64,000 nt of DNA from NCBI GenBank assembly GCA_900321035.1, contig ONUH01000002.1, positions 62,001 to 126,000 of the forward strand, in the 5' to 3' direction. Made by a program: the position numbers and the translations under genes. The notes under the pieces are model-generated. The model made no database searches and was not told the origin of the DNA. It was given only the letters and a program-made list of their open reading frames with translations. Of this stretch, positions 1 to 64,000 are shown piece by piece; positions within the stretch are counted from its first letter, which is position 1, and the number at the start of each line of letters is the position of its first letter. Source of the DNA: an uncultured Selenomonadales bacterium. Its GTDB lineage: Bacteria > Bacillota > Negativicutes > Selenomonadales > Selenomonadaceae.

Positions 1-623
1 CCGCGGGCCTCGCAGATTTTCCTGCACCGGGCTATCTCCCCGTCGTCCTCCACATGATCGACCACCGTCAGCACCACGTCCGGCACGTAAGCCTTCGCCC
101 GCTCCGCGAAAGTCAGCATCGCCTCGAAGGACGGCAGGCCGAAGCGGCTCCGGGTCAGTTCCAAATACCGTTCGGCGTTGGACGCGTTCAGGCTGATGGA
201 AATCGTGTCCAGCAGTCCGTCAAAATCCGGCGCCGTATCCCGCCCGAAGTAAAGGTCCGAAAGGCCGTTCGTGTTGAGCCTCGTCTTGACGCCGGGGCGC
301 TCGGCGCGAATCCGGCGCAAAAGGCCCGTCAGAACCTCCAGCCGCATGGTCGGCTCGCCGAAGCCGCAAAAGACGATTTCCTCCGCCTTGTCCCAGGGCA
401 GCATGGAAAGCTCCGCCCAAACATCTTCCTCGGAGGGCTCCTTCTTCAGCCAAAGCGAATGTTCCTCCGCCATTTCCTTCAGCGACCGCAGGCAAAACGT
501 GCAGGCGCAGGTGCATTGATTCGTCAGGTTCACATAAAAGCCGCGCTTTCCCTCCGGGTGCAGCGCAAGGCTCTCCTCGACCGTCACATATTTGCCGCCC
601 GGTTCCACCGCATAGACAATCAT
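1..623 (-). CDS. TatD-associated radical SAM protein (3' part outside window)
   Basis: Radical SAM enzyme; 207 codons are visible and the C-terminus runs off the left edge. The start ATG at 623 opens a reading frame with the cluster motif C37-x3-C41-x2-C44 (NQCTCACTFC) that binds the 4Fe-4S cluster and SAM, followed by the FCGFGEPTMR strand typical of the fold. The N-terminal layout (short strand, then NLTN before the cysteines) resembles the radical SAM proteins found beside TatD nucleases; substrate unknown. It lies 18 bp after the ftsW stop on the same strand, so it is probably co-transcribed. The family call is from motif memory and would be strengthened by a tatD gene just outside the window. 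Confidence 0.8.
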   Translation of the reverse strand, partial: MIVYAVEPGGKYVTVEESLALHPEGKRGFYVNLTNQCTCACTFCLRSLKEMAEEHSLWLKKEPSEEDVWAELSMLPWDKAEEIVFCGFGEPTMRLEVLTGLLRRIRAERPGVKTRLNTNGLSDLYFGRDTAPDFDGLLDTISISLNASNAERYLELTRSRFGLPSFEAMLTFAERAKAYVPDVVLTVVDHVEDDGEIARCRKICEAR

Positions 624-641
624 TTTCCGATCCCTTCCCGT

Positions 642-1844
642 TTATTTGATCCGCCGCAGCCTCGGCCGTTCCGTCCTTTCCGGCTCCGACGGCATCGCGC
701 TCATGACGACTTTTCTTTTTTTCATGCTCCGGATTCCCACGTTGGCCAGCACCCCCACCACGAACATGCTGACAAAGAGCGAGGTGCCGCCGTAGCTGAT
801 GAACGGCAGCGGCACGCCGACGACGGGCAGGCAGCCGGAAATCATCATCAGATTGATGACCGCCTGCATCACGATCAGCATCGTCACGCCGAAGGCCAGC
901 ATCTGCCCCAGCGCGTCCTTGGCGTGGCGCGCGATACGGACGCCGTAATACGCGAAAGCGGCGAACATGAGCAACACCGCCAGGGCGCCTATGAAGCCCG
1001 TCTCCTGGCACCACACGGAAAAAGCGAAGTCGGTATGGGCCTCCGGCAAATAATGGTATTTGCTGACGCCCATGCCCATGCCCATGCCCCAGACGCCGCC
1101 CGAGCCTATGGCCTGCAGAGACTGCACAATCTGGTAGCCCGCACCCTGGGCGTCTCCCCAGGGATCAAACAGCGCCAGGACCCGTTTGAACCGATACGGC
1201 TGGAGAATGCACAGCAGCGCGCCGACTCCCGCGCCTATGGCGAAAAGCTTGAATTTCGTCGTCCTTTTCATATTCGAGCAGACGAGCATCAGCAGCGGGA
1301 CGCCGCTGATGATCAGCGCCGTTCCCATATCCGGCTCCTGCTCCACCAAAACGGCCATCAGGCCGATCAGGTACATCTCGTTGTGAAGGAATTTGCACTG
1401 CATGCCGTGATCGACGCGCCACGCGATGTAGTGCGCCTCCAGGAAAATCGCGGCGGGTTTCGCGAACTCCGCGGGCTGTATCTGCATCGGGCCGAGCGCC
1501 AGCCAGCGCTGCGCCCCGTTGACCTCCACGCCGATAAAAGCCACCGCGATCAGCATCGCGGTCACGAAGAACGCTCCCATCATTCTTCCCTTCATCAATA
1601 TATGGTAATCGACGACAAACCCGATCAAGAAACAGACCAAACCCACGCCCAGGTTCATCCCCTGCTTGCGCAGGAAAAAATACGGGTCGTCGTAATTCGC
1701 CCCCGCCACCACGAAGCTGGAGCTGAACACGTTGAGAGAGCCGACGAGGACCAGGATGATTGTCAGCCCGAGGATGGCCTCGTAATCGCTCACCCAAAAG
1801 CGAAAGGCTCCCCCGTCCCCGTTATGCGCCTCTGTCCGGGCCAT
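642..1844 (-). CDS. ftsW: FtsW/RodA/SpoVE (SEDS) peptidoglycan polymerase
   Basis: SEDS-family membrane glycosyltransferase that polymerises lipid II during division or elongation. 400 aa with about ten hydrophobic segments. Family landmarks: QIQPAEFAK in the first half, EPDMGTALI (normally QPDxGT, holding the catalytic Asp) in the middle, and PFISYGGTS near the C-terminus. A longer frame exists upstream, but the ATG at 1844 follows GGAGGGGAGG and overlaps the preceding exonuclease gene by 23 bp, so it is chosen as start. The C-terminal tail is basic. Whether it serves septation (FtsW) or elongation (RodA) cannot be decided without its PBP partner; the length and PAEFAK motif suit FtsW. Confidence 0.9.
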   Translation of the reverse strand: MARTEAHNGDGGAFRFWVSDYEAILGLTIILVLVGSLNVFSSSFVVAGANYDDPYFFLRKQGMNLGVGLVCFLIGFVVDYHILMKGRMMGAFFVTAMLIAVAFIGVEVNGAQRWLALGPMQIQPAEFAKPAAIFLEAHYIAWRVDHGMQCKFLHNEMYLIGLMAVLVEQEPDMGTALIISGVPLLMLVCSNMKRTTKFKLFAIGAGVGALLCILQPYRFKRVLALFDPWGDAQGAGYQIVQSLQAIGSGGVWGMGMGMGVSKYHYLPEAHTDFAFSVWCQETGFIGALAVLLMFAAFAYYGVRIARHAKDALGQMLAFGVTMLIVMQAVINLMMISGCLPVVGVPLPFISYGGTSLFVSMFVVGVLANVGIRSMKKRKVVMSAMPSEPERTERPRLRRIK

Positions 1845-2976
1845 CGCTGCGCCTCCCCTCCTCCGGTTTCTTCTCCGCCTTGGGCGGTCTGATATACGTT
1901 TCCGCGTACAGCGCGTCCAATTCCTCTTTCTCGTGCATCGGCTCGAAAAAATACCACGGCGCCAGCGGCGCTTTCCCATGCTTCACGATAAAGCCCGGGA
2001 TGTAATGCAGGAACAGCCGGGCGGCGCCCTCCGTATCATAGGAAGCGTCGTGAAATTTATCCTCGCTGAAGGCGAGGCCCGCGTGCTCCATGCAGAGCCG
2101 AAGCGACGGCTCGTTCGCCGTCCCCATGTCGAACCGCACGGCCATTGTCAAATCCACGATATCGCGGTGCAGGACTTCCTGCGGGAACCCGCACCGACGG
2201 AACATGGCCCGCAGGGAAATCAAATCGTTGTGCAGCGCGTTCCCGGCAAAACATCCGCCTTTGGCCAGGAACGCATAGATCTGCTCCGCCGCCTCCGGCT
2301 CGGGAATGCCGTTCTGCCGCAAAAACGCGTCCGTCAGGTGCGTGAGCTCCGCCACATAACGCGAAAGCTTCGGCTTTTGCCGCACATAGAGGGACAGCGT
2401 CTCCGTCTCCACGGTTCCGTCCGGCGACAGGCTGAGCCGCCGCCCGGCAAACTGGATCGGGCGCTCGTAGTTCATCTCCATATCGAATACCGTCACCGGG
2501 AAGCACCGCCGGTACTCGTCCATCGCCGCCTCTTTCGTCACCGGATGGGGCGAGAAACGGTTGGGCAGGAATCGCTTCGGATTCGCCAGATGAAATTTCT
2601 TCAGATGGTCGTACAGCGGCTGCGTCTTTTCGTTCGATTGGAAAACCAGCGCATGCGCCCACTCCTCCGGCGACTGCTTGGCCGCCAGCGCCACGAAGAA
2701 CGCGTCCCCCACGCGGGGAATCCGGGTTTTGCCGCAGACCACGGCCACGGTGGACGCCTTCAGCTCGCCGAATTCCGTCTCGTACGCCCGCTTTTCCGCG
2801 TGAAATCGCGCCGGCGTCCCGGACGCGCGGGGCAAATAAGCCTCCGATTTCAGCAGATAGCGCAAGAGATGCGTATAAAGCCGAAACAACTGCTTCGGCA
2901 GCGGGAACAAGGCCCGTCCCGCAAAGACCAGCGCCGGCTCCGAAAACGCCGCCGCCCGTCCGCGCAGTTCCCCCAT
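1822..2976 (-). CDS. DEDDh-type 3'-5' exonuclease
   Basis: 384 aa. The C-terminal half carries an RNase T/DnaQ-like exonuclease domain: D165-x-E167 in VFDMEMN, D251 in GNALHNDL, and H309...D314 in FHDASYDTEG, which together form the two-metal DEDDh site. The N-terminal 150 residues have no domain I recognise. Start 2976 is preferred because AAGGAGGG lies just upstream; the frame stays open further 5' but without a ribosome site. First gene of a run into ftsW (23 bp overlap) and the radical SAM gene. The substrate (RNA or DNA) cannot be read from sequence. Confidence 0.8.
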   Translation of the reverse strand: MGELRGRAAAFSEPALVFAGRALFPLPKQLFRLYTHLLRYLLKSEAYLPRASGTPARFHAEKRAYETEFGELKASTVAVVCGKTRIPRVGDAFFVALAAKQSPEEWAHALVFQSNEKTQPLYDHLKKFHLANPKRFLPNRFSPHPVTKEAAMDEYRRCFPVTVFDMEMNYERPIQFAGRRLSLSPDGTVETETLSLYVRQKPKLSRYVAELTHLTDAFLRQNGIPEPEAAEQIYAFLAKGGCFAGNALHNDLISLRAMFRRCGFPQEVLHRDIVDLTMAVRFDMGTANEPSLRLCMEHAGLAFSEDKFHDASYDTEGAARLFLHYIPGFIVKHGKAPLAPWYFFEPMHEKEELDALYAETYIRPPKAEKKPEEGRRSDGPDRGA

Positions 2977-3014
2977 ACGCACCCTCCTTCTTTGCTTCCT
3001 CAAATCTCTTCCAT

Positions 3015-3043
3015 AGTTTAGCAGATATGCAACTTTTTTTCCA
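3015..3043 (-). promoter_or_regulatory. Promoter of the exonuclease-ftsW operon
   Basis: On the minus strand TGGAAA (3043-3038), a 17 bp spacer and TAAACT (3020-3015), placing the start of transcription about 30 bp before the ribosome site. The hexamers are weaker than others in the window. Confidence 0.45.
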
Positions 3044-3106
3044 CTTTCCGAAAAGCCGCTGGGAATCCGCCGACGAAATCGGCGCGGCTGAAAAAGCGCG
3101 GGAATA

Positions 3107-3116
3107 ATGTATACAT
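3107..3116. promoter_or_regulatory. Palindrome ATGTATACAT upstream of the glutamate synthase promoter
   Basis: Perfect 10 bp palindrome (12 bp with flanking A/T) ending 12 bp before the -35 box. The identical palindrome lies 10 bp before the -35 of the amt promoter (17667-17676), suggesting a shared activator or repressor site. Binding protein unknown. Confidence 0.45.
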
Positions 3117-3128
3117 TCCTTTTCCGCA

Positions 3129-3157
3129 TGGACAAAGAAAAAAACGCGTGCTATACT
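3129..3157 (+). promoter_or_regulatory. Promoter of the glutamate synthase operon
   Basis: TGGACA (3129-3134), 17 bp, TATACT (3152-3157). The same hexamers and spacing occur upstream of sdaAB. The transcript would begin near 3163, directly before the attenuator hairpin. Confidence 0.7.
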
Positions 3158-3177
3158 GCCCATGAAAAAAAAATCAA

Positions 3178-3240
3178 ACGGCAATGGAGCCTTGCGGCGC
3201 CGGAGCGATTTTCGTTCCGGCGCTGCGGGGCTTTTTGTGT
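3178..3240 (+). promoter_or_regulatory. ANTAR-type attenuator: hexaloop hairpin overlapping an intrinsic terminator
   Basis: Hairpin GGC-[AATGGA]-GCC at 3180-3191 has a six-base loop with A at position 1 and G at position 4, the signature bound by ANTAR domains. Its 3' arm (GCC, 3189-3191) is also the first part of the long 5' arm of a terminator (3189-3207 with 3213-3231), followed by CTTTTTG. The two structures exclude each other, so binding to the hairpin would allow read-through into the glutamate synthase genes. The stem is short (three pairs, extendable by CAA/TTG across a bulge) and I see no upstream first hairpin, unlike the classical dual-hairpin targets. Confidence 0.6.
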
Positions 3241-3246
3241 TTTTTG

Positions 3247-3375
3247 ATCTCAGTCAGGATTGTATTCCTACTGAGATTTATGGGACGGCATTTGCGCCAA
3301 AGGCGCAAATGCAGCCTGCAAAGCAGGCGTATCTCAGTTCAAAATTCTATTTCACTTAAAATTTTGGCCTGAGAT
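3247..3375. repeat. Palindromic intergenic element with ATCTCAG/CTGAGAT ends
   Basis: Begins ATCTCAG and ends CTGAGAT. Inside are three nested hairpins: ATCTCAGT...ACTGAGAT (3247-3277), GCATTTGCGCC/GGCGCAAATGC (about 3288-3312) and GCCTGC/GCAGGC just after. It sits between the attenuator and the first glutamate synthase gene, within the untranslated leader. Looks like a REP/MITE-type insertion. Confidence 0.5.
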
Positions 3376-3397
3376 TGAATCAAAGGGGGAATGAATG

Positions 3398-4498
3398 ATG
3401 TGCCGGATCGGGGCTATCAAGAGCAAGAATCCCGTGCAGCCGTCCATGGCGCTCCGTCTCATGCTGCCGCAGCAGGAGGGTCATGACAATTCGGGATTCG
3501 CAATGGTGATGCAGGATCTTTACGGGGTATTCGGGCTATACAAGGACAAGCCGCTACTTTCCATGGCCTGCACGCAGCAGGGCGGACATCTTGTCGAAGA
3601 ATATATGGACGCCCACCGCTTCGTGAAGATGTCGGAGTGGCTGCCCGTGCCGGACAAGCGTAAGGGGCTGAACATCCAGACGATGCCCTATTATATCTTC
3701 CGTACCTACGATTACCCGGAATACGTGACGGATCCGGACGAGCGGGAGGCGCTGCTCCTCGATACGCGGCTCGCGCTGCGCCAGATGCTTACGGAGACTG
3801 GACAGGGCTATATCTATTCGTTCTGGCCGGACGTGCTGACGCTGAAAGAGGTCGGCGACCCCATGGACATAGCCACCTATTTCCACCTTTGGGACGACAA
3901 CGGCTGCCTCGTCGCGAAGAATATCATCGTGCAGAGCCGCCAGAATACGAATTACGAAATCATCCGCTACGCGGCGCACCCGTTCTTCCTGCAAGGCTAC
4001 ACGCTCTGCGCCAACGGCGAGAACACCTTCTACACGAAGAACAAAGAATTCCAGAGTTCTCTCTTCCGCGGCTATATCGGCTTCGAGTCGGACTCGCAGA
4101 CATTTCTTTACACGCTCCATTACGTGCTGCATGAGCTGAAATGGCCGATTCCATATTACAAGCACGTGATCACGCCGCTACCTTTCTCGGAGATCGAGCA
4201 TCGCGAGGACAAAGACGTATTGCTCTCCATCCGTCAATCGCTGGCGCATCTGGAAATCAACGGGCCGAATACGATCATCGCAGGGCTGCCCGACGGGCGC
4301 ATGATGACCTGCTGCGACTCGAAGAAGCTGCGCCCGGTAGTGGTAGGCGGCGACGAAAACACCGTCGCGATCGCGTCCGAGGTATGCGGCATCAACGAAA
4401 TACTGCCGGACCGCGACACGTCGAAGGATATCTACCCGGATGAGCGGGAGATCGTTGTGATCGACAACGACCTGGAGGTGAAGAGATGGAAACAGTAA
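3398..4498 (+). CDS. Glutamate synthase, class-II glutamine amidotransferase subunit
   Basis: 366 aa; corresponds to the N-terminal amidotransferase domain of GltB encoded as a separate protein, as in archaeal-type glutamate synthases. It releases ammonia from glutamine for the synthase subunit downstream. Two ATGs are adjacent (3395 and 3398). The second gives Met-Cys-Arg-Ile-Gly, so removal of Met exposes the Cys nucleophile at the N-terminus, as this family requires; GGGGGA lies a suitable distance upstream of it. The HDNSGFA segment matches the class-II fold. Overlaps the next gene by 13 bp. Confidence 0.85.
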   Translation: MCRIGAIKSKNPVQPSMALRLMLPQQEGHDNSGFAMVMQDLYGVFGLYKDKPLLSMACTQQGGHLVEEYMDAHRFVKMSEWLPVPDKRKGLNIQTMPYYIFRTYDYPEYVTDPDEREALLLDTRLALRQMLTETGQGYIYSFWPDVLTLKEVGDPMDIATYFHLWDDNGCLVAKNIIVQSRQNTNYEIIRYAAHPFFLQGYTLCANGENTFYTKNKEFQSSLFRGYIGFESDSQTFLYTLHYVLHELKWPIPYYKHVITPLPFSEIEHREDKDVLLSIRQSLAHLEINGPNTIIAGLPDGRMMTCCDSKKLRPVVVGGDENTVAIASEVCGINEILPDRDTSKDIYPDEREIVVIDNDLEVKRWKQ

Positions 4499-6117
4499 AG
4501 GTGCAAGACGTCGCGGTGGACGATCTGCCGTGGACAATCGAATACCATTCAGAGCGCTGCACGCTTTGCGGAAGCTGTCTCGCAAGCTGCACCTTCGGCG
4601 CGATCAAGCCCGTGGTGCGGCGTCAGTCCGTGACGGTATCCGAGGGCAACCAACCGAAGCCGGCGCACCGCCAGATCGCGAGAACGATCATCGAGCAAGT
4701 GGCGAGCTTTGCCAACGCCTGCCGGGGCTGCGGCATGTGCGAGCGCGTCTGCCCGAACCATGCCATTCGCCCCGTGCGGAACCCGGACAACCGCCGCACG
4801 CTCCTTTCCCGCGACAGCGGCCCCATCAAGCGCGGCGGACGCACGAACCTGAACGCACAGCGCACGCTAGACAAGATCATCGTCGGGCGCATTTCCCAGA
4901 TGACCGACCCGTCGCTGGACGCCCAGCGTCATACCTTCGATATGCGCGCGCCGCTGGGACGTGTGCTTTCGGCGCGGGAGCTGCCTTTCTCGATGACGGA
5001 CGGGCATATCACGATGACGCATAAAGCGCCGCCCGTGCGCTGGATCTATCCGCTGATTTTCTCCGATATGTCCATCGGCGCGCTCTCGACCCGCGCATGG
5101 GAAGCCGTGGCGATGGCGACGGCTTACCTCAACGAGCGCTGCAACATTCCAATCCGCATGAGCTCCGGCGAGGGCGGTATGCCCGTGAAGCTCCTGGAAT
5201 CGGAGCACCTGAAATATTTCATCATCCAGATCGCCTCCGGCCATTTCGGCTGGAACCGTATCGTGAAAGCGCTGCCGCGCATGAAGGTCGACCCCGCCGC
5301 TATATTGATCAAGATCGGTCAGGGCGCAAAACCGGGCGACGGCGGGCTTCTGCAGGCGGAGAAAGTCGCGCCCCACGTGCAGGCCATCCGCGGCGTGCCG
5401 AAGGCGACGCTCTCCTCGCCGCCGAATCATCAGGGTCTTTATTCCATCGAGGAATCCGTGCAGAAGATGCACCTTTCGCTGAACGCGGCCTTCGGTTTCC
5501 GCGTGCCGGTAGCCATCAAGTGCGCGGCATCCTCGACCTCCGTTTCCGTTTACAACAATCTGCTCCGCGATCCGTACAAGATCTGCGGCGGCCTCTTCCT
5601 CGACGGCATCCAGGGCGGCACGGGCGCGGCCAACGAAGTGTCCCTCGACCATACGGGCCATCCGATCGTGTCGAAGATTCGCGACTGCTATCTCGCGGCT
5701 GTGCGGCAGGGACTGCAGGGACAGATTCCGCTGTACGGCGGCGGCGGCATCGGTCTGACGGGAAACGCGGCCGCCGACGCCTTCAAGATGATCTGCCTCG
5801 GCGCCAACGGCGTTTTCTGCGGCAAGATCTTGATCCAGCTCTTAGGCTGCGTCGGCAACGAGCACGGGCGCTGCAATTCCTGCAATACGGGCAAGTGCCC
5901 GACGGGCATCTGCACGCAGGATCCGCGCCTCGTCAAGCGACTCGACGTGGACCGCGGCGCGCAGAAGATCGTCGATTACGTGCTGGCCTTCGACTCTGAG
6001 ATGAAAAAGCTGATGGCGCCTATCGGCAACTCGTCGCTGCCCGTGGGGCGGAGCGACGCGCTGGTCTCGACGGACAAGGCGATTGCGGACAAGCTGGGAA
6101 TACAGTACGTATGTTGA
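4486..6117 (+). CDS. Glutamate synthase, FMN/FeS synthase subunit with N-terminal ferredoxin domain
   Basis: 543 aa. Residues about 25-95 carry two 4Fe-4S motifs (CTLCGSCLASC and CRGCGMCERVC). The rest is the GltB central/FMN synthase domain, with GEGGMP, KIGQGAKPGDGG and DGIQGGTGAA, and near residue 455 the cysteines for a 3Fe-4S cluster (CNSCNTGKCPTGICTQDP). It converts 2-oxoglutarate plus ammonia to glutamate. As in archaeal-type enzymes, the amidotransferase and GXGXG parts are on neighbouring genes. Translationally coupled to the upstream subunit. Confidence 0.9.
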   Translation: METVKVQDVAVDDLPWTIEYHSERCTLCGSCLASCTFGAIKPVVRRQSVTVSEGNQPKPAHRQIARTIIEQVASFANACRGCGMCERVCPNHAIRPVRNPDNRRTLLSRDSGPIKRGGRTNLNAQRTLDKIIVGRISQMTDPSLDAQRHTFDMRAPLGRVLSARELPFSMTDGHITMTHKAPPVRWIYPLIFSDMSIGALSTRAWEAVAMATAYLNERCNIPIRMSSGEGGMPVKLLESEHLKYFIIQIASGHFGWNRIVKALPRMKVDPAAILIKIGQGAKPGDGGLLQAEKVAPHVQAIRGVPKATLSSPPNHQGLYSIEESVQKMHLSLNAAFGFRVPVAIKCAASSTSVSVYNNLLRDPYKICGGLFLDGIQGGTGAANEVSLDHTGHPIVSKIRDCYLAAVRQGLQGQIPLYGGGGIGLTGNAAADAFKMICLGANGVFCGKILIQLLGCVGNEHGRCNSCNTGKCPTGICTQDPRLVKRLDVDRGAQKIVDYVLAFDSEMKKLMAPIGNSSLPVGRSDALVSTDKAIADKLGIQYVC

Positions 6118-6119
6118 TA

Positions 6120-6196
6120 GTGTGGAGTGTGGAGAGTGAAGAGTGGAGATAAAAAAGGTAATATCTTCACTCTCCACTCTTAACTCTTCACTCTGC
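6120..6196. repeat. Heptamer (GAGTGAA-type) repeat hairpin, copy 1
   Basis: Runs of GAGTGAA/GAGTGGA followed, after an A/T-rich loop, by the complementary CACTCTTCACTC series, giving a strong hairpin between two glutamate synthase genes. The same heptamers occur at about 34540, 36208 and 56800. Confidence 0.75.
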
Positions 6197-6243
6197 TTGT
6201 TTCACTTCTTTGCTTGTTAGAATATCGACAGGAGGATACCACC

Positions 6244-8589
6244 ATGCTTAAAATAGACACCCTTACCGGCCATGAGCGCATGTCCACCCAAGACCTTTTG
6301 CTCGCGGTGGAAAAGGCGGTGCAGGAGGGCGAAACGGAGTTTGAGATTATCGCCTCGGGTCAGCACGACATCGGCGGGCCGCTATGGCACCCCGAAGGGA
6401 AAAAGCTCGTCTTCCATGTGACGAACCCCGGCCAGCGCGTCGGCTCCATGTGCCTCGACAACACGGAGATCGTCGTGGACGGGCCGGCCTCCGCCGACGT
6501 GGGCTGGCTGAACGTCGGCGGTCTTATCACCGTGCGCGGCGACGCGGGCGACACGGCGGGCCACTGCTCGGCAGGCGGCCGGATTTATATCGGCGGGCGC
6601 GGCGGTACGCGCACCGGTTCTCTGATGAAGCACGATCCGCTCTACGATGAGCCGGAGCTCTGGGTGCTCAAGAACGTCGGCAGCTTCTCTTTCGAGTTCA
6701 TGGGCGGCGGACGCGCGGTAGTCTGCGGCTGGGACAGCGAGGGCTTTGATTCGGTGCTCGGCGAGCGCCCCTGCGTCGGCATGGTGGGCGGCGTCGTCTA
6801 TGTGCGCGGCCCGATTTCCGACGATTATCCGGAAGACATCCGCTGCCTCGCCCTGGATAAAGACGACGTCGCTTTCCTTGAAAACGGCATGAAGAATTTC
6901 CTCGCCGCCATTGAAAAGCCGGAGCTCCTGGCGGAGCTTTCCGACTGGAGCGTCTGGAAGAAACTGCGCCCGCTGACCTTCGAGGAAAAGCAGCCGAAGC
7001 CGCTGCCGGACCTGGCGGCCTACCGGATGCAGGACTGGATCCGAGGCGGCTTGTTCAGCGACGTGGCGATGGACGACTTCACCGTGCTGAACACGGTGAA
7101 TCGCGGCCTTTACCGCCTGCGCGTGCCGTCCTGGGACAATGCGAAATACGCCGCGCCCTGTGAATTCTCCTGTCCGACGGGTATCCCCACCCAGCGCCGC
7201 CTTGCGCTCCTGCGGGACGGAAAGGTGGAGGAAGCGCTGCGCCTCGTGCTGGAATATACGCCGTTCCCCGGCTCCGTCTGCGGAACGCTTTGCCCGAATC
7301 CCTGCATGGAGGGCTGCACCCGCAGCACCATCGACGAAGCAATCCAGATCGGCGCGCTGGGCTTCAAGTCCGCCTATACAAACGTCGACCCGCCGGCGGA
7401 GCGCACAGGAAAATCCGTCGCCATTATCGGCGGCGGCGTTGCGGGACTTTCCGCAGCTTGGCAGCTTGCCCGGCGCGGCCATACGGTCACGGTTTATGAC
7501 GACGCGGCGGAAATCGGCGGCAAGCTGGCGCAGGTCATTCCCCGCGCACGAATGCCCCACCAGCTTTTGGAATTGGAACTGAAGCGCATCGAGGGCGTCG
7601 GCGTGAAGTTCGTCACCTCCTGCCGCGTGGACCGCGATAAATTCGACCAGCTCCGCAAAGAAAACGACGCCGTGCTGGTGGCTACGGGCGGACACAAGCC
7701 GCGCTTCTTCCCATGGGAAGGCACGGAGCTTTTGACCATGGGCCTCGACTATCTGAAAGCCATCAATCGCGGCGAGAAGCCGCCCACGGGCAAGACCGTC
7801 CTCGTCATCGGCGGCGGCAATTCCGGCATGGACGTGGCCACCAGCGCCTACGAGCAAGGAGCGGAAAACGTCATCGTCGTGGACGTGATGAAACCCGCCG
7901 CGTTCCAGAAGGAAATCGACCGCCTCGAAGCCTTCGGCGGCAAAATCGTCTGGCCCTTCGTGACGAAGAAAATCGCGACGGAAGGCGTCTATTCCGACGA
8001 CGGCCGCTTCATCGCTGCGGATCAGGTCATCGTCTCCATCGGCGAGGCGCCGATTCTCGACTACCTGCCCGACGATCCTTCGATTCAAAAATTCCGGGGC
8101 GACTGGCTCGTGCCTTCGCTGGAAAAGATGATCCTGCCCGGCGTCTTCGCGGCGGGCGACGTAACGAAGCCGGGACGGCTGACCGACGCCATCGGCGACG
8201 CGCGGCGCACTGCCGTCGCCATCGACCAGTACCTGCGCGGCGAAAAGATCACGCCCGTCCTCACGAAGGAACGGATTCCCGCCGAGCGTCTCTCGAAGGC
8301 CTACTTCGAGAAGTGCCACCACTGCGACCTGCCGGATGCAGGTGAGGAACACACGCGCTGCGTCTCCTGCGGCACCTGCCGCGACTGCCGCATGTGCGTC
8401 AATTCCTGCCCGGAGAAGGCAATCACGCGTATCGACGACGAAAACGGCGGCTGGGAATACGTCTCCGACCCGACGAAGTGCATCGGCTGCGGCATCTGCG
8501 CGGGCGTCTGCCCCTGCGGCATCTGGAGCCTGAAAGACAACCCCGAGCCGATCGAGATGTACCGCACCTATGAGAAGAGCGGCGCGTGA
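6244..8589 (+). CDS. Fused GXGXG (GltB domain 3) - GltD reductase - ferredoxin protein
   Basis: 781 aa with three modules. Residues 1 to about 240 form the GXGXG beta-helix of glutamate synthase (GGRIYIGGRGG, DEPELWVLKN). Residues about 300-690 are the GltD-type reductase: FeS cysteines (CEFSCPTGI, CGTLCPNPCMEGC), FAD motif IIGGGVAGLSAA near 394, and NADPH motif VIGGGNSGMD near 520. Residues about 690-780 hold further Cys clusters ending with a 2x4Fe-4S ferredoxin (CRMCVNSCPEKAI, CIGCGICAGVCPCG). Start 6244 follows AGGAGG with 8 bp spacing. It probably carries electrons from NAD(P)H or ferredoxin to the synthase subunit. The fusion of GltB-3 to GltD is the unusual part. Confidence 0.88.
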   Translation: MLKIDTLTGHERMSTQDLLLAVEKAVQEGETEFEIIASGQHDIGGPLWHPEGKKLVFHVTNPGQRVGSMCLDNTEIVVDGPASADVGWLNVGGLITVRGDAGDTAGHCSAGGRIYIGGRGGTRTGSLMKHDPLYDEPELWVLKNVGSFSFEFMGGGRAVVCGWDSEGFDSVLGERPCVGMVGGVVYVRGPISDDYPEDIRCLALDKDDVAFLENGMKNFLAAIEKPELLAELSDWSVWKKLRPLTFEEKQPKPLPDLAAYRMQDWIRGGLFSDVAMDDFTVLNTVNRGLYRLRVPSWDNAKYAAPCEFSCPTGIPTQRRLALLRDGKVEEALRLVLEYTPFPGSVCGTLCPNPCMEGCTRSTIDEAIQIGALGFKSAYTNVDPPAERTGKSVAIIGGGVAGLSAAWQLARRGHTVTVYDDAAEIGGKLAQVIPRARMPHQLLELELKRIEGVGVKFVTSCRVDRDKFDQLRKENDAVLVATGGHKPRFFPWEGTELLTMGLDYLKAINRGEKPPTGKTVLVIGGGNSGMDVATSAYEQGAENVIVVDVMKPAAFQKEIDRLEAFGGKIVWPFVTKKIATEGVYSDDGRFIAADQVIVSIGEAPILDYLPDDPSIQKFRGDWLVPSLEKMILPGVFAAGDVTKPGRLTDAIGDARRTAVAIDQYLRGEKITPVLTKERIPAERLSKAYFEKCHHCDLPDAGEEHTRCVSCGTCRDCRMCVNSCPEKAITRIDDENGGWEYVSDPTKCIGCGICAGVCPCGIWSLKDNPEPIEMYRTYEKSGA

Positions 8590-8692
8590 AGCGTGGCGTT
8601 CTGATAAAAATATTGTATTTTTTAAGAAGCAAGGTAGAGCATAAACGAATTTTGTGTTATAAAAGTATCGTAAGAGAAAGGGGGCTGGAGAC

Positions 8693-10123
8693 GTGAACGA
8701 CATACGCGCGCTTTGCCGCGCCCATACGGACATTTCGGGACGGCAGGCGGAGCTTTTGAAAAATATCGGCGAAGGTCTTCCCTTCATCGCAGACCTTGCG
8801 CAGGCTCAAGCGAGCCTCTACGCTCCAACCCGGGACGGCAATCATCTGCTTGTCTTGGCGCAGACCCGCTCCCATACCATGGTGCAGCCCCTGCGGTTGG
8901 CCTCCGTCGGCTCCTTCGTGCCGAGGGAAACGGAGCCGCTGATCGTCCAGACCCTGACCGACGGACAGCCGCTGGTGGGCCTTCGCGGGGACCTCATCAA
9001 CGCCGACGCCCTCGAAATGCACACCTACGGCATCCACGACGGCAACGACGCCATCGCCGTCGTCAGCCTTGAAGTTCCCGCCGGACAGCTGCGGGATCGC
9101 GGCAGCCAATGCCTGGTGGAAACGGCGCGCATGATCTTGCAGAACTCCCGGAACGCGCTCGACCCGAACGCCTATCGGAGCATCTCGCCGCGGGACGGCA
9201 TCCTGATCGCCGACGCCTACGACCGGATCATTTATGCCAACGCCGCCGCTCAGCACATTTTCCGCGTGCTCGGCGTCGGCTCGCTCCTCGGCGTACGGCT
9301 CGACGCGCCGGAACTCATCCGCCATATCACGCGGGAAACGATTACGCCGGAGCGCCCGACGGAAAAGGAAATCGAGGCCGGCGGCCTCACGCTGCTCCGA
9401 CGCGACCTTCCGATTCTCGCGGGCGGAAAGCTTTTGCGCCGCGTAGTCGTGGTGGAGGACGTCACCGCCCTCCGGCAAAAGGAAAAAGAGCTGGCCCTGC
9501 AGGAAACCGTAATCCGGGAAATCCATCACCGGGTCAAGAACAATTTGCAGACCATCGCGAGCCTGCTCCGCTTGCAGGCCCGCCGTGCGCCGGAAACGGC
9601 GGTGAAAGACGCCTTGGGGGAAAGCGTGAACCGCATACAGGGCATCGCCGCGCTCCATCGGCTGCTCTCCCGCGAAGGCACCCGCCCCGTCTGTCTCCAC
9701 GCGCTGGCCGAAGAAATCCTCGACCTGCTCTCGGCCTCGGCCCTCGCGCCGGATTTTCGGCTGGAACGGCAGTTCACCGGCGACGACCTCCCGATTCCTC
9801 AAAGCCGCTGCACCAACCTTGCGCTGGTGCTCAACGAGCTTTTGCTGAACGCCATCGGGCACGCGTTCCCGGAACGCAGCGCCGGAAAGATCTGCCTTGA
9901 CGTCCGCACAGAGGAAGAGAATATCATCCTCACCCTCCGCGACGACGGCGTCGGCCTGCCGGAGGACTTCCGGCCGGAGACGTCGAAATCCCTCGGACTT
10001 CATATTGTACGGACGATCGTAGCGGACGATCTTGGCGGCCAAATCTCCTTTGAAAACGACAACGGCACGCGGACGACAATCACGCTGCCGCGAAACAATC
10101 TGATTGGGGAGGCGGAAGCATGA
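8693..10123 (+). CDS. Sensor histidine kinase (H_kinase_N / PAS-like / HisKA_2 / HATPase)
   Basis: 476 aa, no membrane segment, so a cytoplasmic sensor. The N-terminal 150 residues match the histidine kinase N-terminal domain found in EutW-like kinases; residues about 160-260 look PAS-like. The phosphoacceptor region EIHHRVKNNLQTIASLL (His278/279) is of HisKA_2 type, and the C-terminus has the ATPase boxes NELLLNAIGHAF, DDGVGLP and SLGLHIV. Starts with GTG after GGAG and shares an ATGA overlap with the ANTAR regulator, its obvious partner. The signal is unknown; a nitrogen or amino-acid cue is inferred from the likely targets. Confidence 0.87.
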   Translation: MNDIRALCRAHTDISGRQAELLKNIGEGLPFIADLAQAQASLYAPTRDGNHLLVLAQTRSHTMVQPLRLASVGSFVPRETEPLIVQTLTDGQPLVGLRGDLINADALEMHTYGIHDGNDAIAVVSLEVPAGQLRDRGSQCLVETARMILQNSRNALDPNAYRSISPRDGILIADAYDRIIYANAAAQHIFRVLGVGSLLGVRLDAPELIRHITRETITPERPTEKEIEAGGLTLLRRDLPILAGGKLLRRVVVVEDVTALRQKEKELALQETVIREIHHRVKNNLQTIASLLRLQARRAPETAVKDALGESVNRIQGIAALHRLLSREGTRPVCLHALAEEILDLLSASALAPDFRLERQFTGDDLPIPQSRCTNLALVLNELLLNAIGHAFPERSAGKICLDVRTEEENIILTLRDDGVGLPEDFRPETSKSLGLHIVRTIVADDLGGQISFENDNGTRTTITLPRNNLIGEAEA

Positions 10124-10704
10124 AGCCTTTGAAAATCGTGATTGCCGACGACGAATCGGTCATCCGCATGGATTTGAAGGAAATCTTGCAGGAGGCGGGC
10201 CACGAGGTCGTCGGCGAGACGGCGAACGGCCGCCGCGCTGTGGCCATCGTGCGGGAAACAAGCCCCGACCTCGTCATCATGGATATCAAGATGCCGGACA
10301 TGGACGGCGTCGAGGCGGCGCGATTGATCGCGGCGGACCACTTGGCGCCGGTGCTGCTCTTGACGGCTTTCGACGACGCTGAGCTGATTGAGCGGGCGAA
10401 AGACGCCGGGGTACTCGCCTACCTCGTCAAGCCCGTCGAGGAAAAGAATCTCTTCCCGGCGATGGAGATCGCCCTTTCCCGTTGGCAGGAAATGCAGTCG
10501 CTGGAGGAAGAGCTTTTCGCCATGCGGGATTCGTTGGAAACGCGAAAACTCCTGGACCGCGCGAAAGGAATCCTGATGCAGGCGCATAATATCAGCGAGG
10601 CCGAAGCGTACCGGCGCATGCAGCGCTACAGCATGGAAAAACGGCTCTCGCTCAAAGAAGTGGCCTCCGCCGTAGTAAAAGCAGGAAGCAAAAGAAAGAA
10701 ATAG
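10120..10704 (+). CDS. Response regulator with ANTAR RNA-binding output domain
   Basis: 194 aa. Receiver domain with D10/D11, phosphoacceptor D55 (VIMDIKMP), T82 and K104 all present; a coiled linker; then an ANTAR three-helix domain at about 133-190 (RAKGILMQAHNISEAEAYRRMQRYSMEKRLSLKEVA). ANTAR regulators (EutV, NasR, AmiR) bind hairpins with A1/G4 hexaloops and prevent intrinsic termination. Three such leaders occur in this window (about 3180, 15986 and 17768). Coupled to the kinase by ATGA; a terminator follows. Confidence 0.93.
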   Translation: MKPLKIVIADDESVIRMDLKEILQEAGHEVVGETANGRRAVAIVRETSPDLVIMDIKMPDMDGVEAARLIAADHLAPVLLLTAFDDAELIERAKDAGVLAYLVKPVEEKNLFPAMEIALSRWQEMQSLEEELFAMRDSLETRKLLDRAKGILMQAHNISEAEAYRRMQRYSMEKRLSLKEVASAVVKAGSKRKK

Positions 10705-10706
10705 GC

Positions 10707-10755
10707 AAGAATCGCCCCGTCGAAAGGAAACTTCGGCGAGGCGATTCTTTGTTTT
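10707..10755 (+). terminator. Intrinsic terminator after the ANTAR regulator
   Basis: Stem AAGAATCGCC (10707-10716) with GGCGATTCTT (10740-10749), followed by TGTTTTC. Confidence 0.8.
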
Positions 10756-10819
10756 CTCTTTAGCGAAAGGGTTTTATATTGGCTTATACGACTGTTTTAC
10801 TTATACGTCGTAATATTGT

Positions 10820-11197
10820 TTTGGCGGGGCTTCGCCCCTCCAAACCTCCCCACAAAGGGGACTACGTCCCCTTCTGAATCCCCTGAAAGGCCCTGCGGAG
10901 CCGAAGATGCCGCGGTAAAAGCTCAGAACAACTTATCAGGATGTTTATCCCGCGATAAAGTCCTTGACAACTTATACGTTAGCCATGTTTGTAAATTTGA
11001 ATTGCATTGAAGCATAAATCAACTTAACCCCGTAAAATGGGCTAAAGTTCAAGTCGCCGTAAAATACAACGCGGGATAAATAAGCCTCCACTTCATGAGG
11101 ATGCTTGACCGCGGAATCCTGGCCCCGCAGGGCCCTAAGGGAGGATGCAAAGGGAGGAACGCCCTTTGCAGGGTCGCAGGGGTAGCGCCCCTGCAAG
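10820..11197. repeat. Large interrupted palindrome made of two inverted REP-like units
   Basis: The gap between the ANTAR regulator and the amylase gene holds no convincing gene. It contains two inverted, diverged copies of one unit. Each has a GGGGC...GCCCC hairpin, an AAGGG/CCCTT hairpin, then GGCCCTGCGG(A/G)GCC (10889-10902 and inverted 11118-11134), CCGCGGT, and TTTATCCCGCG (10944-10954; inverted 11070-11080). Weakly similar short frames on opposite strands come from this symmetry and are not genes. Confidence 0.65.
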
Positions 11198-11341
11198 AAA
11201 TCTCACGACGATAAAAGAAGTAAAGTTGCCGCCAAAACCTTTTATGATACATTTTTGAAGAAAGAAAAATATGCGCGCCCTGTTGCAGGAAAAACGACAA
11301 GTAATATAAAATGGTACTGGCAAAAACAACAAGGTCGGTGA

Positions 11342-13117
11342 ATGACAATGAAGCGATTTCTACGGAAATTTGCCAAAAGCGGGATTGCCGCATTGGCCTG
11401 CGCCGGCATGCTCCTGTCGGCTTCGGCCGTCTCTGCGGAAGGGCGCATAAAATGGTGGCAAACGACCGCCGTCTATCAGATCTATCCGAAAAGCTTTTCC
11501 GATACCACGGGCAACGGTGTCGGGGATATTCCCGGCATAATCCGTCATTTGGACCACATCAGGAGCCTCGGCGCGGGAGCGATCTGGCTCACGCCCGTCT
11601 ATTCGTCCCCGATGGTGGACAACGGCTACGACATTTCAGATTACACGGATATCGACCCCGCTTACGGAACGATGGAAGATTTCGACCGGCTTGTGGAGGA
11701 AGCGCAAAAGAGGAACATCCGCATCGTCATGGATCTCGTGTTCAACCACAGTTCCGACAATAACTTATGGTTCCAGGAGTCAAAACAAAACCGCACGAAC
11801 CCGAAAGCAGACTGGTACATCTGGCGGGACGCGAAGCCGGACGGCAGCGCCCCCACTAACTGGCGCAGCATTTTCGGCGGCAGCGCGTGGACGTGGTGCG
11901 CGGAGCGCGGCCAGTACTACCTGCACACCTTCGCGCCCCAGCAGCCCGACCTGAACTGGGAAAATCCGGAAGTGCGGCGGGCGCTCTACGACGCGGCGCT
12001 CTTTTGGCTGGACAAGGGCGTCGGCGGCTTTCGCATCGACGCCATCCCCTACATTAAAAAGCCGGCTTTCCGGGACGGCCCGCCGGACGGCGCCGACGGC
12101 CTGGTAAGCATTCATGCCATGACGGCCAACACGCCGGGTATCCTCGATTTCCTCCATGAATTCAAGAACGAGGTCTTCGCAGGGCGGGACATCTTCACCG
12201 TCGGCGAGGCCAACGGCGTACAGCCAAAGGACCTCCCCCGTTGGGTGGGTGAAAACGGCGTTTTCGACATGGTATTTGAGTTCAGCCACATGAACCTCGC
12301 CCTGAAAAACGGCGAAACCTGGTGCCATCCCACGCCATGGAAGCTGACGGAGCTGAAAGCCGCCCTGAACGCCACGCAGGAAGCCACAAAAGAAAACGGC
12401 TGGTGCCCGGTCTTCTTCGAGAACCACGACCAGCCCCGGTGCGTCAATCATTTCTTCCCGGAGGGCGCGGACAGGGAAAAGGCCGCGAAAGCCATGGCGA
12501 CCGTCCTGCTCACGCTGCGGGGCACGCCTTTCATCTACGAGGGGCAGGAACTGGGCTTCTCCAACGTGGCGTGGCCCTCCATCATGGACTACGACGATAT
12601 TTCCTCCCGCGGGCAGTATGAGATTGCTTTGAAAGACGGCTTCTCCCCCACAGAAGCGATGAAATTCGTGCATTTCTTCAGCCGCGACAACGCCCGCACT
12701 CCCATGCAGTGGGACGACAGCCCCAACGCGGGCTTTACCACGGGAAAGCCCTGGCTGCCGGTGCATGACGACTATGCCCTGCAAAACGCCGAAGCGGAAG
12801 CGCGGGACGATCACTCCGTTTTCGCATGGTACCGGCGACTCGTCGAATTCCGGCGCAGCCATCCGGCTTTGCGGGCAGGCGGCTACGAGGAGCTTCTGCC
12901 CGAGAACGAGCAGATATTTGCATTTCTCCGCACGGTGGGCAGCCACCAGATTCTCACCCTCGTGAACTTCTCCCTGGAGGAAGCGTCCATCCCCGAAGAG
13001 ATCATCGCCGGAAGAAAGCTCGTCATGGACAGCGAAGAGAACGGGCAGAAAACAGTCCTCCAACCGTTGGAGGCGCGTATTTACGAAATTGCCAAGCAAG
13101 AAGGAAGCAACCGATGA
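11342..13117 (+). CDS. Exported GH13 alpha-glucosidase / oligo-1,6-glucosidase-like
   Basis: 591 aa. A signal peptide (KRFLRKF basic start, hydrophobic core, ASAVSA cleavage near residue 32) precedes a complete GH13 barrel: AVYQIYPKSFSDT, the VFNHSS region, nucleophile D233 (GFRIDAI), acid E289 (TVGEAN) and D363 (ENHDQPR). This layout is that of alpha-glucosidases acting on short alpha-glucosides, which are usually cytoplasmic, so export to the periplasm is noteworthy. The next gene overlaps by ATGA although it is functionally unrelated. A second ATG at 11348 is an alternative start. Confidence 0.88.
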   Translation: MTMKRFLRKFAKSGIAALACAGMLLSASAVSAEGRIKWWQTTAVYQIYPKSFSDTTGNGVGDIPGIIRHLDHIRSLGAGAIWLTPVYSSPMVDNGYDISDYTDIDPAYGTMEDFDRLVEEAQKRNIRIVMDLVFNHSSDNNLWFQESKQNRTNPKADWYIWRDAKPDGSAPTNWRSIFGGSAWTWCAERGQYYLHTFAPQQPDLNWENPEVRRALYDAALFWLDKGVGGFRIDAIPYIKKPAFRDGPPDGADGLVSIHAMTANTPGILDFLHEFKNEVFAGRDIFTVGEANGVQPKDLPRWVGENGVFDMVFEFSHMNLALKNGETWCHPTPWKLTELKAALNATQEATKENGWCPVFFENHDQPRCVNHFFPEGADREKAAKAMATVLLTLRGTPFIYEGQELGFSNVAWPSIMDYDDISSRGQYEIALKDGFSPTEAMKFVHFFSRDNARTPMQWDDSPNAGFTTGKPWLPVHDDYALQNAEAEARDDHSVFAWYRRLVEFRRSHPALRAGGYEELLPENEQIFAFLRTVGSHQILTLVNFSLEEASIPEEIIAGRKLVMDSEENGQKTVLQPLEARIYEIAKQEGSNR

Positions 13118-14430
13118 ACATTGAACAAATCCTTGCAAAAGCCCCCATCGTGGCACAGATTCGCGAAGCTCAGGAGGTCGCCTGGGTAAATCCCGGCGTA
13201 TGCCCCTTTGACGAAATCAAAGAAGCCCTGCCCTTGACGGCGGCGGATATCGACGATGCGGAGGCGCGGCTGGCCCGGTTCGCGCCCTTCATCGCCGGGA
13301 AATTTTCGGAAACCACGCCGCTGCACGGGATAATCGAATCCCCTTTGTCCGACGCCGGCAAGATGAAGGACTTCCTGAACGAGTCTTACGGCGCCAACCT
13401 CACGGGGCGTCTGCTGCTGAAGCAGGACAGCCATTTGGCCGTCTCCGGCTCCGTCAAGGCGCGGGGCGGCATCTACGAAGTGCTGAAGCACACGGAGGAC
13501 TTGGCCTTGAAGAACGGCCTGCTGCAAGACGACTATACCGTTCTCGATTCCGAGGCGGCCCGGGCCTTTTTCGGAAAATATGCGATCCACGTCGGTTCCA
13601 CCGGCAACCTGGGCCTCAGCATCGGCATCATGGGCGCCGCCCTCGGCTACCGAACGACCGTACATATGTCGGCGGACGCGAAAGCGTGGAAGAAAAATCT
13701 CCTGCGGGAAAAGGGCGTCACGGTGGTGGAATACGCTTCCGACTACAGCCTCGCGGTGCAGGAGGGCAGGAAACTGGCGGCGGAAGACCCGTTCAGCTAT
13801 TTCGTGGACGACGAGAACTCCACGGCGCTCTTCTTAGGCTATGCCGTGGCGGCGCGGCGCCTCAAGAAGCAGCTTGTTGAACAGGAAATCGCCGTGGACG
13901 CCGCCCATCCCCTGTTCGTATATCTCCCCTGCGGCGTGGGCGGCGCGCCTGGCGGCCTCGCCTTCGGCCTGAAGCACGAGTTCGGCGACCACGTCTTCTG
14001 CTTCTTCGTAGAGCCGACGCAGGCGCCCTGCATGCTCCTCGGCATGGCGACGGGGCTTCACAACGAGATCTGCGTCCAGGACGTGGGACTGACGGGAAGG
14101 ACGACGGCGGACGGTCTCGCCGTGGGGCGCCCTTCCAAATTCGTAGGAAAAACGGTGGAGAAATTCGTCTCCGGCATTTTTACCGTGAGCGACGAAAACC
14201 TCCACGCCTATCTGCGGGGACTGCTGAAAACCGAGGGCGTCTTCATCGAGCCGTCGGCCTGTGCCGCCTTCCAGGGCGCCGTGAAGCTGCGCGAGACGGG
14301 ACGCTTCCTTGCGGAAAACGGACTGACAGAGGAACGGCTCCGCACGGCCTGTCACATCGCCTGGGCTACCGGCGGCAGCATGGTGCCGAAAGACGAGCAG
14401 GAAGCCGCGATAAAGGCGTTCCTCTCCTAA
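13114..14430 (+). CDS. dsdA: D-serine ammonia-lyase
   Basis: 438 aa PLP enzyme converting D-serine to pyruvate and ammonia. PLP lysine K115 is in SGSVKARGG; a phosphate-binding glycine-rich loop (CGVGGAPGG) and the GLAVGRPS and EPSACAAF segments match DsdA. Start 13114 overlaps the stop of the glucosidase gene (ATGA), so translation is probably coupled. No dsdC or dsdX neighbour is visible. It adds to the ammonia-releasing genes clustered here. Confidence 0.92.
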   Translation: MNIEQILAKAPIVAQIREAQEVAWVNPGVCPFDEIKEALPLTAADIDDAEARLARFAPFIAGKFSETTPLHGIIESPLSDAGKMKDFLNESYGANLTGRLLLKQDSHLAVSGSVKARGGIYEVLKHTEDLALKNGLLQDDYTVLDSEAARAFFGKYAIHVGSTGNLGLSIGIMGAALGYRTTVHMSADAKAWKKNLLREKGVTVVEYASDYSLAVQEGRKLAAEDPFSYFVDDENSTALFLGYAVAARRLKKQLVEQEIAVDAAHPLFVYLPCGVGGAPGGLAFGLKHEFGDHVFCFFVEPTQAPCMLLGMATGLHNEICVQDVGLTGRTTADGLAVGRPSKFVGKTVEKFVSGIFTVSDENLHAYLRGLLKTEGVFIEPSACAAFQGAVKLRETGRFLAENGLTEERLRTACHIAWATGGSMVPKDEQEAAIKAFLS

Positions 14431-14487
14431 TTAGCGGCCATTCCCCTATGAAAGACAACGCGATACGCATCGTCAAAGACGCACATA

Positions 14488-14524
14488 AAAACGGCTCGCC
14501 GGAATCCTCCGGCGAGCCGTTTCC
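14488..14524. terminator. Bidirectional terminator between dsdA and the 14525 gene
   Basis: Stem ACGGCTCGCCGGA / TCCGGCGAGCCGT with a 4-base loop, AAAA on the left and TTTCC on the right. It serves the two converging genes. Confidence 0.75.
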
Positions 14525-15019
14525 TTATTTGTTCGGCTGTAATAAGTCCACCCCGCAGCAGGGCAAAAATACGACTTCGTTCCATCTCTCTATATCGGCA
14601 AGCGCCGCCTTTTTCACGAAGCCGTTGGGAAACGTCAACTCCCCGGGCAGCGCGTCCCGATGCTTTTCCACGGCTTCCCGCGCGGACAGCAGCAGCTCGT
14701 GCAGCGGCACATGCAGAGGGAGCCGCCCGCCCTGCTTTGCCAGGGAAAGCCTTGTCAGATACAGGACCGCTAAATAGACGTCCGCCGCCGTCCCCGAAAG
14801 CAGAGCCGACATCCCTTCCGACAGCGCATTTTCGACGCCGTCCGTCTCCTTCGCGGCGTCATAAATCTCCTGAAGCGCCTTCCAGGTATCCGTCGGGGCG
14901 TCTTCCCCCGCGAAGTCGGACTGCGGAAACTTGCGGTAGCTTCCGTCGCCGCGCAGGAACGACTCGACTTCGCCGCGCGCCATCGCTTCCCGGAAGCCCC
15001 CTTTTTTCCCGTCCGCCAT
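14525..15019 (-). CDS. Conserved-looking hypothetical protein, 164 aa
   Basis: Soluble, acidic protein without signal peptide or recognised domain. Two cysteines near the end (PCCGVD). The start codon directly abuts the stop of the upstream secreted protein (no spacing), so the two are co-expressed. A small soluble partner immediately downstream of an exported protein is the arrangement of effector/immunity pairs, but nothing in the sequence proves that role. Confidence 0.6.
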   Translation of the reverse strand: MADGKKGGFREAMARGEVESFLRGDGSYRKFPQSDFAGEDAPTDTWKALQEIYDAAKETDGVENALSEGMSALLSGTAADVYLAVLYLTRLSLAKQGGRLPLHVPLHELLLSAREAVEKHRDALPGELTFPNGFVKKAALADIERWNEVVFLPCCGVDLLQPNK

Positions 15020-15721
15020 TTATTCTTCCTGCAGCCGCGTCACTATGATGCGCGCCTTCGGAATAAGGTCGGAGACGGCTTCGGGAACGCCGCCCGACGT
15101 GTAGCCGCCGGGCACCCACCAGGAATTCGCCCCGGCTTCATTCCCCGACGGAATCCGGATATGGAGATCCGCCACGTCGATGACGTCGATGCGCACAAGC
15201 CCGCCGTGTCCCTGGAAATAGCCCGGCTCAAACCCGAGCGCCTGCTCATAGACGGAAATCTTCCCCTTGCCCGCCTTGGCGATTTCATCGCAAACGGATT
15301 TCGGCATGACAAAGCAGGAATTGTCCTCCCTGCCGATGGACTTTCGCGCCAGCACATACATGACGTAGTTGTCCAGCCCCATCACGAAGGAAACCCCGTC
15401 ACAAAATTGGCTTAAATGGCGCTTCATGTATTTCTTATCGAGATACGTTGCCGGATCGGGGCGTTCCCCTTTGGGAATCGCCAAAATTGCTTGGATCTGA
15501 TCCGCCGTCAGAGGCGCCTTGCCCATCCATTTCCATTCGCAGGAAAGCGCTTTCCCGTCGCCGGCAGCGTTCTCCGCCGAGGCTTTTTCCGCAAAAGCGG
15601 GATTGCCCGCGCTCAAAAGCAGCACTACTGTAAACAGGAACCACACTCCTGCCGCGCTTAACCATTGTTTCAGCCGATTTGCCTTTCCCGGAAGCTCACT
15701 CATTTTTGCCGTCTTTGCCAC
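15020..15721 (-). CDS. Secreted hypothetical protein, 233 aa
   Basis: Starts with GTG (15721) after AAGGAGGG. Residues about 15-45 are a signal peptide (long basic start, VWFLFTVVLLLSA core, AFA cleavage). The mature part holds several cysteines and a Gly/Pro-rich C-terminal stretch (WWVPGGYTSGGVPEAV). No known domain recognised. Its promoter is at 15785-15756. Followed without a gap by the 164 aa gene. Confidence 0.65.
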   Translation of the reverse strand: MAKTAKMSELPGKANRLKQWLSAAGVWFLFTVVLLLSAGNPAFAEKASAENAAGDGKALSCEWKWMGKAPLTADQIQAILAIPKGERPDPATYLDKKYMKRHLSQFCDGVSFVMGLDNYVMYVLARKSIGREDNSCFVMPKSVCDEIAKAGKGKISVYEQALGFEPGYFQGHGGLVRIDVIDVADLHIRIPSGNEAGANSWWVPGGYTSGGVPEAVSDLIPKARIIVTRLQEE

Positions 15722-15755
15722 ACTAAGCCCTCCTTTGGATTTGTATGCTTCAAAT

Positions 15756-15785
15756 ATTGTCCCACAGCGGAAGACGGATTGTCAA
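15756..15785 (-). promoter_or_regulatory. Promoter of the secreted protein gene at 15721
   Basis: TTGACA (15785-15780), 18 bp spacer, GACAAT (15761-15756) on the minus strand, about 20 bp from the ribosome site. Confidence 0.6.
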
Positions 15786-15939
15786 GGAACAGCTTTCGGC
15801 AGAGAATTTTCATCGTATCGCAAACATGGTAAACTAAAAGCGAATTTGACAAAAGACGCGGAAAACCGCGAAGTCATTTTCAAGGGGCTGGAACAGTCGT
15901 ATTTTTATGAGGCATGAAGATAATACAATAAGTCATGCA

Positions 15940-15968
15940 TGGACAACCCATCAGCCATGTGCTATACT
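15940..15968 (+). promoter_or_regulatory. Promoter of sdaAB-sdaAA
   Basis: TGGACA (15940-15945), 17 bp, TATACT (15963-15968), the same elements as the glutamate synthase promoter. Between this and the divergent promoter at 15756-15785 I see only A/T-rich DNA. Confidence 0.7.
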
Positions 15969-15983
15969 TTCGATATTCAAATA

Positions 15984-16042
15984 ACGGCAACGAAGCCTTG
16001 ACGCATCGCAACCATTCCGGTTCGGCGCGTCAAGGCTTTTTT
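15984..16042 (+). promoter_or_regulatory. ANTAR-type attenuator upstream of sdaAB
   Basis: Hairpin GGC-[AACGAA]-GCC (15986-15997) with A1 and G4 in the hexaloop. Its 3' arm overlaps the 5' arm AGCCTTGACGC (15994-16004) of a terminator whose other arm, GCGTCAAGGCT (16027-16037), runs into six Ts. The core AACGGCAAYGRAGCCTTG is shared with the glutamate synthase leader, so both are likely read by one factor. Confidence 0.6.
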
Positions 16043-16067
16043 GTATAGCGATAAAGGAGCGTTGACT

Positions 16068-16730
16068 ATGGAACTTTTCGACATCATCGGGCCCGTCATG
16101 GTCGGGCCGTCCAGTTCCCATACGGCGGGCGCCGTCCGCATCGGATATGTGGCGAGGCGCCTTTTGGATGAGAAGCCCAAAGAAGCCAAGATACTTTTGT
16201 ACGGCTCTTTCCTATCCACCGGCCAGGGCCACGGGACGGACAAGGCGCTGGTCGCGGGTCTATTGGGCATGAAGCCGGACGATTACAAGATTGCCGACAG
16301 TCTGGAAATCGCAAAGCGGGAAAACATCCATATTGAATTTGGGGAAGCGAAGCTGCCGGACGCCCATCCCAATACGACGGAGCTGATATTGACCGGAGAG
16401 AGCGGCGCGGTTCTTGACGTCGTAGGGGAATCCGTGGGCGGCGGAAAAATCAATATCGCCAAAATCGACGGCATCGATACGAATTTTTCCGGCGAATGCC
16501 CGACGCTGATCGTGCATAATCTCGACCAGCCGGGGCATGTCTCCGAAGTGACCTCCATGCTGGCGCACAAGTCGGTAAACATCGCTTCCATGCAGCTTTA
16601 CCGTTCCCATCGGGGCGGACGGGCCGTCATGGTCGTCGAATGCGATCAGGAAATTCCGCGGGACGGGATCGACTGGCTTTCCCACGTCGAGGGCGTAATC
16701 AAGGTGACGTATTTCGAGGGGGCGTTTTGA
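16068..16730 (+). CDS. sdaAB: L-serine ammonia-lyase, FeS-dependent, beta subunit
   Basis: 220 aa. N-terminal serine dehydratase beta domain (MVGPSSSHTAGAVRIG, GSFLSTGQGHGTDKA) and a C-terminal ACT domain (LIVHNLDQPGHVSEVTSMLA) that probably senses serine. With the alpha subunit it converts L-serine to pyruvate and ammonia. Start 16068 follows AAAGGAGC. The alpha subunit starts 3 bp after its stop. Controlled by the attenuator at about 15986-16042. Confidence 0.95.
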   Translation: MELFDIIGPVMVGPSSSHTAGAVRIGYVARRLLDEKPKEAKILLYGSFLSTGQGHGTDKALVAGLLGMKPDDYKIADSLEIAKRENIHIEFGEAKLPDAHPNTTELILTGESGAVLDVVGESVGGGKINIAKIDGIDTNFSGECPTLIVHNLDQPGHVSEVTSMLAHKSVNIASMQLYRSHRGGRAVMVVECDQEIPRDGIDWLSHVEGVIKVTYFEGAF

Positions 16731-16733
16731 CAG

Positions 16734-17603
16734 ATGTATAGTTCTATCGCCGATATCCTGGAGCAATCCGAGAAAAACAAAAAAGAATTTTGGGAAGTCG
16801 TCATGGAAGCGGACATGGAAAGCAGGGATGTGAGCCGGGAGGCGTCGAGGCAGAAAATGAAGCGAATGCTCGATGTGATGAAAGACGCCGACCGGTCATA
16901 CGAAGGAAACAGGAAATCCGCCAGCGGCCTGAGCGGCGGCGACGGAAAACTGTTGGAAGACTATAACCAAACGGGGAAAAATCTGTGCGGTCCGTTTCTG
17001 GGAAAAGCCATGGAACGAGCTGTTAAGATGGGCGAATCCAACGCCTGCATGAAACGAATCGTGGCGGCTCCGACGGCGGGCTCCTGCGGCGTGATCCCCG
17101 CAGTGCTTCTGAGCTATGAGGAATACCGCAAGCCTTCGGAAGACGACCTTATCAACGCTCTATACGTCGCAGCGGGCATCGGAAAAGTCATCGGGGAAAA
17201 TGCAAGCATTTCCGGCGCGTTTGGCGGCTGCCAGGCGGAAATCGGAACGGCTTCGGCCATGGCGGCTGGGGCGCTCGCCTATTTGCAGGGAGGGAATAAC
17301 GCGGCGATTGCCAACGCGGCGGCGCTGGCGCTGAAAAACATGCTGGGGCTGGCTTGCGATCCGGTGGGCGGGCTGGTGGAAGTGCCCTGCGTAAAGCGGA
17401 ACTCCCACGGCGCGGTGAATGCGGCGGCGTCCGCACAACTTGCGCTGGCCGGCATCAAAAGCGCGATCTCGCCGGACGACGTCATCGACAGCATGCGCCG
17501 CATCGGCAGCGAGATGCCCGCGTCGCTGAAGGAAACAGGCACCGGCGGACTCGCGACGTCTGAGTCCGCAAAACAGCTCTGCGATTGCATCCATCGGAAC
17601 TGA
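16734..17603 (+). CDS. sdaAA: L-serine ammonia-lyase, FeS-dependent, alpha subunit
   Basis: 289 aa catalytic subunit holding an oxygen-sensitive 4Fe-4S cluster that acts as Lewis acid. Landmarks are APTAGSCGVIPAV, SGAFGGCQAEIG and CDPVGGLVEVPCVKRN, supplying the three cluster cysteines. Typical length for two-subunit enzymes of anaerobic Firmicutes. Coupled to sdaAB. Confidence 0.95.
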   Translation: MYSSIADILEQSEKNKKEFWEVVMEADMESRDVSREASRQKMKRMLDVMKDADRSYEGNRKSASGLSGGDGKLLEDYNQTGKNLCGPFLGKAMERAVKMGESNACMKRIVAAPTAGSCGVIPAVLLSYEEYRKPSEDDLINALYVAAGIGKVIGENASISGAFGGCQAEIGTASAMAAGALAYLQGGNNAAIANAAALALKNMLGLACDPVGGLVEVPCVKRNSHGAVNAAASAQLALAGIKSAISPDDVIDSMRRIGSEMPASLKETGTGGLATSESAKQLCDCIHRN

Positions 17604-17666
17604 GCGTAAGCCGCCGAAACGCGAATCCGGCCGGCCGATTTCGCTTGCGAATATAGTATGATAATC

Positions 17667-17676
17667 ATGTATACAT
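17667..17676. promoter_or_regulatory. Palindrome ATGTATACAT upstream of the amt promoter
   Basis: Identical to the palindrome at 3107-3116 and placed the same way, 10 bp before the -35 box. A candidate operator for a nitrogen regulator acting on initiation, separate from the attenuator. Confidence 0.45.
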
Positions 17677-17686
17677 CCCAACCCCC

Positions 17687-17715
17687 TTGACAATCTCCCA
17701 AAAACGCGTTATCTT
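17687..17715 (+). promoter_or_regulatory. Promoter of amt
   Basis: Consensus TTGACA (17687-17692), 17 bp, TATCTT (17710-17715). Confidence 0.7.
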
Positions 17716-17730
17716 TAGCACATGATTTTT

Positions 17731-17820
17731 CCGTCGCCCGGGCGGCGGGGAATGACACAGGGCAAAACGGACACAGGCGTCCGGCGTGAAGGAGACTTCT
17801 GCCGGGCGCTTTTCGTTTTT
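17731..17820 (+). promoter_or_regulatory. ANTAR-type dual-hairpin attenuator upstream of amt
   Basis: Second hairpin CGGAC-[ACAGGC]-GTCCG (17768-17783) has a five-pair stem and a hexaloop with A1 and G4. Its 3' arm lies inside the terminator arm GCGTCCGGC (17777-17785), which pairs with GCCGGGCGC (17801-17809) before TTTTCGTTTTT. A possible first hairpin, CCGTCG-[CCCGGG]-CGGCGG (17731-17748), has G4 but C rather than A at loop position 1. The best of the three ANTAR candidates here. Confidence 0.68.
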
Positions 17821-17826
17821 CCCGCA

Positions 17827-17983
17827 AGGAACTGTGCGAAAATAACTGCTGCATAACGCGCAGGCTAAATTCGTCATAGCAAGACGGAGGAGCGAGTCAT
17901 AGCGGTGCTATGGCGAGCGACGACAACGAAGCTATGGCGGATTTAGACAAGCGGAATGTAGTAGTTATTGATGCAAAGTTCCT
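17827..17983. repeat. 157 bp imperfect palindrome (MITE-like) in the amt leader
   Basis: Begins AGGAACTGTGC and ends GCAAAGTTCCT. The arms pair almost throughout: AATAACT-CT-CAT near both ends, CTAAAT-CG-CATAGC inside, and a central CATAGCGGTGCTATG. It lies between the amt terminator and the amt start, so it is transcribed in the leader. Its symmetry produces an open frame running into amt; the true amt start is later. It is followed by a CTGCGCG/CGCGCAG hairpin (about 17989-18010). Confidence 0.7.
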
Positions 17984-18038
17984 AAGCTCCTGCGCGAACC
18001 GGTCGCGCAGAGAGCGGATTGAAGGAAGGGTGAGAAAT

Positions 18039-19817
18039 ATGAAACGGAATTTGCGATGTACGGCTTTCGCGTCGACGGTCGGCGCTTGGCTTTTGGGGCT
18101 TCCGGGGATTGCGTTGGCGGCGGATAACGCGCCTGCGCGGTACGCGGCGGCGGATACGATCTGGGTGCTTTTAGGCGCGGCTTTGGTGTTCTTCATGCAG
18201 CCGGGCTTCGCGATGGTGGAGACAGGCCTGACCCGCGCGAAAAACGCGGGCAATATCGTCATGAAGAACGTGATGGACCTCTGCCTCGGCACGATCGCGT
18301 TCTGGGTGGTCGGCTTCGGGCTGATGTTCGGCACGGACGTCGGCGGATTTATCGGAATACCGGATTTTTTCATTTCGGGTTGGGACGTCGGCAGCGACGC
18401 GGGTTACCCGAAAGCGGCATTTATTATTTTCCAGACGGTGTTCTGCGCGACGTCGGCGACGATCGTTTCCGGCGCGATGGCGGAGCGCACGAAGTTCTCG
18501 ACTTACTGCGTTTACAGCCTCGCCATCAGCCTCTTGATTTACCCGGTGTCCGGTCACTGGATCTGGGGCGGCGGCTGGCTCTCGGAGCTGGGCTTCCATG
18601 ACTTCGCAGGCTCGACGGCGGTGCACATGGTCGGTGGCGTCTGCGCGCTAATCGGAGCGAAAATGCTCGGCGCTCGTATCGGTAAATACGACAAGGACGG
18701 CACGGTGAACGCGATTCCCGGCCACAGCCTGACGCTGGCGGCCCTCGGCGTGTTCATCCTCTGGTTCGCATGGTTCGGCTTCAACGGTTGCTCGACGGTC
18801 TCGATGACAGGCGACGAAACGCTGGAGACGGCAAGCCTGATTTTCGTCACCACCAACATGGCGACGGCGGCGGCGACCACGACGACCATGCTGCTGACCT
18901 GGCTTCGCTATGGCAAGCCGGACGTCTCGATGACGCTGAACGGCTCACTGGCGGGCCTCGTGGCAATCACGGCGGGCTGCGACGTGGTCAGCGTCGCAGG
19001 CTCCTTCGCCATCGGCGTAATCGCTGGCGCCGTGGTCGTCTTCGCAGTGGAGTTCATCGACCAGAAGCTCAAAATCGACGACCCGGTGGGCGCGTCTGCA
19101 GTGCACGGCGTATGCGGCGCGCTGGGAACCATCCTGACGGGACTGTTCGCAGTCAAGGATGGACTTCTCTACACGGGCAAAACGGATTTCTTCTTCGTTC
19201 AGGTGCTCGGCGTCGTGAGCGTCGTGATATTCGTTTCCGTTATGATAACAATCGTTTTCTCTGTGCTCAAAGCGACGATGGGTCTTCGCGTGACGGCGAA
19301 GGAAGAAATCATCGGCCTCGACTACGAGGAGCATGGTCTCGCCTCGGCCTACGCCGACTTCATGCCGACACCTGAAACGCCGGGTACGACTGCAGCGCCT
19401 GCGCCTGTCGGGCAGGCAGCGCCGCCCGCACCCGTTGCCATCCGCACGTCGGACGGCCGCGCACTGACCCGCGTTTCCATCGTCACCTCACGGGAACGCT
19501 TCGACGTACTCAAGGCGGAGCTCGAAAAGCTCAACATCACGGGCATGACGGTCACGCAGGTGCTCGGTTACGGCCTGCAGAAGGGCCATTCGATGTACCG
19601 CGGCGCGCACGTCGCCTCGCGGCTGCTGCCGAAGCTCCAAGTCGACCTCGTGGTGTCGGCCATTCCGCCGCGCGATATCATCGAAGCTGCGAAGCGCGCC
19701 CTCTATACGGGCCACTACGGCGACGGCAAGATTTTCGTCTCCACGGTGGACAACGTCATCAAGATCCGCACGGGCGAAGAAGGCTTCGACGCGCTGCAGG
19801 ATAAAGAAATCGCATAA
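18039..19817 (+). CDS. Ammonium transporter with C-terminal PII (GlnB/GlnK) domain
   Basis: 592 aa. Residues 1 to about 25 are a signal peptide (GIALAA). AmtB channel follows to about 440 with family motifs (FMQPGFAMVETGL, FAGSTAVHMVGGV, GALGTILTG). After a Pro/Ala linker, residues about 475-592 form a complete PII domain: T-loop YGLQKGHSMYRGA and B-loop TGHYGDGKIFVS. PII normally binds ATP/ADP and 2-oxoglutarate and plugs Amt in trans; here it is covalently attached, giving built-in gating. Start 18039 follows GAAGGAAGGGTG. Controlled by the attenuator 17731-17820. Confidence 0.93.
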   Translation: MKRNLRCTAFASTVGAWLLGLPGIALAADNAPARYAAADTIWVLLGAALVFFMQPGFAMVETGLTRAKNAGNIVMKNVMDLCLGTIAFWVVGFGLMFGTDVGGFIGIPDFFISGWDVGSDAGYPKAAFIIFQTVFCATSATIVSGAMAERTKFSTYCVYSLAISLLIYPVSGHWIWGGGWLSELGFHDFAGSTAVHMVGGVCALIGAKMLGARIGKYDKDGTVNAIPGHSLTLAALGVFILWFAWFGFNGCSTVSMTGDETLETASLIFVTTNMATAAATTTTMLLTWLRYGKPDVSMTLNGSLAGLVAITAGCDVVSVAGSFAIGVIAGAVVVFAVEFIDQKLKIDDPVGASAVHGVCGALGTILTGLFAVKDGLLYTGKTDFFFVQVLGVVSVVIFVSVMITIVFSVLKATMGLRVTAKEEIIGLDYEEHGLASAYADFMPTPETPGTTAAPAPVGQAAPPAPVAIRTSDGRALTRVSIVTSRERFDVLKAELEKLNITGMTVTQVLGYGLQKGHSMYRGAHVASRLLPKLQVDLVVSAIPPRDIIEAAKRALYTGHYGDGKIFVSTVDNVIKIRTGEEGFDALQDKEIA

Positions 19818-19860
19818 AACGGTTCGCTCCTTCGCTGTTCTCTCAGAGCAGCGAAAGCAA

Positions 19861-19900
19861 AACGCCGGACGGTACTGCCATTCCGTCCGGCGCTTTTTTG
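19861..19900 (+). terminator. Intrinsic terminator after amt
   Basis: CGCCGGACGG (19863-19872) pairs with CCGTCCGGCG (19883-19892), followed by CTTTTTTG. It may also stop the converging HTH gene. Confidence 0.8.
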
Positions 19901-19938
19901 TCTGTTGTTCTGTTTTATTATTCTGTTATCAATCGCTA

Positions 19939-20532
19939 TTATATATTCGATAACACATTTTTCAAGAAGTCCGCATACCGGGCTTTTTCCTCGCCCTTGC
20001 TGTTTTTGACGGCCCATCGCAGAACCGCCACGTTCTTCTCATAGTTCGGCGCTTCCGGGGACAGCGGCAGCTCGCCGCTGACGAAGCGGTCGGCCACCTG
20101 GAACCGGACCTTGTTCAGGAGCTTTTGCACCGTCGCGGGACCCATGTGGAACTCTTTCGCGATATCGCGGATGGGTTTTCCGCCATACACATGATAGACG
20201 AAAATCTCCTGCCCTTCCCGATTGGGATCGTATTTTGCCGGACGCCCCGGCGTCTTTTCCGCCGACCAATGCTTGAGCGCCATGCGGATTGCCTCGATGC
20301 CCGCCTTGTCGATCGGCATCTCGTGCAGCTCTTCCATCCGATTCTTGTCATGGTCCAGCGACACGCTCTCCAGGATGCGCCACTGCTCTTCCTCTAACGC
20401 CAGAAGCAGCAGATAGCCTTTACGGTCGTCCCTGCTCAGAACGTAAATCGTTTCAAAATCCACGATGCGCCGCGCCAACCGCTTGCGCGCCATCATTTCC
20501 GCGCCGTCCAGTTCCAGCTTTATCGAACTCAT
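19939..20532 (-). CDS. HTH DNA-binding protein of unknown family
   Basis: 197 aa. About residues 118-145 contain a clear helix-turn-helix (GGKPIRDIAKEFHMGPATVQKLL), similar to the Hin/resolvase-type HTH, preceded by GRPAKYDP. No effector or recombinase catalytic residues are visible. Starts at 20532 after GGGAGCG. Own promoter, with an inverted repeat between -10 and the ribosome site. Convergent with amt; a role in nitrogen control is possible but unsupported. Confidence 0.6.
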   Translation of the reverse strand: MSSIKLELDGAEMMARKRLARRIVDFETIYVLSRDDRKGYLLLLALEEEQWRILESVSLDHDKNRMEELHEMPIDKAGIEAIRMALKHWSAEKTPGRPAKYDPNREGQEIFVYHVYGGKPIRDIAKEFHMGPATVQKLLNKVRFQVADRFVSGELPLSPEAPNYEKNVAVLRWAVKNSKGEEKARYADFLKNVLSNI

Positions 20533-20551
20533 AATTCACGCTCCCATCTGT

Positions 20552-20600
20552 TTTTATAATCATCATAAATAATGATACGCGTTTTTTTGCGGAAACGCAA
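20552..20600 (-). promoter_or_regulatory. Promoter and operator-like repeat of the HTH gene
   Basis: TTGCGT (20600-20595), 17 bp, TATCAT (20577-20572). Overlapping the -10 and start region is the inverted repeat ATCAT-5 bp-ATGAT, a plausible autoregulatory site. Confidence 0.5.
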
Positions 20601-20624
20601 GCGGTTTTCTTCGACGCAAAAACG

Positions 20625-20666
20625 GCAAAAAAATATGCGGTAAGAACGCACGCAGTTCTTACCGCA
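20625..20666 (-). terminator. Terminator after panF
   Basis: TGCGGTAAGAAC pairs with GTTCTTACCGCA; on the minus strand it is followed by ATATTTTTTTG. Confidence 0.75.
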
Positions 20667-20678
20667 ATTTTAGATTGC

Positions 20679-22166
20679 TCACTCCGGGAAGAATTCCCGC
20701 AGGACTTCCTTCGGCTCCGGCTCGCCAAGGAACGAACCGATCAGGAACAGGACCAGCGACAGGGAAATGCCGATGGTGATCTGGTGCAGGCCCATGATTT
20801 TGAAACCGAGCCCTTGCGTGAGACAGTAGACGACGGTGCCGCCGCCCATGGAGAGGAACGCTCCGAGCCGGTTCGCCCGCCGCCAAAAGAGCCCCAGCAG
20901 CAGCGTCCAAAAAAATGCCGTTTCCAACCCGCCAAAGGCGAACATATTGATGAGCCAGATGAGGCTCGGCGGCGTCAGCGCGATCAGGAACACCGCCGCG
21001 CCGAGGATGGCCGTCACCGCCATGCTGAGACGGCGGAGCGCCGCGTCGGAGGTCGTTTTCCCCTGCTTCCCCCGATAATGCAGATAGACGTCCTTGACGA
21101 TGGCGGAGGAACCGACGAGCAATAGGCTCGAGATTGTCGAGATGGAAGCCGCGATGGGTCCGACGATGGCAAGACCGATAAGTGACGGCGGCATGACGGC
21201 GGCAATCGTGGACGGGATAATGTTGTCCACGCCGCCGTAGCTTGCCACAGGGCCGGTCAGCACGCCGTGGGCCAGGATGCCCGTGAAGTTGACGCCGATA
21301 TTCATGAACCCGACGACGACGGTGCCGATGATCATCGCGCGGTGAAGCCCTTTCGTGTCGCGGTAGCTGATGCCCCGCACCACAGACTGGGGCAGCGCGA
21401 TGGTGCAAATGCCCACGAGAATCCACTGGGTCAGATAAAGGCCCGCAGGCATGTTGCCGCCGGAAAACGGCTCCAGCATTTTCGGCTCGTTCGCCGCGAT
21501 ATGGTCCATGATCGCCCCGTAGCCGCCGCCCGCTTCCAGCACATAGAAGAAGAGCAGCACGATGCCGATCATCATCATGATCGCGCAGAGAGCGTCGGTG
21601 ATGGCCACCGCCCGAAAGCCGCCGATGGTGGTATAGACGACCACCGCGAGGCCGAACAGCAAAAGTCCCAATTCATAGCTGTATCCGGTCACGGCAGCAA
21701 AGAGCTTCGCGCCGCCGACAAACTGCGCCGTCATCGTCGCGCAGAAAAACAACACGATGATAAAAGCCGCCGTCGCCGCCAGCGCGTCGGAGCGGAAACG
21801 CCGCCGCAGGATGTCCACCACCGTAACCGCGCCGAACTTCCGCGCAAGGAGCGCCACGCGCTTTCCGAAGATACCCAACACTAAGAAGACCGCCGTGACC
21901 TGCACCACGGCCATGTAAATCCAGCCGAAGCCGACGCTCCACGCCATGCCAGGACCGCCGACAAAGGAGCTGACGGAGCTGTACGTCGCCACCGTGGTCA
22001 TGGCCAGGACGAAGCCGCCGAGATCACGGTTCCCGACGAAATACTGCCGGAGGAAACCGCCCTCTCCCGTTCGCGCCTGCCAGCGCACGAAGAAACTGAC
22101 GCCGAGCATCAGTGCCATGAAAAGCGCCAGCGGCAGAAGCGCCTCGGGGCGTCCCGTCTCAATCAT
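20679..22166 (-). CDS. panF: Sodium/pantothenate symporter
   Basis: 495 aa sodium:solute symporter (SSS family) with about 13 membrane segments. The N-terminal RQYFVGNRDLGGFVLAMTTVATYSSVSSFVGGPG segment matches PanF, and the gene follows yhdT, the partner found next to panF in enterobacteria. Takes up pantothenate for coenzyme A. Overlaps yhdT by 8 bp; GGAGGAGG precedes the ATG. Confidence 0.85.
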   Translation of the reverse strand: MIETGRPEALLPLALFMALMLGVSFFVRWQARTGEGGFLRQYFVGNRDLGGFVLAMTTVATYSSVSSFVGGPGMAWSVGFGWIYMAVVQVTAVFLVLGIFGKRVALLARKFGAVTVVDILRRRFRSDALAATAAFIIVLFFCATMTAQFVGGAKLFAAVTGYSYELGLLLFGLAVVVYTTIGGFRAVAITDALCAIMMMIGIVLLFFYVLEAGGGYGAIMDHIAANEPKMLEPFSGGNMPAGLYLTQWILVGICTIALPQSVVRGISYRDTKGLHRAMIIGTVVVGFMNIGVNFTGILAHGVLTGPVASYGGVDNIIPSTIAAVMPPSLIGLAIVGPIAASISTISSLLLVGSSAIVKDVYLHYRGKQGKTTSDAALRRLSMAVTAILGAAVFLIALTPPSLIWLINMFAFGGLETAFFWTLLLGLFWRRANRLGAFLSMGGGTVVYCLTQGLGFKIMGLHQITIGISLSLVLFLIGSFLGEPEPKEVLREFFPE

Positions 22167-22410
22167 GACGTTCCTCCTCCAAGTCCATATCCCGGAACAC
22201 GAATTTCGTCAGTACCCAAACCAGTACAATCGCGAAAATCCAGACGCCCACGGTGGACGCCGCCGCCCAAAGCGGAAGCCGGAAAATCGTCGCCGCGCTG
22301 CCCGCAAGCCCGAAGCCGGCGAACAGCCAGAAAACGATCAGGACCAGCAGCGCGATTCCCGTAGCCGCCGCCTCCCGGCACACCTGCCGATATTTTTCCT
22401 TTTCCGTCAT
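22159..22410 (-). CDS. yhdT: YhdT family (DUF997) small membrane protein
   Basis: 83 aa with two strongly hydrophobic helices (ATGIALLVLIVFWLFAG and TVGVWIFAIVLVWVLT) and charged ends. Family known mainly from its place directly before panF; function unknown. Overlap with panF supports co-translation. Confidence 0.8.
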   Translation of the reverse strand: MTEKEKYRQVCREAAATGIALLVLIVFWLFAGFGLAGSAATIFRLPLWAAASTVGVWIFAIVLVWVLTKFVFRDMDLEEERHD

Positions 22411-22440
22411 ATCCTCACCCCATACGCGAGATTTGGCTCC

Positions 22441-22469
22441 ATCATACTATATATGCCGGCGCCGCACAA
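22441..22469 (-). promoter_or_regulatory. Possible promoter of yhdT-panF
   Basis: TTGTGC (22469-22464), 17 bp, TATGAT (22446-22441) on the minus strand, just after the comEC stop. Confidence 0.45.
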
Positions 22470-22470
22470 G

Positions 22471-24873
22471 TTATTTCCTTTTTACATACGGTTCCACCCG
22501 CATCGAATTTCCGTCGGTGCGAAAAACGATTGCCCCGTCTTTATCGGTGCGATAAGTTTCCGTGCCCGCCTCAGCCAACGCGTCCAGCGTTTCTTTCGCC
22601 GGATGGCCGAAACGATTGCCCGCCCCCACGTCGATGACCGCCCAGCGCGGCGCGACGGCGGAAAGAAAAGGCGCGGACGTCGAAGTCCTGGAGCCGTGGT
22701 GGCCGACCTTCAGCACCGTACTTTTCAGCGCTCCCGGCGTTTTCTCGAGAACGCGCGCCTCCTGTTCCTTTTCCAGATCGCCGGTGAAAAGGAACGACGC
22801 ATTTCCGTAAGACACGCGGTAGACGTTGCTGGCCTCGTTTCCCGACCGACCGCCTTTTGACGAATCCGGTGCAAACAACACCTCGACGATCACGCCGTCC
22901 AGCGTGAACGTTGTTCCTTCCTCGGCAGCGACAAACGGCGTCGCCGCCATTTCCGCCGCGGTCAGTCCCAGCGACGCCCGATACGCGCCCTGCCCTTCCG
23001 CCGCCGTCAGCACGTGTCCGACGGGCAGACGCCGCAGGATGCCCGCCAGCCCCGCCGCGTGATCCTCGTGGGCATGGGTCAGGAACACCGCGTCCAAGGA
23101 CGTAACGCCGTAATGAAGAAGATAAGGGACGTCCACGCGCCCGCCCACGTCGAAAACGCCGTCGCGCACGCCGCCCGCGTCAATCATGATGGCGCGCCCG
23201 CGTGGCGTCACGACGAGCGCCGCGTCCCCCTGCCCCACGTCGATGAAATGCACGGCCATTTCATCGGGACGCAGCGCGGCTCGGACGGCAGCCGCCAAAA
23301 GCAGCGCGCCGCAAACGGGAAGCATCCATCGCCAAGGCAATGCCCGCAGACGAAGGAAAACGGCGTGCCGCACTTCCTCCGTCTGCGCGATATAAAACAG
23401 CATCGCGTAATATATCGCCGCCGTACTCCACCCCATGCTCGGCAGATAGGCGCGGCTCATCGGCAGCGCGGCTAACGCCCGCGTCAATTCATAGGAAAGG
23501 CCGAGCAGCAGGCTGTCCATCGCGAACACGACGCGGGCAAGGAAAGGAAGCGCCAAGGCGAGAAGCCCCGCGAAAAGCGCCGCCGCCATCAAAAGCTCCA
23601 GGATCGGAACGACAATGAGATTCGCGACAAGCGACGAAAGGGAGACGGCGTGGAAATACCAGGCGCAAATCGGAATCGTCGCAAGCTGCGCGCCCAGCGT
23701 CAGCGCAAGCCCGTCCCGCAGCGCGCGGGGCAGCGGCGCAAAAAGGCCCCATGCCCGAAGGCGCGGGGAAAGGCAGAGCAAGCCCGCCGTCGCCGCAAAG
23801 GAAAGCTGGAAACTGACGTCAAAAAGGAGCAGCGGCGAAACGAGAATCATGGCGAACGCCGTCACGACGAGGATGCGCCGCCCGTCATACTCGCGCCCGG
23901 CCGCCAGCGCGAAAAAGGAAATCCCGCCCATGATCGCCGCGCGCACGGCGGGCGCGACGAAACCGGAAAGCGCCGCGTAACCGAACACCGAAAAGGCGAC
24001 GAGCACGGCCGCGACACCGCGGCGAATCGAAAATGCCGACGCAAGCCAGGCGACCAACCCCGCCAAAAGCGTAATATGGGAGCCGGAAACGGACAGGATA
24101 TGCACGAGCCCCGTGGCGGTAAACGCCTCGACCAGTTCCGGACGCAGGCCTTCGTATCCGCCGAACACCATAGCGAACACCGCCGCCGCGTCCGCCTCCG
24201 GCATCGCCTCGCGCATTTTCGCGCGGTAATGGGCGCGCACTTCATCGACGCTTCGTCGGAACCCGCCATCGCCCGGCGCAACCTCGACCCCCGCCTTGCC
24301 GGCGTGGAGTCGTGCCGTAACGCCCCGCGCCCGCATCAGCCGCTCCATATCGAGCATCCCGGGATTTTTGTAGCCGCGGATTTTCAGCACGCGTCCCCGC
24401 GCCGAAACGAAGTCGCCCGTCCGCGCCGTCACTTCGCTTTCGCTTTTCGCCGTAGCATAAATATGTATCCCGCCCGTCGCGTCCTCCTCGCCCGCGCGCC
24501 GGACGTCCACGAGATAGCGGACGCGCACGCCCTCCGCCGTCGGTGTGACTTGCGGCGCCTCGCGCAGCACGCCGGAAATATTCGCCGTTTTCCCGTCCCA
24601 TCGGGAAATATCGTCTGAGGGGATCGGCAGCGCCGTCAGCGCACGCACCATTCCGAGCACAAAAAAGAGGAGCGCGCCCGCACCCCAAAGCCGCACGCTC
24701 CCCGTGAAAGAGAGGCGCACAGTCCAAAACAAAAGAACCGCCCCGACAAGAAGCAGCCCCCAAAACGCAAAAGACGAGGCGCTCTCCATAAACCGCCCCG
24801 CCGCCAAAACGCCAAGCACATACGAAAAAAGCAGCACGCAAAGATAAGAAAGCTGCTGCTGCCCGATTTTCAC
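22471..24873 (-). CDS. comEC: ComEC/Rec2 competence DNA channel
   Basis: 800 aa from a GTG at 24873 preceded by GGGGGCGATAAG; the frame is open further upstream but without support. N-terminal membrane segments with a DUF4131-type soluble domain, the Competence domain (FTATGLVHILSVSGSHITLLAGL), then a C-terminal metallo-beta-lactamase domain (DVGQGDAALV, LTHAHEDHAAG, VGHHGS). It forms the inner-membrane channel for single-stranded DNA during transformation. comEA lies two genes upstream with an unusual ORF in between. Confidence 0.9.
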   Translation of the reverse strand: MKIGQQQLSYLCVLLFSYVLGVLAAGRFMESASSFAFWGLLLVGAVLLFWTVRLSFTGSVRLWGAGALLFFVLGMVRALTALPIPSDDISRWDGKTANISGVLREAPQVTPTAEGVRVRYLVDVRRAGEEDATGGIHIYATAKSESEVTARTGDFVSARGRVLKIRGYKNPGMLDMERLMRARGVTARLHAGKAGVEVAPGDGGFRRSVDEVRAHYRAKMREAMPEADAAAVFAMVFGGYEGLRPELVEAFTATGLVHILSVSGSHITLLAGLVAWLASAFSIRRGVAAVLVAFSVFGYAALSGFVAPAVRAAIMGGISFFALAAGREYDGRRILVVTAFAMILVSPLLLFDVSFQLSFAATAGLLCLSPRLRAWGLFAPLPRALRDGLALTLGAQLATIPICAWYFHAVSLSSLVANLIVVPILELLMAAALFAGLLALALPFLARVVFAMDSLLLGLSYELTRALAALPMSRAYLPSMGWSTAAIYYAMLFYIAQTEEVRHAVFLRLRALPWRWMLPVCGALLLAAAVRAALRPDEMAVHFIDVGQGDAALVVTPRGRAIMIDAGGVRDGVFDVGGRVDVPYLLHYGVTSLDAVFLTHAHEDHAAGLAGILRRLPVGHVLTAAEGQGAYRASLGLTAAEMAATPFVAAEEGTTFTLDGVIVEVLFAPDSSKGGRSGNEASNVYRVSYGNASFLFTGDLEKEQEARVLEKTPGALKSTVLKVGHHGSRTSTSAPFLSAVAPRWAVIDVGAGNRFGHPAKETLDALAEAGTETYRTDKDGAIVFRTDGNSMRVEPYVKRK

Positions 24874-24926
24874 CTTATCGCCCCCTACGAAAAAATTCTT
24901 GCAAAAGATTTTACGATATGCTATAA

Positions 24927-24984
24927 ATAACTTAGAAATGAGCGTTGCATCCTGGTCCGGTTCGGGACCGGGGTCGACAGCGCT
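24927..24984 (-). other. Hairpin upstream of comEC
   Basis: AATGAGCG and CGCTCATT enclose about 40 bp with an inner GGTCC/GGACC pair. On the minus strand it lies in the transcript between the tRNase-like gene and comEC. No U tract follows, so it is not an ordinary terminator; it may be a processing or attenuation structure. Confidence 0.4.
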
Positions 24985-24986
24985 CA

Positions 24987-25445
24987 TTATTTTTTTGCCC
25001 GCAGAACTATATATGATGATCCATGCTTGATGATAACATCTGTTTGTCCATGCGCACGTTCTTTCAAGCTTTTAGTGATATAGCTTATGATTTTTTCCAT
25101 TCTTAACCTGCAGGCAGAAAAATCCAGCACTATGCCGCCACGCTTCTCCATAATCTGCCCATATGCTTTTCGGATTCGCAAATCTATCGTCCCATATTTA
25201 CTTGACGAAATTCCTTTTCTCTCCCACAACCGATCATTCCACAAATAATCCGCTGTCTTAACGCCTTGCCGTTGGCTTTCCTTGAGCAATATCAAATTCC
25301 CGCCAAAGGTCTTATACAGCCATCGTGCCGTTTCGATTTCATCCATGTGCGAACTGTGTTCATACCCGTCCTCAAACGCCAAAATCCCCTCCTCAGGATT
25401 GGCGTTATTTTTGTACTCTTCCGTCACGTCCGTTATTTGCGCCAC
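24987..25445 (-). CDS. Stand-alone CdiA C-terminal tRNase-like domain protein
   Basis: 152 aa starting at GTG 25445 (AAAGGATT upstream). Residues about 60-150 match my recollection of the nuclease fold at the C-terminus of some CdiA toxins and phage head proteins: KTADYLWNDRLWERKG, then TIDLRIRKAYGQI, GGIVLDFS and DVIIKHGSSYIVLRAKK. The usual E-x-K catalytic pair would be E-R-K in LWERKG. No signal peptide, carrier or immunity gene is adjacent. It lies 15 bp after comEA and before comEC, so it is expressed with competence genes. Activity unproven. Confidence 0.6.
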   Translation of the reverse strand: MAQITDVTEEYKNNANPEEGILAFEDGYEHSSHMDEIETARWLYKTFGGNLILLKESQRQGVKTADYLWNDRLWERKGISSSKYGTIDLRIRKAYGQIMEKRGGIVLDFSACRLRMEKIISYITKSLKERAHGQTDVIIKHGSSYIVLRAKK

Positions 25446-25460
25446 TATATAATCCTTTCT

Positions 25461-26009
25461 TCATAGTTCCGCCTTTTCCCGTATCTTCGCCAGCTTTTCC
25501 TCGCCGATGCCGCGTATCTTCGCCAAATCTTCCACCGATTCAAACGGCCCGTGCTCGTTCCTGTACTCGACGATCCGTTTCGCCATAATCGGTCCGACGC
25601 CGGGAAGCTCGTCGAGCTTCTTTTCGTCCGCCGTGTTGATATGGATTTTCCCGTCCGTCTCCGCCAGATGCGCCGCGCTGCCGCCCGCGTCCGCGCGCTC
25701 CGGCACACGAATCTGCATACCGTCCTTCAGCGGCTGCGCGAGGTTCACGTTCGCAAGGTCGGCCTGCGGAAGGACGCCGCCGCAAGCTGCCAACGCCTGT
25801 TCCACCCGCTCCGTCCTTCGCATGGAGACAACCCCCGGCTTCATCACCGCGCCGCTGACATAGACGGTAACCGCCTGCTCCTCCTGTGAACGCACGCCCG
25901 CGTCCAGCGGCACCGCCTTCTCCGTGTCATGAAACAGCATCGCGCCCGCAAAAAGCACTGCCAGCGCGATCGCTGCCAGTGCAAGCATAGGCCGCCGAAA
26001 TATCGGCAT
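25461..26009 (-). CDS. comEA: ComEA, competence DNA receptor
   Basis: 182 aa. N-terminal membrane anchor (LALAAIALAVLFAGAML), an SLBB domain (VTVYVSGAVMKPGVV) and a C-terminal double helix-hairpin-helix (INTADEKKLDELPGVGPIMAKRIVEYR, IRGIGEEKLAKIRE) that binds double-stranded DNA at the cell surface. Standard architecture. In a run cobO-comEA-ORF-comEC. Confidence 0.93.
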   Translation of the reverse strand: MPIFRRPMLALAAIALAVLFAGAMLFHDTEKAVPLDAGVRSQEEQAVTVYVSGAVMKPGVVSMRRTERVEQALAACGGVLPQADLANVNLAQPLKDGMQIRVPERADAGGSAAHLAETDGKIHINTADEKKLDELPGVGPIMAKRIVEYRNEHGPFESVEDLAKIRGIGEEKLAKIREKAEL

Positions 26010-26030
26010 AATTTTGTCCTCCTTACAGCT

Positions 26031-26603
26031 TCAATTCTCGATTCCCTTGCGCGCCTCGATTCCCTTTCGGTAATAATGCTTGACCTCGCGCATTTCCGTC
26101 ACGAGGTCCGCCCGTTCCATGAGCCAGTCCGGCGCGTTCCGTCCCGTCAGCACCAGCTCCGTTTCTTTCGGCGCTTCATCCAGCAGCCGCTCCACCCTTG
26201 CCCGATCCAACAGCCCGAAAAACATCGCGACGTTCACCTCGTCGAGAATCGCGAGGCCGTATTTGCCCGTTTTTATTTCCCGCGCCGCTTCGTCTAAACC
26301 CGCCGCGATCATTTCCACATAATCCTGCGGCGGCTTGCCCGGCTCGAAAACGACGACGCCGTCGCCCCATGCCGCACGCTCCTCCTCGGTCAGCATGCCT
26401 TCCTTCGCGACAAAAAAGGGCTTGCCCGTAGTCGAGAGCACGACCTGCGGTGCGAAGCCGCGCAGGACGTCCTGCTCGCTGTAGGCAAGCCCTTTCATGA
26501 ACTGCATCATATAGACGCGCATGCCCGCGCCGACGGCGCGAATCAAGAGGCCGATCGCCGCCGTCGTCTTCCCTTTGCCCGCGCCCGTGTAGACCTGAAG
26601 CAT
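26031..26603 (-). CDS. cobO: Cob(I)alamin adenosyltransferase, CobO/BtuR type
   Basis: 190 aa. P-loop GAGKGKTTAA at residues 7-16, ILDEVNVA in the middle and LVLTGRNAP near the C-terminus are the family signature. It adenosylates corrinoids to the B12 coenzyme. First gene of the run into comEA (21 bp gap). Confidence 0.93.
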   Translation of the reverse strand: MLQVYTGAGKGKTTAAIGLLIRAVGAGMRVYMMQFMKGLAYSEQDVLRGFAPQVVLSTTGKPFFVAKEGMLTEEERAAWGDGVVVFEPGKPPQDYVEMIAAGLDEAAREIKTGKYGLAILDEVNVAMFFGLLDRARVERLLDEAPKETELVLTGRNAPDWLMERADLVTEMREVKHYYRKGIEARKGIEN

Positions 26604-26654
26604 TTTTTCGCCCCCGTTAATTCAAACTATGACATCTTGATGCAGCCGCACCCA

Positions 26655-26756
26655 TTGCCGAGGAATCTTTTCGCCAGACAAGGAAGATGACGTGCCGGCG
26701 TAGTATCACTACGTCAAACGTCATCTGACACAGTATGGCGAAAAGAGAACCGGCAA
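26655..26756. repeat. 102 bp inverted-repeat element between ilvB and cobO
   Basis: Ends TTGCCG and CGGCAA. The outer arms contain TCTTTTCGCCA / TGGCGAAAAGA and the inner arms GATGACGT / ACGTCATC. The symmetry is too long and A-free for a simple terminator; probably a MITE or REP-type element. Confidence 0.6.
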
Positions 26757-26760
26757 GGGG

Positions 26761-28422
26761 TTATTTGAAATCCACGAATTCGTTAATCCTCGCTCCGCCC
26801 TTTGTCATCGGCTCGACGAAGCTCCGGTGGATATGCAGCACGATGACGCGGGGTCCGTCCGCGGCCAGCGCTTTGTCGAAAGCGTCCGCGAAATCGTCCG
26901 GCGTCGAGACTTCCTCCGCCTCGATGCCGAAGCTCTTGGCGTAGCCGACGAAATCCATCGGATAATCGAACTCGCAGGCCGTATAGCGCTCGTCGTAGAA
27001 GACTTTTTGCAGCTGGCGGATCATGCCGAGGCTGGTATTGTCCACGATCAGGGAAATCACCGGCAGGCCGAGCCGCGCAATCGTGTAATACTCGCTGCCC
27101 GTCATCTTGATGCCGCCGTCCCCTGCCACATGAATCACGCGCCGCTTCTTTCCGAAAGCGAGCTGCGCGCCCTCCGCCGCCGGAAGCCCGAAGCCCATCG
27201 TGCCGAACCCGCCCGAGGTCAGCCATGTGCGCGGCTCTTCGATATGGAGATGCAGCGCGCACCACATTTGATGCTGTCCCACGTCCGTCGCGAACGCGAA
27301 GGGCTTGCCCGCCGTCGCCCGCGCCACATGATGCAGCGCCCAGGGCAGCGTCAGCCGCGTCACGTTGTAATCGTATGCGTATTCCTCTCGCCAGCTTTCG
27401 ATGCGCTCCCACCATGCGTCTAAATTCGTCATGGGCTTGCGCTTCATCAAAAGGTCGAGGATGGTTTTCATGTCGCCCGCCAGCCCGATGGAGCTGGCGA
27501 TATTTTTGTCGATCTCCGCCGGATCGATGTCGATATGGATAAACTTCGTGTTCTTCGTATATTTGTCAAGATTTCCCGTCTGCCGGTCGGCGAAACGGCT
27601 CCCCACGGCAATAATCAGGTCCGCCGCCGCGATGGCATTGTTCGCCGCCTTCTTGCCGTGCATGCCCGCGAAGCCCAAAAGCTGCGGGTGCGAATAAGGC
27701 AGCGCGCCGATGCCCATCAGGGTTTCCGCCACTGGGAACCGGTATTTCTCGACGAATTTCTGGAATTCCTTCGACGCGTTGGCGGAAATGACGCCGCCGC
27801 CCGCAATGACCACAGGTCGCTTCGCGTGCAGCATCACGTCCTCGGCCTCCGCCGCGCAAATCAGAAAGTCCGCGTCCGGCTTGCGGTACGTCTTCTTTTT
27901 CGGTTCTTCCGGCGTGTAGTTCACTTCCGCCAAAAGCACGTTCCGCGGCACGTCGATCAGCACCGGGCCGGGCCGCCCTGCCCGCGCAATGGCGAACGCC
28001 TCCCGGACGGCGGGCACAAGCTGTTTCGGGTCCTTGATCTTGAAATTGTGCTTCGTGACGGGCATGGTCACGCCGACGATGTCCGTCTCCTGAAACGCGT
28101 CACGCCCTAAAAGCGCCGTATCCACCTGCCCGGTGATGGCCACCATCGGGATCGAATCCATGAAAGCCGTCGCGATGCCGGATACGAGATTCGTCGCGCC
28201 CGGTCCGGAGGTGGCGATGCAGACGCCGACCTTTCCGCTGGCGCGGGCGTAGCCGTCCGCCGCATGAGCCGCGTTCTGCTCGTGCGTCACCAGGATATTT
28301 TGGATACGCTTGTCGTCGCGAAGCGCATCGTACAAGGGCAATATCATGCCGCCCGGATAACCGAAGACGACTTCCGTCCCCTGCTCAGCCAAGCACTCGA
28401 CAACCGCCTGTGCGCCTTTCAT
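26761..28422 (-). CDS. ilvB: Acetolactate synthase, large (catalytic) subunit
   Basis: 553 aa ThDP enzyme of branched-chain amino acid synthesis. FGYPGG and VTHEQNAAHAADGYAR at the N-terminus (catalytic Glu in HEQ), FAD-binding middle, and ThDP motif GDGGIKMTGSEYYTIARLGLPVISLIVDN. It condenses two pyruvates, or pyruvate with 2-oxobutyrate. Last gene of a leuB-TM2-ilvB run; the small subunit ilvN is about 12 kb away with ilvC. Confidence 0.95.
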   Translation of the reverse strand: MKGAQAVVECLAEQGTEVVFGYPGGMILPLYDALRDDKRIQNILVTHEQNAAHAADGYARASGKVGVCIATSGPGATNLVSGIATAFMDSIPMVAITGQVDTALLGRDAFQETDIVGVTMPVTKHNFKIKDPKQLVPAVREAFAIARAGRPGPVLIDVPRNVLLAEVNYTPEEPKKKTYRKPDADFLICAAEAEDVMLHAKRPVVIAGGGVISANASKEFQKFVEKYRFPVAETLMGIGALPYSHPQLLGFAGMHGKKAANNAIAAADLIIAVGSRFADRQTGNLDKYTKNTKFIHIDIDPAEIDKNIASSIGLAGDMKTILDLLMKRKPMTNLDAWWERIESWREEYAYDYNVTRLTLPWALHHVARATAGKPFAFATDVGQHQMWCALHLHIEEPRTWLTSGGFGTMGFGLPAAEGAQLAFGKKRRVIHVAGDGGIKMTGSEYYTIARLGLPVISLIVDNTSLGMIRQLQKVFYDERYTACEFDYPMDFVGYAKSFGIEAEEVSTPDDFADAFDKALAADGPRVIVLHIHRSFVEPMTKGGARINEFVDFK

Positions 28423-28445
28423 ACTGCTTTCCCCTTTCCTGCCGA

Positions 28446-28730
28446 TTACGAACGAATCGGCAGCCCGTCTTCATCCTCAAACTCGTTCCGGCATATCTTG
28501 ACCAAATCGATAATCGTGCCGATGCCGAAAAGGCCGCCGGTCAAAAGAAACAGCACGCCGCCTTTCCAGCGCCCCACATAAAAGCGATGAAGCCCGGAAA
28601 GCCCAAGGAAGCCGATAATACAAAGGAACATCACCGTGTCGCGGCTATACCTCGAAACAAACGCCCTGGAGCATGCGGGGCAGATAGTCTCTCCGGGGAA
28701 AAGCTCCCGGCCGCAATTTGGACAAAACAT
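28446..28730 (-). CDS. Zinc-ribbon TM2-domain membrane protein
   Basis: 94 aa. N-terminal zinc ribbon (CPNCGRELFPGETICPAC), then a TM2 domain with two membrane helices (LCIIGFLGLSGLHRFYVGRWKGGVLFLLTGGLFGIGTIIDL). Function of the family unknown. It sits between leuB and ilvB (short gaps) and is co-transcribed, without an evident link to amino acid synthesis. Confidence 0.85.
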   Translation of the reverse strand: MFCPNCGRELFPGETICPACSRAFVSRYSRDTVMFLCIIGFLGLSGLHRFYVGRWKGGVLFLLTGGLFGIGTIIDLVKICRNEFEDEDGLPIRS

Positions 28731-28763
28731 AGTTATCCTCCCTAAACCTTAAATCATTTTCCC

Positions 28764-29831
28764 TCACAGCCGATCGAGAATCGCCTGCGTCATGCTTTCC
28801 GTGTTCGCCTTCTTGAAGCCCTCCGCCCAAAGATCGGGCGTGCGGTAGCCGTCCTCCAGCGCCTTCGAGCAGGCGTCCTCTACCGCCTTCGCCGCCGCTT
28901 CCTCTTTCAGCGAATAGCGGAGCAGCATCGCGGCGGAAAGAATCGTGCCGATGGGATTCGCGATGCCCTTGCCGGCGATGTCCGGCGCGGAGCCATGGAT
29001 CGGCTCGAACAGGCTCGTCTGCTCGCCGATGCTGGCGCTGGGCATCATGCCGATGGAGCCGCCGATGACCGCCGCCTCGTCGCTCAGGATGTCGCCGAAG
29101 AGGTTGCCCGTGCAGATTACGTCAAACTGCGTCGGGCGCACCGCCAGCTGCATCGCGCAGTTGTCCACATAGAGATGGTCGAGCGCGACGTCCTTGTAGT
29201 CCTCATGCACCTTTTCCACCGTGCGCCGCCAAAGCCGCGAAGTCGCCAGGACGTTCGACTTGTCCACCGACGTGACCTTGCCCCGCCGGAGCTTCGCCGT
29301 CTCGAAAGCGAGACGCGCGATGCGGTCCACTTCCGGCACGGAATAATTCTCAAGGTCCCAGGCGCGCTCCGCGCCGTTCTTCATTTCCGATTCGCAGCGG
29401 TCGCCGAAATAGATGCCGCCGATCAGCTCGCGCACGATCACGAGATCGACGCCCTTGACCAGCTCCGGCTTCAGCGGCGAATAGCCGACCAGCGCGTCCG
29501 CCACCTTCACCGGGCGCAGGTTCGCATAAAGGCCGAGGCCCTTCCGAAGTCCGAGGATCGCCTTTTCCGGGCGAAGCGCCGGCTCCACGCTGTCCCATTT
29601 GTCGCCGCCCACCGCGCCGAACAGCACGCCGTCCGACGCCTTGGCCGCCGCCAGCGTCTCCTCCGGCAGGGGCGTGCCGAATTTATCGTAGGCCGTGCCG
29701 CCCGCGTCGTGATAATCATATTCCAGCGAAAGCCCAAATTTCGCGTCCGCTTTCTTCAGGACGGCCACCGCCGCCTCCGTGATTTCCTTGCCAATCCCGT
29801 CGCCGGGAATCACCGTGATTTTCTTCGTCAT
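28764..29831 (-). CDS. leuB: 3-isopropylmalate dehydrogenase
   Basis: 355 aa. IPGDGIGKEITEAA at the N-terminus, VRELIGGIYFGDR, and the metal/substrate signature NLFGDILSDEAAVIGGSIGMMPSASIG. It oxidises 3-isopropylmalate in leucine synthesis. leuA, leuC and leuD are not in the window. Confidence 0.96.
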   Translation of the reverse strand: MTKKITVIPGDGIGKEITEAAVAVLKKADAKFGLSLEYDYHDAGGTAYDKFGTPLPEETLAAAKASDGVLFGAVGGDKWDSVEPALRPEKAILGLRKGLGLYANLRPVKVADALVGYSPLKPELVKGVDLVIVRELIGGIYFGDRCESEMKNGAERAWDLENYSVPEVDRIARLAFETAKLRRGKVTSVDKSNVLATSRLWRRTVEKVHEDYKDVALDHLYVDNCAMQLAVRPTQFDVICTGNLFGDILSDEAAVIGGSIGMMPSASIGEQTSLFEPIHGSAPDIAGKGIANPIGTILSAAMLLRYSLKEEAAAKAVEDACSKALEDGYRTPDLWAEGFKKANTESMTQAILDRL

Positions 29832-29864
29832 TTTTAACGCTCCTTTACAAACGCATTCTTACAT

Positions 29865-29893
29865 ATTATACGCATAACACGCCATCTCCGCAA
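29865..29893 (-). promoter_or_regulatory. Promoter of leuB-TM2-ilvB
   Basis: TTGCGG (29893-29888), 17 bp, TATAAT (29870-29865). The leader is only about 30 nt, so there is no room for a T-box or leader-peptide attenuator. Confidence 0.65.
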
Positions 29894-30007
29894 CCGATAA
29901 GAAAAAACTTCACGGCGCGAATGGCAGATTTTTCGCTCTGAAACGTTCCTTTTTCCTATTAAGTTTTCTGAAAATTACCCGATAAGATGGACAGGAGGTG
30001 ATGTCTA

Positions 30008-30159
30008 TGAGAGTCCGTTGAGACGATTTCAGCCGAATCCACAACGACGCCGATGGACTGCAAACAGGAATCGGCGCGGCCTCAATCGACAGACAGGCCG
30101 CGGAAAGGCGAATATGGGAAATGCCATTTGGAACAGCACGGGAGCGCTAATCGCTTTTT
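30008..30159 (+). pseudogene. Short ORF with strong ribosome site and in-frame TGA
   Basis: AGGAGGTGATGTCT precedes ATG-AGA-GTC-CGT-TGA. The same frame continues open after the TGA as DDFSRIHNDADGLQTG... for about 45 codons and overlaps the next gene out of frame. This may be a small gene broken by a nonsense mutation, a minimal leader peptide, or (least likely) selenocysteine read-through. No SECIS element evaluated. Confidence 0.3.
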
Positions 30160-30938
30160 CGGTTTATCCGCAGCTTGCGGGGAACCTGCTTCGCGTCGGC
30201 AGCGGCAAATCCTTCACGGAGATGCTGACCGCCGCCCAAACAATGACGAGCAATTCATTTGAATCCGAAAACGCGGCATGGGATGAATTGGAATTGCTCC
30301 GCTCATTGTCAGGCTATATACCGACGACGACAGTGGAGCCAGAAACCTTCACGGACAGCGGCGCCTATGCGAAACATCTGGAAACGAAATTCGGGATGCG
30401 CGTCACCGCCAAATACTTCAAAAAGGATCAGGAAAGCATGGATGCCCTCGGACGCAGCATGAGCGGAAACGACCTCGTGATCGCACCGAATATTTTAACC
30501 GAGATGGCGACAAACCGGGACAAGGCGCAGTATTACGAGAAGAAAATCCAATACTGGTTCGATCACCTCCCAAAGTGGAAGGCGGAATCTGCGGCTATGG
30601 GGCTGACCTACGAGCCGTGCGGCGTGGCAATCCACGAAGACGGAACGGTCTACTATATCGGCGGCGGTACGGAAACGCCGGAACGCAAAGCCCAAATCGA
30701 GGCGGCGCAAAAAGCGCAGCGTGAGAAAAAGTTTAAGCGCCGGCGCGAACAACAGGAATATATCCAACAGTTGATCCTGCAAAAGCAGACGAACGCGCTG
30801 ACTGAAAACTGGGCCGGCATTTTTACGCCCCCTTCGGCGTCTTCCACCATGACGCAAAAAATCCTGCCGAACGGCGCTGTTTTCCTTACGACGAAAACGG
30901 GCGGCGTAAAGCGGGAAAATCCACAACCTGTATTTTGA
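30114..30938 (+). CDS. Uncharacterised protein (DUF6033-like), first of three
   Basis: 274 aa, soluble, no signal peptide. Start 30114 follows GGAAAGG. The middle (LETKFGMRVTAKYF ... DLVIAPNILTEMATNRDKAQYYEKKIQYWFDHLP) and GVAIHEDGTVYYIGGG resemble the DUF6033 family as I remember it. A highly charged coiled segment (KAQREKKFKRRREQQEY) follows. First of three consecutive genes with no known function. Confidence 0.6.
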   Translation: MGNAIWNSTGALIAFSVYPQLAGNLLRVGSGKSFTEMLTAAQTMTSNSFESENAAWDELELLRSLSGYIPTTTVEPETFTDSGAYAKHLETKFGMRVTAKYFKKDQESMDALGRSMSGNDLVIAPNILTEMATNRDKAQYYEKKIQYWFDHLPKWKAESAAMGLTYEPCGVAIHEDGTVYYIGGGTETPERKAQIEAAQKAQREKKFKRRREQQEYIQQLILQKQTNALTENWAGIFTPPSASSTMTQKILPNGAVFLTTKTGGVKRENPQPVF

Positions 30939-30989
30939 AACGGACTGATAGAACCTTGGCACGGATGCCCCTGAAAAGGAGCATTTATT

Positions 30990-31760
30990 ATGAGAATGAG
31001 CAGCTATTCCATGCTGTTTGGCGGCACGAGCAGTTTAGACTTGTCGCTTGTCAAACTGCAGGCGCAAATGCAAAACGCCCTCGAAAAGGCGGCGCGAACC
31101 GCGTCCTTCGCGGACACGCTGGCCGCGCTGCAATCGGCGGACGAGGCGCGGAAAACGGCAACCGTCGTGGAAACCAAATCCACCGCCGAGATGACGATGG
31201 ACGAATACAAGACATATTTGGAGAAAAAACTCGCCGCGATTCCGTGGCACCCGAACCGCTATAACGACGAAGAATCCATCACGATCACCGACGCGGGCTG
31301 GGAGCGGCTGAAAAACGATCCGGAATATGAAAAGAAATTATTGGACGACATTGCTATTGACCGTTCCTATTACAGTCCCCTGCTTGGCACGGGCGGCACG
31401 TATTGCACCCGCAAAATCGGCGCAACAGAAGTAGAATACGAAGGCTGGAGTTGGAGCAAGCAATACGGCTTCGGCAGCGCGGAGAACTCCCGCAGCGTGT
31501 TCGAAGAAAAGTCGAAGGACAGCCAGATGAAGATGCGCGCGCAAAGGAAGAAGCAAATTGCCGAAGCGGAGGAAAAATATTACGCCCAAAAGCGGATGCT
31601 CGAAAAGATGAGCGAGCAGCTTGCGGCGATTCGCTCGGCGAGAGCGCGGCAAGCGGGTCTTTTCCACACCGCTTCCGATATGCCGATTTTCGGCGTTCCG
31701 GCGGAATTCCTGCTGGCCGGTCTCGGCGGCGGCATGGGCGGCATGACAGGCGGATTCTAA
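30990..31760 (+). CDS. Uncharacterised protein, paralogous to the next gene
   Basis: 256 aa. Shares with the following gene an early TASFADTL/SFAETL segment, EMTM-EYK-Y, a (S)I-ITDAGWERLKNDPEYE / VFISDEGFAAMKDSSEYE motif and a GxYxxxxxGAxxxEYxGxSW motif, so the two are paralogues. C-terminal part is a charged coiled coil, then a Gly-rich tail (GLGGGMGGMTGG). AAAGGAGC precedes the ATG. No catalytic motif seen. Confidence 0.65.
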   Translation: MRMSSYSMLFGGTSSLDLSLVKLQAQMQNALEKAARTASFADTLAALQSADEARKTATVVETKSTAEMTMDEYKTYLEKKLAAIPWHPNRYNDEESITITDAGWERLKNDPEYEKKLLDDIAIDRSYYSPLLGTGGTYCTRKIGATEVEYEGWSWSKQYGFGSAENSRSVFEEKSKDSQMKMRAQRKKQIAEAEEKYYAQKRMLEKMSEQLAAIRSARARQAGLFHTASDMPIFGVPAEFLLAGLGGGMGGMTGGF

Positions 31761-31786
31761 GGAACTACCGAAAGGAGCATAACGAT

Positions 31787-32509
31787 ATGAACAATACGAA
31801 AATGTCCAGCGCCGCCCACGGCCTGAACGTGATGAAAACGCTGCTTCCGACGCTGTCGTCGAAGGCACAGAACGCCTCCTCCGGCATGAGCTTCGCGGAA
31901 ACGCTGATCTCCGTGCGGACGCGCGTGCAAACCGTCAGCGTCACAACGACGAGGACGTCGACAGAGATGACGATGACCGAATACAAAAGTTATATCTACG
32001 GGAAAATCTCCGATCTTCCCGTAAATCCGACACAGGCGAACCGTGCAGCCTCCGTCTTTATCTCCGACGAAGGATTCGCCGCGATGAAAGACAGCTCCGA
32101 GTATGAAGATTGGGTGCTTGGGAAGCTGCGGGAAGATTTCGCCCTCAGCAACCCGCTCTGCGCACGCACCGGCAGTTATGTGGTTTACCAATTCGGCGCG
32201 AAGAGGAGCGAGTATCGCGGCGACAGCTGGTACTCGGAACTGCAGGGCGGACAGGGCGACAGCGTGTATCGCCAAAGAAGCAAGGGCGCTTTCTGGTCGA
32301 ACCGCCACAAACGGCACAAGGAACATATGAAGCAGGCAGCCCAGCGGCTCTTGGAGCAAATGCGCGCCATGCAGGCGGAAAGTCAGCACGTCCGCGTGAC
32401 TCGGCTGACGGTGCAGGGAAAATTCTACGAGACGGCCTCCTTCGCCGGCGCGGCTCTTCCCGGCTCCGAAGCGTTCTCCGACCTCGGCGGTCTCAGCATA
32501 AATCTGTAA
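31787..32509 (+). CDS. Uncharacterised protein, paralogue of the preceding gene
   Basis: 240 aa from ATG 31787 (AAAGGAGC upstream). Motifs shared with the preceding gene are STEMTMTEYKSYIYGKI, VFISDEGFAAMKDSSEYEDWVLGKL, GSYVVYQFGAKRSEYRGDSW, then a basic coiled segment. Families with these motifs recur in Firmicutes, but I know of no function. A strong terminator follows. Confidence 0.65.
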   Translation: MNNTKMSSAAHGLNVMKTLLPTLSSKAQNASSGMSFAETLISVRTRVQTVSVTTTRTSTEMTMTEYKSYIYGKISDLPVNPTQANRAASVFISDEGFAAMKDSSEYEDWVLGKLREDFALSNPLCARTGSYVVYQFGAKRSEYRGDSWYSELQGGQGDSVYRQRSKGAFWSNRHKRHKEHMKQAAQRLLEQMRAMQAESQHVRVTRLTVQGKFYETASFAGAALPGSEAFSDLGGLSINL

Positions 32510-32545
32510 CAATAACAGTTTCTGTTACAGCCTCCATCAGCAGCA

Positions 32546-32580
32546 ATACCCCGCAGGGAAAGCCCTGCGGGGTATTTTTA
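32546..32580 (+). terminator. Terminator after the three-gene hypothetical cluster
   Basis: ATACCCCGCAGGG / CCCTGCGGGGTAT with a short loop, followed by TTTTTA. Confidence 0.85.
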
Positions 32581-32713
32581 TATTCGGCAATAAACGTCTC
32601 TGGCTGCAGCAAATCCAAAATCCCCTGTGGGAGCTTGTGCGAAGATGAAAAGGCAGAGTAAACTGTTTTTGATTTCTTCGTTATGAAAAAGTTGTCGGAA
32701 AGGTTTTGGACGA

Positions 32714-33709
32714 ATGAAGCACTACGTTCTGCAGCGTTTTTTGTCTCTTGTTCCCGTGCTTTTGGGAATCACGTTTCTTTCATTCGCCCTGATGCGGCTG
32801 GCAGGCAGCGACGCGATCACAGAGATGTATTCGGGCGTGGGCGCCGCCGTATCGCAGGAGACTTTGGACGCGGCGCGGGCGAAACTCGGCCTCGACCGGC
32901 CGTTTCTCGTCCAGTATTTTTCGTGGCTCGGCAATATGATCACGGGCGACATGGGCAAAAGCTTCGTGTCCGGGAAGGACGTGCTCGACACGTTCCTGTC
33001 GAAGCTGCCCGCCACGCTTCTACTTGCGGCGACGAGCATCCTTTTGACCGTCGCGGTTTCCATACCGCTTGGCGTAATCTCCGCCGTCGCCCATCAAAAG
33101 GCGCAGACGGCCCGGAACGCTTCCGCGCGTTCCGCCTGTTCCCTGCTGGATGCTGTCGTGCGCCTCGCCAGCTTTATCGGCAATTCCATGCCGAATTTTT
33201 TTGTGGCGCTGCTCTTGATGCACTTCCTCGCCATCCGGCTCGGCTGGCTGCCCGTCATCGCCAGCGGCGTAACGCTTACGGGTGCGGTCATGCCCACGCT
33301 GACGCTGACGATCGCCATGTCGGCGAAGTATCTCCGGCAGGTGCGGGCGGCGGTATTGGACGAGCTGTCGAAGGACTATGTGACGGGTGCGAAGGCGCGG
33401 GGCGTGGCGGACGGCGTGATCCTCATGAAAAGTGTGCTGCGCTCGTCGCTGCTGACCATCGTGACGCTGCTCGCGCTCTCTGTCGGCTCGCTCTTAGGCG
33501 GCACCGCCATCGTCGAGACGATTTTCATGTGGGACGGCGTGGGGAAATTAGCGGTGGACGCGATCATGATGCGCGACTATCCGCTGATCCAGGCTTACGT
33601 CGTCTGGATGGCAATCATCTACGTCGGCGTAAATCTCGCCGCCGATCTCTTGTATCTTGTGCTGGACCCGCGGGTACGACTGGAGGTGGAGCGTAATGCC
33701 GACGTCTGA
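32714..33709 (+). CDS. ABC transporter permease, nickel/peptide type (NikB/DppB-like)
   Basis: 331 aa with six membrane helices and the permease EAA loop (LDELSKDYVTGAKARGVADGVILMKSVLRSSLL). First gene of a five-part importer with a second permease, two ATPases and a lipoprotein. GGAAAGG lies upstream. Substrate, nickel or a metal-chelate versus peptide, cannot be fixed from the permease alone. Overlaps the next permease by 14 bp. Confidence 0.88.
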   Translation: MKHYVLQRFLSLVPVLLGITFLSFALMRLAGSDAITEMYSGVGAAVSQETLDAARAKLGLDRPFLVQYFSWLGNMITGDMGKSFVSGKDVLDTFLSKLPATLLLAATSILLTVAVSIPLGVISAVAHQKAQTARNASARSACSLLDAVVRLASFIGNSMPNFFVALLLMHFLAIRLGWLPVIASGVTLTGAVMPTLTLTIAMSAKYLRQVRAAVLDELSKDYVTGAKARGVADGVILMKSVLRSSLLTIVTLLALSVGSLLGGTAIVETIFMWDGVGKLAVDAIMMRDYPLIQAYVVWMAIIYVGVNLAADLLYLVLDPRVRLEVERNADV

Positions 33710-34556
33710 ACCGACGATTCGCGAGGCGGTTATCCGCGGCTCCAGCGGCAAAACCCGTCTGTACGTTTTCGGCGCGATGGCGGCGCTCCTGATTGTCGTC
33801 GCGATCTTTGCAGAAAGCCTTTGTCCCTGCGACCCATATCTTCAAAATCTCGACGCGGCGCTACAGCAGCCGTCGGCAGCGCATATCTTCGGCACGGACC
33901 GCTACGGGCGCGATATGCTCTCGCGGGTCGTCGCGGGAAGCCGAGTCAGCATTTTTTCCACGTTTCTCCTGGTGGCGATTATCACGACCCTCGGCACGGC
34001 AATCGGCGTTTTCTGCGGCTGGGCGCGGGGACGGGCGGACCATCTCTTGATGCGCGTTTCCGATCTTTGCCTCGCGTTCCCCGGTCTCGTCTTCGCACTG
34101 GCGGTGGCGGGCGTCCTGGGCGGCGGCCTGCACAACGCGATTCTCGCCCTCGCCGCCGTCTCGTGGCCGAAGTACGCGCGAATCGCCCGCAGCCAGACGC
34201 TGGCCGTGCGGGAAACTACCTATCTGAAAGCGGCGCGGCTCGCCGGGTGCTCTACGTCCCGGCTCATCCTGAAACACATCCTGCCGAATATCGCAGGGCC
34301 GATCTTAGTGACGGCGATGCTGGATGTGGGCACCATGATGATGGAGCTGGCGGGGCTTTCCTTCCTCGGTCTCGGCGCAAAGCCGCCGACGCCGGAATGG
34401 GGCAGCATGATGAGCGAGACGCGGGGACTCCTGCAAACGGTTCCCTGGGCGGTCTTCGCTCCCGGCACAGCGATCTTCGCCGCCGTGATGGTCTTCAACC
34501 TGCTGGGCGACGCGGTACGGGACTGGATGGACCCAAAGATGAGAGTGAAGAGTTAA
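33696..34556 (+). CDS. ABC transporter permease, nickel/peptide type (NikC/DppC-like)
   Basis: 286 aa. N-terminal helix, FGTDRYGRDMLSRVVAGSRVS and EAA loop RETTYLKAARLAGCSTSRLILKHILPNI are typical. Start 33696 follows GGAGGTGGAG. The last codons (RVKS) are encoded by the beginning of the heptamer repeat that fills the gap to the ATPase gene, so the repeat has supplied the stop codon. Confidence 0.88.
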   Translation: MPTSEPTIREAVIRGSSGKTRLYVFGAMAALLIVVAIFAESLCPCDPYLQNLDAALQQPSAAHIFGTDRYGRDMLSRVVAGSRVSIFSTFLLVAIITTLGTAIGVFCGWARGRADHLLMRVSDLCLAFPGLVFALAVAGVLGGGLHNAILALAAVSWPKYARIARSQTLAVRETTYLKAARLAGCSTSRLILKHILPNIAGPILVTAMLDVGTMMMELAGLSFLGLGAKPPTPEWGSMMSETRGLLQTVPWAVFAPGTAIFAAVMVFNLLGDAVRDWMDPKMRVKS

Positions 34557-34648
34557 GAGTTAAGAGTGAAGAGTTAAGAGTGAAGAGTGAAGAGTGGAGA
34601 TAATATTCTAATCATTCCACTCTTCACTCTGCACTCTCCACTCTTCAA
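34540..34648. repeat. Heptamer repeat hairpin, copy 2
   Basis: About ten GAGTGAA/GAGTTAA units, a short A/T loop, then the complementary CCACTCTTCACTCTGCACTC series. Inside the transporter operon; it overlaps the 3' end of the second permease. Confidence 0.8.
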
Positions 34649-34666
34649 ACGAAAAGGAACACGACA

Positions 34667-35458
34667 ATGAATAAGATCTTGCAATATGTAAATGTAACAA
34701 CTTCATACAACGGTACCCCCGTCGTCCGTGACGTCAGCTTTTCCCTGCGCGAAGGAGAAATCCTCGGCGTCGTCGGCGAGTCCGGCAGCGGCAAGAGTAC
34801 GCTCCTGAAAGCGGCGATGGGACTCTTGGGGCCGGGCGGCGTCGTCACCCGCGGCGATATATGGTTCAAAGAGAGGAATCTCCCCGACCTGCCGGAAAAC
34901 GAATTAAGACGGTTGTCCGGGCCGGAGCTCGCGATGATCTTTCAGCACGCGGGCGCATCTTTTTGCCCGATCCGCAGCGTGGGCGCGCAGCTTTTTGAGG
35001 CGGTTTCCGCCCATGAGGAAATAACGGAAGCGGATTTTCGCGAAAAGGCGGCCGCGCTTTTGAAAAAGCTCCGTTTTGAAGACGCGGCACGAATCCTCGA
35101 AAGCTATCCCTTCGAGCTGTCCGGCGGCATGATGCAGCGCGTGGGCATCGCCGCCGCCATGCTGCTGAATCCGTCCGTGCTGCTGGCGGACGAACCGACC
35201 AGCGCCCTCGACGTTTCCGTGCAGAAGCAGGCCGTCGAAGAAATGCTTTTGATCCGGGAGATGTACCATACGGCCATTATCATCGTGACCCACAATATCG
35301 GCGTCGTCCGTGCGATGGCGGACCGCGTGATCGTGATGAAGGACGGGCGAATCATGGAAAGCGGCGATACGCGGGACGTGCTGGAGCATCCTGTGCAGGA
35401 ATACACAAAAAAACTGATGGCGGCCGTGCCAAGGCTAAGACTTCGGAGGGGAGCATGA
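34667..35458 (+). CDS. ABC transporter ATPase (NikD/DppD-like)
   Basis: 263 aa. Walker A GESGSGKST, signature LSGGMMQRVGIAAAM, Walker B VLLADEPTSALD, and the H-loop in IIIVTHNIG. Ends ATGA over the start of the second ATPase. Pairs with it to energise the importer. Confidence 0.9.
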   Translation: MNKILQYVNVTTSYNGTPVVRDVSFSLREGEILGVVGESGSGKSTLLKAAMGLLGPGGVVTRGDIWFKERNLPDLPENELRRLSGPELAMIFQHAGASFCPIRSVGAQLFEAVSAHEEITEADFREKAAALLKKLRFEDAARILESYPFELSGGMMQRVGIAAAMLLNPSVLLADEPTSALDVSVQKQAVEEMLLIREMYHTAIIIVTHNIGVVRAMADRVIVMKDGRIMESGDTRDVLEHPVQEYTKKLMAAVPRLRLRRGA

Positions 35459-36207
35459 CGACGCCGATTTTGCAGCTACAAAACCTCAAAAAAATATTTA
35501 CGCGGAACGGGCAAAGCGAGTTCCTTGCAGTGGACGGCGTCAGCTTCGACATTTCCGCAGGGGAATGTGTCGGACTGATCGGCGAGTCCGGCAGCGGCAA
35601 GAGCACCGTCGCGAACATGATCGCCCGCTTGCTTGATCCGACGGAAGGGCGGATATTGCTTGACGGCGAGGACGTCACGGACGTCAAGGCGCGACAAATT
35701 TTCCGCACCGTCCAGATGATTTTTCAATCGCCGCAGGAATCCTTCGACCCGCGCCGCACCCTCGGCGACGGGATTGGAGAGAGTCTTCTGAACGTCGGGC
35801 GGTCTCGCTCCCAGGTTCGCGCGGAAGTCGAACGGCTTTTGGAAGCCGTCGGCCTCCCGCCGGATTTCGCCCGCCGTTATCCCCATGAGGTCAGCGGCGG
35901 GCAGTGCCAGCGGGCGGCCATTGCCCGTGCCGTTGCGATTCATCCGAAGCTGCTGATCTGCGACGAGGCCACCAGCGCGCTTGACGTCACCGTGCAGGCG
36001 GAAATCGTCGATCTGCTCTCGCGCCTGATGCGGGAGCGCGGCATGGCCTGCCTGTTCATCTGCCACGATATCGCGCTGGCGCAAAACTTCTGCGACCGGC
36101 TCCTCGTCATGTACAGGGGAAAGATCGTGGAGGAAGGACCGCCGGACGAGATCGTCCAATCGCCGAAGCAGGAATATACGAAGCTGCTGATCGACAGCGT
36201 TTTATAA
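35455..36207 (+). CDS. ABC transporter ATPase (NikE/DppF-like)
   Basis: 250 aa. Walker A GESGSGKST, Q-loop QMIFQSPQESFDPR typical of the oligopeptide/nickel family, signature VSGGQCQRAAIARA, Walker B LLICDEATSALD. Four-base overlap with its partner. Confidence 0.9.
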   Translation: MTTPILQLQNLKKIFTRNGQSEFLAVDGVSFDISAGECVGLIGESGSGKSTVANMIARLLDPTEGRILLDGEDVTDVKARQIFRTVQMIFQSPQESFDPRRTLGDGIGESLLNVGRSRSQVRAEVERLLEAVGLPPDFARRYPHEVSGGQCQRAAIARAVAIHPKLLICDEATSALDVTVQAEIVDLLSRLMRERGMACLFICHDIALAQNFCDRLLVMYRGKIVEEGPPDEIVQSPKQEYTKLLIDSVL

Positions 36208-36283
36208 AAGAGTGAAGAGTTAAGAGTGGAGAGTGCAGATATTATACGGACTTATCTCCGCTTTTAACACTCCACGCTCACAT
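36208..36283. repeat. Heptamer repeat hairpin, copy 3 (degenerate)
   Basis: GAGTGAAGAGTTAAGAGTGGAGAGTG then a diverged complementary half (TCCGCTTTTAACACTCC) between the second ATPase and methyltransferase genes. Confidence 0.65.
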
Positions 36284-36297
36284 AAAGGAGCGATCTC

Positions 36298-37023
36298 ATG
36301 GAAAACTTGAAGGACCACATCAAAAGCTATTGGACAAAACGAGCGCCGTCCTTTGTCGCGCAGCGGCTCCGGGAATTCGAGAGCGAAAAGCGCGCGCTTT
36401 GGCTGCGGGAAATCTCCCGTTATCTGCCGCAGGGAAAACGGCTTCGGATACTCGACGTCGGCACGGGCACGGGCTTTCTGGCCTGTATTCTCGCCGCCGA
36501 AGGGCACACGGTCACGGGCGTCGATTTGACCGCTGAAATGATTTCCCGCGCCGAGGATTTTGCGAAGACGATCAACGTCCCCGTGAATTTTTTAGTGATG
36601 GACGCGGAGAGTCCGAGCTTTCCGCCGGAAAGCTTCGACGCCGTCGTCACGCGGAATCTGACATGGACCCTGCCCGATTTGGAAAACGCCTATCGTTCAT
36701 GGCACAAACTGCTGGCGAAGGGAGGGATATTGATCAATTTCGACGCGGACTATTGCCATGAATTCTCTGACGCGGAAGACGTCGCGCTGCTGCCGAACCA
36801 CGCGCACAAGATGATTCCCCCCGACCTCCTTGCGGAGGGCGACGAGATCACGCTGGAAATGTGCGCGTATCAAAACCGGCGGCCCGAATGGGACCTGCGC
36901 CTTCTCATCGACGCGGGATTTTCCCGCGTTACGGTGGACGTGGGCGTATGGAAGCGCGTCTACCCCGAACCGGACGAGTTTTATAATCCGACGCCGATTT
37001 TCACGATCGCGGCGGAAAAATAA
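36298..37023 (+). CDS. Class I SAM-dependent methyltransferase in the ABC transporter operon
   Basis: 241 aa. SAM-binding motif I ILDVGTGTGFLACILA near residue 50, acidic V-D after it (VTGVDLTAEM), and a motif IV-like FDAVVTRNLTWTLPD. Similar small methyltransferases accompany nickel/peptide-type importers in other anaerobes; the substrate may be a metal chelator or the imported compound (inference). No biosynthetic partner is visible here. Confidence 0.8.
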   Translation: MENLKDHIKSYWTKRAPSFVAQRLREFESEKRALWLREISRYLPQGKRLRILDVGTGTGFLACILAAEGHTVTGVDLTAEMISRAEDFAKTINVPVNFLVMDAESPSFPPESFDAVVTRNLTWTLPDLENAYRSWHKLLAKGGILINFDADYCHEFSDAEDVALLPNHAHKMIPPDLLAEGDEITLEMCAYQNRRPEWDLRLLIDAGFSRVTVDVGVWKRVYPEPDEFYNPTPIFTIAAEK

Positions 37024-37041
37024 TCAGAAAGAAGGTTCAAC

Positions 37042-38586
37042 ATGAGAAAAACTCTTGCCTTGCTCTTTGCCCTCTGTCTTGCCGTCGGTCTCCTGGCAGG
37101 CTGCGGCGGCGGCGGAGGAGACAAAGGGGCGTCCACGAAAAAAATGGTCGTCGGCGACACCACCTTCACCCCCGACAACCTCGAAAAGACTATCAATCCC
37201 CACGACGAATATTCCGGCTGGGCCTGCATCCGCTACGGCGTCGGCGAGACCCTCATCCATTACAACGACAAGATGGAGGTCGAGCCGTGGCTGGCGACTT
37301 CCTGGAAGAATACCGACCCGCTGACATGGGAACTGACGCTGAAGGACGGCGTGAAATTCCACAGCGGCCGCGCGATGGACGCCGCCGCCGTCAAGGAGTG
37401 CCTGGAGGCACTGGTAAAAAACCATGACCGCGCGCCGAAGGATTTGATGATCGATTCCATTGAGGCAAAGGGACAGACGCTGATCATAAAGACGAAGGAG
37501 CCCCGCCCCGCGCTGCTTCATTATCTTGGCGATCCCTACGCCTGCATCGTGGACGTCAAAGCGGGCGCCAAAGACGGGATCGTCGCGGGGACCGGTCCCT
37601 ATATCGCAACCGACTGCAAGTCCGGCGACCATCTGACGCTGAAAAAGAACGCGAATTATTGGAACGGCACACCGAAAATCGACGAGCTGACGATCAGGAC
37701 GATCTCCAACGGCGGCACGCTGGCGGCGGCACTCCAGTCCGGCGAGATTGACGCGGCTTACGGCATGGCCTACGAAAGCTATCCGCTGTTCCAGAACGAC
37801 AAGTACCGCTTCTCGCAGGTCGCCACCTCCCGCGCCTTCTTCCTCTGGATGAACTACGAGAGTCCGATCGTCTCCGACCCCGCCGTCCGCAAGGCGATCG
37901 CCATGGGCGTCAACAAGGAAGGCTTCGTCAAGACGCTGCTCCGCGGCAACGGTTATCCCGGTCAGGGCGCGTTCCCGGCGGGCTTTGCTTTCGGCGGCGA
38001 CAAAGTGAAAGCGGAAAGCTACGACCCCGAAGGCGCGAAAAAAGTCCTGGAAGCCGCCGGATGGGTGGATGCGGACGGCGACGGCGTCCGTGAGAAGGAC
38101 GGGAAAAAACTCACGGTGCGCTGGCTGACCTATCCGAGCCGGCTGGAACTGCCTCTGCTCGCCGAAGCCGCGCAGGCCGATTTGAAGAAAATCGGCATCA
38201 ACGTGGAAGTGAACAGCACCGCCAGCCACAACAAGATCCGCAAGGATCCGGCGGGCTGGGACGTCTATGCCAGCGCGATGGTCACGGCGCCCACCGGCGA
38301 CCCGGAGTATTTCTTCACCTCCTGCTGCCTCGACGCCTCCCCGGTCAACAACGGACACTTCCACAGCGATAAACTCGAAGCGCTGGCCAAGGAACTCTCC
38401 GGGGAATTTGACCCGGCGAAACGCGCGAAACTCGCCGTCGACATGCAGCAGACGCTGCTTGACGACAACGGCTACGTCTTCTGCTCGTTCCTGCAAATGA
38501 GCCTGATCTCAAAGAAGAACGTCGTCGGCTACGACGCCCACCCCTGCGATTACTACCAGATCACGGCGGACACGGACAAAAAATAG
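37042..38586 (+). CDS. Substrate-binding lipoprotein, SBP family 5 (nickel/peptide)
   Basis: 514 aa. Lipoprotein signal with lipobox LLAGC (C21), then the family-5 fold: INPHDEYSGW, WELTLKDGVKFHSGR, GTGPYIATDCKSGDHLTLKKNANYWNG, DPAVRKAIAMGVNKEGF. Last gene of the importer operon. His/Cys-rich C-terminal segments (SCCLDASPVNNGHFHSDK) would suit a metal ligand, but peptide or opine cargo remains possible. Confidence 0.87.
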   Translation: MRKTLALLFALCLAVGLLAGCGGGGGDKGASTKKMVVGDTTFTPDNLEKTINPHDEYSGWACIRYGVGETLIHYNDKMEVEPWLATSWKNTDPLTWELTLKDGVKFHSGRAMDAAAVKECLEALVKNHDRAPKDLMIDSIEAKGQTLIIKTKEPRPALLHYLGDPYACIVDVKAGAKDGIVAGTGPYIATDCKSGDHLTLKKNANYWNGTPKIDELTIRTISNGGTLAAALQSGEIDAAYGMAYESYPLFQNDKYRFSQVATSRAFFLWMNYESPIVSDPAVRKAIAMGVNKEGFVKTLLRGNGYPGQGAFPAGFAFGGDKVKAESYDPEGAKKVLEAAGWVDADGDGVREKDGKKLTVRWLTYPSRLELPLLAEAAQADLKKIGINVEVNSTASHNKIRKDPAGWDVYASAMVTAPTGDPEYFFTSCCLDASPVNNGHFHSDKLEALAKELSGEFDPAKRAKLAVDMQQTLLDDNGYVFCSFLQMSLISKKNVVGYDAHPCDYYQITADTDKK

Positions 38587-38591
38587 GCAGC

Positions 38592-38625
38592 AAAAAACCG
38601 GACGCGAAATCGCGTCCGGTTTTTA
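38592..38625. terminator. Bidirectional terminator after the ABC operon
   Basis: AAAAACCGGACGCG / CGCGTCCGGTTTTT around a 4-base loop; serves the importer operon and the converging HMA gene. Confidence 0.85.
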
Positions 38626-38633
38626 TCTTTTTC

Positions 38634-38876
38634 TCACAGATTCGCCGTCAGGCCCGCATCCTCGAAAGCCGCCATGATTTCCGTCAGCTTCGTTTTCGAC
38701 GGCGCGTAATCGACGGTGGTCTCTCCGTCGTGGGCGTGGATATGGACGTACATCACGCCCGGCATGCCCAAGAGATGTTTCTCCATCGCCTTCGCGCTGT
38801 TCTCGGTGTAGCCATCCACCGTAAACTGGAGCCGCGTATTGCCGCCGGTCGCCCCGCAGCCGCATTCTTTGCACAT
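38634..38876 (-). CDS. Small HMA-fold (metal-chaperone-like) protein with N-terminal Cys cluster
   Basis: 80 aa. Begins MCKECGCGA, giving a C-x2-C-x-C cluster, and continues with a beta-alpha-beta HMA-like pattern (FTVDGYTENSAKAMEKHLLGMPGVMYVHIHAHDGETTVDYAP). The usual metal-binding M-x-C-x2-C loop is replaced by DGYTEN, so the N-terminal cysteines may be the ligands instead. ACGGAGGG precedes the ATG. Convergent with the importer. Confidence 0.75.
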   Translation of the reverse strand: MCKECGCGATGGNTRLQFTVDGYTENSAKAMEKHLLGMPGVMYVHIHAHDGETTVDYAPSKTKLTEIMAAFEDAGLTANL

Positions 38877-38971
38877 CGTAAAACCCTCCGTTCTTTCTCG
38901 GAATCTTCAATTGGAATCTTCATTATTATAGCAACGATGCAAACAAAGCGGAAGCCCCGCACGGGGATTTG

Positions 38972-39700
38972 TTACCGTCCCGTTTCCTCCGTCGGCAGGA
39001 TCGCCGCCCGCTCCGCAAAATACGCGTCGCCATAGACGCCCTGCTCGACGGCTTCGATCGTAAACAGCCGCGCCTCCGTCGGCAGTTCCCCGCGCCGCGT
39101 TACGACCCCCACTGTCGCGTCCCCCTCAAGGGAAAAGCTTCGGCCCGCCAGTGCGTCCTCCCCGCCATTTCGCGCCGCCTCCATAAGCGCCAGACAGTCC
39201 ACCGTTTCCAATCCGCCGGAAAGTCCTTCGCCCGCGTATTTCAGCGCCGCCTCCTTCATCGTCCAAAGCCGGAAAAAGAGGCGCGTCCGCTCCGGTTCCG
39301 AAAAGCGTTCCAGCAGCGCGTTCTCCTCCGGTTGGAACCATCGCTTCGCGACGGCAGGCACGGCCTTTCGCTTCTTCTCCACGTCCACGCCGACGGCTTC
39401 CCGCCCAACGGCTGCCGCAATGTAACCGCCGCTGTGGGAAAGGCTCACGGAAAGCGAGCCGCCTTTCCAAAAGGGCTTGCCTTTCTCGTCGTGGGCAATC
39501 TCAATTTCCGAAAACGAAACGCCCGCCGCCTCCGCGAGACGCTGCCGGGCGAATAGCTCCGCCCAAAGGGAGCGGCTCTTGTCCGAGGCATGACGAAAAC
39601 GCGCGACAGTCTCCCGCCGCTCCGCCGACGCATAAGACAGGTACGGGGAAACGTCCCGCTCCAGCCAATCGCCAAGCGCAAGCACGAAAACCTCCGCCAT
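38972..39700 (-). CDS. 4'-phosphopantetheinyl transferase (Sfp type)
   Basis: 242 aa. Motifs SVSLSHSGGYIAAAVG, VGVDVEK and LWTMKEAALKYAGEGL supply the Mg2+ and CoA-binding residues. It activates carrier proteins by adding phosphopantetheine. No NRPS/PKS in the window, so it may serve acyl carrier protein. Confidence 0.9.
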   Translation of the reverse strand: MAEVFVLALGDWLERDVSPYLSYASAERRETVARFRHASDKSRSLWAELFARQRLAEAAGVSFSEIEIAHDEKGKPFWKGGSLSVSLSHSGGYIAAAVGREAVGVDVEKKRKAVPAVAKRWFQPEENALLERFSEPERTRLFFRLWTMKEAALKYAGEGLSGGLETVDCLALMEAARNGGEDALAGRSFSLEGDATVGVVTRRGELPTEARLFTIEAVEQGVYGDAYFAERAAILPTEETGR

Positions 39701-39732
39701 ATCGTCACGCCCCCTTTCCTAATACCATAAAT

Positions 39733-39768
39733 CAAAAACAGCCGTTCCGCACAACGACGGAACGGCTG
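39733..39768 (-). terminator. Terminator after ilvC
   Basis: CAGCCGTTCC / GGAACGGCTG, followed on the minus strand by TTTTTG. Confidence 0.8.
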
Positions 39769-39779
39769 CCTGATTTCAA

Positions 39780-41304
<1,525 letters not shown>

Positions 41305-41358
41305 CAAAGCCGCCTCCCCGATGATTCCTGCAGTGTTTTCCACCGCAAATATAAAAAT

Positions 41359-41387
41359 ATTATGGCAGTGTGCGCCGTGTTTGTCAA
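41359..41387 (-). promoter_or_regulatory. Promoter of ilvN-ilvC
   Basis: TTGACA (41387-41382), 17 bp, CATAAT (41364-41359) on the minus strand. Short leader. Confidence 0.7.
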
Positions 41388-41411
41388 TGGGTTTTGTATG
41401 TATTCATGCGC

Positions 41412-41449
41412 AAAAAAAGCACCCCGCTCCGTTATGGACGGGGATGCTT
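41412..41449 (-). terminator. Terminator of the truncated gene at 41461
   Basis: AAGCATCCCCG / CGGGGTGCT on the minus strand followed by TTTTTTTG. Confidence 0.75.
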
Positions 41450-41460
41450 ATGGAAGACCT

Positions 41461-42067
41461 TCATAGCGAGATGTTGAACGTATTCTCGACATAGTCGCGA
41501 ACCGACGTGCCATTGGCGGAGGACTCGTCGTGGATTTTTCCTTTGTGCTGGAGGACGGCATGGAAAATGGTGTCTTCGATGCTGCCCGGTACCAAGCGTT
41601 CCCAACGGCGCGGATCGTAGCGCTTGTCCTCGACATCGTTCGCCGGACGTCCCGCGACTTCGATTTCGCAGAGGAACTGGATTTGCTTTCTTTTGGGGCG
41701 AATCAAATAATGCTCCAAATAATATTTTGGCGGATATGTGTAGTCTTCCGACGCATATTCCAAAGGCTCCAATTTTATCCACACGTCGATCATCTTTTCG
41801 TCGATGGTATGCGGGATGCGCGTATAAAAGGCCGCTTTCCGGTCCATGCTGTAGATGAAGGATTCGTCGCGGCAAATCTCGATGTATCGCGCTTTTTTCT
41901 TTTTCTCCGCCTCCTCCGCGTCTTTGCCGTCCTCCCCGTCCGAGCCATAGTCCTCTCTTTCGGATGGATTGGTGAACCAATCGTCGGCGTGAGGTTCGCT
42001 TTCGTCCCGAGCGTGTTCCCCCGTTTCTTTTGTCTCCACGGGGATTTCCTCAGAAGATGGTACGCCG
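41461..42067 (-). pseudogene. 5'-truncated paralogue of the secreted protein at 53942-54634
   Basis: About 200 codons closely match the protein at 53942-54634 (shared ESEPHADDWFTNP, DESFIYSMD, KYYLEHYLIRPK, KGKIHDESSANG). Similarity ends near 42067, just before the signal peptide would be encoded. The frame continues to a fortuitous ATG at 42135 with unrelated sequence. The natural start, signal peptide and promoter are missing, so the gene is probably dead. The break coincides with the left border of the AT-rich island. Confidence 0.75.
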
Positions 42068-42281
42068 GGGCTATGTGGCGAACAATGAGCGGTATCATGT
42101 GCCGAAAGAGAAGCCCATCGGTGAGTTGCTTGCATCCGTCCGCTGGAAACTCTTGAAAGGACGAGATATGGTTATGAACTCGGAGAGTAAATCACAAAAT
42201 AAAAAGAATATTCAATCAACCTTCCCAAGTGCAGAACACTATTCAAAGAGAAGCAAGAATGTACGGGAAGGTAGAATCTAG
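42057..42281 (+). pseudogene. Unidentified ORF remnant at the island's left border
   Basis: Frame reading RGYVANNERYHVPKEKPIGELLASVRWKLLKGRDMV..., up to a stop at 42281, with protein-like composition but no start of its own inside the foreign DNA. It probably is the C-terminal end of a gene cut at the junction. Family not recognised. Confidence 0.35.
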
Positions 42282-42347
42282 GATGAAATGAAGATTAAGT
42301 AGCGCAGGCCATGAAATGAAAACATATCGAACTCTCATAAAGTGATA

Positions 42348-42376
42348 TTGCTATTGTTCCAACGTTAGAATATAAT
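42348..42376 (+). promoter_or_regulatory. Promoter of the DpnII-like operon
   Basis: TTGCTA (42348-42353), 17 bp, TATAAT (42371-42376). Confidence 0.6.
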
Positions 42377-42409
42377 ATTATTGAATGTTTATTGACAAAG
42401 GAGATCGTT

Positions 42410-43480
42410 ATGACCTTTATATCAGCTAGAGAGGCTGCTGCCAAATGGGGGATTTCCCAGCGGCGAGTTTCGACCTTATGTGCCAAAAAGCGTATACACA
42501 ATGCAGAAATGGTAGGAAATGCTTGGATTATTCCCGCTGATGCTGAAAAACCGCAGGATGCACGAAGTCTTCGTTATGCGGAGCAACCGCAGCCAGGCGT
42601 GAAGCCTTTTTTGAAATGGGCAGGGGGCAAAAGTCAGCTTTTGACGGAGATTTCTGCATACTACCCATTTGCGGATGGACAGTTTACAAAGTATGCCGAA
42701 CCCTTTGTGGGCGGCGGTGCTGTTTTGTTTGATGTATTGAACAAATTTGATCTTGAGGCCGTTTACATCAGCGATGTAAACCAGGAGCTGATTGGTGCTT
42801 ATAAGTCCATAAAAGAGAATGTGGATGATCTGATTGCCCTATTACATGACTATCAGGATGTGTATTTGCCGGAACTTACCGAGGGGCGCAAGACTTATTA
42901 TATGAAAATGCGTGCTCGGTTTAATGAGTTGAAGCTAGCTGGTCGGGATTCGGATCAGGTGGAACGTTCCGCTATCCTGATCTTTTTGAATAAAACCTGC
43001 TTTAATGGTCTTTATCGTGTCAATAAAAAGGGGGCTTACAATGTTCCTATGGGTTCCTATAGGCGACCTTTGATTTGTGATGAAGAAAATCTGCAGAACA
43101 TTGCGCAGAAACTGCAGCATGTGGAGATTGTCTGTGGCGATTACAGAAAGGCAAGGGATTTTATTGACGAACATACCTTTGTGTACTTTGATCCACCTTA
43201 TCGTCCCTTGACTGCTACGGCCAGCTTTACGTCCTATACGGCTGATTGCTTTAATGATGACGATCAGATTGAATTAGCAAAGTTCGTTGATGAAGCAGGA
43301 GCCAAGGGTGCCAAAGTTGTGGTGAGCAATTCCGATCCCAAAAATGCGGACAAGATGGATAATTTTTTTGATGAGCTATATTCTTCGCATAAAATTATTC
43401 GGGTTGAAGCGGTACGAATGATCAATTCTAATGGAAATTCTAGAGGGAAAGTTAATGAGTTATTAATATCAAATTTCTAA
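42410..43480 (+). CDS. Dam-type adenine methylase with N-terminal HTH domain
   Basis: 356 aa. Residues 1-45 form a MerR/excisionase-like HTH (ISAREAAAKWGISQRRVSTLCAKKRI ... WIIP). From residue 65 a DpnM/Dam N6-adenine methylase follows: PFLKWAGGKSQLL, SAM motif EPFVGGGAVLF, catalytic DPPY at 261-264. It protects GATC sites from the nuclease two genes downstream. Start 42410 follows AAAGGAG. The HTH fusion could let the methylase repress its own operon (inference). Visibly AT-richer than the flanking genome. Confidence 0.9.
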   Translation: MTFISAREAAAKWGISQRRVSTLCAKKRIHNAEMVGNAWIIPADAEKPQDARSLRYAEQPQPGVKPFLKWAGGKSQLLTEISAYYPFADGQFTKYAEPFVGGGAVLFDVLNKFDLEAVYISDVNQELIGAYKSIKENVDDLIALLHDYQDVYLPELTEGRKTYYMKMRARFNELKLAGRDSDQVERSAILIFLNKTCFNGLYRVNKKGAYNVPMGSYRRPLICDEENLQNIAQKLQHVEIVCGDYRKARDFIDEHTFVYFDPPYRPLTATASFTSYTADCFNDDDQIELAKFVDEAGAKGAKVVVSNSDPKNADKMDNFFDELYSSHKIIRVEAVRMINSNGNSRGKVNELLISNF

Positions 43481-43493
43481 GGAGGAAATTAAT

Positions 43494-43688
43494 ATGCCAC
43501 ATGGAAATGATACAGAATGTCCTTGCTGCGGCAAAAAGGCACATGGAACGAAGGAAATAGAAAAAGAGTTTGGCTACAGAAACATGGGAGATGGTCGTGC
43601 TACTACACCTATACCGCAATCATATTGTCGTGAATGCCGTTCGGCCGGTTGTAAGGCTGGAGAACCTTGCAAAGTTAGAGGCAATTGA
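43494..43688 (+). CDS. Small zinc-ribbon protein in the DpnII-like operon
   Basis: 64 aa with CPCCGKK near the start and CRECRSAGCKAGEPC near the end, a probable zinc ribbon. GGAGG precedes it. It lies between the methylase and nuclease genes, with its stop touching the nuclease ATG. Possible accessory or control protein of the restriction system; function unknown. Confidence 0.7.
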   Translation: MPHGNDTECPCCGKKAHGTKEIEKEFGYRNMGDGRATTPIPQSYCRECRSAGCKAGEPCKVRGN

Positions 43689-43689
43689 T

Positions 43690-44553
43690 ATGTCAAAAAG
43701 AGATTTTAATAAATGGCTGGCAAGCTTTCGGTCAAGCATCTCTGATTATGGGTATTACGTGGACTTTTCTAAGGTGTTTCGCAATGTGGACAATGTAAAA
43801 GTGGAATTAAACATGCTAAATTCCTTGATTAATTCTAAGAATATTGAGATGGATTTTAAGTCGCTACTGGCGCGATATCCTGAAGTGATGAAGTGTATTC
43901 CTTTACTTTTGGCAGTTCGGGCTAATGAAATTTATGCTATGGATGAAGACGGAACGTATTTATATCAGTTTGATAAGGCCAATTATTCCATCGAGCAATA
44001 TGCCGTATTTATGCGCAAGACCGGATTGTTTGATTTGTTACAGAAGCATATCATCAGCAATATTATAGACTATGCTACTGGCGTGGAAACAGGCCTTGAC
44101 TCTAACGGAAGAAAAAATCGTGGTGGCCATTTGATGGAAAATTTAGTAGAACGCTTTATTGTTAAAGCTGGTTTTAAGCGTGATGTGAACTATTTTAAGG
44201 AAATGTATATCCATGAGATTGTCGACAAGTGGGACATTGACCTATCGGCTATTTCCAATCATGGAAAAATGGAAAAGCGCTTTGATTATGTTGTAAAGAC
44301 CGATAAGATGATTTATGGTATTGAGACTAATTTCTATAGCAGTGGCGGTAGCAAGTTAAATGAAACCGCCAGAAGCTATAAAACACTGGCTATAGAGAGC
44401 GATGCCATCAAGGGTTTTACGTTTGTATGGTTTACGGACGGTAAGGGCTGGCACAGCGCAAGACATAATCTGGAAGAAACCTTTGATATCATGGAACATA
44501 TCTACTGCATAAAAGATTTAGAAGATGGAATAGTTAATGAAATAACAAAATGA
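43690..44553 (+). CDS. DpnII-like type II restriction endonuclease (GATC)
   Basis: 287 aa, almost exactly the length of DpnII, starting one base after the zinc-ribbon stop. Sequence features of the family: TGVETGLDSNGRKNRGGHLMENLVE, DKWDIDL, RFDYVVKTDKMIYGIETNFYSSGGSKLNETARSYK. It cleaves unmethylated GATC. Together with the Dam-type methylase it forms a complete system. Recognition site inferred from family, not tested. Confidence 0.88.
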   Translation: MSKRDFNKWLASFRSSISDYGYYVDFSKVFRNVDNVKVELNMLNSLINSKNIEMDFKSLLARYPEVMKCIPLLLAVRANEIYAMDEDGTYLYQFDKANYSIEQYAVFMRKTGLFDLLQKHIISNIIDYATGVETGLDSNGRKNRGGHLMENLVERFIVKAGFKRDVNYFKEMYIHEIVDKWDIDLSAISNHGKMEKRFDYVVKTDKMIYGIETNFYSSGGSKLNETARSYKTLAIESDAIKGFTFVWFTDGKGWHSARHNLEETFDIMEHIYCIKDLEDGIVNEITK

Positions 44554-44566
44554 GGATTGCTATTAC

Positions 44567-45103
44567 ATGAAAAATAAGAAATTCGAGTATGATGTAAATT
44601 TGGTTCCATTAGAAATTTCCAATCAACAGCAAAATGTATTTCGGGAAACACTAAACAATATCCCTTATCTATTATATCAAGTAGAAGAATTAGCAACAGG
44701 TGAAATGATTGTGATAAATAAGCCTGGAGGGAAACGAAATTTTGGACGCTTGTCGAGAAATGACTTCATGGTGTTTATTTATAATCCTGCGGAACACTGT
44801 TTGTGGCTAATCAGTCATAAAGAGATAAGTGATGATATAGAAAGCAAGTATAAAAATAATCCAAAGCAAACAAAGTTGCTGTTAAAGGGACTTTATCATG
44901 TTTGCTGTGGCGAAGAACCAGATGAGGTCATGAATAGGCTAAAAATAAAGGATACGATCGGAATTCATGTGGAAACGATTCTCAAAACGTATAAATGGAT
45001 ATGGGGACAGGAAGATTGTAATTATCCGACAAAAAAAGGTCGCTGGCTTTCAATGGAAGGATTAATGGAGCGTTTTGGTCTCACAGTAGAGGAATTAAAG
45101 TAA
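44567..45103 (+). CDS. Unknown protein paired with the second DNA methylase
   Basis: 178 aa, no recognised domain. Contains two basic patches (NKPGGKRNFGRLSRNDF and KNNPKQTKLLLKG) and a tryptophan-rich C-terminal segment (TYKWIWGQEDCNYP). Its stop overlaps the methylase start by one base, so the two are co-translated. By position it may be a restriction endonuclease or specificity partner of that methylase. No catalytic motif can be asserted. Confidence 0.6.
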   Translation: MKNKKFEYDVNLVPLEISNQQQNVFRETLNNIPYLLYQVEELATGEMIVINKPGGKRNFGRLSRNDFMVFIYNPAEHCLWLISHKEISDDIESKYKNNPKQTKLLLKGLYHVCCGEEPDEVMNRLKIKDTIGIHVETILKTYKWIWGQEDCNYPTKKGRWLSMEGLMERFGLTVEELK

Positions 45104-45849
45104 TGATGAAAAAAATTAAGAAATGGGAACCAGATGATTTTGAATTGGAAATGACCACCCATTGGTCATTTCCTCAGCGTGGCGATTGGGCTACCCATGA
45201 TGCCAAGTGGCGGGGAAATTGGTCGCCTTACATCCCCCGCAATATTATACTTCGCTACTCTAAGGAGGGGGATTGTATCCTTGACCAGTTTGCAGGTGGG
45301 GGAACAACCCTAGTCGAAGCTAAGCTATTGAATCGCAATATCATTGGCGTGGATATAAATGATATTGCCCTTAAAAGATGCCAGGAGAAAATTGACTTCG
45401 AGCATGACGGCTCCAACGGAAAAGTTTATCTGAAGAAAGGCGATGCCAGAAATCTTTCCTTTGTTCAGAATGACCACGTAGACCTTATTTGTACCCACCC
45501 ACCCTATGCGGATATTATCAAGTATAGCGAGGATATTGAAGAAGACCTCTCTCGTTTAAAGATCGCAGATTTTTTGGATGAAATGAAGAAAGTAGCTAGT
45601 GAATGTTATCGAGTATTGAAAAAGGATAAATTCTGTGCCATTCTAATGGGTGATACACGGAAAAAAGGCTGCATGGTGCCAATGGCTTTTGAAGTTATGA
45701 GGATTTTTGAAACAGCAGGTTTTACGTTGAAGGAATTGATTATCAAGGAACAGCATAATTGCCAGGCAACTGGTTACTGGAAGACTAATAGTGTGAAGTA
45801 TAATTTTCTGCTGATTGCTCATGAATATTTATTTGTATTTCGGAAATAG
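45103..45849 (+). CDS. DNA methyltransferase (N4-cytosine/N6-adenine type)
   Basis: 248 aa. SAM motif DQFAGGGTT at 61-69, acidic strand IIGVDIND, and catalytic motif THPPYADIIKY at 131-141, i.e. motif I before motif IV. The N-terminal TTHWSFPQRGDWATHDAKWRGNW is typical of small amino-methylases with a fused recognition segment. Target sequence unknown; base type (N4 or N6) not certain. Likely a second restriction-modification unit with the 178 aa partner. Confidence 0.82.
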   Translation: MMKKIKKWEPDDFELEMTTHWSFPQRGDWATHDAKWRGNWSPYIPRNIILRYSKEGDCILDQFAGGGTTLVEAKLLNRNIIGVDINDIALKRCQEKIDFEHDGSNGKVYLKKGDARNLSFVQNDHVDLICTHPPYADIIKYSEDIEEDLSRLKIADFLDEMKKVASECYRVLKKDKFCAILMGDTRKKGCMVPMAFEVMRIFETAGFTLKELIIKEQHNCQATGYWKTNSVKYNFLLIAHEYLFVFRK

Positions 45850-46018
45850 TACAAAAGGGGCGAACGACTTGGTCAAATTTCTTCGGTGCATGTATGATTT
45901 ACGATCCAAAAGTCACATTCTCCAAGTATATAGTATGTCCAAGCTCTATTTTGAGTCTGTGAATCATATATGATAATGGAACGGATGAATATTTATGCTG
46001 ATTTGAGAAGGGTGTATT

Positions 46019-48202
46019 ATGGAAATCAAGAAATTGGGTATAAAGAACTTTCGCTTATTAAAAGATATAGAAATAGATTTAGAAAAAGATATTTCGTTGA
46101 TTATCGGGAAAAATAATTGTGGAAAAACATCTGTTCTTTATGTTCTTATGAGATTTTTGGGAGAGCAGACTGGGACGAATGGTTTTAAATACGAAGATTT
46201 CAATGTTGATTTCCAAAACAATTTGTATCAGTACATTACAAAAAATGGAAAAGATTGGGGAGCTGTCGATTGTCGGGGGATTGAGTTATATATCTACATT
46301 CAGTATGACGAAACTGATAATTTAGCAAATATCTCATCATTGATGCTAGATCTTGATTCTGAAAATAAAATTGTGATATTGAAAGCAGAATATGGATTAA
46401 ATGAAACTGACTTTTTGTCATTAAAAGATACATTTGAAAAATACTATGCCAGATGGAGATCAGTGAATAAATTACGCAAAGAAGAACTCTATAATAGATT
46501 TATGAGCTCTATGTCAAACCAGTTTTTCAAAATAAGATATCGCTCAATTTTATTTAATACGAAAACACAAAAAATTGACTTAAATGTTTTTCATATATTG
46601 GATAAAAGGAAATTTGATTTACATAAAATTATCTCTTTAAAATACATCGAAGCTAAAAGAGAGCCCATGAACAAAGATAGTGATGTCACTTTATCTGACT
46701 TGTCTAGCAAATACTATGAAAATATAAAAGGAAAAGATGAAGAACCTGCCATTCAAAGATTCGAAAGTACGTTATTAAATGCAGATGTTTCGTTGACTAA
46801 AGTCTATGATAAATTATTCGAAAGTGTTATTAATAAAATTAAAAAATTCGGTGGTATAAAAGAAAATGAAACAATTGTAAAAATCATATCTACATTAGGA
46901 CAACAAAAGCTCTTGAAAGACAATACCACCATGGTATATGAAGCTGAAAAGAAACAATTGCCAGAAGGATATAATGGCTTAGGATATTTGAATCTCATTA
47001 GCATTATTATGAAAATAGAGATAATCTTAGCAGAATTTCGTTGTGACAATAACATCCATCGTATACCAGCGGATATAAATTTACTTTTCATAGAAGAACC
47101 AGAAGCGCATACACATCCACAAATGCAATATGTTTTTATCAAAAATATAAAAAACTTGCTGAAAAATGGAAGTAATGAAGAAGATGTGAATCGTAAAATA
47201 AATTTGCAAACTATTATTACAACACATTCATCTCATATTGTTTCGGATTGTGATTTTGATGATATCAAATACTTTCAGAGAATCACATCTACAAGTGTCA
47301 TTTCTAAAAATGTTAAACACTTAGAAACTGAATATAAGGATGAATCTGATCCAGATAACCGTAGGTTCAAGTTTTTAAAACAATATTTGACACTTAATTA
47401 TGCAGAAATATTTTTTGCAGATAAGGTCATTTTATACGAAGGTGATACGGAAAGGATTCTTCTCCCTGCAATGATGAAAAAAATTGATCAAGAAGAGAAA
47501 GATACAACTATTTTGCCGTTATTAGCCCAAAATATATCGTTGTTGCAATCGGGTGCAAATTCTCAATTATTTGATAAATTTCTTCAATTTGTTGGGATTA
47601 AAACCTTAATCATTACTGATATAGATGCGGGGAAAGAAGAGATTATAAAAGACAAGAACGGGCGTGAACGGATGGTTTCAAAAGAATGTGACGTAGAAGA
47701 AGGAACAACGACAACGAACAGTGCATTAAAGCATTATTACGATTTGATATCTACAAATTCAAGAGAATCCATTTTGAAATTATTGAAGAAGAAAAGTCAC
47801 GAACAAAAAATTTTAAAAAATGTAGATGCTAAATGGAAAAACGATAAGAACGGATCTTTAATGGTAGTTTATCAAACAGAAGAAGAAAATGAGGGGGAAA
47901 AATATTATCCAAGAAGTTTCGAGGATGCGTTTTTATTTTGTAATCGAGAATTCATCATGAAAAATATTGGAAAATTCACTAGCTTAAAGAACAAGGATGT
48001 CATAGACGAAAACGATGCAAAAGCTTCAACTTACATTTCTAGTGCTAATTCGTATGATTTAGCAAAGAATTGTATAAAAAGCAAGCCTGCTTTTGCAATG
48101 GATATTTTGTTATGTAGTAAGTCCGATGAGATATCGGATTTTTCAAATTGGAATATCCCACCATATATACGGGAGGGCTTAATATGGTTACGCGACAACT
48201 AA
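46019..48202 (+). CDS. gajA: OLD-family ATPase-TOPRIM nuclease, Gabija GajA-like
   Basis: 727 aa. ABC-type ATPase: Walker A GKNNCGKT at 30-37, Walker B LLFIEEPEAHTHP near 355-365, H-loop TTHSSHI. C-terminal TOPRIM: EGDTE at 474-478 and DID at 534-536. This order is that of overcoming-lysogenization-defect nucleases. Paired by a 19 bp overlap with a UvrD-like helicase, it matches the two-gene Gabija anti-phage system. Longer than the reference GajA as I recall it (about 580 aa), so a divergent subtype. AT-rich. Confidence 0.82.
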   Translation: MEIKKLGIKNFRLLKDIEIDLEKDISLIIGKNNCGKTSVLYVLMRFLGEQTGTNGFKYEDFNVDFQNNLYQYITKNGKDWGAVDCRGIELYIYIQYDETDNLANISSLMLDLDSENKIVILKAEYGLNETDFLSLKDTFEKYYARWRSVNKLRKEELYNRFMSSMSNQFFKIRYRSILFNTKTQKIDLNVFHILDKRKFDLHKIISLKYIEAKREPMNKDSDVTLSDLSSKYYENIKGKDEEPAIQRFESTLLNADVSLTKVYDKLFESVINKIKKFGGIKENETIVKIISTLGQQKLLKDNTTMVYEAEKKQLPEGYNGLGYLNLISIIMKIEIILAEFRCDNNIHRIPADINLLFIEEPEAHTHPQMQYVFIKNIKNLLKNGSNEEDVNRKINLQTIITTHSSHIVSDCDFDDIKYFQRITSTSVISKNVKHLETEYKDESDPDNRRFKFLKQYLTLNYAEIFFADKVILYEGDTERILLPAMMKKIDQEEKDTTILPLLAQNISLLQSGANSQLFDKFLQFVGIKTLIITDIDAGKEEIIKDKNGRERMVSKECDVEEGTTTTNSALKHYYDLISTNSRESILKLLKKKSHEQKILKNVDAKWKNDKNGSLMVVYQTEEENEGEKYYPRSFEDAFLFCNREFIMKNIGKFTSLKNKDVIDENDAKASTYISSANSYDLAKNCIKSKPAFAMDILLCSKSDEISDFSNWNIPPYIREGLIWLRDN

Positions 48203-50103
48203 TGCCGGATATTAAACAAATATTAAGCCATATTAAACAAGGGCATAACTTCCTTTTGAGCGGAGGAGCTGGAAGTGGGAAAACGTATTCTCTTGTTGAA
48301 GTGTTGAAGCATATATCGATTATATATCCAAACAAACCGATAGCATGTATAACATATACAAATGCAGCAGCAAATGAAATAAAAAATAGGACAAATATTT
48401 CTAACTTAAAAGTTGCTACAATACATGATTTCTTATGGGAAAATATACAATCATTTGATCGTGAGTTGAAGTCTACCTTAATAGAATTAGTAAATGATGC
48501 TAACAGTTGTATTAAGAATCCAGAAAAAGATACTCCTTTTGTGCTGCCAGATGATGTTTCAATTCGATATGAGGAATATACTCGAATAAAAGAAGGAATT
48601 ATCTCACACAATGAAGTGCTCTGCTTGGCACATGCAATGTATAAAAAATATTCGAAATTATGTATTATACTAAAGGATAAGTTCCCATTTATCTTTATAG
48701 ATGAGTATCAAGATACATCTCCTTTGGTTATTGAAATTTTTTTGGAATTTCTACATGTTGGTACACATAAAAACATTATTGGATTCTTTGGGGATTCTAT
48801 GCAGGCAATATATGATGAAGGGGTAGGCGATATTGAAAAATATATATTACAAGGTTTTGTATATAAGGTAGAAAAATCACAAAACAGAAGGAATCCTGAC
48901 ACAGTAATTAAATTGGCTAATAAACTTAGGTTGGATCAACTGGAGCAAACAGCATCTGATGATATGGATGCGCCGAATATGCTGAATGGAAAATTGAGGA
49001 CAGGAACAACAAAATTTTTATACTCAGAGCAGTTTAACCTAACCATCGTAAAAGAATCGCAATGGTTTCGAGATTGGAATTTTAATGATGCGGAACAAAC
49101 AAAAGAACTTCGGCTTACGCATAATTTGATTGCGGACGAAGTCGGATTCACTAATCTTATGCAAATTTACGATAGAGATCCAATTTGTAAGTTTATTACA
49201 GATTTAAAAAGTGAGATAAGCAAACAGGGATATAAATTTGATGACAGTGCAACTTTTGAAGAAGTTGTGGAAGGAATTGATTGGAAATATTCTAGAGGTG
49301 TGAATAATGGGAAAAGCCACCTTGAAGTTTTGAAGGCGAACTATCTCGATTTATATGAACATGTACAAGCAGAGCCCTATGAGAAGGTTGCAAAGATTTA
49401 CATGAATAAAGATAGCTTAATTGATGAGGCTATCGAAGTTGATGGCGTCACAATTAGGGAGACAAAACGAGATTATATCATTCGACACTTGTTTAAAATA
49501 CAGGATGTCATTTATTTCTATGAAAATGGAATGTATCATGAATTGTTGCAAAAAGCAAAATTGCATATAACAAGTAATAGTGACAAAAGAAACATAGTAA
49601 ATCATATCGAAACTTTGATAAAGATGAAAAATTGCTCTATTAGAGAGGTGATTGATTTTGCAGATAAAACCAATTTGTGTAAAAAAGATGACCGGTTTAA
49701 TATGTTTGTTGAAAAGAATGAATATTTATATTGGAGGGCAGGAAAGATAGCATTTTCTGAGATTCAAAATTTATATAGATATATAGAAGGATTCACACCT
49801 TTTTCAACGCAACACAAAATCAAAGGATTGGAATATAAAAATGTTTTGGTCATTCTTTCCAATGGGGGATGGTCAAAGTACAATTTTGAATATTTGCTTG
49901 ATAAGAATATAGAATCTACATTGTCATCTAGCAAGAAAACAAACTATCCTAAAATATTGGAACGAACAAAAAAACTGTTTTATGTATGTTGCACACGTGC
50001 CATGGAAAATCTAGTGGTTTATTATCCAAATCCAACTCAAGGTGTGGTAGAAGGTGCAGAAGTACTTTTTGGTAAGGAGAATTGTATTGACTTAGATAAA
50101 TAA
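48184..50103 (+). CDS. gajB: UvrD/Rep-like helicase, Gabija GajB-like
   Basis: 639 aa from ATG 48184 (GGGAGGG upstream). Walker A GGAGSGKT at 27-34, ITYTNAAANEI (motif Ia), FIDEYQDTSP (motif II), GDSMQAIYD (motif III), and C-terminal HKIKGLEYKNVLVI and FYVCCTRAMENLVV (motifs V and VI). Complete SF1A helicase. In Gabija GajB assists the GajA nuclease. Larger than the reference GajB (about 490 aa from memory). Confidence 0.82.
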   Translation: MVTRQLMPDIKQILSHIKQGHNFLLSGGAGSGKTYSLVEVLKHISIIYPNKPIACITYTNAAANEIKNRTNISNLKVATIHDFLWENIQSFDRELKSTLIELVNDANSCIKNPEKDTPFVLPDDVSIRYEEYTRIKEGIISHNEVLCLAHAMYKKYSKLCIILKDKFPFIFIDEYQDTSPLVIEIFLEFLHVGTHKNIIGFFGDSMQAIYDEGVGDIEKYILQGFVYKVEKSQNRRNPDTVIKLANKLRLDQLEQTASDDMDAPNMLNGKLRTGTTKFLYSEQFNLTIVKESQWFRDWNFNDAEQTKELRLTHNLIADEVGFTNLMQIYDRDPICKFITDLKSEISKQGYKFDDSATFEEVVEGIDWKYSRGVNNGKSHLEVLKANYLDLYEHVQAEPYEKVAKIYMNKDSLIDEAIEVDGVTIRETKRDYIIRHLFKIQDVIYFYENGMYHELLQKAKLHITSNSDKRNIVNHIETLIKMKNCSIREVIDFADKTNLCKKDDRFNMFVEKNEYLYWRAGKIAFSEIQNLYRYIEGFTPFSTQHKIKGLEYKNVLVILSNGGWSKYNFEYLLDKNIESTLSSSKKTNYPKILERTKKLFYVCCTRAMENLVVYYPNPTQGVVEGAEVLFGKENCIDLDK

Positions 50104-50127
50104 TTCAGGCACAAGTGGTGCCTGAAT
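50103..50127 (+). other. Hairpin directly after the helicase gene
   Basis: ATTCAGGCA / TGCCTGAAT with a 7-base loop. Terminator-like stem, but no T tract follows: the MITE lies 8 bp downstream and may have displaced it. Confidence 0.5.
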
Positions 50128-50135
50128 AGGAAAAG

Positions 50136-50275
50136 GTAACTATTCACCAGCCTATAGATGGTCCACTATGCAAAGTACAAAAACCGTAAGTTGTGTTTTT
50201 ACAGAGAGATATTGTACCGTATTTTTGATAAATGAGCATAATGTCTACTGGTGTTGACTGTTGGTGAATAGTTAC
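50136..50275. mobile_element. 140 bp MITE with IS66-like GTAA ends and target duplication
   Basis: Perfect 14 bp terminal inverted repeats GTAACTATTCACCA (50136-50149) and TGGTGAATAGTTAC (50262-50275). Flanking octamers AGGAAAAG (50128-50135) and GGGAAAAG (50276-50283) differ at one base, consistent with an 8 bp target duplication. GTAA ends and 8 bp duplications are features of IS66-family elements. No coding capacity. Confidence 0.75.
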
Positions 50276-50326
50276 GGGAAAAGAATATCTGAAAAGCAAT
50301 AGAAAATTCATAAGGGAGGCATCAAA

Positions 50327-51349
50327 ATGAGCGAAAAAGCAATCGTGCCAACCGAGAATATATATTCTGAAATCCGCAAAGCTATCTTAGAAGCAAGAAC
50401 CCATGTCTACGTTGCAGCCAACTCTGCCATGGTGCAAACATACTGGAACATTGGTCACATTATCGTAGAATATGAACAGGGAGGGGAAGCGAGAGCCGAA
50501 TATGGCAAGTTTCTTCTGCAGGACATATCTCAGCGATTGCAAAAAGAGTTTGGAAAAGGATTTACTGTAAGAGCACTTCAGCAAATGAAAAAATTTTACT
50601 CCCTGTTTCCAAATACGAACACACTGTGTTCGCAATTGTCGTGGTCGCATTATCGTTTGCTCTTGAAGATAGAAAAAGAAACGTTACGGACATTTTATAT
50701 GGAGGAATGTGCCAAGTCTGGCTGGAGTGTTCGCCAACTGGAACGGCAAATTAACTCCTTCTTCTACGAGCGCCTTCTGGCCAGCCAAGACAAGGATACT
50801 GTGCGGCAGGAAATTTTTGATAAGGAGTCGCCAAAGCGTCCGGAGGATTTCATCAAAGATCCATATGTGCTGGAATTCCTTGATGTGAAGCAGGATGCTA
50901 CGGTCTATGAGAAAGACCTCGAAACGGCTCTCATAAACGAGTTGCAGAAATTTTTACTGGAGCTTGGACGGGGCTTTGCTTTTGTAGCGCGCCAGCAGCA
51001 TCTTGACTTGGAGGGCGACCATTTCTACATCGACTTGGTGTTTTACAACTATCTACTGAAATGCTTTGTTCTGATAGATCTGAAAACCACCAAGCTGACA
51101 CATCAGGATATTGGACAGATGGATACCTACGTGCGAATATATGATGATCTCAAAAAAGGAGAGGACGATAACCCCACCATCGGTATAATCCTTTGCGCCG
51201 AGAAGAACGAAACCATTGCCCGCTACTCCGTGCTGAAGGATAGCCAGCAGATTTTCGCATCGAAATATCAAATGACTCTGCCGACGCAGGAAGAATTGGA
51301 ATCCTATATCCGGGACGAGCGCCGCAGGATCGAAGAGCTTGAGATTTGA
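50327..51349 (+). CDS. DUF1016 / YhcG-type PD-(D/E)XK nuclease
   Basis: 340 aa. The N-terminal DUF1016_N domain (YWNIGHIIVEYEQGGEARAEYGKFLLQDISQRLQKEFGKGF) is followed by a C-terminal PD-(D/E)XK nuclease: D236 (YIDLVFYN) and D251-L-K253 (VLIDLKT). Such proteins sit in defence islands and near restriction systems. GGGAGG precedes the ATG. Base composition is closer to the core genome in the second half. Confidence 0.85.
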   Translation: MSEKAIVPTENIYSEIRKAILEARTHVYVAANSAMVQTYWNIGHIIVEYEQGGEARAEYGKFLLQDISQRLQKEFGKGFTVRALQQMKKFYSLFPNTNTLCSQLSWSHYRLLLKIEKETLRTFYMEECAKSGWSVRQLERQINSFFYERLLASQDKDTVRQEIFDKESPKRPEDFIKDPYVLEFLDVKQDATVYEKDLETALINELQKFLLELGRGFAFVARQQHLDLEGDHFYIDLVFYNYLLKCFVLIDLKTTKLTHQDIGQMDTYVRIYDDLKKGEDDNPTIGIILCAEKNETIARYSVLKDSQQIFASKYQMTLPTQEELESYIRDERRRIEELEI

Positions 51350-51402
51350 GGCTCCCTGCATGCAAGAGGGACATACGTCCTGTTTCTTGTCACAGGTCGA
51401 TT

Positions 51403-51509
51403 TAACTTGCCGGTAACTTGCCTGAGAGGCACATTGGGAAGAATAAACCCAGTAAAATCAAGGCATGGCTAACTTGCCAGTAACTTGCCTACAACTTGCC
51501 GGAGAGGCA
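51403..51509 (+). repeat. Two direct copies of an AACTTGCC-rich unit
   Basis: TAACTTGCCGGTAACTTGCC...GAGAGGCA at 51403-51431 recurs with one extra AACTTGCC at 51470-51509. Five AACTTGCC words in about 100 bp suggest an iterated binding site or recombination remnant. Confidence 0.6.
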
Positions 51510-51566
51510 TTTTTCCCTGCCTATTTCCCTGCCCATTTTATTTTTCCATACTTGCTCAGAAGCTCC

Positions 51567-51625
51567 AAAATGTATAAAATCATCAAAAATCATGTATAAA
51601 GTGCTGAAAATACGGTATAAATTTC
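51567..51625 (+). repeat. Three spaced TGTATAAA-type words
   Basis: TGTATAAA, TGTATAAA and GGTATAAA are spaced by roughly two helical turns within an A-rich stretch between the DUF1016 gene and the PHP fragment. Nothing else is evident here. Confidence 0.4.
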
Positions 51626-51642
51626 CATTTTATGCGTACTTT

Positions 51643-51900
51643 TCATGGATGAGAAAATTCTCCATACTCAGTTCTAAACTCTATACCGCTTATGACCACG
51701 ATGTTTTTACTTGCCGCATACTGCTTAATTACGTCAATATTACTAACCGTATGGTGATCCGTTAATGCAATTACTGATATTCCTTTCTTAACTGCCTCAT
51801 CTACTATCTGTTGTGGGGTTTGTTTTCCATCTGAAGCATTCGAATGGATATGTAAATCCCACTTTCCCCATATGGATCCACTATAATTAATTGATTTCAT
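51643..51900 (-). pseudogene. N-terminal fragment of a PHP-domain protein
   Basis: 85 codons: SIWGKWDLHIHSNASDGKQTPQQIVDEA ... ISVIALTDHHTVSNIDVIKQY ... VVISGIEFRTEYGEF, then a stop. These are the first metal-binding motifs (HIH, DHH, E) of a PHP phosphoesterase domain. The remaining motifs are absent, so the gene is cut short. Large PHP-ATPase proteins starting this way are common in defence islands. Confidence 0.7.
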
Positions 51901-51919
51901 GGAACGTTCCTCCTATGCC

Positions 51920-52428
51920 TTACAGTCTCTCTATCACATTATCCCCATATTCCTTAAGCCACCTGACCGACCATTGGTAGTCCGGCATTTCTTTTGCGAC
52001 AATCTTCCAGAAGCGGTCGGAATGGTTCATTTCCTTTCTGTGTGCCAGTTCGTGGACAATGACGTATTTTCGAACGTGGGACGGTATTTGCGTCAAGAGG
52101 CAATTCAGACCTACGCCGTCATTAACATCATGGCCATAGCCTTTGGACTCCACGAGCGCGAGCGGCAGATTGTTTTTGAACAAAAAACAATCCTGTCGCC
52201 GTCTGCGTTCCATTTTTTCTGTATAGCAGGCGTTATGTACTTGAGTTTTGTGCTCTCTTCATTTTTCTGTTGCTCGTCCAAATCATCAATCGGTTTCAAT
52301 GTACACGCCCCCTTGATATTCATTATACTGTAAGCCTCGAACGATATCAACGGCATATTAGCTCCGCGTCCGTTTCTGAAAAGGCTTGCCGTTTCTCGAT
52401 CTATGCGTTTTTCCCAGCAACGTTTCAA
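51920..52428 (-). pseudogene. Wreck of type I restriction hsdR fused to a YgjP-like metallopeptidase end
   Basis: Three pieces in two frames. The 5' part (DDLDEQQKNEESTKLKYITPAIQKKW) resembles the HsdR N-terminus. After a frame change comes KNNLPLALVESKGYGHD, the HsdR nuclease E-x-K core. This runs directly into KYVIVHELAHRKEMNHSDRFW ... DYQWSVRWL, the HExxH end of a YgjP/SprT-like metallopeptidase, a usual neighbour of hsdR. Internal deletions have joined them; no intact product. Confidence 0.65.
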
Positions 52429-52603
52429 TCCTATTATGAGCCGTCTGCGTGATTAAACAAATATTTGCAAACTAAAAAGCGCACAAACTCAGTAATGCTC
52501 ATATCCACTGAATCTTGTGCGCCCTATTTAAGAAACAACGATCAAGTCAATCTATGGCCTATCCGCGGATTTCATAACCGCCACGAAAAACGATATGCAC
52601 AAT

Positions 52604-53632
52604 TCACCCGCCGTACACTCTCCAAATCGCGTAAGCGACGAAGCCGACGTAGCAGGCAAGCATCGTGATGCCCTCGCTCTTCACGAGTTTTCCGCCGTCC
52701 GTCGCAGAGAACAGCCAGACCATGATGCTGAACAGGATCAGCATCACGTCGTCGACAAGATTTTCCATCGTGAAGCTGACGGGGTGGATCGCCGTCGTCG
52801 TGCCGAGGATGAACAGGATATTGAAAATATTCGAGCCGATGACGTTGCCGAGGGCCATGTCCACCTCGCCCTTCCTCGCCGCCACTACCGACGTGACCAG
52901 CTCCGGCAGGCTCGTGCCGATGGCGATGATGGTCAGCCCGATCAGCGTCTCGCTCATGCCCAGTACCCGCGCAATGGCAATCGCGCCGTAGGAAATTTCC
53001 CGCCCGGCGACAATCGCGTCGCCGCCGACGACAAAATCGCCGCCGAACTTGATCGCCAAAATGCCGCCGACGATATAGATCGCGCTCCGCATCGGGGAGA
53101 GCAGCTCCCCTTCCTCGGCCTCCTCCATATCGCCGCGCCCCTTGCGCGCCATATAAACCGTGTAGGCAAGGAAGCCTACGAACAGCGCCAGCAATATGAA
53201 GCCTTCCACGTGTCCGATGGTGCCGACGACGCCCTTGCCCTCCGCAGGCCCCGTCACACCGAAAACCGCCATCAGCACCGCGCAGAAAATCGAGAACGGC
53301 AGCTCCCGCCGCCGTGTCCCCTCGTCCACCGTCATCGGCATGAAGAGCGTGGACACGCCGCAGACCACCAGCAGATTGAAAATGTTCGACCCGGTCACGT
53401 TGCTGACCGCGACCTCGTTGCTTCCGGCAAACGCCGCCGTCACGCTGACCGCCAGCTCCGGCAGGCTCGTACCCATGGAGACGATGGTCAGTCCCACGAT
53501 CAAAGGCGGGATGCGGAGCCGGCGCGCCACTGCCGAAGCGCCGTCCACGAAATAATCGGCGCCCTTCACCAACAGCCAAAAGCCGACCACCAGCACCGCG
53601 AAAGCGATCAAAACGGAAACGACAGGATTCAT
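52604..53632 (-). CDS. CaCA-family cation exchanger (YrbG-like)
   Basis: 342 aa with about ten membrane helices and the two inverted alpha repeats: GTSLPELAVSVTAAFAGSNEVAVSNVTGSNIFN and GTSLPELVTSVVAARKGEVDMALGNVIGSNIFN. Start 53632 follows AAAGGAGGGG. The family exchanges Ca2+ (or other divalent cations) for Na+ or H+. The Mn2+-sensing riboswitch upstream suggests it exports manganese here. Confidence 0.9.
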   Translation of the reverse strand: MNPVVSVLIAFAVLVVGFWLLVKGADYFVDGASAVARRLRIPPLIVGLTIVSMGTSLPELAVSVTAAFAGSNEVAVSNVTGSNIFNLLVVCGVSTLFMPMTVDEGTRRRELPFSIFCAVLMAVFGVTGPAEGKGVVGTIGHVEGFILLALFVGFLAYTVYMARKGRGDMEEAEEGELLSPMRSAIYIVGGILAIKFGGDFVVGGDAIVAGREISYGAIAIARVLGMSETLIGLTIIAIGTSLPELVTSVVAARKGEVDMALGNVIGSNIFNILFILGTTTAIHPVSFTMENLVDDVMLILFSIMVWLFSATDGGKLVKSEGITMLACYVGFVAYAIWRVYGG

Positions 53633-53674
53633 AAAAAGCCCCTCCTTTAAGACTCGCGGAAACGTCCATGCCGA

Positions 53675-53806
53675 AACAAAAGAGCGAGACCTTCTCCGCG
53701 CGAAGAATACGCGCAAAGCAAAGTCTCGCTGCATAATCTCATTATGCCGACTGCGCCGGGGCAAAGCCCGTCCTGACGACGCAAGCCGTGAGGCTACTCC
53801 CTCTGT
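53675..53806 (-). promoter_or_regulatory. yybP-ykoY (Mn2+) riboswitch with terminator platform
   Basis: On the minus strand AGAGGGAGTAGCC opens the aptamer, followed by GTCGTCAGGACGGGCTTTGCCCCGG, GGCATAATGAGATTATGC and GCGAGACTTTGC, all hallmarks of the yybP-ykoY fold. AGCGAGAC also pairs with GTCTCGCT before CTTTTGTTT, forming a terminator that ligand binding would disrupt. Controls the exchanger gene 43 bp downstream. Confidence 0.85.
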
Positions 53807-53817
53807 TTGCAGGTTCA

Positions 53818-53846
53818 ATATAACATAAATGCAGGAGGCTTTGCAA
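53818..53846 (-). promoter_or_regulatory. Promoter of the riboswitch-exchanger transcript
   Basis: TTGCAA (53846-53841), 17 bp, TTATAT (53823-53818), just upstream of the aptamer. Confidence 0.55.
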
Positions 53847-53884
53847 GAAGAAAATGAAGTCGCACAAAAAGCGAAAGATCCGCA

Positions 53885-53925
53885 ACAAAAATGCCCCGTC
53901 CTTTAGCAGACAGGGCACTTCGGGG
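53885..53925 (-). terminator. Terminator of the secreted-protein pair
   Basis: CCCCG / CGGGG enclosing an inner structured segment, followed on the minus strand by CATTTTTG. Confidence 0.6.
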
Positions 53926-53941
53926 TTCCATGCCGATTTTA

Positions 53942-54634
53942 TTACAATGATATATTTACCGTGTTCTCGATATAATCCCGAATGGATTTGCCGTTAGCGG
54001 AGGATTCATCGTGAATCTTTCCTTTGTGCTGAAGAACGGCCTGATAGATCGTATCTTCAATACTGCCGGGAATCAACCGTTCCCAACGACGCGGGTCATA
54101 ACGCTTATCCTTGACCTCACTCGTCGGACGTCCCTTGATTTCCACTTCGCAAAGAAATTGGTATTGATTTTTCTTCGGACGAATTAAATAATGCTCCAGA
54201 TAATATTTCGGGGGATAAGAATAATCCTCCGGCGCGTACTCCAATGGTTCCAGCTTCACCCACACGTCAATCATCTTTTCGTCGATGGAGTGCGGGATTC
54301 GCGTATAATGGGCTGTCTTCTTATCCATACTGTAGATGAAGGATTCGTCGCGATAAATCTCGACGAATCGCTCTTTCTTTTCCTTTTCTTCTTCATCCTC
54401 GCTTGTTTTGTCGTCCGAGCCGTAGTCTTCCCGTTTGTCCGGATTGGTAAACCAATCGTCGGCGTGGGGTTCGGATTCGTCCCAAGCGTGTTCCCCCATT
54501 TCTTTTGTCTGCGCAGGAGAATCCTCGATTTCTTCCGAACCGCCTTCGAAACGGCTTTCCCGCGCCTCTATGTCTGCCGGAAGATAAAGCATCAACGCCG
54601 CAAGTATCGCCGCCAGCCATTGCCCGTATCGCAT
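53942..54634 (-). CDS. Secreted hypothetical protein (intact paralogue of 41461)
   Basis: 230 aa. Signal peptide (MRYGQWLAAILAALMLYLPA, cleavage near IEA). An acidic, Glu/Asp-rich linker (residues about 25-80) precedes a compact domain with DESFIYSMDKKTAHYTRIPHSIDEKMIDVWVKLEP and RYDPRRWERLIPGSIEDTIYQAV. Start 54634 follows GGAGTGACAG. Function unknown; the last domain resembles surface proteins of Negativicutes in my memory only. Follows the 55581 gene with 17 bp gap. Confidence 0.7.
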   Translation of the reverse strand: MRYGQWLAAILAALMLYLPADIEARESRFEGGSEEIEDSPAQTKEMGEHAWDESEPHADDWFTNPDKREDYGSDDKTSEDEEEKEKKERFVEIYRDESFIYSMDKKTAHYTRIPHSIDEKMIDVWVKLEPLEYAPEDYSYPPKYYLEHYLIRPKKNQYQFLCEVEIKGRPTSEVKDKRYDPRRWERLIPGSIEDTIYQAVLQHKGKIHDESSANGKSIRDYIENTVNISL

Positions 54635-54651
54635 TTCTGTCACTCCAAGCT

Positions 54652-55581
54652 TCAATACGTTACGCTAATATCGTCCAAAGCTTCCTTCATAGCTTCACGG
54701 ACAGCACGCTGAAGGATACGCCCACTGTCTCGGCTCCCATTATGTGCTTCTCCTTGTACAGCAATATCATTCCTGTACAAATAATCACCGCTTTCCGTAT
54801 CAACAAAACGAAGCCGAAGCCAAATGTTTTTATGATTTGTAATGCTGTTGAAGAGAACAAAATTATGTTTCGTGTCTACCGCCGCGCCATTTGTCAATGT
54901 CGCCACAAATACATAATCATAATCGCATTCACGCCCTGCACGCACATAATCGGAGCGACGAAGGTCTGCCATGCCGCGAGGCTGCATTCTGACAGGCACC
55001 CCGTCTACATCCAACCGCTCATTTTTTGTCATGTGGGTGTCATGCCCCGGACGAGATGTTCCAGATGCGCCATATAGAAAATCAGTTACCCCATGTAAAA
55101 CACCAGACACCACTCCACTGTCCGGCCGTGCAGTTCCTGTGCTTCCATCCGCTGAACTCGTTACAGACGCAGTACCACGGTCATCGTAAAACTGATCTTC
55201 TGCATATTGCAAAAGTTTGGTTGTGATATCCGTCCCTTTCATTACCGCAAACTCTTCGCGAGGGAATTTTCTGCGAAGTTGCGCGTATATTTCATCCTTT
55301 ACACGATTTTTGACAATAATATTTTCATCGCCATTAATAACAATCGCAATCCGTATCCGCCCTTCTGGCCCTTGCGGCGGATTCATGCCGTAGATGATAC
55401 GATGCGCCCGTTCATAGAGCGGTGACGATTGATAGTCGCGGCTCTTTTTCATTTCACGATCCGCCACGCGCACCTGTGCCCGAGCCTCGACAGTCTGCTC
55501 AAAACCGCCAAATATTGATACACAGAATATTGCGCACAATGACGCCGTCAGCAAAATCGCTTTCTTTATGCTCCATTCCAT
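54652..55581 (-). CDS. Secreted hypothetical protein, 309 aa
   Basis: Signal peptide (KKAILLTASLCAIFCVSIFGG, cleavage near VEA). An early segment IRIAIVINGDENIIVKNRVKDEIYAQLRRKFP and later YDYVFVATLTNGAAVDT ... KNIWLRLRFVDTESGDYLYRNDIAVQGEA suggest an alpha/beta domain reminiscent of outer-membrane assembly (LPP20/CsgG-like) proteins, but I cannot assign it. Upstream partner of the 230 aa secreted protein. Confidence 0.65.
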   Translation of the reverse strand: MEWSIKKAILLTASLCAIFCVSIFGGFEQTVEARAQVRVADREMKKSRDYQSSPLYERAHRIIYGMNPPQGPEGRIRIAIVINGDENIIVKNRVKDEIYAQLRRKFPREEFAVMKGTDITTKLLQYAEDQFYDDRGTASVTSSADGSTGTARPDSGVVSGVLHGVTDFLYGASGTSRPGHDTHMTKNERLDVDGVPVRMQPRGMADLRRSDYVRAGRECDYDYVFVATLTNGAAVDTKHNFVLFNSITNHKNIWLRLRFVDTESGDYLYRNDIAVQGEAHNGSRDSGRILQRAVREAMKEALDDISVTY

Positions 55582-55795
55582 GGCAACCGCCGCCCCTTTC
55601 CCACATTATTCCAACTGTCCTTTTAGTCTTTTAGCACAATGGTTTAGTCTTATACACAAAACATTCTATCATTGTAATATGTATTTTACAAGTGCAAATT
55701 ACACTTATTATTATAAATAAAAATATTAACACTATTTTTAATGTGTGTATTTTGTAGGAATATTTTCATACAATATTGTATGAAGGAGGATTCCT

Positions 55796-55984
55796 ATGTT
55801 TTATGTGCAAAAACCGGAAATGGTCAACAAAACCTTCCGATTACCTGAGGAACTTGTCAATCAACTAAGCACTGTCGCCCAACAACAGGGCGTATCCATG
55901 AATAATCTTGTCGCGCAATGCTGCGCCTATGCGTTGGCACACCTTGCCGAGCCGACGAAGGAACCCGGCGAAACGAAAGCATAA
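55796..55984 (+). CDS. Ribbon-helix-helix (Arc/CopG-like) protein
   Basis: 62 aa. VNKTFRLPEELVNQLSTVAQQQGVSMNNLVAQCCAYAL fits the Arc/CopG strand-helix-helix. GAAGGAGGATTCCT precedes the ATG. No toxin gene is beside it, so it may be a solo regulator. The 150 bp upstream are AT-rich and likely hold its promoter. Confidence 0.75.
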   Translation: MFYVQKPEMVNKTFRLPEELVNQLSTVAQQQGVSMNNLVAQCCAYALAHLAEPTKEPGETKA

Positions 55985-55997
55985 CCCACAAGCGCAA

Positions 55998-56030
55998 CAA
56001 AAAAGAGAGCCTGACGGCTCTCTTTTTTGT
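55998..56030. terminator. Bidirectional terminator between the RHH gene and recO
   Basis: AAAAAAGAGAGCC / GGCTCTCTTTTTT around TGAC. Confidence 0.85.
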
Positions 56031-56041
56031 TGCTTATTTTA

Positions 56042-56782
56042 TCACGGCCCCATCTGCCGGATGAATTTCAGCGAACGCAGCCCATGGCCGAAGGTTTCTT
56101 GCAAATACGCAACGAGCAGGGCTTCGCCCGCCATGACGTCGCTTTTTTTCGCGGTGAAAACCGGAGGCGCGGCCCAGTTGATGACGGAAAGGGTGGAAAG
56201 CAGACAACGCAGGCTTTCCGGATACGGGCGCTTCGCCGCGATTTCCGCCGCCGCCGTCAGGGAAAGCGCGCCGCCCTCCGCCGCGCTGAAAAACGCATCG
56301 CCTTCGATGGCTGCTCCGGAAACGGCGCAGGCGTCGAAGGAAAGCCCCATCCCGGCGAAATCGAGAAGCTGGAATCCGGCGGCAAGCGCGACGATGCGCG
56401 GATTTTTCGCGCCGCAGGCGGCCAGCACGCCGGGCAGCCAGTCGTACACTTCGGGCTGGGGCGCGCCGTCGGGCATCAGTTCCAGCAGTACTTCGGCAAT
56501 GAAGGAGGCATAGGCCATCGCCGCGAGGTCGGTTTCCAGATGCGGGAAGCGATGGACGAGGCGGCAGCCGCGCACCGTGTCGACGCGTTCTCCCGTGGAG
56601 AGCGACAACTCGACGGTATGGAACATCTGCAGTCCGCTGGCCAGCGGACTTTTCGGTCGGCGCGCGCCGAAGGCGGCGGCGGTGATTTTTCCGTGGTCGC
56701 GCGAAAAAAGGCGAAGCATCTTGTCCGCCTCGCCCCAGTTCCGAACGCTCAGCACCACGGCTTCCGTTTGGTACTGTGCCAC
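56042..56782 (-). CDS. recO: DNA repair protein RecO
   Basis: 246 aa. N-terminal OB fold with TEAVVLSVRNWGEADKMLRLFSRDHGKITAAAFGARRPKS, the RecO signature, then the helical domain. The zinc-finger cysteines of many RecO proteins are absent. RecO loads RecA with RecR. Separated from era by a long heptamer repeat but in the usual era-recO order. Confidence 0.9.
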   Translation of the reverse strand: MAQYQTEAVVLSVRNWGEADKMLRLFSRDHGKITAAAFGARRPKSPLASGLQMFHTVELSLSTGERVDTVRGCRLVHRFPHLETDLAAMAYASFIAEVLLELMPDGAPQPEVYDWLPGVLAACGAKNPRIVALAAGFQLLDFAGMGLSFDACAVSGAAIEGDAFFSAAEGGALSLTAAAEIAAKRPYPESLRCLLSTLSVINWAAPPVFTAKKSDVMAGEALLVAYLQETFGHGLRSLKFIRQMGP

Positions 56783-56799
56783 GCCGCCGCCCCCTCTTT

Positions 56800-56889
56800 A
56801 GAGAGTGAAGTTCACTCTTCACTCTTCACTCTTCACTCTTCACTCTTCACTCTTCACTCTTCACTCTTCACTCTTCACTCTTCACTCTG
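56800..56889. repeat. Heptamer tandem repeat, copy 4 (longest run)
   Basis: GAGAGTGAA, then about ten near-perfect tandem copies of CTCTTCA between recO and era. Unlike the other loci, it is nearly all one orientation. Copy number is likely variable by slippage. Confidence 0.85.
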
Positions 56890-56892
56890 TCA

Positions 56893-57792
56893 TCAATCCT
56901 GCCCGAATCCCAGGCTCTTCAAGATCGCGTCCCGGTTTCGCCAATCCTTCCGCACCTTGACCCAGAGGTCGAGATAGACCTTGCTGCCGATCATCATTTC
57001 GATGTCGGGACGGGCCAGCCGCCCAATCTCCTTCAGCATCGCGCCCTTGTGGCCGATGACGATGCCCTTCTGCGAGTCGCGTTCCACGTAGATCGTGGCG
57101 CGAATATAGACGTCGCCGTTGGGACGCGTCGTCATCTCGTCCACGTCCACGGCGACGGAATGCGGCACCTCGTCCCGGGTCAGCGTCAGCAGCTTTTCCC
57201 GCACCAGCTCGGCGGCAATCAGCCGTTCCGGCTGGTCGGTGACCATGTCCTCCGGATAATAGGCCGGGCCTTCCGGCAGATGCTTTTTCGCCTCGGAGAG
57301 AAGCGCGTCGAGATTTTCCTCGCCCAGCGCCGAGATCGGTACGACGGCGGCAAATTCCTTGTCTTTGCTGTACGCTGCGATAATCGGCAGCAGCGCGTCC
57401 TTCGTCACGAGGTCGATCTTGTTCAATACGAGAATCACGGGCTTTTTCGTCTTGTCCAGCCGCTCCATGATGAACCGCTCGCCCGGCCCCGGTTTTTCCG
57501 CCGCGTCCACGACGAAGAAGACTGCGTCCACTTCTTTCAGCGTATTCGTGATTGAGCGGTCCATGTATTCGCCGAGCTTCGACAGCGGCTTGTGAACGCC
57601 GGGCGTATCCAGCAGGACGATCTGCGCGTCCGGCTGCGTGAGCACGCAAAGAATCCGGCTGCGCGTCGTCTGCGGCTTGTCCGACATGATGGCGATCTTT
57701 TGCCCGATGAGTTGGTTGATCAGTGTCGATTTTCCGACGTTCGGCCGGCCGATGACCGCGATAAAGCCCGATTTGTGCGGCGTGTTATCCAT
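56893..57792 (-). CDS. era: GTPase Era
   Basis: 299 aa. G1 GRPNVGKS at 15-22, G3 DTPGVHKP, G4 NKID, and a C-terminal KH domain (VIGHKGAMLKEIGRLARPDIEMMIGSKVYLDLWVKVRKDWR). It binds 16S rRNA and acts in 30S assembly. Its ATG lies 1 bp after the ybeY stop. Confidence 0.97.
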   Translation of the reverse strand: MDNTPHKSGFIAVIGRPNVGKSTLINQLIGQKIAIMSDKPQTTRSRILCVLTQPDAQIVLLDTPGVHKPLSKLGEYMDRSITNTLKEVDAVFFVVDAAEKPGPGERFIMERLDKTKKPVILVLNKIDLVTKDALLPIIAAYSKDKEFAAVVPISALGEENLDALLSEAKKHLPEGPAYYPEDMVTDQPERLIAAELVREKLLTLTRDEVPHSVAVDVDEMTTRPNGDVYIRATIYVERDSQKGIVIGHKGAMLKEIGRLARPDIEMMIGSKVYLDLWVKVRKDWRNRDAILKSLGFGQD

Positions 57793-57793
57793 T

Positions 57794-58264
57794 CTATCTT
57801 TCCTCCCGCGAAATCCCCAGCGCGTCCATGACCGTCCGCTGCTCCGCTTCCATTTCCTCCCGGTCCCCGTCCTCGATGTGGTCGTACCCGAGGAGATGCA
57901 GCATCCCGTGCACCGTCAGGAACGCCGCCTCCCGCCGGAGGCTGTGGCCGTATTCTTCCGCCTGCGCCGCCACCCGCTCCACGGACAGCACGAGGTCGCC
58001 GAGGATTTCCGTCTCCGGACCGCCCTCGACCTCCGGCTCCTCGCTCTCCGTCAGTGCGAAGGAAAGCACGTCCGTCGGACGGTCGACGCCGCGATAGGTC
58101 TTGTTCAGTTCGTGGATATGCGCGTCGTCGGTCAGCGTGACGCTGACCTCGGCGTTTTGCAGGCCGTAAAGTTCCGAGACTTTTTCGGCGGCGAGCTTTA
58201 CCGCGTCTTCCAGTCCGTCGGGGACGACAAGATTTTCCGGCTCAGTTGTGATGATGATTTCCAA
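57794..58264 (-). CDS. ybeY: Endoribonuclease YbeY (rRNA maturation factor)
   Basis: 156 aa if started at TTG 58264 (AGGGAGA upstream); no ATG or GTG fits, and the length matches the family. Metal site HGMLHLLGYDH near the C-terminus and RPTDVLSFAL are diagnostic. Overlaps phoH by 23 bp. Acts in 16S 3' maturation and ribosome quality control. Confidence 0.9.
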   Translation of the reverse strand: MEIIITTEPENLVVPDGLEDAVKLAAEKVSELYGLQNAEVSVTLTDDAHIHELNKTYRGVDRPTDVLSFALTESEEPEVEGGPETEILGDLVLSVERVAAQAEEYGHSLRREAAFLTVHGMLHLLGYDHIEDGDREEMEAEQRTVMDALGISREER

Positions 58265-59258
58265 AATGATTTTCTCCCTGTTGTTCTTCCCTTTTCTTCG
58301 CCTCGTAGCTCTCATAGGCGCGGACGATGCGCGTCACCGTATCGTGGCGCACGATGTCGTCGGCAGTCAGCTCCGCCGTCGCCACATCCTTTACATCCGC
58401 CAGCGCTTCCTTCGCCTCCGCGAGGCCGCTGACCGCGCCGCGGGGCAGGTCGATCTGGCTGAGGTCGCCCGTCACCACCATCTTCGAGCCGACGCCGAGC
58501 CGCGTCAAAAACATTTTCATCTGGCGGCTCGTAGTGTTCTGCGCCTCGTCGAGGATGATGAACGCGCTTTCCAGCGTGCGCCCGCGCATATAGGCCAGCG
58601 GCGCGATCTCGATGACGCCCTTCGCCAATAACTTTTGGTACGTCTCCACGCCGAAAATATCCTGAAGTGCGTCGTACAGCGGGCGCAGATAGGGGTCCAC
58701 CTTCTCCTGCATGTCGCCGGGCAGGAAGCCCAGCCGCTCCCCCGCCTCGACGGCGGGCCGCGTTAGGATGATCCGCGACACTTCCCGCGCCCTAAGCGCC
58801 CGCGCCGCCATGACTACGGCAAGATACGTCTTGCCCGTTCCGGCAGGACCGATCCCCAGCGTCACTGCGTGGCGCTGAATCGCCGCGAGGTATGCGCGCT
58901 GTCCCGTCGTCCGCGCCCGCACCGACTTCCCTTTTTCCGTCACTAAAATCGTATCGTTGAAGATCGCGTGCAGCTCGTCCGCCCGGTCCTCCCGTGCCAG
59001 CCGCGCGCCGTAGCGCACCTCATGGGGCGTAATCGGCACACCCTGCCGGTACAGGCCCAAAAGCTCCGACACCAGCCGCGCCGCCCGCCGCACTTCCTTT
59101 TCCTCGCCGGAAATCGAAAGTCCGTCGCCCCGGCTCACCACGCGGCAGGAAAACGCTTCCCCGATCGCGCGCAGAAACTCGTCCTGCGCGCCCAAAAGCG
59201 CAAACGCCTCCTCGCGGCTCTCAAACGCGATCGTCACTTCGTAAAAACCCAAAAACAT
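58242..59258 (-). CDS. phoH: PhoH-like ATPase (YbeZ)
   Basis: 338 aa. Walker A GPAGTGKT at 137-144, Walker B AFIILDEAQNTT, sensor TGDLSQIDLP. An N-terminal KH-like segment precedes. Partner of YbeY; the phoH-ybeY-era-recO order is conserved in Firmicutes. The dgkA/cdd genes often found between ybeY and era are missing here. Confidence 0.95.
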   Translation of the reverse strand: MFLGFYEVTIAFESREEAFALLGAQDEFLRAIGEAFSCRVVSRGDGLSISGEEKEVRRAARLVSELLGLYRQGVPITPHEVRYGARLAREDRADELHAIFNDTILVTEKGKSVRARTTGQRAYLAAIQRHAVTLGIGPAGTGKTYLAVVMAARALRAREVSRIILTRPAVEAGERLGFLPGDMQEKVDPYLRPLYDALQDIFGVETYQKLLAKGVIEIAPLAYMRGRTLESAFIILDEAQNTTSRQMKMFLTRLGVGSKMVVTGDLSQIDLPRGAVSGLAEAKEALADVKDVATAELTADDIVRHDTVTRIVRAYESYEAKKREEQQGENHFGNHHHN

Positions 59259-59287
59259 CCCGCTTTCTTGTGTATGGCATTGTCATT

Positions 59288-59316
59288 ATTATAGGGTATC
59301 CCCGCGCAATTCGCAA
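59288..59316 (-). promoter_or_regulatory. Promoter of the phoH-ybeY-era-recO operon
   Basis: TTGCGA (59316-59311), 17 bp, TATAAT (59293-59288). Confidence 0.7.
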
Positions 59317-59438
59317 GACGAACGCCGAGGACAGGGCCGGACGTTTTTTGCGCCGCCGGCAGGAAAATTTTTTTATTCGTCGAAAAATATTTATAGAAAT
59401 TTGTCCGAAGCGACGAAGAAGAAAGAGGAGGAACATTT

Positions 59439-60683
59439 ATGCTGCAATGCAGGACCTTGAAAAAAACGGCGGGCATTCTGGCCGTCGCCATGAGCCTTTC
59501 ATGGGGCGCGGCTTGTGCCGCCTCGGAAGACCCGGCCCGGGATCGGCTCGACGAATACGCCGCCTATATCCGGGAGCACAAGATCTCGGATTTCGGTTAC
59601 CCCGCCAATCACGACGTCCAGCTCGAAGGGTTTTACGACTGGCTCGTGGAAAGCGGCGCGTACAAGGCGATGTCGAACAACGCCGGAGACCCGTTCCAGA
59701 TTCACGGCGGGCATTTGAACGCGCTGGCATTCGAGCGCGAGGTCATCGACTTTTTCGGGCCGCGTTACGGATTCGACCTGGACAATCTCTGGGGACTCGT
59801 CACCTTCAGCGGCACCGACGGCAACGACCACGGCATCTATTTCGGCTCGAAGTATCTGGAGAAAAAGACGAAGAAAAAGCCTATCGTTTATGTGTCCGAC
59901 GCCGCCCATTACTCAAATATGCGGCTGGTGGACCTGCAGAATCTCGAGCTCCGGCTCATCCCCTCCGACGCGCATGGCCGCATGATTCCCGAGGAATTTG
60001 AGAAGGCGCTGGTCACCGACCGTCCCGCGCTGATCGTTTTCGCGATGGGCACGACCTTCAAGGGCGGCATCGACGACCAGGACGCGATCAACAAGATCCT
60101 GGCGAAATATCCGTCCGTCGAGGTTTACCGTCATGTGGACGCGGCGCTCTTCGGCGGCTATCTGCCCTGGACGACCTTCAAGAACGCCGTGAACCGCAAA
60201 TTCCACCCCTTCGATTCCATCGCGGTCAGCGGCCATAAATTCTTCGGCATCGACGAGCCGGCGGGCATCTTCCTGACGACGATGGAGGTCAAGGAAAACC
60301 AGAACCCGTTCAACGTCACCTATCTCGACGGCAGCATGCCGATGATCAACTGCTCCCGCTCGGCTCTCGCCCCGCTGAAGATCTGGTGGATCATCCAGCA
60401 CGTCGGAGCGGAAGGCTTCACACAGCAGGCTTATGGGATGCTGTTCCGGGCGGCATGGCTGGAGAGCGAGCTTCGGCAAATGGGCTGGCCGGTATGGCGG
60501 GAGAAAAAGTCGAACACCGTCTATTTCAAGCGCCCGCCCGAAGCCATCGCGACGAAATACGATCTCGCCCCCGACCACGATGACAGGCTCGGCGGCGACC
60601 TGTCCCATATCGTCGTCATGCAGCATGTGACACAGGCGCATCTGCAGGAATTCCTGGACGACATGGCCGCAGCGATAAAATAA
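59439..60683 (+). CDS. Exported group II PLP-dependent decarboxylase (histidine decarboxylase-like)
   Basis: 414 aa. N-terminal signal peptide (KKTAGILAVAMSLSWGAACA) followed by a group II decarboxylase fold: HGGHLNALAFEREVIDFF, DAAHYSN, HVDAALFGGY, and PLP lysine K267 in SGHKFFGIDEPAG. Histidine is the likeliest amino acid from resemblance, not proven. PLP decarboxylases are normally cytosolic; export to the periplasm needs Tat or a folded-late route and is unusual. AGGAGGAAC precedes the ATG. Confidence 0.82.
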   Translation: MLQCRTLKKTAGILAVAMSLSWGAACAASEDPARDRLDEYAAYIREHKISDFGYPANHDVQLEGFYDWLVESGAYKAMSNNAGDPFQIHGGHLNALAFEREVIDFFGPRYGFDLDNLWGLVTFSGTDGNDHGIYFGSKYLEKKTKKKPIVYVSDAAHYSNMRLVDLQNLELRLIPSDAHGRMIPEEFEKALVTDRPALIVFAMGTTFKGGIDDQDAINKILAKYPSVEVYRHVDAALFGGYLPWTTFKNAVNRKFHPFDSIAVSGHKFFGIDEPAGIFLTTMEVKENQNPFNVTYLDGSMPMINCSRSALAPLKIWWIIQHVGAEGFTQQAYGMLFRAAWLESELRQMGWPVWREKKSNTVYFKRPPEAIATKYDLAPDHDDRLGGDLSHIVVMQHVTQAHLQEFLDDMAAAIK

Positions 60684-60694
60684 AAAGGCAATAC

Positions 60695-60730
60695 AAAAAG
60701 GCACAGCCGAAATTGGCTGTGCCTTTTCTT
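60695..60730. terminator. Bidirectional terminator after the decarboxylase gene
   Basis: AAAAAGGCACAGCC / GGCTGTGCCTTTTC around a short loop; serves both converging genes. Confidence 0.85.
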
Positions 60731-60739
60731 TATGGCGCT

Positions 60740-62056
60740 TTATCCGAACAGCTTGGAGAAGAATCCGCCGACGCCGCCCGTCTTCTCGAAGGCGTCCTCG
60801 ATGCGCAGCTTCTCGTGCAGGAACGGCTGCTTCACATACTTCACGGGAATCGGCGGCGACGTCATCGTGCGCTCGCCGTGCGCGTTGAAGACATGGGGCG
60901 TCGCCGGCTCGATTGCGCGGATAACGTCCTCGTCGCCGCCGTCCAGAATCAGCGCCGCCGCTTTCCCCGTCTGCCCGTTCACCATCACACGGGTCTGCCG
61001 GTCGTTTTCCCCCGCGCCCGCTTTGCAGTCGAGGTAGTAGATCGGCAACAGGATGAACGCGAATTTGTGCTTGCGGAGGTCGCGGGAGCATTGCAAAAGC
61101 TCGCATTGTTCGAGGCCGAAAGCCGCCCTGAGCCGGGCAGGCGTCTTCCGCTGCAGGATGAAGTCCGGGATCGTCCGCTGCCATTCGCCGATATTCTGCG
61201 CAGCGAAGAGCCGCACATTGCCCTCCAAGTAAGCGGGCTTGATGATGGACAGCTCGTCGTAGTCCCAGGGCGCCGTCTCGTCGAGCAAATACGCGTCGAA
61301 CATCAGCGTGCGCGGCCAGGCCCAATTCAGGCACTCCTGGTAGAACCAGAACGTCCCCCGCTCCGACTTCACCTGCATCTTCCAGCGAAAATCCGCAAGC
61401 TGCACGGGCACATAGGCGGCGACCAATTCCTCCTTCGCCCGCGCCTCTATATCGTCGCCGGCGAAATCCTGCGGGTAACGACGCTTCAGAGAGCCGACGG
61501 CCTGCGCCGCGTCCTCGCGGCTCAGATGGAAGGGCAGGCACTTCCCGTAAAAATTCAGCTTCCGCCCGACGATCAGGTTCGCGTCGAAGTCGCCGGTGGA
61601 AAGGCGGTCGAAATCACCGAATTTTTGCCCGCAGTATGGGCAGGTGAAGATGTTGTCGGTGAGCTTCGATGAGAGCTTCTTGCCGCAGTGCGGGCAGTTC
61701 ATCTCAAAATAGGCTTCGTCGTTCATCGCGTCGAAAGCCTGCTCGTCGTATTCGCGGATTTTCTCGTCGAGGCGCGTCCGCCGGATGCGCCGTTCGGCAG
61801 GCGGCGGCGGATTCAGCGTATCCCTGCCCATGATGGCGACGTGGCCAAGCTTCAGGTAGCCGTCGATGATTTCTATGGGTTGATGACGGTACGTCATGCG
61901 CGGCTCGAAGTCCTCCCCCGTATGCGCGAAGGGAACAAGATGCCCGCAGTAGGCGCAGCTCATGCCGCCCTTCTGCATGTCGGGGTACATCGGCGCGCCG
62001 CACTTCATGCAGGCCAGCACGCTGACAGTGATCTTCCCATGTTCAAGGTCCGCCAT
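60740..62056 (-). CDS. Zinc-ribbon protein of unknown function, 438 aa
   Basis: Two zinc ribbons: CMKCGAPMYPDMQKGGMSCAYC (N-terminus) and CPHCGKKLSSKLTDNIFTCPYC near residue 120. The rest, with a conserved-looking FAFILLPIYYLDCKAG, has no family I recognise. The C-terminus ends in a short Gly/Phe amphipathic tail (GGVGGFFSKLFG). AAAGGAGG precedes the ATG. Possibly co-transcribed with the upstream secreted protein (39 bp gap). Confidence 0.7.
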   Translation of the reverse strand: MADLEHGKITVSVLACMKCGAPMYPDMQKGGMSCAYCGHLVPFAHTGEDFEPRMTYRHQPIEIIDGYLKLGHVAIMGRDTLNPPPPAERRIRRTRLDEKIREYDEQAFDAMNDEAYFEMNCPHCGKKLSSKLTDNIFTCPYCGQKFGDFDRLSTGDFDANLIVGRKLNFYGKCLPFHLSREDAAQAVGSLKRRYPQDFAGDDIEARAKEELVAAYVPVQLADFRWKMQVKSERGTFWFYQECLNWAWPRTLMFDAYLLDETAPWDYDELSIIKPAYLEGNVRLFAAQNIGEWQRTIPDFILQRKTPARLRAAFGLEQCELLQCSRDLRKHKFAFILLPIYYLDCKAGAGENDRQTRVMVNGQTGKAAALILDGGDEDVIRAIEPATPHVFNAHGERTMTSPPIPVKYVKQPFLHEKLRIEDAFEKTGGVGGFFSKLFG

Positions 62057-62095
62057 AGTTCTGCCTCCTTTGGTGAATTTTGATTTTTTGGGTCG

Positions 62096-62869
62096 TCAGT
62101 GCACCGGGCCTTCGTCCAGTTCTTCTTCGTGGAAGGCCGCATAGGACTTCGCGAAAACTTCCCGAATCTTCTTTTTGTCCCCCATCGCTTTCGCGAGCTC
62201 AGAGACGGGCGTCCATCCCATTTTGACCGCAAAGACATGGTATCCGTCGTAGCGTTTGCGGGCGAGGTTTTTGTAGGCCGCTTCGTCGATCAGGTTCGAT
62301 TTGCTGTCGGAATAGAGGATTTCCACCGGCGGCAGGTCCCGTTTCTCATGCGCCTCGAAATAGTGACCGAGCGGCTCCTGCCGGACGACGCCGTCCTCCA
62401 GGCACAGGCCCACCAGTTTTCCGTCCCGTGCCCAGCCGCCTTCCATGGACGGCGTCCATCGCGCTGTCTCGAAAATATAATGGCGCTTGAGTATCTGACA
62501 GGCGAAATACATGCGGACGTCGGACTGCCCGATCTGCGTGGTGTTCGAGCCGTTCAGGAACTGGAGCAGGGAAGCGCCGTCGCCCGTCCGGTTGACCTCG
62601 TAGCCCCACGTTTCCACAAATTCTTCTTCGCCGATGGTCGTCGTGAAAAGAATCTCCATTCGCCCGTTGTGGTCGAGGTCGGTCACCGCGAATTTTCCGT
62701 CCTGCGCGACCGCCTCCTCGATGGACATATTCTGTTCCCAGATCTGTTTCTGCGCCGAAAGGACGTCCAGTTGCTGCTCTTCGTCCAACGTCATCGCCTC
62801 CGCCGTGCCGCCGACAACGACGCCCGCCGCCAGCGCGAGAGACAATACCCTTTTTTTCCACGTCCGCAT
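62096..62869 (-). CDS. Secreted hypothetical protein, 257 aa
   Basis: Signal peptide (MRTWKKRVLSLALAAGVVVGGTAEA). The mature part includes VTDLDHNGRMEILFTTTIG, which looks like an FG-GAP/EF-hand-type calcium loop (D-x-D-x-N-x-R). No enzyme motif. AAAGGAGA precedes the ATG. Confidence 0.65.
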   Translation of the reverse strand: MRTWKKRVLSLALAAGVVVGGTAEAMTLDEEQQLDVLSAQKQIWEQNMSIEEAVAQDGKFAVTDLDHNGRMEILFTTTIGEEEFVETWGYEVNRTGDGASLLQFLNGSNTTQIGQSDVRMYFACQILKRHYIFETARWTPSMEGGWARDGKLVGLCLEDGVVRQEPLGHYFEAHEKRDLPPVEILYSDSKSNLIDEAAYKNLARKRYDGYHVFAVKMGWTPVSELAKAMGDKKKIREVFAKSYAAFHEEELDEGPVH

Positions 62870-62955
62870 TTTGCCATCTCCTTTTTGTTGTCTATGAGGT
62901 TAATATAATGTAGATTTCGCCGAAAAGCAATGGGCTTCGCGTCCGACGTATTTCT

Positions 62956-63009
62956 TTGTAAACCAATTACATTTTTATAGTTGACGAAAATTTCCGCCTG
63001 CCGTATAAT
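62956..63009 (+). promoter_or_regulatory. bioB promoter overlapped by a BirA-type operator
   Basis: TTGACG (62981-62986), 17 bp, TATAAT (63004-63009). TTGTAAACC (62956-62964) with a 14 bp gap to AGTTGACG (62979-62986) resembles the BirA operator (TGTAAACC-N14..16-GGTTTACA); the second half is degenerate and overlaps the -35. Confidence 0.55.
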
Positions 63010-63054
63010 GTTGGAAACTTCACCATATAAATATGAAAAGAGGGTTCCATCCGT

Positions 63055-64000
63055 ATGAGCAATACTATTTCCGAATTGGCGGAAAAAATCATCCGCGGCC
63101 ACCGCGTGAAGCGCGGCGACGACCTTTCCATCTTCCTCGACGGCGATCTGGAAGAACTGCAAAAGGGTGCGGGCGCGATCCAGAAGCATTTCCGCAAGAA
63201 CCATATCGACCTCTGCACCATCATCAACGGACGCAGCGGCCGCTGCCCGGAAAACTGCAAATACTGCGCGCAGGCCGCCTGCCACAAGACCGGCATCGAC
63301 GAGTACAGCTTCCTGCCGAAGGAGGAGATCATCGCCGCCGCGAAAAAGAATCAGGAGGCGGGCGTGAACCGTTTCGCCATCGTGACGGCCGGACGCGCAT
63401 GCAAGGGCAAGGAATTCGACCAGGCCATCGAGGTCTTCGAGGAGATGCACCGGACGCTGACCATCGAGCTCTGCGCGTCCATGGGCTTCATCGACGCCGA
63501 GCAGTTCCGCCGTCTGCGTGCGGCGGGCGTCACCAGCTACCATCACAACATCGAGACGTCGCGGCGCTTCTTCCCGCAGATCTGCACGACGCACACTTAC
63601 GACGACAAGATCCGCACCATCAAGATCGCGCAGCAGGAAGGCATGTGCGTCTGCTCCGGCGGCATCATCGGCATGGGCGAGAACTGGGACGACCGCCTCG
63701 ACATGGCGATCAGCCTCGCGGAGCTCGGCATCGAGTCCATTCCCATCAACGCGCTGATGCCGATCAAGGGCACGGCCCTCGAAGGCCGTCCGCAGATCGA
63801 CGGCAAAGACGTGCTGCGCACCATCGCCTTCTTCCGCTTCATCAACCCCGAGGCGAATATCCGCCTCGCCGCCGGACGGAAAGTCCTGCCGGAAAACGGC
63901 GCGACGGCGTTCCTCTCCGGCGCGTCGGCTACCATCACCGGTGACATGCTGACCACCAGCGGCACCACCATCAAGGGCGACTTCGAAATCCTGAAACGCC
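63055..64000 (+). CDS. bioB: Biotin synthase (3' end outside window)
   Basis: 315 codons visible, nearly full length; runs off the right edge. Radical SAM cluster C64-x3-C68-x2-C71 (CPENCKYC), then the BioB motifs YHHNIETS, SGGIIGMGE and PINALMPIKGT. It inserts sulphur into dethiobiotin. Start 63055 follows AGAGGG. Probably biotin-repressed through the operator at 62956-62986. Confidence 0.96.
   Translation, partial: MSNTISELAEKIIRGHRVKRGDDLSIFLDGDLEELQKGAGAIQKHFRKNHIDLCTIINGRSGRCPENCKYCAQAACHKTGIDEYSFLPKEEIIAAAKKNQEAGVNRFAIVTAGRACKGKEFDQAIEVFEEMHRTLTIELCASMGFIDAEQFRRLRAAGVTSYHHNIETSRRFFPQICTTHTYDDKIRTIKIAQQEGMCVCSGGIIGMGENWDDRLDMAISLAELGIESIPINALMPIKGTALEGRPQIDGKDVLRTIAFFRFINPEANIRLAAGRKVLPENGATAFLSGASATITGDMLTTSGTTIKGDFEILKR

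Follow-up and report, generated by a model that had tools for sequence, protein, structure and literature searches.

A probable single-hairpin ANTAR-controlled transcription attenuator in the leader of a glutamate synthase operon

Introduction

In the leader RNAs on which ANTAR-domain response regulators such as EutV of Enterococcus faecalis act, the accepted model holds that a first hexaloop hairpin (P1) recruits the ANTAR dimer and a second (P2) blocks the terminator. In the Enterococcus eutP leader, induction is lost or much reduced when P1 or the linker is mutated (PMC3369931), and loss of the second hexaloop is as damaging; by that precedent, one hairpin alone would not be expected to be enough. 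In addition, a linker longer by 20 nt abolishes antitermination in vitro, and one ANTAR dimer binds one hexaloop, with P1 and P2 bound alike (PMC8934654). The same study redefined the minimal ANTAR binding motif as one hexaloop and predicted single-hexaloop sites.

Dual-hairpin ANTAR elements have been predicted before glutamate synthase and other nitrogen genes in Desulfotomaculum reducens and D. acetoxidans (PMC3369931). Other RNAs are also described at these genes. Subtype 2a of the ykkC class (ppGpp) is known at glutamate synthases (PMC5912903), and the gltD (SRC-18-1) riboswitch candidate of Selenomonadales and Veillonellales, as its description in PMC8632094 has it, always lies upstream of gltD and contains a hairpin that occludes the ribosome binding site. 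Here, we analyzed the leader of a glutamate synthase operon within the window (the whole stretch of 64,000 nucleotides under study), which a sequence-only reading had taken for an ANTAR-type attenuator with one hairpin.

Results

The gltB leader carries a predicted promoter, a small hairpin, and an intrinsic terminator in close succession (Table 1). The promoter boxes (3129-3134 and 3152-3157) score 10/12, with 0.3 such sites expected in the region, and by usual promoter spacing transcription would start at about 3163-3166, 14 to 17 nt 5' of the hairpin. As the sequence-only reading had described, a three-pair stem of GGC (3180-3182) and GCC (3189-3191) closes the loop AATGGA (3183-3188), which has the A1 and G4 of ANTAR targets. 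The 3' arm is held in common with a strong terminator, also as described: the terminator (3188-3232, 20 pairs, then the T tract) starts at the hairpin's GCC (3189-3191), an overlap typical of ANTAR targets, so that the two structures are mutually exclusive, and it ends 160 nt upstream of the first gene (3395). From the -10 box, the layout reads TATACT-22 nt-GGC AATGGA GCC-TTGCGGCGCCGGAGCG ATTTT CGTTCCGGCGCTGCGGGGC-TTTTT. The isolated small hairpin folds with -4.2 kcal/mol and the terminator with about -43 kcal/mol (z of -7.9), suggesting that the small hairpin would win only if held by something. An Rfam covariance search of the leader returned no family at gathering score (best subthreshold E of 0.13 or worse, a chance level) and no ANTAR dual-hairpin family, and neither the ykkC class (guanidine-I, ppGpp) nor any other Rfam riboswitch matched the gltB leader at that score.

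Table 1. Coordinates of the leader elements, operon genes, and further element copies in the window
Feature	Position	Strand	Basis
Predicted sigma-70 promoter, TGGACA/17 nt/TATACT, TG 5' of the -10 box	3129..3157	+	Same layout before the hairpin in leaders of the genus
Putative P2-like antiterminator hairpin GGC-AATGGA-GCC; hexaloop with A1 and G4; closing pair C-G	3180..3191	+	Sequence, folding, conservation in orthologous leaders
Predicted intrinsic terminator and T tract; 5' arm opens with the hairpin's GCC	3188..3236	+	Folding; compensatory changes in relatives
First structural gene of the operon, class-II amidotransferase-like, N-terminal MC	3395..4498	+	Sequence reading and neighbors
Glutamate synthase central/FMN domain protein with 4Fe-4S domains	4486..6117	+	PF01645
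Fusion of GXGXG domain and GltD-like oxidoreductase	6214..8589	+	Domain matches
Sensor kinase GAF_PdtaS/PAS/HisKA_2, EutW/PdtaS type	8693..10123	+	Domain matches
Response regulator with ANTAR domain, EutV/PdtaR type	10120..10704	+	Domain matches, alignment to 6wsh
Second copy: promoter TGGACA/17/TATACT, hairpin GGC-AACGAA-GCC (15986-15997), overlapping terminator to 16043	15940..16043	+	Lies before L-serine ammonia-lyase sdaAB
Probable third copy, different stem: TTGACA/17/TATCTT, hairpin CGGAC-ACAGGC-GTCCG (17768-17783), overlapping terminator to 17813	17687..17813	+	By eye, folding

The operon itself encodes a candidate regulator for this element. Its first structural gene has no Pfam or NCBIfam match; downstream of the remaining glutamate synthase genes lie a sensor kinase and a response regulator, whose receiver (PF00072, 96 bits) and ANTAR (PF03861, 73 bits against a cutoff of 27.3) domains score above the Pfam cutoffs. 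This ANTAR domain is the only one found in the genome assembly, which is 89.6% complete. We aligned the regulator to EutV (PDB 6wsh, the chain numbering of which is native plus two) with the residue numbering of PMC8934654. Among the five EutV residues reported to touch or sense RNA (R142, K143, K147, Y164, and M172; PMC8934654), four are identical and the fifth, K147, is replaced by Arg. The gap before the kinase gene (8589-8693) holds no such element; in six relatives, the kinase and ANTAR genes form a separate transcription unit with the same element.

In the relatives' leaders, GGC-A-A-N-G-N-N-GCC lies over a terminator in 10/10 gltB leaders examined from the genus and its sister genus, and one genome of another genus has the element before amtB; many gltB leaders elsewhere in the family are without it. 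Across 17 aligned leaders, A2 and G4 were present in all rows and A1 in 16/17, and 10 of the 19 terminator pairs had changed on both sides, with 96.5% of cells paired, a level of pairing exceeding all 500 shuffles and all slid versions. The sequence-only reading had asked whether related leaders keep the terminator while losing the A-x-x-G-x-x loop: the loop stays, and it is the terminator that changes, with 10 double-sided compensations. Together with an ANTAR regulator encoded in the glutamate synthase operon itself, this conserved loop supports the proposed ANTAR assignment, and the comparison supports the overlap geometry of EutV/NasR antitermination targets, here with one hairpin only.

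Two variations on the arrangement were observed. In five gltB leaders (L066, L069, L072, L056, and L060), the hexaloop hairpin abuts the terminator with no clear overlap, and the mechanism there may be steric rather than competitive. In five other leaders (L155, L211, L189, L225, and L231), loop position 1 is U or G and G4 is kept (TATGGC, TATGAA, GATGAT, GATGAA, and GACGTT), in agreement with structural work in which A1 makes no specific protein contact (PMC8934654).

We built a covariance model (R1) on the 17 aligned leaders; it holds no gene information and knows only GGC stems. Within the window, R1 detected a second copy at 15983-16044 (E of 2.6e-6; 17 nt from the -10 box to the hairpin), followed by the genes for L-serine ammonia-lyase beta and then alpha (TIGR00719, TIGR00718). 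The probable third copy lies before the gene for a fusion of an ammonium transporter with PII, with its predicted start at 18039, and a like arrangement occurs in one relative (L010). Elsewhere in the same genome, matches precede a D-glutamate-cyclase-like gene (PF14336; G000:C11:58979-59039) and glnA (G000:C19:33871-33932). In relatives, they precede glnA, amtB, sdaAB, and kinase-ANTAR genes, as well as genes for a sodium:dicarboxylate-family (SDF) symporter, NMT1-like binding proteins, and an AraC-type regulator; matches also occur at a eut-type (PdtaS-type) kinase and an amino-acid permease beside a second ANTAR gene. Since R1 contains no gene information, the functional agreement of its targets is independent support, and by this comparison the element before gltB, sdaAB, glnA, amtB, and others marks a nitrogen-assimilation regulon. 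Cross-tabulating R1 matches against ANTAR presence gave a weak association, because R1 knows only GGC stems; this table was replaced by the glnA leader test described below.

The absence of the usual first hairpin, already noted from the sequence alone, proved to be the rule in relatives and not a local quirk. No A-x-x-G hexaloop hairpin occurs within 60 nt 5' of the gltB hairpin, and no two hairpins of at least three pairs each, with six-base loops and a short linker, occur in this leader or, as a rule, in those of relatives. There is no room for a first hairpin, since the promoter ends 22 nt upstream. We applied one P1 scan to three sets of sequences. At eut loci (Enterococcus, Paenibacillus, Clostridium, and others), 16/25 P2-like elements had an A-x-x-G hexaloop within 60 nt upstream, and P1-P2 linkers were mostly 2 to 12 nt; the corresponding counts were 4/41 for R1 matches, most of them overlapping promoter sequence, and 1/58 for glnA leaders. 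Tandem A-x-x-G hexaloops before a T tract occurred at 6.6 per 100 kb in eut loci (control loop, 0.2) and at 0.4 per 100 kb in the relatives' loci examined (control loop, 0.2). The eut locus of Veillonella magna, which has a close EutV relative, contains the tandem pair, suggesting that the single form is tied to the ammonium regulon and not to every ANTAR protein of the class.

These counts bear on the alternative that survives best, namely, that the element is a conventional dual-hairpin target whose first hairpin was missed, whether because transcription starts farther upstream, because P1 is degenerate, or because a second hexaloop lies elsewhere in the leader. Two hexaloops are indeed present in the antitermination targets studied by experiment and described in PMC3369931 and PMC8934654, and leaders of the sister genus (L036, L121) have, 5' of the gltB hairpin, one AGCGTT hexaloop that might serve as a P1. 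Nevertheless, the empty 60 nt at gltB, the scarcity of P1 candidates at R1 matches and glnA leaders relative to eut elements, and -10 boxes that end 10 to 37 nt 5' of the hairpin make a missed P1 quite unlikely.

To score the element independently of its loop sequence, we scanned glnA leaders (90 collected, 85 of which could be oriented) for any hairpin with a 3' arm that is also able to pair with the bases preceding a T tract. Six-base loops stood out: such hairpins occurred in 39 leaders, against 8, 6, 7, and 14 leaders for loop sizes of 4, 5, 7, and 8 bases, respectively. Among these 39, G4 was present in 36, A1 and A2 in 31 each, and the closing C-G pair in 37. When G4 and the closing C-G were required, the element was found in 56/75 leaders from ANTAR-bearing and 3/10 from ANTAR-negative genomes (Fisher P = 0.008, uncorrected for relatedness, as are all counts given here; "ANTAR-bearing" denotes all genomes off the no-match list and includes the fragmentary genus members G001, G002, and G003, in which no ANTAR was found). 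The reversed-leader control gave 6/85. Some leaders of other families that have the motif were missed by the scan, for instance those with GAGTC-AANGNN-GACTC stems read by eye; across the set, the stem shifts from NGGC/GCCN to GAGTC/GACTC, and the loop and closing pair do not change. In a set of 91 distinct hairpins, 65 stem cells were doubly changed (shuffled mean, 27) and the closing pair was C-G in 90; G4 was in part a criterion for including rows, so the loop counts of this set carry no evidential weight. Judged from the comparison of leaders, the small hairpin is not a chance feature, since it is kept in every orthologous leader examined from the genus and sister genus and six-base loops stand out in scans blind to sequence.

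In two single-contig genomes with no ANTAR domain found (G060 and G039), the glnA leader (L249 and L250, respectively) keeps GGC-AGCGTT-GCC and the terminator. Such cases would be expected if another protein bound the hairpin, whether an unknown regulator or CsrA, which recognizes GGA in a loop, as is present in AATGGA. However, it is A1, G4, and the closing C-G that are conserved and not GGA (AATGAA, AAAGAA, AACGAA, and AGTGAA are common), and the hairpin overlies a terminator and is some 200 nt distant from the gene, whereas CsrA typically acts at ribosome binding sites; we regard this reading as more improbable still. Least probable is a plain, unregulated terminator with the small hairpin as a by-product of its GCC arm: the terminator is far stabler (-43 versus -4 kcal/mol), but its sequence diverges among leaders through compensated changes and the hexaloop does not, and the element precedes genes related in function, in terminator contexts that are unrelated to one another.

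Several further features were seen in these leaders. Between the terminator and the first gene, a 149-nt element with four hairpins (3242-3390) is single copy in the genome, recurs with base changes in G003 (L033), and is absent from the leaders compared from other species of the genus. The palindrome ATGTATACAT lies just upstream of the gltB and amt promoters (3107-3116 and 17667-17676; 4 strand matches, 0.05 expected). Similar TGTATACA repeats precede many gltB, glnA, and kinase promoters in relatives, suggesting that these genes may also be targets of a DNA-binding regulator. In other families' gltB leaders (L100 to L120), all three tested contained a ykkC-class RNA (RF00442, 49 to 59 bits, below gathering score) and further ones look ykkC-like by eye, which suggests that control of glutamate synthase has been swapped within the class. 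In those leaders, AGGAGTGTGCCT was at one stage taken for an ANTAR P1 and was dropped as part of this RNA (gathering score, 63). A broad pattern, AAAGCCN{20,50}GGCNNNNNNGCC, was also discarded as uninformative, being equally frequent in its own control. Finally, hairpin-less gltB leaders (L062, L064, L067, L073, L074, L080, and others) share a conserved stretch, TTACGTAAC...ACAAATGTGT, after the -10 box, which, going by the description in PMC8632094, may be the gltD riboswitch candidate; L046, L056, and L060 have a seemingly related stretch followed by an ANTAR hexaloop.

Discussion

We consider it very likely that the element is a single-hairpin ANTAR-controlled transcription attenuator of the glutamate synthase operon. 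In the default state, the leader would fold into the terminator as it emerges, and RNA polymerase would stop before the glutamate synthase genes. The operon-encoded kinase would activate the ANTAR response regulator, presumably by phosphorylation, and the ANTAR dimer would then bind the RNA and hold the GGC-AATGGA-GCC hairpin, keeping GCC from the terminator until polymerase clears the T tract. The effect would thus be positive, with read-through transcribing the whole operon, including the kinase and ANTAR genes, which, if cotranscribed with glt, would feed back on themselves. The kinase may sense nitrogen shortage; the target genes would be consistent with low ammonium or glutamine as the signal. 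Counting against this explanation are the two ANTAR-less genomes that keep the glnA hairpin, the gltB leaders of the family in which the element is lacking or does not overlap the terminator, and an A1 that is sometimes G or U.

More broadly, it seems probable that across this bacterial class, which we take to be the Negativicutes, one ANTAR hexaloop about 10 to 30 nt from the promoter suffices for antitermination of ammonium-assimilation genes, P1 being replaced by promoter proximity or longer terminators. If confirmed, this would mean that a whole class can dispense with P1, which is essential in Enterococcus eutP. A large natural set without P1 makes the role of P1 directly testable and offers short, simple templates for antitermination in vitro. 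Two-hairpin covariance searches would overlook the nitrogen regulon of these bacteria, and the leader suggests a simple search rule: hexaloop, closing C-G, and terminator overlap. A search of the open-licence PMC literature turned up no account of ANTAR attenuators with a single hexaloop in these bacteria.

Compared with the eut targets of E. faecalis EutV, the element has the same A1/G4 hexaloop, the same closing C-G pair, and the same overlap of the P2 3' arm with an intrinsic terminator, and the proteins are likewise alike in the PdtaS/EutW-type kinase, the RR-ANTAR regulator, and the conserved RNA-binding residues (PMC3369931, PMC8934654). It differs in having one hairpin in place of P1 and P2, a promoter only 10 to 37 nt upstream, and targets that are mainly ammonium assimilation genes and not ethanolamine genes. 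By sequence, it would behave like an EutV target, yet it falls outside the dual-hairpin definition. The Desulfotomaculum elements resemble it in their targets (glutamate synthase, glutamine synthetase, and ammonium transport); they were found with a two-hairpin model, however, which a one-hairpin element would not match. The gltD (SRC-18-1) candidate is at the same gene family in the same orders (PMC8632094), but the element here, set against that description, has a terminator and precedes many genes. The single-hexaloop sites of PMC8934654 were proposed for situations in which a transcribing polymerase sets no time limit (sequestration), whereas those described here are on terminators. Nevertheless, this natural single-hexaloop set fits the binding of one dimer to one hexaloop, and it qualifies the requirement for P1 and the linker.
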